Below are positions 1 through 34,756 of a DNA stretch of 34,756 nucleotides, in pieces. A model generated the notes under the pieces. It saw only the letters and a list, made by a program, of their open reading frames with translations, did not search any database and had not been told where the DNA came from. The position numbers were made by a program, and so were the translations under genes. Positions within the stretch are counted from its first letter, which is position 1. Every line of letters starts with the position of its first letter. The DNA comes from Candidatus Gracilibacteria bacterium S5_H10 (GTDB taxonomy: Bacteria; Patescibacteriota; Gracilibacteria; Absconditabacterales; Absconditicoccaceae), in the NCBI GenBank assembly GCA_019248075.1, contig JAEHHG010000007.1:1-34756 (forward strand). The letters run 5' to 3'.

Positions 1-101
1 CTTTTATATATCAAAAATCTGTCATACCTGACAGATTTTTTCATTTCCTTTGTGAAACTTTAGTAATTTTATCGAAGCAATGACTTATAGTGTTCTCTGT
101 T
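1..101. repeat. 101-bp exact repeat, copy 1 (window edge)
   Basis: Positions 1-101 are identical to 15341-15441, and the first mismatch is at 102. The unit holds a bidirectional terminator hairpin and the 3' end of whatever minus-strand gene lies upstream. In copy 2 that gene is the primase-like CDS ending at 15409. In copy 1 it is an unrelated ORF ending at 85 in another frame. Copy 1 starts at the first base of the window, so the repeat may be longer. Confidence 0.9.
13..41 (-). terminator. Bidirectional terminator hairpin
   Basis: A perfect 12-bp inverted repeat (13-24 with 29-40) has a TACC loop, and its arms end in A5/T5-6 runs, so it can act on both strands. It lies downstream of the minus-strand ORF that ends at 85. 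The same hairpin occurs at 15353-15381. Confidence 0.8.
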
Positions 102-480
102 CTTCTATGTAAATTTCGTATAATCTAAGAATTTGAAATGATCGTAGTTCAGAAACGGTTTTTACTACACTTTGATCTCCGCTTTTTACTGCTATGTAGA
201 GTTCTTTTTCTGCTTTCCCTTCTTCTTTTTTGAGCTCGTAATCGCTACTAAATGATCCGATGACTAATTGTTGCAAAAGATTCCAATCAAAGTCATTTTT
301 GAGTTCTTCAGGTGTCTCGTAGGGAAGTGGCTCAAATTTTGTAAGATATTCAGTATATCGGATTTGGTCTTTGATATCTCCTTGTATAGGACCAAATACT
401 GTTTCATATTTTTCTACGATCTGTTTTTTTTCAGGTTTTTCTCTGAGCTCTTCTATAAATGCTTGAAAATCAAATAGCAT
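85..480 (-). CDS. Hypothetical protein, 131 aa
   Basis: I do not recognise this protein. It is acidic, charged and probably soluble, with no membrane segment or signal peptide, and it contains no TGA codon. The ATG at 480 is the only good start, because an in-frame TAA lies about 50 bases upstream. Its last 17 bases fall inside the 101-bp repeat, in a different frame from the gene that ends in the other copy. The natural C-terminus may therefore have been replaced when the repeat was copied. No function is inferred. Confidence 0.6.
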   Translation of the reverse strand: MLFDFQAFIEELREKPEKKQIVEKYETVFGPIQGDIKDQIRYTEYLTKFEPLPYETPEELKNDFDWNLLQQLVIGSFSSDYELKKEEGKAEKELYIAVKSGDQSVVKTVSELRSFQILRLYEIYIEEQRTL

Positions 481-579
481 TTTTGTTGAATAAATAGTAA
501 AAAGGAGTCTTAACTTGCTGGTAGTTTATATATATTGTTTAACAATTCAACATAAAATTTTTTCTTTTGCTGCGCATGC

Positions 580-608
580 CTTACTTTTGGCAATATCCCA
601 AAAGTAAG
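580..608. repeat. 11-bp inverted repeat (hairpin)
   Basis: The arms CTTACTTTTGG and CCAAAAGTAAG are perfectly complementary around a 7-nt loop. No long T run follows, so this is more likely a repeat-element hairpin than a terminator. Confidence 0.7.
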
Positions 609-681
609 CAAAAAAGCTTTCCAGATGCAAATCGACTGAATTGTCGTTTTTTAAAAGCACGGCTTACCATCTCACCTCCAA

Positions 682-697
682 CCCCGCCTAGGCGGGG
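682..697. repeat. 16-bp GC-rich perfect palindrome
   Basis: CCCCGCCTAGGCGGGG is a perfect palindrome in a very AT-rich region. It resembles cores of short palindromic intergenic repeats. Confidence 0.7.
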
Positions 698-792
698 GCC
701 ATTTCGGTTCGTTCATATTGATTGCTTCGAACTAGGGGAGCATCTTGCGTGCATCTGGTCTGTATTTTAGTTGATGTAATAATGGCTCAAGG

Positions 793-1989
793 TTATTTCA
801 TGTATCCATTCAAAAATTCTTTTCGTGTCATTGTTTTTTTGCCTTCTGGTTTGAGCTGAATATCTGAAACTGCTGGATGTAATGTCTCTTCTTGGAAGAG
901 TGGTAGTTCATCATTACTGTTGTATAGCGGTTCGTTAAGTTTCAATGATTCTATAATAACTCTTTTCCCATTGATCATAAAATAAATTTTTGGTCGAAGC
1001 GCGAAGGCACGATATTTGTTATAGATCGTTTCGATAGTGTCGGTTCGTGGGTCAATCAGTCAGGATTCTTTTTCAATTTTTCCGCAATATGTTGCTTTGT
1101 TTTTATCTTGATGTACTTCTCCCAATATTTTTTTCCCGTATTTTCGTAGCGTATTGTTTAAAAATTTTGGTCCGATTTTTTTCATTTCATCAATCAGCTG
1201 TTTGGTTGTCCATTGAAACGGTATTCTAAATCTGATGATATCAATCATGTTTCCTGTGTCCATTGTCGCATCCATTTTCATGATAGTGATTCAGGTCTCT
1301 TTATCATTGTGTAATAATGCTGATTGGATAGGTGAAGCACCGCGATATTTCGGTAATATTGATCCATGGACATTGATCGGTGCAATCTTTGGAATATCAA
1401 GGATTGCTTGTGGAATGATTTTTCCATAGGCTATGACAATTAATATATCTGGTTTCTTTTCTTTGAGTCGTTCTGCAAATTGACGTCCTTCTTCGGATTT
1501 TTCAGGATTTAATTTTTCTGGTGTTGCTATAAATCCAGAAAGTGTATTTGTATTTTTACATATTTTCTTTCCACATTGTTTGATTATATTTTCGCACATT
1601 TCCATGCCCCTACCTGCTGGTTTGTCACATTGAGTTACTACTCCTACAACTTCAAATCTTTTGTCATTTGTTAGATGTTCAAGAAAAGGTACACCTATCG
1701 GCGCTGAAGAAAAAAATACTACGCGATAGTGTTCTGGATCATACTGTTTGTGTGTACTTGCTGTGCAATGTAATACTCTATCGGTAGCATAAAAGATACC
1801 AGGCCGGAATCCATATCTTTTGAGTACTCCAACACTGTATTTGCTACAATGTGGTTCATGTGCGCAGATTCTTCCTTTTAGCCAAAAAGATAACAATCAT
1901 TTGTCCGGAGATAGCGTATACTGATATATTCTTATCAGGAAGATTGCTGGTTTTGCTAGTACTTTATTGATTTTCTTTAAAAAACTCAT
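793..1989 (-). CDS. fmt: YidD-Fmt fusion: membrane-insertion factor domain plus methionyl-tRNA formyltransferase
   Basis: One frame of 398 aa with TGA read as Gly. Residues 1 to about 86 match YidD, the small amphipathic factor that assists YidC-dependent membrane insertion: IYQYTLSP, then CAHEPHCSKYSVGVLKRYG, and a Cys and YDP near 75-85. From about residue 88 (YRVVFFSS) the protein is methionyl-tRNA formyltransferase, which formylates Met-tRNAfMet for initiation. It keeps NVHGSILPKYRG (about 207-216) with the catalytic Asn and His, and an ETGITIM/MDTG stretch with the catalytic Asp. It extends to the C-terminal tRNA-binding domain. The TGA at 1291 supplies the Gly of the ETG motif. There is no stop or new start between the two domains. 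The ATG at 1987-1989 gives a complete YidD N-terminus. The gene is divergent from holA across about 140 bp. Confidence 0.88.
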
Positions 1990-2132
1990 AGATTCTTTTT
2001 GTAAATGGCTAATTGATGATTGGTGAATGCAATATGTATATTCTTGGTTGAAAATTCAAGCCGAAATGCTACTATTATTTATCTTTGAATATTCATTGAT
2101 ACGATAGATTCTATTCTTTAAGTTCTTATCTT

Positions 2133-3131
2133 ATGCTACAAAACGTATATTTATTTACTGGACAGGAAAAATATCTCTTAGATAAAGAGCTCTTTAGATG
2201 GAAAGAGTGATTTTTGCAAAAGTTTTGACCCGATAGTATTTTCACTTTTAGTCTGGATAATTTGGATATAGCACAAATCAAACAAGCGATTTATAGCAGT
2301 TGATTGTTTACCACGAAAAAGCTCATTATTGTTAATTGATTACCATTGGATACTATTACTAAACTTTGAGAAGAAAAGTCAGATCAGCTAGCAGTGTTTG
2401 TAGATGCATTGATCAAAGCTGATGGAAAGATACCAGAAGATTCTTTATTGGTATTTGTCAGTCTTACTCCAGACAAGAGACTTAAATTATATAAGTTTTT
2501 GGAAAAAAACGCTAGTGTTAAAGAATTTAATCAGCTTAAAAGCTGAGATCTAGAATCCTTTGTAAAAAATGAACTGAGTGATTGTATAATAGACCATTCT
2601 ATGATCCAGTATTTTCTCACCAAAGTCGGCTCAGATTTGTATCGTGTTTGGTTTGAATGTGATAAACTCAAGACTTGGACAAAAATACAACAAAATAAAA
2701 AAATAGATGAAGCTATGATTGATATGATTGTTTTTGGACAAGTGGAGACAGATTCTTTTGCTTTGTTGAAAACATTGTTTACGGACAAAAAAAAGGCAAT
2801 CCAAATTTTGGAAAAAGTGCAATCTTGATGAGCAGATTGGAATCAATTTTCGTGAATGTTGTATTGGGCTATGAAATTTTATCTGTTTATGATAGACCTT
2901 GATGAAACAGGATTGCAAAATAGCAAGGATATTGCATCGATGCTCAAGATGAATCCTCGGCAAGTCAAAAATGAATATGCAAAAATTTGAGTATTGAAAG
3001 CTCATAAGAAAAATATAGAAAAGTTTTATACGTGATTGATAGAATTGGATGCAAGTATTAAATCTTGAAAAATTCCCGACACCTATTTCTGGTTAGGAAT
3101 CAAAAGACTCATCAATGCTGTAAAAGATTAG
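2133..3131 (+). CDS. holA: DNA polymerase III subunit delta
   Basis: 332 aa with TGA as Gly. The subunit opens the beta sliding clamp as part of the clamp loader. The N-terminus LFTGQEKYLLDKEL matches the family's nucleotide-fold start, followed by a strand reading KLIIVNG, a typical HolA feature. The three-domain length fits (usual 320-350 aa). The C-terminal helical domain ends RLINAVKD. At least ten TGA codons interrupt it in the standard code, including a TGA pair near 2827. It is first in a plus-strand operon, with the secreted-protein gene 32 bp downstream. It diverges from the YidD-Fmt gene. The sequence is divergent, so the call rests on overall pattern plus the N-terminal motif. Confidence 0.78.
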
Positions 3132-3163
3132 TAAATTCCTTGCTTTTTATCGTGTGAATGTGG

Positions 3164-3760
3164 ATGAAAAAAATACTTTTGATAGCTATTTTTATCGGAT
3201 TGAGTGTCTGAACCGTGAGTGCGGATCTGTCAGATTGATTGTTTTGTTTGATAAGAAAAGACACGGTAAATATTTCACTTAAGCAAACTTCTTGATATTA
3301 TAAATGTAAGGATACAATAGCTTCACTTGAACAATTGATGATAAATACGGCGAGAGATATAAATAAAGTCCAAACCTATATATATAGATGACGTGATGTA
3401 GACTATCGAAGTACTGTCAAAGCAGAAAAACAAAATCTCTTGGATACTTTGCAGCTTTCTAGGATGACTATTATCGCTAATATGAAAACATTTGAAACGA
3501 ATCTTATCCAAAAGTCTGTCCAGTATTTCATCATAAAAATCACTCCATACAAGATAAGGCTTCAAAAATCTTTGATAAAAATCGATGCTATGGTCGCTAG
3601 TGGAGTTTCTACCTATTCACTCAATGTTTATGCTACTTTGCTTAGAGCACAAGTAAAAACTATAGAGTCGCTGAGTAAAGCTACTACTATGTCTGAGCTT
3701 ACTGATTTGCTTACAAAATATGTTTATCTTAAAAAAGAAATAGAATGAAAATATGAATAA
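3164..3760 (+). CDS. Secreted or anchored hypothetical protein
   Basis: 198 aa with TGA as Gly. The N-terminus is a typical Sec signal (KK, then a hydrophobic core LLIAIFIGLSVG, then VSA), so export is likely. The mature part has four Cys in the first half, then long helices rich in Lys, Gln, Leu and Thr, which suggests a helical bundle. I do not recognise a family. It follows holA by 32 bp and overlaps the next gene by 16 bp, which implies translational coupling. The ORF starting at an internal Met covers only its second half. Confidence 0.72.
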
Positions 3761-4566
3761 TAACTTCGGGATCTGAAAATTTAACGTTGTTTAAATTTCT
3801 TTCACAATATAATCATAATTATGTCGTGTATTATGATTTTTTTCATTGGCCATACGGCGATAAAACATTTGAACAATCACTTGCTTGTGTAGAAAAAGGA
3901 ATTGAATATCTTACAAAACAAGGTGTAGATAATATTATTGTGCCTCCTGTATATGAACTACATTATTTAGCTTGAAGCTTAAAGCTTAAAGCTTGAGGCC
4001 AAAAAATACTTCCTTTGTTTAAAACTTATGTCTTAGATTATTGTTTTACCTATTCTCTTGTCGGAAAAATTGGTCTTTTTTGAGATTTTGCTGATCTGGA
4101 AAGAGCACAACACTTGATGAAAAATCTGGAAAAAAACTATGTGCTTACTTCTGATCAAAAGTCTATCAAAAAATTTCATACGCCATTTGTATATTGGACA
4201 AAAGAAACTTCGCTTTGGAAATACTATCTTACACAGCTTTCTTATTCGCATGTTCTTGTAAATAAAATAATAAAATTTGATCTGAGATATTTTAAGGATG
4301 CCATGACGGATACGATAATACCTTTAAATTATTGATATTTCCACTATCAAACGACAATAACAAAATTCTTAAATTTTAAAAAAATAAGATTCCATTCACT
4401 TGAAAAACTTGAACAGTGTTTTCTTCAATTGGTTCCTACTTCTTGAACAAACTATTCGGTGACTATCGCATATACCTGAAATTGCGAAATATTACGTAGA
4501 GAAAAAAAGTCGCTATGGACTTTGCAAAGAGGCAAAACAACAGAAATCATATGGAAAGAGATTTAA
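3745..4566 (+). CDS. Divergent glutamate-racemase-like protein, catalytic residues not conserved
   Basis: 273 aa with TGA as Gly, close to the usual MurI length of about 265. The N-terminus IGIITSGSENLTLFKFL parallels the racemase start (IGIFDSGxGGLTV). WPYGDKTFEQ parallels the PYGxKS motif, and GVDNIIVPP sits where GVDxIVIACNT is expected. However, Asp of the DSG motif is Thr here, the first catalytic Cys-Asn-Thr is replaced by Pro-Pro-Val, and no clear GCTHYP appears. It is probably an Asp/Glu-racemase-fold protein without normal racemase chemistry. The start ATG at 3745 overlaps the upstream gene by 16 bp. A 4 x 7-bp tandem repeat lies in the coding sequence at 3969-3996. Confidence 0.6.
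3969..3996 (+). repeat. Four 7-bp tandem repeats inside a CDS
   Basis: AGCTTGA, AGCTTAA, AGCTTAA and AGCTTGA follow one another without a gap. Four similar AGC(N)2-3A units lie in the intergenic region at 23494-23521. Confidence 0.75.
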
Positions 4567-4581
4567 TTTCTACTAATTTTT

Positions 4582-4839
4582 ATGAAATCATTGGAAACAT
4601 TAAGAAAAGAAATCAATCTTCTTGATTCAAAAATCATTGATCTTCTTGCAAAAAGGTGTACTGCTGTCAAAGAAATATGAATATACAAACGTCATCATAA
4701 TCTTCCTGTGTTGGATGTTGTGAGATGGAAACAACTGCTGTCTGTACATATTGTTCAAGCTAAGCAAAAATGACTTTCAGAGAAATTCATCGTCGATATA
4801 TGGGAAAGAATACATCAGGAATCATTACGTCTTGAATAA
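4582..4839 (+). CDS. Chorismate mutase type II (AroQ-like) domain protein
   Basis: 85 aa with two TGA-Gly codons. The AroQ pattern is clear: LRKEINLLDSKIIDLLAKR, where the Arg at the end of helix 1 contacts substrate. Then comes EIGIYKRH with the catalytic Lys position, then the LDVVRWKQLL turn and a C-terminal helix. The length fits the roughly 90-aa stand-alone enzyme. The family converts chorismate to prephenate for Phe/Tyr synthesis. No other aromatic-pathway gene is in the window, so its role in a reduced genome is unclear. It lies 15 bp after the racemase-like gene and a terminator follows at once, so it ends the holA operon. Confidence 0.8.
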
Positions 4840-4840
4840 T

Positions 4841-4870
4841 AAAAAAACCCTGCTTAACAGGGTTTTTTTT
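4841..4870. terminator. Bidirectional terminator
   Basis: The hairpin AAAAAAACCCTG / CAGGGTTTTTTT with a CTTAA loop (arms 4841-4852 and 4858-4869) serves the plus-strand chorismate mutase operon and the minus-strand histone-like gene that ends at 4885. Confidence 0.9.
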
Positions 4871-4884
4871 CTTGTGGAGAAAAA

Positions 4885-5238
4885 TTATTTTTTGATCTTT
4901 ACTGCAGCTCGTCCTACTAATTTCTTAGCTACTTTTTTAGGAGCTTTTTTCTTAGCAACTTTTTTAGGAGCTTTTTTCTTGGCAACTTTTTTAGGAGCCT
5001 TTTTCTTAGCAACTTTTTTAACTGCTTTTTTAACTGCTTTCTTAGCTACTTTTTTCTTAGCAACTTTTTTAGGAGCCTTTTTCTTAGCAACCTTTTTAAC
5101 TGCTTTTTTAGCAACCTTTTTAACTGCTTTTTTAGCAACTTTTTTAACTGCTTTCTTAGTAACTTTTTTAGCAGGTTTTTTAGCAACTTTCTTAACTGCT
5201 TTTTTAGCAACAGGTTTTTTAGCAACTTTTTTTGCCAT
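4885..5238 (-). CDS. Histone-H1-like Lys/Ala-rich DNA-binding protein
   Basis: 117 aa made almost wholly of repeats of the type VAKK(A/K)VKK and KKAPKKVAKK, with very high Lys, Ala, Val and Pro. This composition is typical of bacterial histone-H1-like tails (HC2, AlgP-like), which bind and condense DNA without a folded domain. It begins MAKKVAKKPV and ends with a slightly less repetitive GRAAVKIKK. There is no signal peptide and no TGA. The DNA repeats closely, which favours slippage and length variation. The plus-strand reading of this region is a mirror-image hydrophobic shadow. It converges with the chorismate mutase operon and diverges from secA. Confidence 0.8.
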   Translation of the reverse strand: MAKKVAKKPVAKKAVKKVAKKPAKKVTKKAVKKVAKKAVKKVAKKAVKKVAKKKAPKKVAKKKVAKKAVKKAVKKVAKKKAPKKVAKKKAPKKVAKKKAPKKVAKKLVGRAAVKIKK

Positions 5239-5673
5239 TGGTGAGTGATAATAAAAAATAAAAAAGTATTATAACACAATAGTTCTATGCTATTTAGCAA
5301 TAAATGCAAGAGAAAATATATAAAAACAATATTTTTTTTTATTTTTTTTATATTGTTTTTTCCCGCTTTTTACCTTATGTCTCTTTCCTATTTTTTTTGA
5401 TGAAAAATTTTTTATTATGTCTTTGTCGCTTTTTTGTTGTTTGATAATTTATTTTTTTAAAAAAATAGTTTGTTTGGTGTATATGCGTTTTTACAGAAGA
5501 AAAACGTTGTGATAGGTTTCTCAGATAGATTTTTCTCTTAATCGTATTCTCAAAAGTCAATCAGATACGCGTGTAAGTTGTTTTTTTGTTTTTCCATTGT
5601 TTTACCTGTCTAATTTTATATTATCGATACACTGTCTGCTGTTACAGAAGTATTTTAATGTTTTTTTACAAAA
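5239..5673. other. AT-rich spacer between the histone-like gene and secA
   Basis: I see no gene that I trust here. A 61-aa Lys/Asn-rich minus-strand ORF (5375-5560) looks like composition. The stretch holds long A and T tracts near 5330-5400, likely curved DNA, and must contain the divergent promoters of secA and the histone-like gene. A TATATTAT box lies near 5619-5626, upstream of secA. No unambiguous -35/-10 pair is visible. Confidence 0.5.
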
Positions 5674-8600
5674 ATGTTTGGAAAAATTATAAATTTTATA
5701 GCTGGAGATTATAATCAAAAACAACTCAATAAACTACGACCAATAGTCAAACAAATAAATGCATATTCAATTCAGTTTGATGTACTTTCTGATGATCAGA
5801 TAAAAGCAAAGACCCAGGAATTTAAAGATAGACTTGCTAAGGGAGAAACTTTGGACGATATTTTGCCTGAAGCGTTTGCTACTGTTAAACAGGCATGCAA
5901 AAGAATGGTGGGATCCAAAGTGGAAGTTAAAGGTGAAATGCTGACATGGAATATGGTACCTTATGATGTACAGTTGCTTTGATGAATCATTCTGCACAAA
6001 TGAATTATTGCTGAAATGAAAACCTGAGAAGGAAAAACTTTGGTTGGAGTGATGCCTGTATATCTAAATGCATTAGAAGGTAAATGAGTGCATGTAGTTA
6101 CCGTAAATGATTATCTCGCATCTCGTGATGCTCAATGGATGTGACATGTTTATTCTCGATTATGATTGACTTCTGGATGCGTTACCAAAGCTGTTCCTTT
6201 ACATACAAGAAGGGCAGAATATGCAAAAGATATAACGTATATCGAAAATTCAGAACTAGGATTTGATTACTTGAGAGATAATCTCGTTAAATCTATGAAA
6301 GATAGATCGCTCGTTCGAAGACCACTTAATTATGCAATCGTAGATGAAATAGATAGTATTTTGATTGATGAAGCGAGAACTCCACTTATCATCTCTGAAC
6401 CTAATGCTGAAGCTACAGATAAATATATGTATTATGCAAATATTGCTAAGAGCTTAACTCCTTGTTCTGTCAAGAAAAAAGTATCCAAATGATTACTTCA
6501 GGAGCTGCTTACTGATAATAAATCATGAAAAGATCAGGAAGAAGACGGGGATTATTATATTGATGAAAAAACAAAGTCTGCTTCATTAAGTGGAAGAGGT
6601 ATCGCAAAATTGGAAGAAATTCTCAAAGTAGAAAACTTATATAAAGACCTTTGATATGAAGAGATTCATCATATCGAAAACGCGCTTCGTGCACAAGCAG
6701 TGTATGAAAAAGACAAAGAATATATCGTAAAAGACAATGAAGTGCTTATTGTTGACGAACATACTGGACGTACTATGCAAGGAAGAAGATTTTCTGAATG
6801 ATTACATCAGGCTATTGAAGCAAAAGAATGAGTTAAAATCCAAAAAGAATCTAAGACACTTGCGACTATTACGTATCAAAATTTTTTCAAACAATATGCT
6901 AAGCTTGCTGGTATGACAGGTACTGCTTTGACAGAAGGAGAAGAATTTGAAAAAATCTATGATCTTTCTGTGCTTGAAGTTCCCACTAACAGACCTACTA
7001 TCAGAGTAGATAGAAATGATAAGGTATATTATAATGAGTCTATCAAATGGAAGTTTGTTAAACAACACATCAAATTTGCTCATGAAATCTGACAACCAAT
7101 ACTTATTGGTACAGCAAACATTGCTACGTCTGAATATGTCTCTAGAATTTTAGAAAAAGATACAATTACACATTATGTCTTGAATGCAAAATTTCATGAA
7201 CAGGAAGCACATATTGTTTCTCAGGCAGGTAAATATAAAAGTGTTGTAGTAGCTACGAATATGGCAGGTAGAGGAACAGATATTAAACTGGAATTGTGAC
7301 TCAATGATAAACTTGCTGACAACTATGCTAAATGGATTAAAAAACAGGTATTTACTGAAAAAAAATGACTTTCTCTTGATCTCTATTCATGAATAGAATT
7401 TGAACTTACTATGGAAGGAATGAAACGTGAATTTGGTATCACTGATGAGCTTATTAGACAAGCAGAACAAGATTGGATTACGTATGAAAAATTGATGATG
7501 AAAATACGTTTCAATCGTACCAAAAAACTTACAACAGATGCTTTTGCTGAAATAATGGTTAAGTCTGCTGATGTTTTACCTACAGAAACTATCGAACAAG
7601 ATTTCCATTATGGACTCTTTATCCTTGGTACAGAAAAACATGAATCAAGGAGAATCGATAATCAGTTGAGAGGACGTGCAGGTAGGCAATGAGATCCTGG
7701 TGTGTCAGTATTTTTTGTTGCTTTGGATGATTTGATCATGCGTAAAATGTGATGAGAAAGAATCCAATGAGTTGCAGCAATGTTATTGGGAAAGTCAGAT
7801 TTGGAGAATTTAGAACTTAGTCAAAAACAATTTACTAGTTCTATAGTGAGATCGCAAAAACAGATGGAAGGTCGACATTTTGGTATCAGAAAACACCTTT
7901 TTGATTATGATAGTGTGATCAACAAACAAAGACAAGCAATTTACAAAAAGAGAGATGATATCCTTGGTAGCGAGACTGATGAATCATTGAGACAATATTT
8001 GGTAGAACAAATCAAACTTGAAATCGAGGAAAATATGGACGATATTGTACGTCAGCAAATAGCTAATGCAAAGACATTGTGACAATCTTCTGCACAATTT
8101 CTTCGTGTTATGGATAAAGAATTTTCTTTGAATCTTGATAATAAACAGTTTCAAACTTTTGAAAACATGAATTTTGATCAGCTTCAAATTGAACTTTCTC
8201 TGTTTATGCTTAATCAACTTAAAGCAAAGTTTTCTGCATTGGATGTAGATAAATTATATCAGATATTTAAGGATGTTTATTTGTATCATTTGGACACTTT
8301 ACGAGTAAAACATCTTGATGATATGGAATATCTTAGAGACAAAGTCGGTCTTATGTGATATGCGCAGCTTGATCCTTTGGTTGTATATAAATCTGAAGCA
8401 TATGATAAATTCCAAATATTGCTGTATAGACTCAAATTTGATGTGACTGCGTATATTGCTGGTATTGATTTTACTATAATACAACAACAACATCAACCAC
8501 AACAAGTAGTTATGGCAAATTCACAAAGTGAAGCAGAATATCTTAAGATGTTGGAAAAAGTAAGCGCTGAAGTAAAAAATGTCAAAGGAAAACAACCCGT

Positions 8601-8814
8601 TTCTTTGTCTTCGTCTTCAAAACCACAAAAAATGGTATATGAAAATACTGATGGGTTTGAAATCTTTGAAGTTGATGATGCTAATCAAGCAAAATGAACT
8701 CCAGACGTGTTTGATGAACCAATGATTCCTCAACCAGGTGATAAAATAAGACCAAATGATCAGTGTCCTTGTGGGTCTGGCAAAAAATATAAAAAATGCT
8801 GCTGAGTTAAATAA
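5674..8814 (+). CDS. secA: Preprotein translocase ATPase SecA
   Basis: 1046 aa with many TGA-Gly codons. It is the motor that drives proteins through SecYEG. Walker A is TGEGKT (118-122), its first Gly encoded by TGA. Walker B is [17 protein letters not shown] (D224). Further on are the preprotein-crosslinking region, [13 protein letters not shown] of the second ATPase domain, then [25 protein letters not shown], and the helical scaffold domain with [11 protein letters not shown]. The C-terminus carries the zinc SEC-C motif [14 protein letters not shown] (about 1031-1044), its last Gly also TGA. Length exceeds the usual 840-900 aa, partly from a stretch of about 110 residues between GTDIKL and ILGTEKH and a longer linker before the SEC-C tail. 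It is monocistronic, closed by a terminator. Confidence 0.97.
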
Positions 8815-8828
8815 TACATTTTAGTTAT

Positions 8829-8857
8829 AAAAAAAACGGAATTGTTCCGTTTTTTTT
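8829..8857. terminator. Bidirectional terminator after secA
   Basis: The hairpin AACGGAA / TTCCGTT with a TTG loop is flanked by an A run and a T run of about eight bases. It serves secA and the converging minus-strand ATPase gene that ends at 8878. Confidence 0.9.
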
Positions 8858-8877
8858 ATTTTAAAAAATTGTTGAAG

Positions 8878-11800
8878 TTATGTTGCCGCTGGAGAATCTA
8901 CTCCAGGAGTTTGTTCATCAGATACTGGTGGGCGAGGAGTATTGATAGGAATATGTGGCGCTTCTAATTTTGGTTGAATTGCTGCTGCTTTTACTGCTTC
9001 TTGTGTAGCTATTTTTTCTGCCTCTGTCTGTTGGGGAAGTTTGTCTTCATCTGTATTTATACCCAATCTTGCTTCCATTTCTGCGTCAACAAATTCTCTT
9101 TTTCTTCCGTATTTTTTACCTGAGTATTCTTTGAGGATTGGTACTATTTTTTTGTTTTGATAATCTTGCGTGTAAATCATATTCATACTAAATGCACGGG
9201 TAGTCGCGTTGTCTATATTCAATTTTACATATGCTTTATAGTTTGCTATACCTACGATATCTTCTTGTGAAAGTACAGGAGCATATTCTTTTTCGAGAAA
9301 TTCTGCATCGGGAGCACCTACTTTGAATGATTGCATAGTACCGACGTTACCAAAAACAGCTGCTTTTACGTCATTTTTTCCACCACCGACATCGCCGAGT
9401 CCTTTTGGCGGATCAAGCTGAGCTATGTATTGGTGTGCCATGATAAGGGATAATCTATATTTTCTGGCTTCTGATAAAATATCTGCAAATGTTCCTGAAA
9501 CAAAGTTTTGGAATTCATCCACATAGAGGAAGAAATCTTTTCTGTTTTCTTCTTTTTGTCTGGCTCTTGCCATCGCTGCAGTGTAGATTTTGGAAACGAT
9601 AATCATACCTAATAGATTTGCATTCATCTCACCTATTCTACCTTTACTAAGATTGATGATAAGAATCTTCTTATTGTCCATGACATCTTCAAACTTGAAT
9701 GCTGATTTGGTTTGTCCGATGATATTTCTGATCAGTCTATTGGTATTAAAAGATACGAATTTGGCTGAAAAGTATGGAATGATCTCTTGTTTTTCTCTAT
9801 CTCCCATTGCATTGAATGTTCTTTCCCATCGATTTTTTACGGTAGGATTTGTTACTTTTTTTACCTTGTATTCTCTATATCCTTCGTCGGTGAAAAGTCT
9901 TACAATATCCAATAATGTTGGTCTATCTTCGAAGTCTTCAAGCAATGTCAGTGATCAGTATTTAAAATATTCTTGTAGTCTTGGTCCAAAAATTTCTGGT
10001 CAGAACATTTTGATAAAAATCTCTGTTGCATCATTGACGACTCTATCTGCTTCGTCGAGAATGTTGATCTCGTACATATTCAATCCCATTGGTCTGTCTT
10101 CATTTCCTGCATCGAAATAGATGACATCTTTTGCTCTTTCTTTTGGAATATAGGCTAAGATATCTTCTGCAAGATCTCCATGTGGATCGATCAAACATAA
10201 TCAATCACCATTCCAAATATCTTGTCTTGCTATTGTCTGCAGAAATACCGATTTTCATGTACCTGATTTTCCGATACAATAATAGTGTCTCATCCTATCA
10301 TCTCTTTTCATATATACAGGAGATAGTGTATTTCTATAGATGTTGGTTCAAAGCAAGATAGCATCTTTATATAGCCTATATCATAATCATTTTTTTTGGA
10401 CAATGGTTTTAACAAATTTCTTTCCGTCTTTTTCTATTATCTCTTTTCCTATGAGATCTTTTTGACTAAATTTTTCTATTGGCTCAAAAATATCTTCATT
10501 GTGATTTGTTTCTTCTACCGCCCAATGTTTTTTATAGTCCATTAATATATTATCGAGTTTTCATCATTTATAGCTTTCTGCTAATACTCAACTCATGACA
10601 TATCCATTGAAATCTTTTGGTATAGGAAGATTTTCTGGTGCAGGAAGTACTTTATATTGCATCCAAGAAATAATAGGTGAACGATTGTATGTAGCATCAG
10701 GGAAATGAAATAGTGAAGTAAGCTCGTTGATTCCTAGTATATTCTTTTTAAATCCAAATTTTGTAATAAAATTGTTTATTGCTATTTTTCGGAGTGGTTT
10801 GAGTAACCATCCAAATACATCTGTTTTTCCTTGTGGTTCTACAAGTTCATTTCCATATTCATCACCATAAATAGTCAAAGAACTTACAATCTGATCCATA
10901 TTCTTATCTAAATTATTTTTGTCATCAGAACTTGTTACCACTAAAATACCTGAATTAAAAAACGGTAATGATGATTCTTCTCCCATTGCATTGAGATAAT
11001 CTTCTTTTGCTTTTACCATACGCACCATAGTAACTTCCTCTTCTTCTTTTTTTGAACTTAAAAGTTTGCTACTTGGTCCATTTATGAGAAATTCAATGAG
11101 CTTTCGTGGCATGATCAAATATGTTCGCCATCTTGTATTTCTACTATAAATAGGCAAATTTTTATATAATCTGTCTACGGCTTTTTGAGATTTTTTATTA
11201 AATCGATCTCCAAGTGGTTTGATCGGTATAACTATGCTTAGTGTATCATATCTAGAAATTTTTCCTATAGAATCTATGATATTGTTGATAGGATCATCAG
11301 GCTGTTGCTTGAATGTCTTTATATTGTACAATGAATCTTTTTTTGTTTCTATTGGTATGATATCACTATATTTTTTTTTGAAAAATTTTGGTTTTTTTGT
11401 CCTTTCTATCGAACAGTTTGGAAATTGGGCTGAAATAGCTCCTTCAAGCACTGGTTGATATTCGGGATATGTTCCTATGATAAAATTAAGTAATCCATCT
11501 TCATAATGATAAATCATTGTGGTTTTTGGTTTATCAAACAACTTTCTCATTATGTTCTCTTTCATACTTAGTGATCCGATTTTGTGGAAATTGTGAAATA
11601 CTAAAGCCATACGTCAGATTTTTTCTTTCATATCTTTGGCTAACTCTTTTTCTTGTTCACGATCAAGCTTGCTTTGTCCTCTAGGAAGCAAAACCTTTAA
11701 ATACACAATTCTTCCAGAATTAAAGACATCATAAAAAAATCTTAGCATATTCCTGATTATGATCATCAAAAAGATTCCTGCAAAAAAGATGATTATTCCA

Positions 11801-12111
11801 TTGAGTACGTATTGTCAGTATTCGCTTGTTATCGCTTTTCGTCATGTTTGGAGTATCGTGCTTGTGGTTTGTGTGGTTTGTTGGTCTTTTTCGCTAGGCG
11901 TTGTGGTGAATCCTGGTCATTCTGTGCTTGCTGGAGTATATGTTTTTCCTAGTAAAAAATTCTTTATCTGAGTTGTTCCTCACATTTTTTCTATACAGGA
12001 AACTTTGTCCGTACCTCGAGCAACATTGGTTAATTGAGAAATGTTTTCCAGTGTCGCTGGGTTTTTTTCATAAGTATTTTTAATGGTTTGTTCACATAAT
12101 CATAATTCCAT
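8878..12111 (-). CDS. Membrane-anchored HerA/VirD4-type DNA-transfer ATPase (Patescibacteria type)
   Basis: 1077 aa with TGA as Gly. Residues 1-95 are Thr/Gln/Ser-rich. One membrane segment (about 98-120, ending IIIRN) is followed by LKVLLPRG and a long domain typical of Patescibacteria conjugation-type ATPases. Walker A is GKSGTGKS (614-621), with a TGA-coded Gly at 619. LIDPHGDLAEDIL follows, and later LYVDEFQNF, the Walker B region of TraG/VirD4/HerA-like motors. The tail (last about 90 aa) is Pro/Glu/Ala-rich. The family pumps DNA or protein at the membrane. No relaxase, VirB4 or pilin is visible here, so the substrate is unknown. The start ATG at 12109-12111 is the only ATG after the upstream stop. 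It may share a transcript with the six-helix protein gene, though a terminator lies between them. Confidence 0.82.
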
Positions 12112-12182
12112 ACTTTTGATAACTAAACGATAAAATAGTAACGCTTAAACAAGTATAGTCAAAAAATATCTTTTCTACAAAA

Positions 12183-12218
12183 AAAAATAGCTTTGTTCTA
12201 TTGTTCTAAGCCATTTTT
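12183..12218 (-). terminator. Terminator of the six-helix membrane protein gene
   Basis: An 11-bp stem (12183-12193 with 12208-12218, one G-U pair) is followed on the minus strand by a T run. It lies between the stop at 12256 and the start of the ATPase gene. Confidence 0.65.
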
Positions 12219-12255
12219 ATCAAAAAGTTATATAATATAGATTATTTACGCAAAA

Positions 12256-13155
12256 TTATTTTTTTTTGGCTTTTAAATACTCGTTATTGTTTTCTTTGAG
12301 CTTATCATAGATTTCTTTTCGAAAATATGCAAAAAATGCCCTTATTATGGAACTAGCATAAGAACTGAAAAGAATTCCGAAGAAAAATAGCCCGTATACA
12401 CTTCGTTTTATTGCTGTATATTGGATGATATTGAATACAATCGCCAAATATGCTAATATAATGGGTATAGCGAGTATAATCAAGAAATTGATTGAAAAAT
12501 TAATAGTTAATATGGTTTGTATTCTTACATATTTAAAGCTTTCTTTGAGGTTTCTCAGTGAAAATTCACAGCTTTTGATCACTGCATCATATAATCATTT
12601 TCCCTCTAGTGTCATGATATATCTTGTGTATACTTTGAGACAGTTGATTATTGTCATAGCGCCAAACCAGAACAGTAGCAAAAAAATCGTAAAACTTCCA
12701 TGTAATCACCCGGAAACAGCTATTTTGAGTAAAGTTAACCAGTATACTGTTGGTGAAAGAATCAATGAAATAATCCCAAATTCAAACATCGGGAAGAAAT
12801 CGTCTCTTCCTTTTTTGAGTGCGTTCCTGATACTTCTATTTTTATCGTTGAAATAATGGATGATTGCTGATTGCCCTATAGGATAGATAAGAGAATATGC
12901 TATAAATACGACTATGGTGATCCCTATTACTCGACTGATAACATGATTGTTGTTTATCTCTTGGACAAAAAATTCAGCTACTTTCCCTACGTATAATCCA
13001 TTTTCGTAATTTCTAGCAAACAGCGTATTTATATTTAAGATTATCAACAAACTTGCGATCAATGAATGGAAAAAAGATGTTGCCAGCGTCAATCTTATTA
13101 TTTTGTGGTCATTTTTCATATAATCGATAGAATTTTTTATGATGGATTTAAGCAT
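12256..13155 (-). CDS. Six-helix membrane protein, unknown function
   Basis: 299 aa; one TGA at 12706 and others further on are read as Gly and join two ORFs. About six hydrophobic segments lie near residues 19-41, 73-95, 125-147, 154-172, 216-243 and 256-280, with a Lys-rich C-terminus (KENNNEYLKAKKK). The plan of a short basic N-terminus with pairs of helices resembles the uncharacterised six-helix proteins of unknown function common in Patescibacteria, but I cannot name a family. It lies upstream of the DNA-transfer ATPase gene on the same strand, so a partnership is possible though unproven. Confidence 0.75.
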
Positions 13156-13338
13156 TATTTGAAAAATATATTGGCTGATAAACTAAAGTGTTGCTATGTG
13201 TAATGTACTGAAAAATCCTGCGGAGGCAATAGCAATTTCATTTTGCCTTTTACTTGTGATCTTTCTCAGACCTAATTAGTATTGCAAGTTTTTGCCAAAT
13301 ATATATATATTTTCTGTCTTTATTTTGTCCTCTTACCT

Positions 13339-13791
13339 ATGAAATTTATAAAGAGATTTGTTTTTGTGTTTCTTCTTTTGCTCATAGCTTTTTTTGTCTA
13401 TCGTTTGATCAATCCGAGCGCAGCAAAATCATTGCTCTATGATCTTAAATCTTTTTCTAATACCAATATAGGAACACATTTTTCTCTTACATGAACGACT
13501 TTGGAAACTACATGAACCGTCCTTGATACTACGTGAGTTGTTTTGGAAACTACATGAACTATTGAAGAAATCACTGGTGACGATGAACTTTTGCTTAAAG
13601 ATGTTGATCTTCCAGCAGAGGATTTTACTTCAGAAACTTCTTCGACATGAACAGTTAATTCAACTTCAACTCCTACGACAACAACTTCATCATCAACCAC
13701 GACTACACAACCAAAAACTACTACAACTTCTTCAAATGGTGGTATCTCTAAACAAGATATTGTTGATCTGCAAACATTATTTGGTGATTAA
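13339..13791 (+). CDS. Thr/Ser-rich membrane-anchored protein
   Basis: 150 aa with TGA as Gly. An N-terminal hydrophobic anchor (KRFVFVFLLLLIAFFVY) is followed by Thr-rich repeats of the type LETTGTV / LDTTGVV / LETTGTI, in which the glycines are TGA. Then comes an acidic patch, a Thr/Ser/Pro linker, and a short C-terminal segment, ISKQDIVDLQTLFGD. It is likely a surface stalk or linker protein. The ATG at 13339 places the anchor at the N-terminus; an upstream ATG at 13282 would add 19 residues. It precedes gatA by 18 bp. Confidence 0.7.
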
Positions 13792-13809
13792 TTTATTTTT
13801 ATTATCGGT

Positions 13810-15228
13810 ATGGATATAACACTTAAAACATATATCAATGATTCGAGTTTTGTTCCTCAAAAACTTGTAGCAACATATCTAGAAACAGCAAAAAAGTTGA
13901 ATGCTGACTATTTTTCTTTTGTGAGATTTCATGAAGATTATGTGAATACGCATATCGATGAATTTGCTTCGAGACCATTGAAAGCTGCACCGATTGGTAT
14001 CAAGGATATTATTCTTACTCAAGGATATATCACTTCATGTGGATCTAAAATGCTTGAAAATTATGTAAGTCCTTATAGTGCAACCTGTTTTTTGAACTTG
14101 GAAAAACATGGATGACTTATGATAGGAAAAACAAATATGGATGAATTTGCTATGTGATCAACAACAGAAACTTCGTATTTTGGCAAAACTAAAAATTTTT
14201 ATGGAATCAATAGAACTCCTGGATGAAGTTCAGGATGATCTGCAACAGCAGTCGCTTCATGAGCAGTAATTTGAGCTTTGGGGACTGATACGTGAGGAAG
14301 TATTCGTCAGCCTGCTGCATGGTCTTGAATTGTATGAATAAAACCTACCTATGGAATGGTTTCTCGTTATGGCGTACAATCTATGGCATCAAGTTTGGAT
14401 CAAGTAGGAGTGATGACAAAAACTGTCGATGATGCAGAAATATTACTCAAAGCTATTGCTTGATTTGATCCTAAAGATTCGCAAAGCGATCCTAGAGCTG
14501 ATGATTTTGTTCATTCAATACATAAAATGCAAGATACTGAATGTAAAAAACTAAAAATAGGGATTCCGGTGGAAGCTTTGTGAGAAGGATTAGATCCTCA
14601 GATCAAAAATTTATTTCTTTCTGTGATAGACAAGCTCCGCGCTGATGGAATTGTTGTAGAAGATATCAGTTTGCCTATGCTTGCCTATTCTGTGTCTATG
14701 TATTATACTTTGATGCCGGCAGAAGTAAGTACAAATCTTGCAAGATTTGATGGAATAAAATTTGGTCTTCAGTCCGACAGTATGAATGCAAAAAATCTTC
14801 AACAATATTATGAAACTATTAGATCTGAATGATTTGGTGAAGAAGCAAAGAGGAGAATCTTGCTTGGTACGTTTGTGTTGAGCTCAGCTAATTATGAGTG
14901 ATATTATCTTAAAGCACAAAAAGCAAGAGAAGAATTGCAGTCAGAATTTGCTAAAACATTTGCAAAATATGATATTATCCTTACACCAACAGTTCCTGAA
15001 GTTGCATGGAAAATTGGAGCAAAGACTGATGATCCTTTGAAAGTATATTTGGCAGATATGTATACTATTCCTGCAAATATGTGAGGTATTCCTGCTATGT
15101 CGATACCGATGTGAATGGTAGAAGATCAATGAGAAAATATGCCAACATGAATTCAGCTTATGGCAGATAAACGGTCAGAAGATAAATTATTTGGTTTTTG
15201 AAGATATCTTGAAAAATTACTCGTCTAG
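13810..15228 (+). CDS. gatA: Glu-tRNA(Gln)/Asp-tRNA(Asn) amidotransferase subunit A
   Basis: 472 aa with many TGA-Gly codons. It is the amidase subunit of GatCAB, which makes Gln-tRNA or Asn-tRNA from the mischarged tRNA. The amidase signature is complete: catalytic Lys65 in PIGIKD, PGGSSGGSATAVASG with cis-Ser140, and GTDTGGSIRQPA with nucleophile Ser164. The C-terminal region [13 protein letters not shown] is also typical. In the signature, several Gly codons alternate GGA and TGA. gatB and gatC are not in the window. The gene ends with TAG and tRNA-Arg starts 13 bp later. Confidence 0.97.
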
Positions 15229-15241
15229 GCGAGTATATTAT

Positions 15242-15313
15242 GATCCGGTCGTTCAGTGGATAGGACACAATCCTGCGAAGATTGTAACCCAGGTTCGACT
15301 CCTGGTCGGGTCG
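15242..15313 (+). tRNA. tRNA-Arg (anticodon GCG)
   Basis: A full cloverleaf of 72 nt without an encoded CCA. The acceptor stem is GATCCGG with TCGGGTC, the D stem GTTC/GGAC, the anticodon stem CAATC/GATTG with loop CTGCGAA, and the T stem CCAGG/CCTGG with loop TTCGACT. The discriminator is G. The loop gives anticodon GCG, which reads CGC and CGU by G34. Most bacteria use ACG edited to ICG. Confidence 0.9.
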
Positions 15314-15340
15314 ATATTTACTTATTCAAGATTTCTTTCG

Positions 15341-15441
15341 CTTTTATATATCAAAAATCTGTCATACCTGACAGATTTTTTCATTTCCTTTGTGAAACTT
15401 TAGTAATTTTATCGAAGCAATGACTTATAGTGTTCTCTGTT
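15341..15441. repeat. 101-bp exact repeat, copy 2
   Basis: Identical to positions 1-101. It covers a terminator (15353-15381) and the last 33 bases of the primase-like gene that ends at 15409. It starts 27 bp after the tRNA-Arg gene. Confidence 0.9.
15353..15381. terminator. Bidirectional terminator hairpin
   Basis: The same 12-bp perfect stem and TACC loop as at 13-41. It serves the converging gatA/tRNA-Arg transcript and the minus-strand primase-like gene. Confidence 0.85.
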
Positions 15442-16275
15442 TTTCCGTATAGTTTCTGGTGTGAGCTTTTGAAGCTTGCTGATGAACTTTGGATCTGCTA
15501 ATTCTTCTTGGCTGATAGGAACTGTTATCCCATCTATGGTTTTACTATCTTTGATATGAAGTGAAAAAGGACATCTTGCTAATTTGCCTGCTGGAGTATT
15601 ACTAGTATCCAAAATGATCGCTCATTTTTTTCTTTCATGTCCTGCAACGACATTCAGTTTGGTTATTTTACTTACTTCAGCTGCCCATTTCGTAGGAAAG
15701 CTTTCCTCTTTCCCTTTTCCATAACTCAAATATCTATCATACATAGCATGATCTATAGTTTTTTTTAGTAATACATAAATATGGAAACTTGCTCATGTCC
15801 GGAGAATTAGCGGTTTGTATTTCATGAGTTCGTTGAATTGTTTGTCAGATATAATAGTTTTTATTAATTCATTCGCTACTTTTCTTGCATCATCAGCTGA
15901 GTTATCTTGTCTATCTATATCTATGAAAATCCTGTCGATACTATTTCCGTATTCGTTGTTGCATGCATAAAAAAAGTTTATCAATTTCCTTGGAACGAAA
16001 TATTTTCGTATGAGTATTTGTTTTGGTGTAAGCTGTTTTTCTAGATCTTTGAGATGATGATTAGCTCTAAGCTCAAGATATTTGTCATCTATCTCTTTGA
16101 AATCATCTATAAAGAGAGGAGGATTCTTGGTCCCTCTTTTGAGCAATACAAAATTTTCTCCGATGATTTTGCTTGCAATTTCTTTGTCTTTCAAAAGATT
16201 TTTTATCAAAGGAGTGACTTTGCTATATCGTCAAAGTACATCTAAACTTCAGTAAGGATGAAGGATATCTTTCAT
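15409..16275 (-). CDS. Archaeo-eukaryotic primase (LigD polymerase-like) protein, stand-alone
   Basis: 288 aa with TGA as Gly. Three AEP motifs appear in order. Motif I is RIFIDIDRQDNSADDARK, with the metal-binding D-x-D. Motif II is RTGASFHIYVLL, comparable to KTSGGKGLHV of the LigD polymerase domain, with TGA coding its Gly. Motif III is AIILDTSNTP, then ARCPFSLHIK and a VPISQEEL end, like the iD...YSxR..vSxPlxWdEL end of LigD-Pol. The protein lacks ligase and nuclease domains. The family makes primers or fills DNA breaks. The ATG at 16273-16275 gives a sensible N-terminus; a TTG at 16209 would be shorter. The 3' end lies in the 101-bp repeat. A terminator separates it from the membrane-protein gene upstream. 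Confidence 0.72.
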
Positions 16276-16350
16276 AGATAAAACGTTTACACGATAAAGC
16301 TAAACGTTACTTGTCTAGGTTATATGTATTTGCTTGTGCTTGTAAACAAA

Positions 16351-16378
16351 AAAAACCTGTCGTTTTCGGCAGGTTTTT
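16351..16378. terminator. Terminator hairpin
   Basis: AAAAACCTGTCG / CGGCAGGTTTTT around a TTTT loop (one G-U pair), with A and T runs on both sides. It lies between the small membrane-protein gene ending at 16393 and the primase-like gene. Confidence 0.88.
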
Positions 16379-16392
16379 GATCTTAAAAAATA

Positions 16393-16632
16393 TTATTTTG
16401 CTTTTTTTTCTTTCTTTTGGAAGAATGCTAGGTAGATGATAGGTAATATTCCTAATGTATTGAAAATAAAAATACAAATAAATCGTGCTAATTGCTTTTT
16501 ACTTCCAGATTTCCAAAGTCCGATACCTTTTCGGATCATATCTCGTATCATAAGAAGTCCAAGTAAAATTATAGTACCTTGAGTAATTGTTGGTACTGAG
16601 CTTGTAGCTAAACTTCCTGTTAGCATTTCCAT
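16393..16632 (-). CDS. Small two-helix membrane protein (DUF5652-like)
   Basis: 79 aa without TGA. Two hydrophobic segments (about residues 20-30, ITQGTIILLGLLMIRD, and 50-70) frame a basic loop, RKGIGLWKSGSKKQLAR. The ending NTLGILPIIYLAFFQKKEKK matches the small NxxGILPIIYLxFF proteins widespread in Patescibacteria. Function unknown. The start ATG at 16630-16632 lies 32 bp after the Nudix gene's stop, so it probably ends the SLH-ruvB-Nudix transcript, and a terminator follows. Confidence 0.75.
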   Translation of the reverse strand: MEMLTGSLATSSVPTITQGTIILLGLLMIRDMIRKGIGLWKSGSKKQLARFICIFIFNTLGILPIIYLAFFQKKEKKAK

Positions 16633-16664
16633 TATATGATGATTATAAAATAAAAATTACATAT

Positions 16665-17195
16665 TTATGCTATATTTTTACACTGTTTTTTCAACTGATC
16701 TTTGACTTGTGTATAATCATTCACAAATCATGAACAGAATTCCTCTGGATGCTGAGCTAACTCCTTTTCTATCTCTTCAAAACTAACTTCCCTTGCTTCT
16801 ACCAATTCTTCATTGAGCTGTATATCATCATCGGTCATACCTACGAATATTCCACAGAATATCTTGTATATCATGCCGTCATTGTGGACTTCTTGATAAA
16901 ATTTTTCTAAGCGGATGAGTGGACAGTCGATATTCAATTCTTCTTTGAGTTCGCGTTGTGCTGCATCTGGATATGATTCTCCTTGCATGACATTTCAGAA
17001 TGCTGCGAGGTCGTATTTGCTTGCTGCATTCCTTTTATGTTCTGCTCTTTTACAGACGAGCAACTTCCCGTTTGATCTTATGAGAAAGATAGCTACGACT
17101 CTTGAGATGAATCCTTGCTCTATTTTTTTACTTTTCAATTCTTGTCCGATAACTTCATCGTTATCGTTCACTATGTCTACGAGATGGTCTGCCAT
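16665..17195 (-). CDS. Nudix hydrolase
   Basis: 176 aa with TGA as Gly. The Nudix box is complete: G-x5-E-x7-REL-x-EEL-x-I, seen as GNVMQGE, then SYPDAAQ, then RELKEELNI. Its first Gly is a TGA codon, so the motif is destroyed in the standard code. The N-terminal part, HLVDIVNDNDEVIGQEL, resembles the Nudix/IDI-like proteins that start with 'vDiVdenDevig'. The family hydrolyses nucleoside-diphosphate-linked substrates; the substrate here is unknown. A TTG at 17207 would extend it, but the ATG at 17195 begins 13 bp after the ruvB stop and looks right. It is co-transcribed with ruvB. Confidence 0.9.
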
Positions 17196-17208
17196 GTTTT
17201 TTAGCAAA

Positions 17209-18177
17209 TTACGAAATTAAAATTCTTCCTGCACCAGTTTTTTCAATTTTTCAAAGTTTTAGCAACAATGGTTCAATGTCTTCTTCTACAGCTTTTTCAT
17301 TGACTCATAATTGGACGGCGATGGCTTTGACACCAAGCGGTCTATCGGCTTTTTCAAGTATTTCCAAATATTTGGCGTGAAGGGGAGTCATACCACCTTC
17401 TTCGATTTGGCTGTGTTTGAGGAATTCCTCTCGAAGGGTATCAGTTAAATTTTTTCAAATCTCCCCTCACCCCTCTTTATCAAGAGGGGAACGTGTTATT
17501 ACAAAGTCACGGATCTTGATACAGAGATTATGAATTTCTCTCGGTACAGAACCAACTTTTTCACTAATTTTTTTAATGGTATTCTCACTGGTTTTGATCT
17601 CATATTTATTGAGATATTTTTTTATGATAGTTTCTTTTTCGTCTGAAGTATATTCCATGAAATGAAAATGATAGACGAATCTATTTTTGATTGGCTGGCT
17701 TAATGATTCTGATTTTGTCGTTGCTCCGATAAGTGTGAATGGATTGATTGGAATCCTGACATTACCTCATTCGGGCATTACCATATCGATGACAAAATCT
17801 TCCATCGCAACATATAAGACTTCTTCTATATTTGGTTTGAGTCTGTGAAGCTCATCAATAAAGAGAATGTCTCACTTTTCTAATGTATTTAAAATGCTTA
17901 TAATCTCTGATGGTTTTGTGATCGCATATCATGTCACTGCTTTGATACTTACTTGTCATTGTTTTGAAATGATATGTGCCATTGTTGTTTTTCCAAATCC
18001 GCTGGGACCGGAAAACAAAATGTGCCCTACCTGTCATTCTCTTTTTTTACCGCTTTCTATAGCAGTTTTCACGATTTCTTTGATATGCTCTTGTCCGATA
18101 AATTCATCGAAAGTATTCGGTCTTCATGAATGACTGATGTTCAGAAGTTTGTCCGTATTTATTTTTTTTATTTCCAT
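17209..18177 (-). CDS. ruvB: Holliday junction branch-migration ATPase RuvB
   Basis: 322 aa with TGA as Gly. It is the hexameric motor that moves Holliday junctions with Ruv[17 protein letters not shown] opens the family domain, Walker A is GPSGFGKTT (57-65), and Walker B is [10 protein letters not shown] (104-113). Sensor 1 is LIGATTK, and the C-terminal winged helix ends EKTGAGRIL. Residues about 229-241 ([13 protein letters not shown]) are encoded by a palindromic repeat in the linker between the AAA+ and winged-helix parts. The canonical arginine-finger segment NRF is present. The start overlaps the upstream stop by one base (TAATG). ruvA and ruvC are not in the window. Confidence 0.93.
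17470..17489. repeat. Palindromic repeat inside ruvB
   Basis: CCCCTCTT / AAGAGGGG with a TATC loop, flanked by CTCCCCTCA. It sits in the ruvB coding sequence and encodes an in-frame insert. A similar motif (CCCTCTTT / AAAGAGGG) lies at 22185-22205. Confidence 0.75.
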
Positions 18178-18587
18178 TAATCTTTTTTGGTAAATCTCAT
18201 AAATCTTGGGTAGTGAATGATGAATATTCCAAAGAACAAAATTCCTCGTATTGCTCCGCCAAGAACATCTTGTTTATATGTGACTTTTCTGGATTGGACA
18301 AGCATTACTTTTTTTTCTTCTTCGCATTGTTTTATTTCCGCTGTTGTTGCTTTGGTAGATTCTTTTCCATCGTAATCATTGTACTTACAGTTTTCTATTT
18401 CATAATATCTCTCTCCTGCTATATATTCGTCATTGGTGATGATTATCTGTTTTCCTATGCTAAAACATAATATTCCAAAGCTGATTACTGATCCTATTAC
18501 TCCCACTAATGTCATGATAAGAAAATAGATCTTGAGTGGACTTCGTGTGTGTGTTTTGGTTTCGTGTGCTGGTTTTTTTGCTACCAT
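18177..18587 (-). CDS. Two-helix membrane protein, unknown function
   Basis: 136 aa without TGA. A short basic N-terminus (HETKTHTRSPLK) is followed by a first helix (about 20-45, IYFLIMTLVGVIGSVISF). A hydrophilic loop (about 50-105) has two Cys and a Glu/Lys-rich part. A second helix near the C-terminus (GILFFGIFIIHY) is followed by PRFMRFTKKD. This plan is common in Patescibacteria two-helix proteins of unknown role. Its stop shares one base with the ruvB start, so the two are translationally coupled. It starts 33 bp after the SLH gene's stop. Confidence 0.75.
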   Translation of the reverse strand: MVAKKPAHETKTHTRSPLKIYFLIMTLVGVIGSVISFGILCFSIGKQIIITNDEYIAGERYYEIENCKYNDYDGKESTKATTAEIKQCEEEKKVMLVQSRKVTYKQDVLGGAIRGILFFGIFIIHYPRFMRFTKKD

Positions 18588-18620
18588 TGTACAAAAAGAA
18601 AAAATAAAAATGTTATGTTA

Positions 18621-20354
18621 TTATTTTGTCTGGTGTAATTTGTAATATGCATTGGTTGCATTCAATGGAGTAACGTTGAAAATAGTGCTTCCTATTCTGA
18701 TCGTTCCTTCGATAAGAGAAAGACTGCTTACAATGAAATTTATTGTACCTACTTTTGTTTCTGTGTCTAAGGTGAAGATATCTCCATATCGTGCAAAATT
18801 ATTCGTAAAATATTCTTTTGTACTAGATTTTACCACTTTGTATCTGTTTCCTAGAATTTCTATATATCCAATATTGAAATTTCCGTTATTCAAAAGATTC
18901 ATATCTACATAGACATTGGATTGTGGAAGATTATTTGTCCCTGTTGTTATAGATCCTGGGACGCTGCTAATTATCTGATTATCGATAGTTCCATTGTTGA
19001 GATTTTGGGTGATCTGATATTTTACCTTGAATCTATATAGTGACAATGCTACTTCGTATCTTGTGATAACATTATCAAAGGTTATAGAATCTGAAGGACT
19101 TACGATTCCCATATTTTCTGCTGTTTCAAAATATTTTGTCCATCGAGGGGATGATGACTCATCAAGTTTTTTTCCTTCAAATAATCTGATCATCGCTGTA
19201 ATAAACTGTGCTTTGCTGATAGTTGTTTTTGGCGAGAATGCTCAATTTGAACCTTGCATGATTCCTAACTGACAGACTTGCTGAATATATGTTATCAGTG
19301 ATGTGTCAGTCTGATCTTCATCATTGAATCCACATGCTGCTGTATTCGTGATTCCTCAAAAATTGAATACTTTGGCAAATTCTACAAGAATTTTTGCTGC
19401 TTGTTCTCTATTGAGTATTTCAAAGGGTTTATATGATGTAACGTCACTGTAGCTTGTCAATCCATTGTCATTCATCCATTTGATAGCTTCTATCAATTCT
19501 GGATCATTGCTGATGCTTAGTGAATTGGTAAGTCATGAAAGCGTTTCTACAATATCGGAAGTATCAGTTGTTGTACTTGTTAAATCAGATAATTGCGCTA
19601 AAAGCATGAGTTTTAATGTCTCGTTTTTTACGATATTTCTCAATCTTCGTATATAGATAGCCATTTCTCTTCTAGTTATTTGTGAGTCAAATGCTGATTC
19701 ATTATTGAGTGTCGTAAGTCCCATAGCTTGGGATTTTACATAGTAATCTCACCATCGAGGAGTTCTTTTTTCATTTGATATTTTTCCTTCAAATATTCTT
19801 ACTAATAAGGCCATAGTTTGTGGTCTTGTTAGTTCTTGTCTTGGTAAAAACGTTCCATCTGTCGTTCATTTAAATATTCCTCGCTTACATGTATTTGTAA
19901 CAAAACTCCTAAGTGTCGGATCTATTTCATTGGCATCGCTAAATGTACAACTAGTATTTTTTGTCTCTTGGGTATATCCAAGTACGGTAAATGCTTGTCA
20001 TATTATTTTTGCTGCTTCCTCTCTAAGAAGTCCGTCTTCTGGTCTATAATCGGTTTCATTGTCGTATTTTGTCAATCCATTAGCGTACATCCATGCAAGT
20101 GCTTGTTCGAATTCTGTTCCTGTTGTTGTAGAAACTACTTCTGTTGTGCTGTTTGTTGTTCATGTAGTGATGGATCATGTTCCATCATCGCTGTTTGTTA
20201 CTGATCCGCTGGTAGTTGATCCGCTGTTTGTTACTGTGATGACATGTGTCACTGGATCTATGACGATCTGGAAATCTCCTGTCTCTGCTTTTGTGAAAGA
20301 TGCGAAAAGTGTGAAAGCAACTGCAAATACCATTCATAGTATCTTTTTGTTCAT
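18621..20354 (-). CDS. S-layer homology (SLH) domain surface protein
   Basis: 577 aa with TGA as Gly. A signal peptide (residues 1-24, ending KAE) is followed by a Thr/Ser/Gly linker. Two blocks of SLH-like repeats follow, at about 81-240 and 285-450. Examples are ALAWMYANGLTKY..YRPEDGLLREEAAKI, FxDANEIDPTLRSF, GIFKGTTDGTFLPRQELTR, and again AIKWMNDNGLTSY..LNREQAAKI. The C-terminal 120 residues are a beta-rich, Thr/Asn/Ile-rich domain without SLH motifs. SLH domains anchor proteins to pyruvylated secondary wall polymers. A pyruvyl transferase gene occurs at 31963-32985. A -35/-10 pair lies upstream at 20390-20417. It is first in the operon with the two-helix protein, ruvB and the Nudix gene. 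Confidence 0.85.
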
Positions 20355-20389
20355 GAGAAATGTGCATACAAGATAAAATGCTCAAAAAA

Positions 20390-20417
20390 ACTATACTTAA
20401 TATACTAAGCTTTTCAA
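20390..20417 (-). promoter_or_regulatory. Putative sigma-70-type promoter of the SLH gene
   Basis: On the minus strand, TTGAAA (20417-20412) and TATAGT (20395-20390) are separated by 16 bp. The start codon is about 35 bp further on. Confidence 0.5.
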
Positions 20418-20472
20418 TATAAATTTAAGTATAAGGCACAATAAAATATCCATAGCTTCTTTATAAAAGAGC

Positions 20473-20500
20473 TTGAAAATTGCTAGCAAAACAATAATAC
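20473..20500 (+). promoter_or_regulatory. Possible promoter of ndk
   Basis: TTGAAA at 20473-20478 and TAATAC at 20495-20500, spaced by 16 bp, lie 26 bp before the ndk start at 20527. The -10 box is weak. Confidence 0.3.
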
Positions 20501-20526
20501 TCGAACAATCTTTTATTTTTTATGTA

Positions 20527-21039
20527 ATGGTAAAAATGTCTTCTGTGCAAAGAACGTTAGTTGTGCTAAAACCTGATAGTGTAGGTCGTAGTGTAATATG
20601 AGAAATTATTTCTCGTTTTGAAAGAGCATGATTGCATATTATCGGTATGAAAATGATTCGCCCAGATAAAGATTTCTTATATCATCATTATGAAACTTTG
20701 GGGAAGATGATTTCTAGACGTTGACAAAAAGCTTTTGATGTAACGTTGAAAATGATGCAACAATGACCAATGGTTGCTATGGTTATAGAAGGAGTTGAAG
20801 TTGTAGAATATGTTCGTAAGATGGTTGGAGCGACAGAACCTAAAGCTGCTTTGCCTGGAACAATCAGAGGCGATTTTGCTCATATGTCATTTGCTTATGC
20901 TGATGGAAAAGATATTGGAGTTCCTAATCTTATCCATGCTTCAGGAAATGTTGAAGAGGCTGATGCAGAAATACAGCATCGATTTAATGCTGAAGAATTG
21001 TTTGATTATGATCCTTTGCATAGGTCATTCACTCGTTAA
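20527..21039 (+). CDS. ndk: Nucleoside diphosphate kinase
   Basis: 170 aa with TGA as Gly. It balances NTP pools by phosphate transfer through a His. QRTLVVLKPDSVGR (Lys15) opens the family domain, MVGATEPKAALPGTIRGDFAH is the substrate loop, and NLIHASGN carries the catalytic His137. The usual HGSD is HASG here, so the Gly and Asp of the classic motif are changed. It is about 30 aa longer than E. coli Ndk, with extra residues after the first helix pair and before the His motif. The start ATG at 20527 is used; an ATG nine bases later would also fit. bL31 lies 117 bp downstream. Confidence 0.94.
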
Positions 21040-21156
21040 TCATATTTGATTGAAATATTTAAGATTCATATATTAAAAAATTCATATCGTCCACAAATTT
21101 CCAAATTTTTTAATCTAAGGTCTTTAATGTCTTTTAATTTGTTATTATTATCATCA

Positions 21157-21396
21157 ATGAAAAAATGAATACATGGAAGTTATTATAAAGATGTAGAAGT
21201 ACAATGCATCTGTGGTGCAAAATTTACCGTAAATGCTACAATCCCTGGACCACTTAAAGTAGAAACATGTTATCAATGTCATCCTGCTTTCAATAAAGAT
21301 AGAGTAGTCAAAAAAGTAATTAAGGGAAGAATGGAGAAATTCCTAGAAAAGCAGAAAAAAATGGATTCTATTAAACCAGCTAAAAAAACTAAATAA
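21157..21396 (+). CDS. rpmE: 50S ribosomal protein bL31
   Basis: 79 aa. Read with TGA as Gly it begins MKKGIHGSYYKDVEV, matching MKxGIHPxY of bL31. Two zinc-type Cys pairs are kept: CxC (residues 16 and 18) and CYQCHP (37 and 40), so this is the zinc-binding form. The C-terminus is Lys-rich (KPAKKTK). The Gly of the GIH motif is TGA. It lies between ndk and the PH-like membrane protein gene. Confidence 0.92.
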
Positions 21397-21453
21397 ACTT
21401 TTAGCTTGATGCTTTAATTGTATTTATCTGAAGCTCGAGTTTTATTAGTCAAT

Positions 21454-22080
21454 ATGCTCAGAAGACAGATCATGAAAAAATATGTAGATGTTGATACTGT
21501 TTTTCATGTTATCTGACATAATGCAAGTGTTTTTGTCATCATGATGGTAAGAACACTTATTTTTTTGTTGGTTTTGTATGTCTTATTTCTTGTTTTGGAC
21601 AAATATATTATATGGGAATATCTTCCTTGGATTTTTGGGATATTCGGTTTATGATTTTTTGTAAAATATATCATAGATTTTCTCAATATATATTTAGATT
21701 GATTGATCCTTTCTGAAAATGGACTTACTTTGTTTATGTGGGAGTGACTTTTTGATCATAAGACTGATTTTTTTGAACGAGATAAAATAGAGGCGATTTC
21801 TCACAATCAAAATAGTTTTTGGGATAAATTATTTGCTAAAGGCGATTTGCTCATCAAACTCGAACATTGAGTAGAATATCCTTTTGAAAATATAAACTTT
21901 CCTCAAAGACAAGCAGAAAAAATAATGAGATATAAAAGTCAGTTTAGCCAGATACAGCCTACAGAAAATACCTCTTTGGGTGACGAAAAAATGGCTATCA
22001 TCGCTGAAGCGCTAAGTGAGGTGGTAAAAGAATATATGGATAAGAAAACTTCTGAAGAAGAGGATGAGGAAGATTACTAA
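21454..22080 (+). CDS. Membrane protein with possible PH-like domain
   Basis: 208 aa with TGA as Gly. Two membrane helices lie near residues 30-50 (FLLVLYVLFLVL) and 57-80. A soluble part reads LILSENGLTLFMWEG and then DKIEAISHNQNSFWDKL, like bacterial PH (YdbS-type) proteins, where a two-helix hairpin precedes a beta domain. The C-terminus is a long acidic helix (KTSEEEDEEDY). A similar design occurs at 27653-28231, but the two are not close copies. A TTG at 21418 would add 12 residues. Function unknown. It lies 57 bp after rpmE. Confidence 0.72.
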
Positions 22081-22099
22081 AAAATAATAAAAAGATGTT

Positions 22100-22206
22100 C
22101 CTCCTTTTCTGAAAGGAGGGGGACCCTTTAGGCTGGAGGATTTTGTAACTAAGTAAAATCTCCCATCCGTAAATACGGATACCTCCCTCTTTGAAATAAA
22201 GAGGGT
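22100..22206. repeat. Cluster of three hairpins, intergenic palindromic element
   Basis: Three perfect inverted repeats lie in about 105 bp: CCTCCTTT / AAAGGAGG (22100-22119), ATCCGT / ACGGAT (about 22165-22180), and CCCTCTTT / AAAGAGGG followed by T8 (22185-22205). The last ends in a strong T tract and may terminate transcription. The sequence style matches the palindrome inside ruvB at 17470. Confidence 0.65.
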
Positions 22207-22239
22207 ATTTTTTTTAGTTTGTTGATTGAATTTATTTCT

Positions 22240-23487
22240 TTATAGCAATTTCAGCTCTTTCAAAACTTTTTCGTATTTTGGGTAATCGTTCCCAAATTTT
22301 TTTTGCATATATTCTTGGAGAATATTTTTCCAGTCGGAAAATCCATTGAGATTGTCTGATTCTATCTTGAAGCTATTTAGCAAGGAATCCATATTTTCAC
22401 TATCTTTTTTTAATCTGATATCTTTGCATGCATTGCGCAGTTTTTCGTCGATGACTTCATCCATTTTATCGTAATCGATATGTTCGACGTTGAGTGTCAG
22501 TGAAATATTTTTAATGTTTATTTGTATATCTTCTTTGAATGTAATATCTCGCATAGGAGAACTGAAATATTTTTTGTTTGTTTCATTGATTGTTTGTAGC
22601 TCATTTAGTAATGTTGTTTCGTTTAATATCGTTTTTGGTCTTATCATAATCTGTGGATTGATCATTAGTGGTATTGCAGTAACTTTATTACTTGCCGTAT
22701 CATAGTGAAATATGTATTTATTTTGATTGGCTTCCAATGAACTTGTAGACCAAACACTTCATAGACAGAGATAATTATTATAATTAAATGCTTGGTGAAG
22801 ATGTCCAGAAATAAGCTTTATTGTCGAAATATCCAAAAATTGCTCATTCAGCGCTATATCTTTGTAATTGAATTTTGATTTTTGTCCTGGGAACGTTGTT
22901 CCGTTGATATAGTAGTGATGAAAAATCGTGAGCTTCGGATGCTTGTCCACTTGTTCCGCCAAATATTTATTGATGTATCATGAAAATTGTTCGTGTTTGT
23001 GGTTAGACTTTTCAAGTAAAGTGGAAAATTTACTTATAGATCCTAGTTTTTCATTTTTTGGATTATAATTATTTTTTTCTTTTTCATTGGTCAAGAAAAA
23101 TGGCATAAATAAAATTTCTTTTTCCTCTATCGTTTCTAGTATTGGTTTAGTGATGAATTTAATTTTTCCTGATCCTTTATTCTGCATTATAAATTCTGCA
23201 TTCTGAATTATATCAAACGCTTTTTGTGCTTCTTCAAAAACAAAAGAATTGCCTAATCGATCGTGATTACCAGAAAGTATATATACGTTTTTCCCTTGTT
23301 CAAACAGCTCCAAAAATAATTTGTATGCTTGCAGCAGTGCATTTCTATCGTAAGCAAAATGGTAGACATAATCTCAGAAAAAAATGATATTTTTTTCTTC
23401 AGGATACGCGGAAAAGATATTCCTCATTTCTGTCAGAATCTTATCTTGATAGCGTGTATTGATGTGAATATCTCAGATTAATAGCAT
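22240..23487 (-). CDS. Mre11/SbcD-like metallophosphoesterase
   Basis: 415 aa with TGA as Gly. The calcineurin-like metal motifs are in order: IGDIHIN (residues 4-10), FFGDYVYHF, LSGNHDRLG, FHHYYI and ISGHLHQAF. The order D-x-H, GD, GNHD, H, GHxH defines the superfamily. SbcD-Mre11 proteins cut DNA ends as nucleases, but no SbcC gene is visible here, so the DNA role is inferred. The C-terminal 165 aa are unlike the SbcD capping domain and are Asn/Lys-rich. The start ATG at 23485-23487 begins MLLIGDIH. The Gly of the first two motifs is TGA. It ends 34 bp after an intergenic hairpin cluster. Confidence 0.83.
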
Positions 23488-23493
23488 GAATTT

Positions 23494-23521
23494 AGCGTAA
23501 AGCGTAAAGCTCAAAGCATAA
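23494..23521. repeat. Four 7-bp tandem repeats, intergenic
   Basis: AGCGTAA, AGCGTAA, AGCTCAA and AGCATAA follow one another directly upstream of the phosphoesterase gene. They match in period and copy number the AGCTTAA array at 3969-3996. Confidence 0.75.
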
Positions 23522-23603
23522 AGCCTCTATTTTGACTTTATGGCTGTTTTGTGATGATAATAATTTGGTTTGAAAAGAAAAGTCAGAAATATATATTCAT
23601 AGT

Positions 23604-24245
23604 ATGAAAAAACGTCTGCGACTTGCATTGATTATTATCTGTGTCCTTGTTCTCATGGGCTTGAGAATATTTTCTCCTGAGGACTCATGGATATGTGATG
23701 GTGATGCTTTAGTCCAACATGGAAACCCCGGCTCTGATGGTTCGGGATTTTTTTGTTCTTGATGAAAACGTTATTCATTTTTATCTGCTCAAAATATATC
23801 TATGAACATTTTCACAGATTTTGTCGATAACGGGAATATTCCTTCTCTCTATACCTGCGATGGGGAAGGTCGTTTTCCTACATTGAAAATAGAGGATTTA
23901 CCTACTAATACAAAGACATTGGTGCTTGTGGTTGATGATCCTGATGCTTCTTCTGGTCCACGAGATCATTTGTTACTTGCAAATATTCCCTTGACACAAG
24001 ATTTTTCCGCTGTCATTTCCCAAGATAGTTTCGATCAATGAATCTTGTGACAGAATAGTCGATGAGAACAAGCACGATGAGCTCCATGTCCGCCGAGCGG
24101 AACGCATAGATATGTTTTCAAAGTATATGCAATCTCAGAATCTTTGGAAATTTCCTCATGATTCTCAAAAGAGAGATTATATGAATTGATGTCAGGAAAA
24201 ATAAATGCACGATCACAAATAGTAGGATTGTACAAGAGACAATAA
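23604..24245 (+). CDS. PEBP / YbhB-like protein, membrane-anchored
   Basis: 213 aa with TGA as Gly. An N-terminal hydrophobic segment (about 6-22) is followed by a Cys/Gly-rich stretch and then the PEBP (Raf-kinase-inhibitor-like) domain. It has FPTLKIEDLP, the ligand-pocket DDPDA, a DH, and the family signature GAPCPPSGTHRYVFKVYA. Bacterial YbhB/YbcL members are poorly understood and no substrate is inferred. Several TGA codons, including the Gly before APCPPS, break it in the standard code. Its stop (24243-24245) and the converging murC stop (24247) are one base apart. Confidence 0.9.
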
Positions 24246-24246
24246 A

Positions 24247-25614
24247 TTATTTACGAATATACTTTCTTATTTTGTAATCTATATCGCCAGCACTGTAGAT
24301 GACTATGACAGTATTTTTGTCGGTTTGTTCGATAGCTTCAGTGATGAGCGAAAAATCCGTAGTGTAAGTTCCTTTACACGCATTAGCGAAATGCTCGCCG
24401 AGTTCATCCAGATTTTTGATATTTTTGAGTGTAGAAAATTTTTTGATTAATTCTGATAGATTCTCTCTTGCTGCATAAATGTCGTAGATCATTATTTGAT
24501 CGTACTTTTCCAATGCTTTTTCAAAATCTTTTCGTCCAGTAATGATTCTATTTATTTGATGTGGTTGGAAAATAACAAATATTTTTTTGTTGGGAAATTT
24601 GTGCTTCAATGCCATATATCCAAATTCTATAGATGATGCCATATGTCAGTAATCGCTGAATATTTTCGCACCATTTTTTGTTGTTGTTATAAATTCCATT
24701 CTTCTTCGAAGTCATCTGAATGTCTTCATAGTACTGAGTATCTTTGTTTTGGGCTCTTTACATAATTTCGTCATAAGCTCGAGAATAAGTGATCCGTTTA
24801 CGTCGTTGTGTTTCCCTCGGACGTGATTGAACGGAATGGTTTTTATAGAAACTTCTTGTGTATTTTTTGATTTCAATTTGAGTCACTTTGGCATCAATAC
24901 CTTGTGTTTGACTTTGGTGAGTAAGGTCTCATATGCTGAGAGATAATCTTTCATGTCTTTGTAATAATCCGTATGATCTAGTTCTAGACTAGTAATCATT
25001 GCGTAATCCAAATCTAGATAGAGGAAGTGTCTTTTGTATTCACATGCTTCTACAAAAAATTTCCGCTTCTTTACATTCGCGTAATCGAGCTTTTTGCCTG
25101 TGAAAATATAATCGAAAATATTTTTGATATCTTTTTTTGCTTTGGTGTTTATTACATAGCTTTGGGTATTGAAACTTGGTACGAGTGCTCATAAGATTCC
25201 TAGTCCAAAATTTGGTAATATTCTTTTTGCTGTATGAATTGCGAGCGCAGTAGATGAACTTTTCCCGTTGGTACCTGCGAAACCTATCGTTGTAAAATAT
25301 TTTGAAACTTCTCCCAAAAACTGAAAATAATTTAGAATGACCATTACTTTCCTATTTTCTTTCATGATTTTTCTTGCTTCGACAATTTCTTTACATTCTG
25401 CAGTCGCTTCAGAATAAATGGTTATATCTCAAAGCTGAACTTTGTATTTTCCATGTCCTATAATAACTTTCATTCCTTTTGCTTCCAATTTATCTGTTAG
25501 TTCGTTTTGATTATCATTAATACAGACGATGTTTGTGTATCATAAATCATGCAGCATTCACGCTACGCCCGACATTCCTGTTCCTCATGCTCAAACTAAG
25601 ATGATATTTCTCAT
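24247..25614 (-). CDS. murC: UDP-N-acetylmuramate--L-alanine ligase
   Basis: 455 aa with TGA as Gly. It adds the first amino acid, L-Ala, to UDP-MurNAc in peptidoglycan synthesis. The Rossmann start is VGAGGTGMSGVAGML. The Mur ligase P-loop is GFAGTNGKSSST (about 111-122), an unusual variant of GTHGKTTT. FVEACEYKRHFL and SLELDHTDYY are central-domain motifs. GLRRRMEF and DYGHMASSI of the C-terminal domain follow, with the usual DYAHHP changed to DYGHMA. VFQPH is nearly kept as IFQPHQ. The variants suggest a divergent MurC rather than Mpl, but only the MurC-type motifs allow a call. It is monocistronic and converges with the PEBP gene. Confidence 0.9.
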
Positions 25615-25683
25615 AATATTTACAAATTACAAATTAAGAATTACGCTTTGTACTATAATCAATGATGTTTGAAAAACAAGAAA

Positions 25684-25713
25684 AAAGCTATGGAGCGATG
25701 CGCTCATAGCTTT
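25684..25713 (-). terminator. Terminator of the lipoprotein gene
   Basis: A stem AAAGCTATGGAGCG / CGCTCATAGCTTT with a one-base bulge is followed on the minus strand by a T run. It lies ten bases after the stop of the lipoprotein gene. Confidence 0.75.
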
Positions 25714-25723
25714 GAAAGATTTG

Positions 25724-26053
25724 TTACATTTTTTCTATCCAACCATTTGTATATCTGCTATTTTGGGATGTTAGCTTTACTTCGATTCTTTCCTCCGATG
25801 ATGTTAATACATAAATTATTGTTCCTTTGATTCCGTACGTAGCTGCTTGCTTTTTGAGAAGATATTTTTTTGTCCCAATGATAATACTGTCTTTATCGGC
25901 AGTATTTATCAACTGATTGCAGAATTCCTGATCAGTTATTCTTTGTCTTTCTCCGTATTCCAGCGAAGCTATTTGTTCTTCAATAGGCGCTTGTTTGCAG
26001 GAGATGCAAATTGCTATCGTACATGCTGCTAGAATAAAAAATGTTTTTTTCAT
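25724..26053 (-). CDS. Small secreted protein, probable lipoprotein
   Basis: 109 aa without TGA. The N-terminus MKKTFFILAACTIAICISCK is a signal peptide with a Cys near residue 19, close to a lipobox, so lipid attachment is likely though the box is weak. The mature part is short and charged, with Tyr/Lys-rich strands near TKKYLLKKQA and GTIIYVLT. No family is recognised. It ends just before a terminator, and tRNA-Leu lies upstream on the same strand. Confidence 0.7.
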   Translation of the reverse strand: MKKTFFILAACTIAICISCKQAPIEEQIASLEYGERQRITDQEFCNQLINTADKDSIIIGTKKYLLKKQAATYGIKGTIIYVLTSSEERIEVKLTSQNSRYTNGWIEKM

Positions 26054-26168
26054 AGTTTTTTTTCTTTTTGTTGGCCGTTTATATAATTATTTATGTAATG
26101 ATTACAACAGAATAAAAAAATATTTTTTATTTTTTTAAAAAAATCTGAATTTCTTCAGATCTTGATTT

Positions 26169-26251
26169 TACCCAGAGAGGGACTCGAACCCTCACGTCCT
26201 TACGAACACCAGATTTTGAGTCTAGCATGTCTACCATTCCATCATCTGGGC
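26169..26251 (-). tRNA. tRNA-Leu (anticodon CAA)
   Basis: Read on the minus strand it forms a class II tRNA with a long variable arm. The acceptor is GCCCAGA with TCTGGGT, the anticodon stem CTAGA/TCTGG, and the loop CTCAAAA gives anticodon CAA (reads UUG). The T arm has the GAGGG stem and TTCGAGT loop. The discriminator is A. CCA is not encoded. Confidence 0.92.
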
Positions 26252-26452
26252 GTGATTATACTTGTTATACTGTATACACTATCTCATACCTGCTTTAGCG
26301 GATTGTTCAATCAACAAAACTATCATTTCACTTTTATTTTTTTGCAAGCTTAGCACATTTGAGTGTAATAATGCATTGATATTGTGGTCAGTATTTAAGA
26401 AAATCTAAATAAAAATCAATTGATTTTATATATTGTTTATTTACACATTATG

Positions 26453-26470
26453 TGATGATATATTTCATCA
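26453..26470. promoter_or_regulatory. Hairpin upstream of ssb
   Basis: TGATGA / TCATCA around a 6-nt TATATT loop, 30 bp before the ssb start. It could be an operator or a weak hairpin. There is no direct evidence of function. Confidence 0.3.
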
Positions 26471-26500
26471 TCATTTTTTACACGATAATTTGATCGAATC

Positions 26501-26905
26501 ATGGATTTGAACAAAGTAATGATTATCTGAAGAGCTACAAACAATTTACAGGTAAAGACCATTGAAAGTAGTTGAACTTCTGTGGTAAATTTTACTGTTG
26601 CAACCAACAGAAAATTTAAAAACAAAGAAGGAAATGTACTTGAAGATGCGGAATACCATAGATGTGTGGCTTATGGAAAAGGTGCTGAAGTGTTAGCAAA
26701 GTATTTGAACAAAGGAAAGAGAATTTATATCGAAGGAAGATTAAGAACAAGGAAACGACAAGACAGTGAAGGAAATGATAAATTCTCTACTGAAATTATC
26801 GTTGATAACTTTATCTTCTTGGATCCCAAAGGACAAGGAGATGATGATCATTTGTTGGATCTTGCTGATCCTGTTGTACCAGAAGATGAAGATGTTCCAT
26901 TTTAG
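26501..26905 (+). CDS. ssb: Single-stranded DNA-binding protein
   Basis: 134 aa; TGA codons supply Gly in IIGRATN and ESSGTS. The OB-fold pattern is clear: MDLNKVMIIGRATN, VVNFTVATNR, YHRCVAYGKGAEVLAKYLNKGKRIYIEGRL, and FSTEIIVDNFIFLD. The C-terminus ends in an acidic DEDVPF tail, the partner-docking tip, where Phe is the conserved end. SSB coats single-stranded DNA in replication and repair. It starts the plus-strand run with lepB, the PH-like gene and hsp20. Confidence 0.96.
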
Positions 26906-27037
26906 GTAATAAACTTCTTGAAATTTTATAGAATATGTCCATCGATACTTGTAAACGATATAATAAGTGTCATTGTTTTATTGTCGATTATTTTGTTTAT
27001 AGAATATAAAAATTTTATACATTAGATTTTGCGTATT

Positions 27038-27625
27038 ATGGCTTTTAAGACTAAATTAAAATATTTCTTTTTAGATCTTTTTGATATGTTATCGTTTTTG
27101 GTGTTTGTAGGAGGAATAGTTCTTTTTATAAGATTTTTTGTTGCCAATCCATATACTGTAGTTTGATCAAGTATGGTTCCAACATTTGAAGAAAATGATT
27201 TTATCATTGTAGATAAAATTACTCCAAGATTTAGCCAGCTCAATAGGGGTGATGTTATAGTTTTTGTTCCTCCAGGGAAAACGATTCCTTACATTAAAAG
27301 AGTCGTTTGATTGCCTTGAGAAACAGTGAAAATAAAACGTGATGGTGTTCAAATATGTACGACAGAAAATAATATAGAACAATGTAATACATTAGATGAA
27401 GCATATCTAGATCCTTCAGTAAAGACTGAGTGAAGATGCGGAATAAGTGAATTCCCTATCACGTCTTGAGGTCTTTTTGTTATGGGAGATAATAGATGAT
27501 TTTCTACTGATTCTCGTTGCTGTTTTGGATTGGATTGCTATGAATGATCTACCTATGAAGTTCCGTATGATCATATTATAGGTAAAGTCTATCTTAGACT
27601 TTTCCCACATTTTCAATCATTTTAA
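27038..27625 (+). CDS. lepB: Signal peptidase I
   Basis: 195 aa with TGA as Gly. It cleaves Sec signal peptides at the outer face of the membrane. A single N-terminal membrane segment (about 17-36) is followed by VVGSSMVPTF with catalytic Ser45, then RGDVIVF, and YIKRVVGLPGE with the catalytic Lys87. MGDNRGFSTDSR is box E. The first Gly of GSSM, and the Gly residues of VVGLPGE, are TGA. An insert with Cys lies before box E. It follows ssb and is 27 bp before the PH-like protein gene. Confidence 0.96.
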
Positions 27626-27652
27626 ATAGATTTTATTCTTAAGTGGTCTCAT

Positions 27653-28231
27653 ATGAAGATATTTACTAATTTTGATACTTCCTTGAGGAATAAAATATTC
27701 AATGATTATAAACAGCAATATGGTGAAGAAAATACCCTTTGTTTTTGAAGAAGCAAGCTTTACAAAATTACAAAAGTTACGCTTCCTTTATTCGTTCTTA
27801 CTTTGTTGACGGTTTTTTGATTGCTATTTTTCTATAGACGATTGGATGGTGAATATTTTTGATATGTTATTGCTGCAATATTAATTATTGACCTTGTTTT
27901 CTTCTTTCCTGTGTTAGGTAAATATATCGATTATAAGATGGATTTTATTGTGGTTATTCCAAATTCTGTCATTATGTATGAACAATCAGGAATTTTTAAA
28001 AGAAACGAAGTCACTATTAGTGCTCAAAGTATTAAGACCATATCTATCCAAAAGTCTGGGCTTTTGTATAGTTTGTTTGATAATGGTGATATTATAATCC
28101 TTACGGAAGGTGATAATGAACATAATGGAGAAATGGTGTTCCATCGAATTCCAAGACCAGAAAAAAGAAGAAATCAGATAGTCAAAGTCATTGGAATAGA
28201 TATCAAAGCAAATCAGAATCCTCAGACATAA
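27653..28231 (+). CDS. Membrane protein with bacterial PH-like domain
   Basis: 192 aa with TGA as Gly. Two helices form a hairpin at about 46-62 and 75-90 (LPLFVLTLLTVFGLLFFY, then IIDLVFFFPVLG). A beta-rich domain follows, with FIVVIPNSVIMYEQSGIFKR and AQSIKTISIQKSGLLYSLFDNGDIIILTEG, the layout of bPH2/YdbS-type proteins. Function unknown. It lies between lepB and hsp20 with gaps of 27 and 26 bp, so they are likely co-transcribed. Confidence 0.78.
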
Positions 28232-28257
28232 ATATTTATTTTATAATTATTTTTTGC

Positions 28258-28611
28258 ATGCAACAAGAACAGGAAAAACCACGTATTCCTTATGATATTT
28301 ATGAGTCTCCTCAAGAGATTGTTATCTTGTTGCCTTTAGGATGAGTAAAAAAGGAAACGCTCAAACTCACTATAAAGGATTATAGATTAGTCATCAATGG
28401 AGAAAGAATTAAACCAAAAATTAAAGATCATCTGATCCCTCTCAAGGAAGAGTGTTATCGATGACCGATTGATCAAATTATTGATCTTCCTCCTCAAGTG
28501 TATTTTGATAAGATTCATTCAAAGCTTACTCCTGATAATACTCTTCAGATCATCGTGCCGAAAGCATTGGTACCAGAAAAAATTTCTCTTGAAGTCGAAT
28601 ACGATAAATAG
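28258..28611 (+). CDS. Hsp20 / alpha-crystallin family protein
   Basis: 117 aa with two TGA-Gly codons. The alpha-crystallin domain is short and complete: YESPQEIVILLPLGGVKKETLKLTIKDYRLVINGER is the start. It then has a strand with the usual IDLP, and the late segment KLTPDNTLQIIVPK. It holds unfolding proteins as an ATP-independent chaperone. Typical N- and C-terminal extensions are short, and the I-x-I tail is not clear. It closes the operon, and a terminator follows. Confidence 0.9.
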
Positions 28612-28651
28612 ACTACGTCGATACATATTCATTTAAAAATGAACGATAAAA

Positions 28652-28673
28652 GCTCTCAGCTACTGCTGAGAGC
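28652..28673. repeat. Perfect 9-bp hairpin
   Basis: GCTCTCAGC / GCTGAGAGC with a TACT loop, just after hsp20. No T run follows on the plus strand, and a short T stretch follows on the minus strand, so it may act as a stop for minus-strand transcription. Confidence 0.55.
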
Positions 28674-28703
28674 AATAAATGTCCACTTATGCGGACGATA
28701 AAG

Positions 28704-28728
28704 ATTGCTTTTGTAGCAATTTTTTTTA
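28704..28728 (+). terminator. Terminator of the ssb-lepB-hsp20 run
   Basis: ATTGCT / AGCAAT with a TTTGT loop and eight T after it. It is the clear plus-strand terminator between hsp20 and the converging O-antigen ligase gene. Confidence 0.85.
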
Positions 28729-28736
28729 TCAGTTTA

Positions 28737-30104
28737 TTATTTTATCGCGAAGCTTTTATCTATTGTTGTAGACAAGTATCCTGTCAGTATTCACCATATA
28801 ACAAAGAAAAGGTAGTTGACCATACTGTCTTCGAATACGTGCAAAAATATTCCCATTATCAGTAAAGCAAGCCGTCATATATTCATTCCTTGTCGTATTT
28901 GATAGGTTATATCATATTTGTTGCTTATTGTTTTTTGTATTTTTTTTAGAACTCCCATTATACAAATCACTAATATTGTTCGGATTAGAAATCATATTGT
29001 ACCTATATCGAGCATGAGCTGAATGTAATAATTTTCCGGTAGTATCGTTCCATTGTGCAAAACTGCAGGACCTGATGTTCATAATCCATATCCGCTTGGT
29101 TGATCTATGACATATTGCAAGCTTCCAAATTTTGCTTTTATGTGTCCTATAGTCGATGCTCATTTTAATATACTTACTCCGATGATTCCTATCAAGACTA
29201 TTGCTCCTATTCAGACTGCTGCTTTTTTATGTGTTTTGATCCATTGGATATTGATGAAGGTGAGTATTACGATACCTCAAATGAATGCTGTTCTGGAAAG
29301 CGTCAATGCTATAGCAAGAATCCATAGTAGTATTGCTACTGTATTGAATATTATTTGTTTGTTTGCTGAGAAAAACTGTTTGATTGTTGTAAATTTTGTT
29401 TTGAAAAATGCGATGATTACTGAAAGAAATGCAATAAGAAAATATCCATAATTGTTTGGTCAGGAAAATATTCCTTGTCGTCTTGGTGTACCTTGATATC
29501 CTGTGAGATAATACATAGGTGGTTTTACTCAAAATTTGAAATCGTTGAGTGGTCCATATCCGATTTTTAAGAAGAGTTCTGGTCTTAGGAATTTCATTCC
29601 TTGTCGAAGAAACCCTACGATCAATGTTGTAATCAGTAAATATTTTAAGAATTTTAGTATATTAATTATTTTCTTTTCACTGCATAATCGTCCAATAAAG
29701 GTAGAAGAGAGAAAAATAAATATGTAGAGGAGTCCATATTTGATTCCTACAAAAACATCATACATTCATTTTCCTTTGAGTAATGATATCCCTATGCTGA
29801 AGGATAAAAGTATGACAAGAATGATTCGCGGTCGTTTTCGTACTCTCAAATATGATTTAATTGTTTTGAAATTTATTGCCACTATGATAGCGACGAATAT
29901 CACCCAAATCGCGTCTCTTCCCAGGGCAGGTAATTGTGGGTATGATCATCAGAGTACGCCATAGCCGATGACAGTAACAAAGATATGATACATTACTACA
30001 AATATCAAAAATGGTTTTAGAAACCTCATCATCAATGCTGTAGAGTAAATAATAAATGACTGATTTTTTATAGTGGTTCATATAATAAAAACAAGTTGAA
30101 ACAT
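28737..30104 (-). CDS. O-antigen ligase / polymerase family membrane protein (Wzy/WaaL type)
   Basis: 455 aa with TGA as Gly, with about eleven hydrophobic segments. The family features are a periplasmic loop before LAIALTLSRTAFIGG, the SRTAFIGG motif of the Wzy_C domain, and a later stretch YGLGTSGPAVLHNG with a His-Asn ending and PENYYIQLMLDIG, where NxxL follows in this family. It joins or polymerises surface glycans. The ATG at 30104 is the longest start. An ATG pair at 30032 (MMRFLKPFL) would give 431 aa and still keep the first helix. The region to the divergent GT2 gene is only 25 bp if the long start is used. Confidence 0.8.
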
Positions 30105-30129
30105 AAAGAAGAAAAAATATATTTTGTTT

Positions 30130-31011
30130 ATGAAACTTAGCGTCGTTATTCCAACAAGGGGAGATCAGAATATGAAAAACATTATTGAGTGTCTACAAAG
30201 ACAGACATTCAAAGATTTTGAAATTGTTTTTGTTGTTGATAAAAAAATCGATGCATGATCCAAAATCCATGATGTATGAAATATTCATTATATCACTAAT
30301 CTGACTCATACAATGCCTCATAATAATGCAAGTGCACTTAGAAATCTTGGAATCAAAATAGCAAAAGGAGAATTTATCCAACTGATGGATGATGATGAAC
30401 GATTTGAAGAAGATTATCTTGAAAGATCATTGGCGTTGCGAGAGGAATATCGTTCTAAGCTAGGCAAAGATTTTGTGCTGACACCTACACTGATGTACAG
30501 AAAGACGTGAAAAATCCAGAATCAAGGATTTTCTTGTTTCAATTATCGATTGTCAAGACCAATTCCTCAGGTTCTCTGAAATACATCTCGAGATTATATC
30601 CAGATGTATTCTTGAAATTCATTGCTTGCTCCAGCCTATATTTTTACTACAACACTTTTTGATGAAACATTGGATTTTGTTTATGAAGATCTAGATTTTT
30701 CATATAGAATCCATCGTGCTGAACATCCAATTATTGTACTTCGTGACCTTCGTATCTATCATATGGAAAGAGATAAAACTAAACTGGAACAAGCGCGAGT
30801 TGGAAATGAATATGCAGCATATAGAAAAGCAAAACATAGAATGCTCTTTGTAAAAAAATATGGAAGTCTTTCCGATAAGATAAAATTTTATTTGCTTGGA
30901 TTTTGGTGACAGCCCTTGCGGCTTATTCTAAAAGTATTGAGATTCGCTAAAAAACACGAAAAGTGGAAATTGATTAGAGCTATCATTCGTGGAACTTTTT
31001 CTTGGAAATAA
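30130..31011 (+). CDS. Glycosyltransferase family 2
   Basis: 293 aa with TGA as Gly. A GT-A fold starts KLSVVIPTRGDQN, with DFEIVFVVDKK as the next strand. NNASALRNLGIKIAKGEFIQLMDDDE carries the metal-binding DDD, and VYEDLDFSYRI supplies the acidic ED motif. It transfers a sugar from a nucleotide donor to an unknown acceptor. The C-terminal part, with FYLLGFWGQPLRLILKVLRF, may touch the membrane. It diverges from the O-antigen ligase gene. Its 3' end runs into a 32-bp inverted repeat. Confidence 0.9.
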
Positions 31012-31122
31012 AAAAAGAGAATGGAAAATTCCATTCTCTTTTTTTATTTCCAAGAAAAAGAGAATGGAATTTACCATCCACTTTTTCTTGGAAATAAAAA
31101 AAGAGAATGGAATTTACCATCC
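30995..31122. repeat. 32-bp perfect inverted repeat plus a third copy
   Basis: Arms 30995-31026 and 31029-31060 are perfectly complementary with a 2-nt loop and begin inside the GT2 stop region. A third, direct copy of the first arm lies at 31081-31112. A linked AGAGAATGGAATTTACCATCC unit occurs twice, ending near 31080 and 31122. The T7 and A7 runs inside the arms mean it can also stop transcription in both directions. Confidence 0.85.
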
Positions 31123-31136
31123 TCTCAAAATATTAG

Positions 31137-31880
31137 CTATTCTTCTTTTTCTTTTTGTTTTCTCAAGTCTCTAATTATCGCTGCTCGTTTAAAATCTCCT
31201 GATTCAGAAGCAATAGTTTCTTCTTCTTTAAGATCTTCTATTGATTTGCCTTTGAATTCATCTGTTTCTGTACACAATTCCTTGATGCGTTTGCAAATGA
31301 GATGATGAATTTCTTCGTCGGCTATCATATTTATATTGCCGATTTCTGCTTCTTCTGCTGTTGCTGGCTTGAAAGTGTCTTTTGCTTTTTTTAACTCTGG
31401 TAGCGAAAATCCTTCTATCTTTTTGATGATTTCCGCTTTTATGGCTTTTTGATCTTTCAAATCATCTTCTTGATTCCCTAGAGAGATTATGGCTTCATTT
31501 GCTACAATCAAAGAGGATAACAGTTCTTTCCAATGCATTCTTGGAAATATCTGCTGTCTATATGTTGCTTCTCTGAAGACTTCTGTTTCTACTTTATAGG
31601 GTCCAATGATGCCAGGAGTTTTTTCGTCTTCTGATATTGGATAGCAGTCGAAACAATATGAAATGTCCGCATCTATTTCAAAGTCATCTTTTTTGTTCCC
31701 AGTCCTTTTTACCGGGATTGCGTGTTCTTTTTCTGGTTTGTCGGAAACACTGTAATTGGTGTCTATATATATGGATCCTTTTGTATCAATGAATATAGCA
31801 CCGATATTTAAGAAGCCACTTTGTCCTACAGACATTTCTTTCATACTTGTGTATACCAAAAATTTTCCTTTGATTTTCAT
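31137..31880 (-). CDS. Unrecognised protein with C-terminal UVR-like motif
   Basis: 247 aa, no TGA, mostly charged and likely soluble. The N-terminal half (LVYTSMKEMSVGQSGFLNIGAIFIDTKGS) is beta-rich; the C-terminal half is helical. The last 40 residues (EETIASESGDFKRAAIIRDL) resemble a UVR motif (about 35 aa), the pair-forming helix hairpin found in UvrB, UvrC and other proteins. No enzyme domain is seen and no family is named. It ends in TAG near the 32-bp inverted-repeat cluster and lies on the same strand as the pyruvyl transferase gene upstream. Confidence 0.72.
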   Translation of the reverse strand: MKIKGKFLVYTSMKEMSVGQSGFLNIGAIFIDTKGSIYIDTNYSVSDKPEKEHAIPVKRTGNKKDDFEIDADISYCFDCYPISEDEKTPGIIGPYKVETEVFREATYRQQIFPRMHWKELLSSLIVANEAIISLGNQEDDLKDQKAIKAEIIKKIEGFSLPELKKAKDTFKPATAEEAEIGNINMIADEEIHHLICKRIKELCTETDEFKGKSIEDLKEEETIASESGDFKRAAIIRDLRKQKEKEE

Positions 31881-31962
31881 AGGATTTTGTTTTTTTTAGT
31901 TTAACTTTTGTTAATTGAAAATGAGCTTATTTTTTTAGAAAAAGCTTTCAATAGAAAAATTG

Positions 31963-32985
31963 TTATTTATTAAAAAATGTTGTAATAATATTTTGCATTT
32001 TCAATATTTTTTTTTGATAAGGATAGACTTTTGTAGGCACACCCAAAAAACTTGCTATCAAGAACAAGTGTAATCTGCTGCTTATGACTATGCTTGCTCA
32101 TGCGAGTGTTTTTGCAAATGTTTCAAAATCTTTTTCTCGATCCAAAATATGAAATCGCTGATCTTTGATCTCTGCTTTTACTTGGATTTTTTGTGCGTAT
32201 TTTTCATCAGCGTAATATGCATTATTTCCTTTTGCTACAGGGACATACATGATCTCATATCCTTGTTTGTAATATTTTTTGACGTCTTGGATGATGTCGG
32301 TGAAAAAATGCTCAGCGTTTTTGTTGATATTTACTATGATGTATTTTTTTTTGGGTTTTGTCTTCGCTGCAGCTGCTTTTTTCGCTTTTTTCCGATCATA
32401 CGCAAAGTACGAAGTATCCATAAAAAATTCTGCATTATTATATCAATATGCTTTTAGTTCGTGAATAGTCTCCATATCTCTTGCGAAGATGCGTTTCGTT
32501 TTTTTCATTATATGTGTGAAAAGGATCCTGTTGAATAGTTTTTTTGGTAATTGAATTCCTCCCATGAGATAAAGAGGTTTTTTAAGACACGGTAAAATTG
32601 ATAGCAGTCGGTATCGATAAGAATTTTTGTTTTCTTCGGTGATAATTTCTCCTCATCCGATAATTATTGCATTAGCTTTTTTATATAGTTTTCGTTCTTT
32701 GAGTTTTCCTTGACGAAGATAACGCACTCGGGTGCGGACTCATTTTGGTAGTTCTGTAACAAATGTTATTTTGCTAGTATCTATGAATTGATTGAAAAAA
32801 ACTTTGAGCCATTGCGGATCGTATGCTGCTATTGTTATGTTTTTTCCTTGTTCTACCAATAATTTCACTGTTCCCAATAAGATCAACTCATCGCCTAAAT
32901 TTTTGTAGGATCGATTGCCTACAATGAGGATATTTTGCTCTGAGATCATTAGTTGATTGTTTATCTTCATATATTTGGATAACAT
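31963..32985 (-). CDS. Polysaccharide pyruvyl transferase (CsaB-like)
   Basis: 340 aa with TGA as Gly. The N-terminus ILIVGNRSYKNLGDELILLG is the family start (G..N.GDE), IIIGGGEIITEEN is the next motif, and ARDMETIHEL and SSRLHLFLIASFLGVPT are late motifs, where RLH is conserved. It adds a pyruvate ketal to wall glycans, the ligand for SLH domains. The TGA at 32098 is read through, which adds the RLH motif and a C-terminal helix up to the TAA at 31963. The ATG at 32985 sits in the T run of the upstream terminator, so an ATG at 32970 or 32949 may be the true start. Confidence 0.84.
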
Positions 32986-32989
32986 AAAA

Positions 32990-33018
32990 AAGGACTACAT
33001 AGCATAATAGTAGTCCTT
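32990..33018 (-). terminator. Terminator before the pyruvyl transferase gene
   Basis: AAGGACTAC / GTAGTCCTT with an 11-nt loop, followed on the minus strand by six T. It ends the transcript of the large gene at 33044-34753. Confidence 0.8.
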
Positions 33019-33043
33019 CGTTTGTATTCAAGTGAAATTTATG

Positions 33044-34753
33044 TTATTGTTTTCGAACTCTGTTGAGATAATCACAATAATCTTGTTTATATTTTTCTAT
33101 CGTAGGTGAGATATTTTTCAATTCACCACCTCGGCTTGCTGTCATAATCTCTGTATCAAATTGGGTAGAGAATAATGCTGCATCATCAAATTGGATATCT
33201 CCTCCATAAGTAGAAAGATAGAATGGATTTTCTTTTCTTGCCGTTTTGGTTTTGCATACATCTTTAATACGATTCGTTAAGTTCGCAGCTTTAAAGGTTT
33301 CTAGATAACTACTGAATTTAGATGGAGTAAATCCAACCAATTCTTTGTTTTTGAGGTTGATAGTAGAATTCTTTCCGTATGTAGTGAAAGTCAAATTTTC
33401 TCGAGTTCCACTGAGCTTAATCTCTCTGCTTGCATTTGGCATATTTTCCCAGAAGCTATTTATTGCTAGTAATAATTCTTGCTTTTTTTGAATATCACCA
33501 TTTGCTAGAGTAGTGATTGTTGCTTCTAGTCATGTCTGATCTGTGATTTCTAGTGTTTTATAAAAAACATCACCTCTTGCATCAATTGCTGCGAGATCAT
33601 CGATATCAGTTCCTTTTGCAATATAGTCATCCACCAAATGTTGTGTCTCTGGGTTGATAGCATTGTAGTTGTGTTGATCCATATATTCAGTGACAGAGCG
33701 AAGTCTTGCAATAGATTCACTTGCTGCCTTATCAAATTTTTTGTCTGGAGTATTTTCTAATTCTTCTCGAGATATTCCCATACCAGTCAAAGCCAAATCA
33801 ATAACATTTTTCTGATCATTTTTTCCTATAGATTCCAAAAATGCTGCAGCAGCTTCATTTTTCTTAGCTCCTGTCGTAAATGTGTCCAAAAGTGTTTGAT
33901 ATTGATCAGGGTTGATTTTTGTTGTGTCTCCGTCTTTGATGAGAAATTGTTTCATTTCTCCGTAGGTTAATCCATTGAAGAGAGCAGTCGCTCATGGAAA
34001 TCATTCAGCATATTTTATTTGTGTTTCTTGTTCTTGTTCTGTAGTTGCTCCTGTTTCTACGCTAGATCCTCCTCCTCGAATTCCTGATATTTTTTTTGTA
34101 AGTTCTCCTCATTTGAAAAGGCTTATTGGTCATTCTCCACTTCGTGCCTGTGATCAGAAAATAAGGGCTGTAGGTCCAAGTAACCATGCTCGATTTGCAC
34201 TATCTTTGCTTGCATCTTTTTTGAAGACTAATTTGAATGCACTCGAAAGCATTTTCCATCCTACAAAAATCATTCATCCTGTAACCGCAAGATTACCTAC
34301 ACCTCATCGGAATTGTTTCTGTTCTGGTTTCATGTGCGTCTGATCTATATAGTATTTCATGATTCCGTTTATTCCTCATTTTTCAAATGCTTCTCCTGTA
34401 TTGGTATATGCACTTGGAATATATGGTGTTCTGTTGGCTGCGTTTGTCATATTCTCTTTTTGGTTTCCTGTGTTGTTTGTACCATTTTCCATTTTTCCTA
34501 CTTCTGTATAATATGGATATCCTTTTGCATTTGGGGTTCTATCTTTTTCTAGATGTTTTCAAGCTTTTTTATTGAGACTTCCAAATCTTTGCAATGAAGG
34601 ATCAGCATCATTCAATGTATTGAAAAGCTCTCCTGATTGCGGTATAAACGGTTCAACAGGTGCGTTTGGATTGTTTTCATAATATTCAAGATATGCTTGC
34701 AATCTTTGAAGATCCTGTTGTAATGCTTGTCTTCTGTCTGCACTCAATGCCAT
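33044..34753 (-). CDS. Large hypothetical protein, at window edge
   Basis: 569 aa from the ATG at 34751-34753, with TGA as Gly (one at 33956-34558 joins two ORFs). The N-terminal part is polar and Gln/Asn/Pro-rich (QQDLQRLQAYLEYYENNP). Two hydrophobic segments lie in the middle, near GMIFVGWKMLSSAFKLVF and AWLLGPTALIFGSQA. The C-terminal half is soluble, Asp/Glu/Thr-rich and helical. I do not recognise a family. The start codon lies three bases from the window end, so an upstream extension cannot be ruled out. A terminator follows its stop. Confidence 0.7.
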
Positions 34754-34756
34754 TTT

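Follow-up and report, generated by a model that had tools for sequence, protein, structure and literature searches.

The question raised by this locus is whether a gene that reads as the membrane-insertion factor YidD running straight into methionyl-tRNA formyltransferase (Fmt) encodes one working protein, and what such a union means for the organisms that carry it. In E. coli, YidD is a small helical protein that aids YidC/Sec-dependent membrane insertion. The window analysed here (the whole stretch of 34,756 nucleotides), contig C241, comes from a fragmented Absconditabacterales (SR1) assembly of 258 contigs that is 74% complete; the order consists of tiny symbiotic bacteria.

The fused reading frame and its two domains

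The fusion gene is encoded on the minus strand (1989..793) and forms a single open frame under genetic code 25, in which TGA is read as glycine. The same frame is broken under table 11 by three in-frame TGA codons (G31, G233 and G310), and many genes of the window are open over their full length only when TGA is translated as glycine. The main features of the gene are as follows:

793..1989, minus strand: YidD-Fmt fusion gene, 398 aa under code 25, with an ATG start and a stop codon at 793-795; one-frame homologues are found order-wide
1897..1899, minus strand: TGA codon translated under code 25 as Gly31, within the YidD half
1291-1293, minus strand: TGA codon translated under code 25 as Gly233
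1060-1062, minus strand: TGA codon translated under code 25 as Gly310
1732..1953, minus strand: YidD domain, aa 13-86, from PF01809 (aa 15-85), TIGR00278 (aa 13-77) and invariance over 38 homologues
802..1728, minus strand: Fmt, from the profiles PF00551 (formyltransferase N-terminal, aa 91-279) and PF02911 (C-terminal tRNA-binding, aa 304-396), with homology to 1FMT/2FMT by sequence and fold
1366..1374, minus strand: catalytic N206 and H208 of the NVHGS motif, invariant in 38 aligned fusions and aligned with E. coli Fmt
1258-1260, minus strand: catalytic partner D244, invariant in 38 aligned fusions

Both halves score above the curated cut-offs of their families. The YidD half matches PF01809 with an E value of 1.8e-13 and 50.5 bits (cut-off 27) and TIGR00278 with 50.1 bits (cut-off 40). 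Directly after it, and without a linker, Pfam and NCBIfam place a complete methionyl-tRNA formyltransferase at aa 88-397, which passes the equivalog model TIGR00460 (E 6.6e-65, 219.3 bits, cut-off 201.5) and includes the tRNA-binding domain PF02911 (39.4 bits vs. a cut-off of 21.1). At the junction the YidD-type end '..YDP-EHY' leads directly into the first Fmt strand 'RVVFFSSAPIG'; in the window gene no stop codon or frameshift separates the halves, and the stretch reaching from 30 codons ahead of the Fmt start to 12 codons past it contains no ATG, GTG or TTG. The possibility that the junction conceals a stop or a frameshift was considered and rejected, the breaks under table 11 being TGA codons read as glycine. 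These results uphold the preliminary description of the locus, which had placed YidD and Fmt in one frame with no stop or restart between them, though it makes no mention of the dependence of this frame on code 25.

The same description held that both halves keep their key residues, and the alignment of 38 fusion homologues bears this out. In the YidD half C42, H44, P46, C48, S49, R71, C75 and P85 are invariant, so that the three conserved cysteines of the family (C..PxCS..RxxxC; C42, C48 and C75) are all kept, and the SPD, Y-Q and R..C positions are invariant or nearly so. The invariant residues of the Fmt half (R127, N134, N206, H208, S210, R216, G217 and D244) cover the catalytic Asn/His/Asp and the SLLPxxRG region.

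In comparison with known Fmt proteins (TIGR00460; E. coli 1FMT/2FMT), the window protein shares complete N- and C-terminal domains, the catalytic N/H/D, the GRG loop and the fold, but an 86-residue YidD domain stands in place of its own Fmt start. The YidD half shares the helical core and the three cysteines with YidD proteins (PF01809, TIGR00278), including that of E. coli, which has been described as a membrane-protein insertion efficiency factor (Yu et al., 2011, as cited in PMC8082313), and it has the SPD motif as in other Patescibacteria; it differs in not being free-standing, in its altered GGxDPVP end and in its direct junction to Fmt. Of GGxDPVP, which is a sequence signature without which the curated YidD models can still be passed, the fused YidD keeps only the DP, whereas stand-alone YidDs of Patescibacteria mostly have GGxDPV. 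Relative to these free proteins the fused ones retain the SPD segment, but CRFxPTCS is changed to CAHxPHCS and the GG is gone (GGxDP to xxYDP); the fused YidDs score 29-66 bits against PF01809, as against 50-95 bits for most stand-alone relatives. ArnA likewise combines an Fmt-like domain with a second domain (a dehydrogenase), but it links enzymes of one sugar pathway, whereas the partner in the present fusion is an accessory protein of membrane insertion.

Structure modelling, which had been proposed as a check, places both domains confidently: an AlphaFold2 model based on 64 aligned sequences has a mean pLDDT of 96 and a pTM of 0.92, with YidD helices at 2-25, 48-59 and 61-74 followed by an Fmt strand at 88-94. 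Experimentally determined Fmt structures, among them the tRNA complex 2FMT, match the Fmt part with TM scores of about 0.82-0.84. Because the pTM is so high although YidD makes up only one fifth of the protein, the relative placement of the domains in the model is probably reliable. The conserved 'DP' end of YidD runs without a linker into the first Fmt beta strand, and the halves would thus be held 1:1 in one compact unit. A clear amphipathic membrane helix was sought and rejected, since the first helix is not clearly more amphipathic than shuffled sequences, and the result is not significant in most fusions.

Distribution, history and selection

The fusion protein is matched in 45 of 49 Absconditabacterales genomes and in all 26 of those that are of good quality. 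In 38 Absconditabacterales genomes both halves stand in a single open frame, with approximately 45-82% identity to the window protein, and the absence of the fusion from relatives, named beforehand as refuting evidence, is clearly contradicted. The genomes of the order that lack a complete two-domain frame are incomplete assemblies or have the gene cut at a contig end; in G315 the frame ends within an insert. YidD is detected above the cut-off once per Absconditabacterales genome, always at the fused position, and the fused copy is hence the sole YidD detected. That the genomes might also encode a free YidD or a free Fmt was accordingly rejected, as neither another YidD over the cut-off nor another strong match to the fusion was found.

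In the other sampled families and orders of the class, including the code-25 families f141, f145 and f146, yidD and fmt are separate genes, and no YidD-Fmt fusion was found among 287 genomes spread over the phylum (the search being confined to Patescibacteria). As the other sampled orders keep the genes apart, the two were apparently joined once, in the ancestor of the order, and the union then became fixed; the simplest history would be that a rearrangement brought about this single fusion. An operon preceding the fusion, with yidD directly upstream of fmt, had been suggested by matches in some class members that started at aa 32-83, with an intervening stop. It was rejected: PF01809 positions put yidD elsewhere, and wherever both genes lie on one contig in approximately 14 sampled sister-lineage genomes they are at least 27 kb apart. 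This distance, together with an interval of about 300 bp between the fusion and the next gene downstream, fits less well with the earlier proposal of a gene-end fusion in a compact genome.

The gene downstream of the fusion (85-480, minus strand) is conserved in the genus. In relatives (L031, L036 and L037) it spans approximately 195 aa between stop codons, whereas in the window it ends after 131 aa, close to the contig end, and is apparently truncated. Elsewhere in the window, translations judged by eye read as an S-layer-like repeat protein (18621-20354), an O-antigen-ligase-like membrane protein (28737-30263) and a polysaccharide pyruvyl transferase-like gene (31963-32985), which are probable cell-surface genes.

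Purifying selection acts on both halves, which evolve at equal rates. Mean pairwise identity over 38 sequences is 53.5% for the YidD half and 54.9% for the Fmt half, and pairwise dN/dS is mostly 0.05-0.2 in both, these ratios being approximate because many dS values are near saturation. Genes for YidC, peptide deformylase and FolD are each present in 26 of 26 good genomes of the order, and FolD adjoins the fusion in G331, G332 and G333; on these grounds the order seems to have retained an intact formylation cycle. FolD is also found in the window's own genome, and peptide deformylase has no match in that 74%-complete assembly.

Our search, which covered the open literature, found no description of a YidD-Fmt fusion, and neither YidD nor formylation comes up in the main text of the Vampirococcus genome paper. 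What is new here is a domain architecture that joins two known families and is fixed in an order.

In-frame inserts in housekeeping genes of relatives

A surface loop of Fmt takes up whole foreign domains in some relatives:

1531..1560, minus strand: Fmt loop aa 144-153, after the helix at aa 135-147; from comparison with relatives, the site of insertion in these and empty in the window

Eight relatives have an extra in-frame segment in this loop. In six of them (G292, G331, G322, G309, G315 and G318; loci L083, L076, L078, L074, L111 and L109) it is an RBBP9-like serine hydrolase, matched by PF06821 or other alpha/beta hydrolase profiles, in G291 a DUF559 nuclease and in G302 an unknown segment of 118 aa. 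In a model of the G292 protein the inserted domain is folded (mean pLDDT 82, pTM 0.64). The same hydrolase lies in frame within UvrA (G303-G306 and G319; loci L112, L114, L115, L117 and L120), SecA (G302; L107) and LeuRS (G334; L105), and free-standing relatives of it also exist. The Fmt-loop inserts are scattered on the tree, with sister species lacking them, and this scatter points to repeated gain or repeated exact loss of the hydrolase.

The DUF559 (Vsr-like) domain is embedded in frame in eight host proteins, mostly products of translation genes, at 13 of the 30 DUF559 loci examined:

Fmt: L082/L178 (G291)
LepA: L159 and L187 (G293)
RimO: L163 and L158 (G331/G322)
LeuRS: L160, L186 and L173 (G292/G322/G305)
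MnmA: L177 and L164 (G315/G332)
Elp3: L174 (G326)
Tgt: L172 (G310)
MurC: L165 (G321)

The DUF559 inserts examined carry GC-rich palindromes at their ends, which often match when one is inverted, and almost the same ends are shared by inserts in different hosts (Fmt of G291 and LepA of G293; RimO of G331 and LeuRS of G292). Judged from their sequences, these inserts look like a mobile element that would enter genes in frame and, without splicing, stay as a protein domain; Pfam reported no intein domain in the proteins scanned. We take them to be comparable to the Rickettsia palindromic elements, but with a nuclease domain. Two LeuRS proteins have composite inserts, viz. a PDDEXK_3 nuclease domain together with the hydrolase in G334 (L105) and, in G292 (L160), DUF559 together with an apparent NUDIX domain.

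Within the window, RuvB (17209-18177, minus strand) contains an in-frame GC-rich palindrome, CCCCTCTTTATCAAGAGGGG, near 17464-17489, translated 'SPLDKEGGGE' and resembling the ends of the DUF559 elements; the window itself may hold a remnant or a short element inserted in frame. A repeat family matching this palindrome in the window's own genome was rejected, only three weak matches being found. No description of in-frame DUF559 inserts, or of such inserts in housekeeping genes of CPR bacteria, was found in the open literature. The fusion gene brings to light a family of in-frame inserts in housekeeping genes that is apparently undescribed and whose members persist as extra protein domains.

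Interpretation and significance

The order-wide fusion, its status as the sole YidD, the matched purifying selection, the invariant motifs, the presence of the partner genes, the lack of an internal start near the junction and the confident model make one working bifunctional protein the most likely product of this gene. We consider it highly probable that the single-chain protein is genuine, that it arose once in the ancestor of the Absconditabacterales and that it was then fixed. Both activities are presumably alive, and the chain would lie against the membrane's inner face. The C-terminal part is predicted to be the cell's methionyl-tRNA formyltransferase, which would formylate Met-tRNAi with 10-formyl-THF as donor, and the N-terminal part, as the only detectable YidD of the cell, is predicted to do its usual, still ill-defined job beside YidC.

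That the fusion is an artefact of assembly or annotation, as the fragmented state of the window's assembly might suggest, can be virtually dismissed: relatives already refute it, the same fusion being present in dozens of independent assemblies that include the single-contig genomes G287, G288 and G328, and an architecture shared by 38 genomes of the order is not an effect of chance or assembly. Two proteins could also be made from one gene, with internal initiation just upstream of Fmt yielding free Fmt beside the fusion. Of 18 genera, 8 have an in-frame ATG 7-10 codons before Fmt, a slight excess over the approximately 4 expected (P = 0.03), and a separate Fmt might also arise there in several relatives. 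It would not arise from the window gene, which has no start codon in this region, and in several genera none lies near the junction; the idea of a conserved internal start, borderline in relatives and absent from the window gene, was rejected, and we regard internal initiation as improbable. A somewhat less remote, though still unlikely, alternative is that the YidD half was repurposed after the fusion as a mere structural or tRNA-contacting extension of Fmt and lost its role in helping YidC. The lower PF01809 scores and the loss of 'GG' mean that this role could have changed, as do the altered motifs (CRF to CAH, PTCS to PHCS and GGxDP to xxYDP); against this stand the conservation of the family's cysteines and of its SPD, Y-Q and R..C positions, and the retention of YidC.

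For a genuine bifunctional protein there is the further question of why the fusion has been kept, as its persistence throughout the order is compatible both with selection for coupling and with lock-in after the loss of separate copies. We lean slightly towards a fusion that was simply tolerated and locked in. According to the coupling explanation, the YidD half would bring Fmt to the membrane or translocon and favour formylation of the initiator near ribosomes making membrane proteins, the fusion being kept for that reason; in a variant, the supply of YidD would be tied to initiation capacity. Taken jointly, these two forms of coupling seem to us doubtful. They gain from the fixation of the fusion in the whole order with re-splitting never seen, from the matched constraint on both halves and from a model in which the two domains, without a flexible linker, appear confidently placed; but formylation must serve all mRNAs, cytosolic ones included, and sister orders manage without either fusion or adjacency of the genes.

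The YidD-Fmt fusion provides a clean marker at the level of the order, in which two universal bacterial functions, viz. initiator-tRNA formylation and assisted membrane insertion, are kept in one chain. The molecular role of YidD is poorly defined, and its natural fusion to a structurally characterised enzyme gives a way to approach it. Since the joining is kept throughout the order, it leads to a Rosetta-stone hypothesis, that Fmt works near YidC/YidD, which is directly testable in E. coli. Should the coupling explanation, tentative as it is, prove correct, the fusion would represent a membrane-tethered formyltransferase built into the YidC accessory machinery, and initiation would be spatially tied to membrane-protein insertion across an episymbiotic order.
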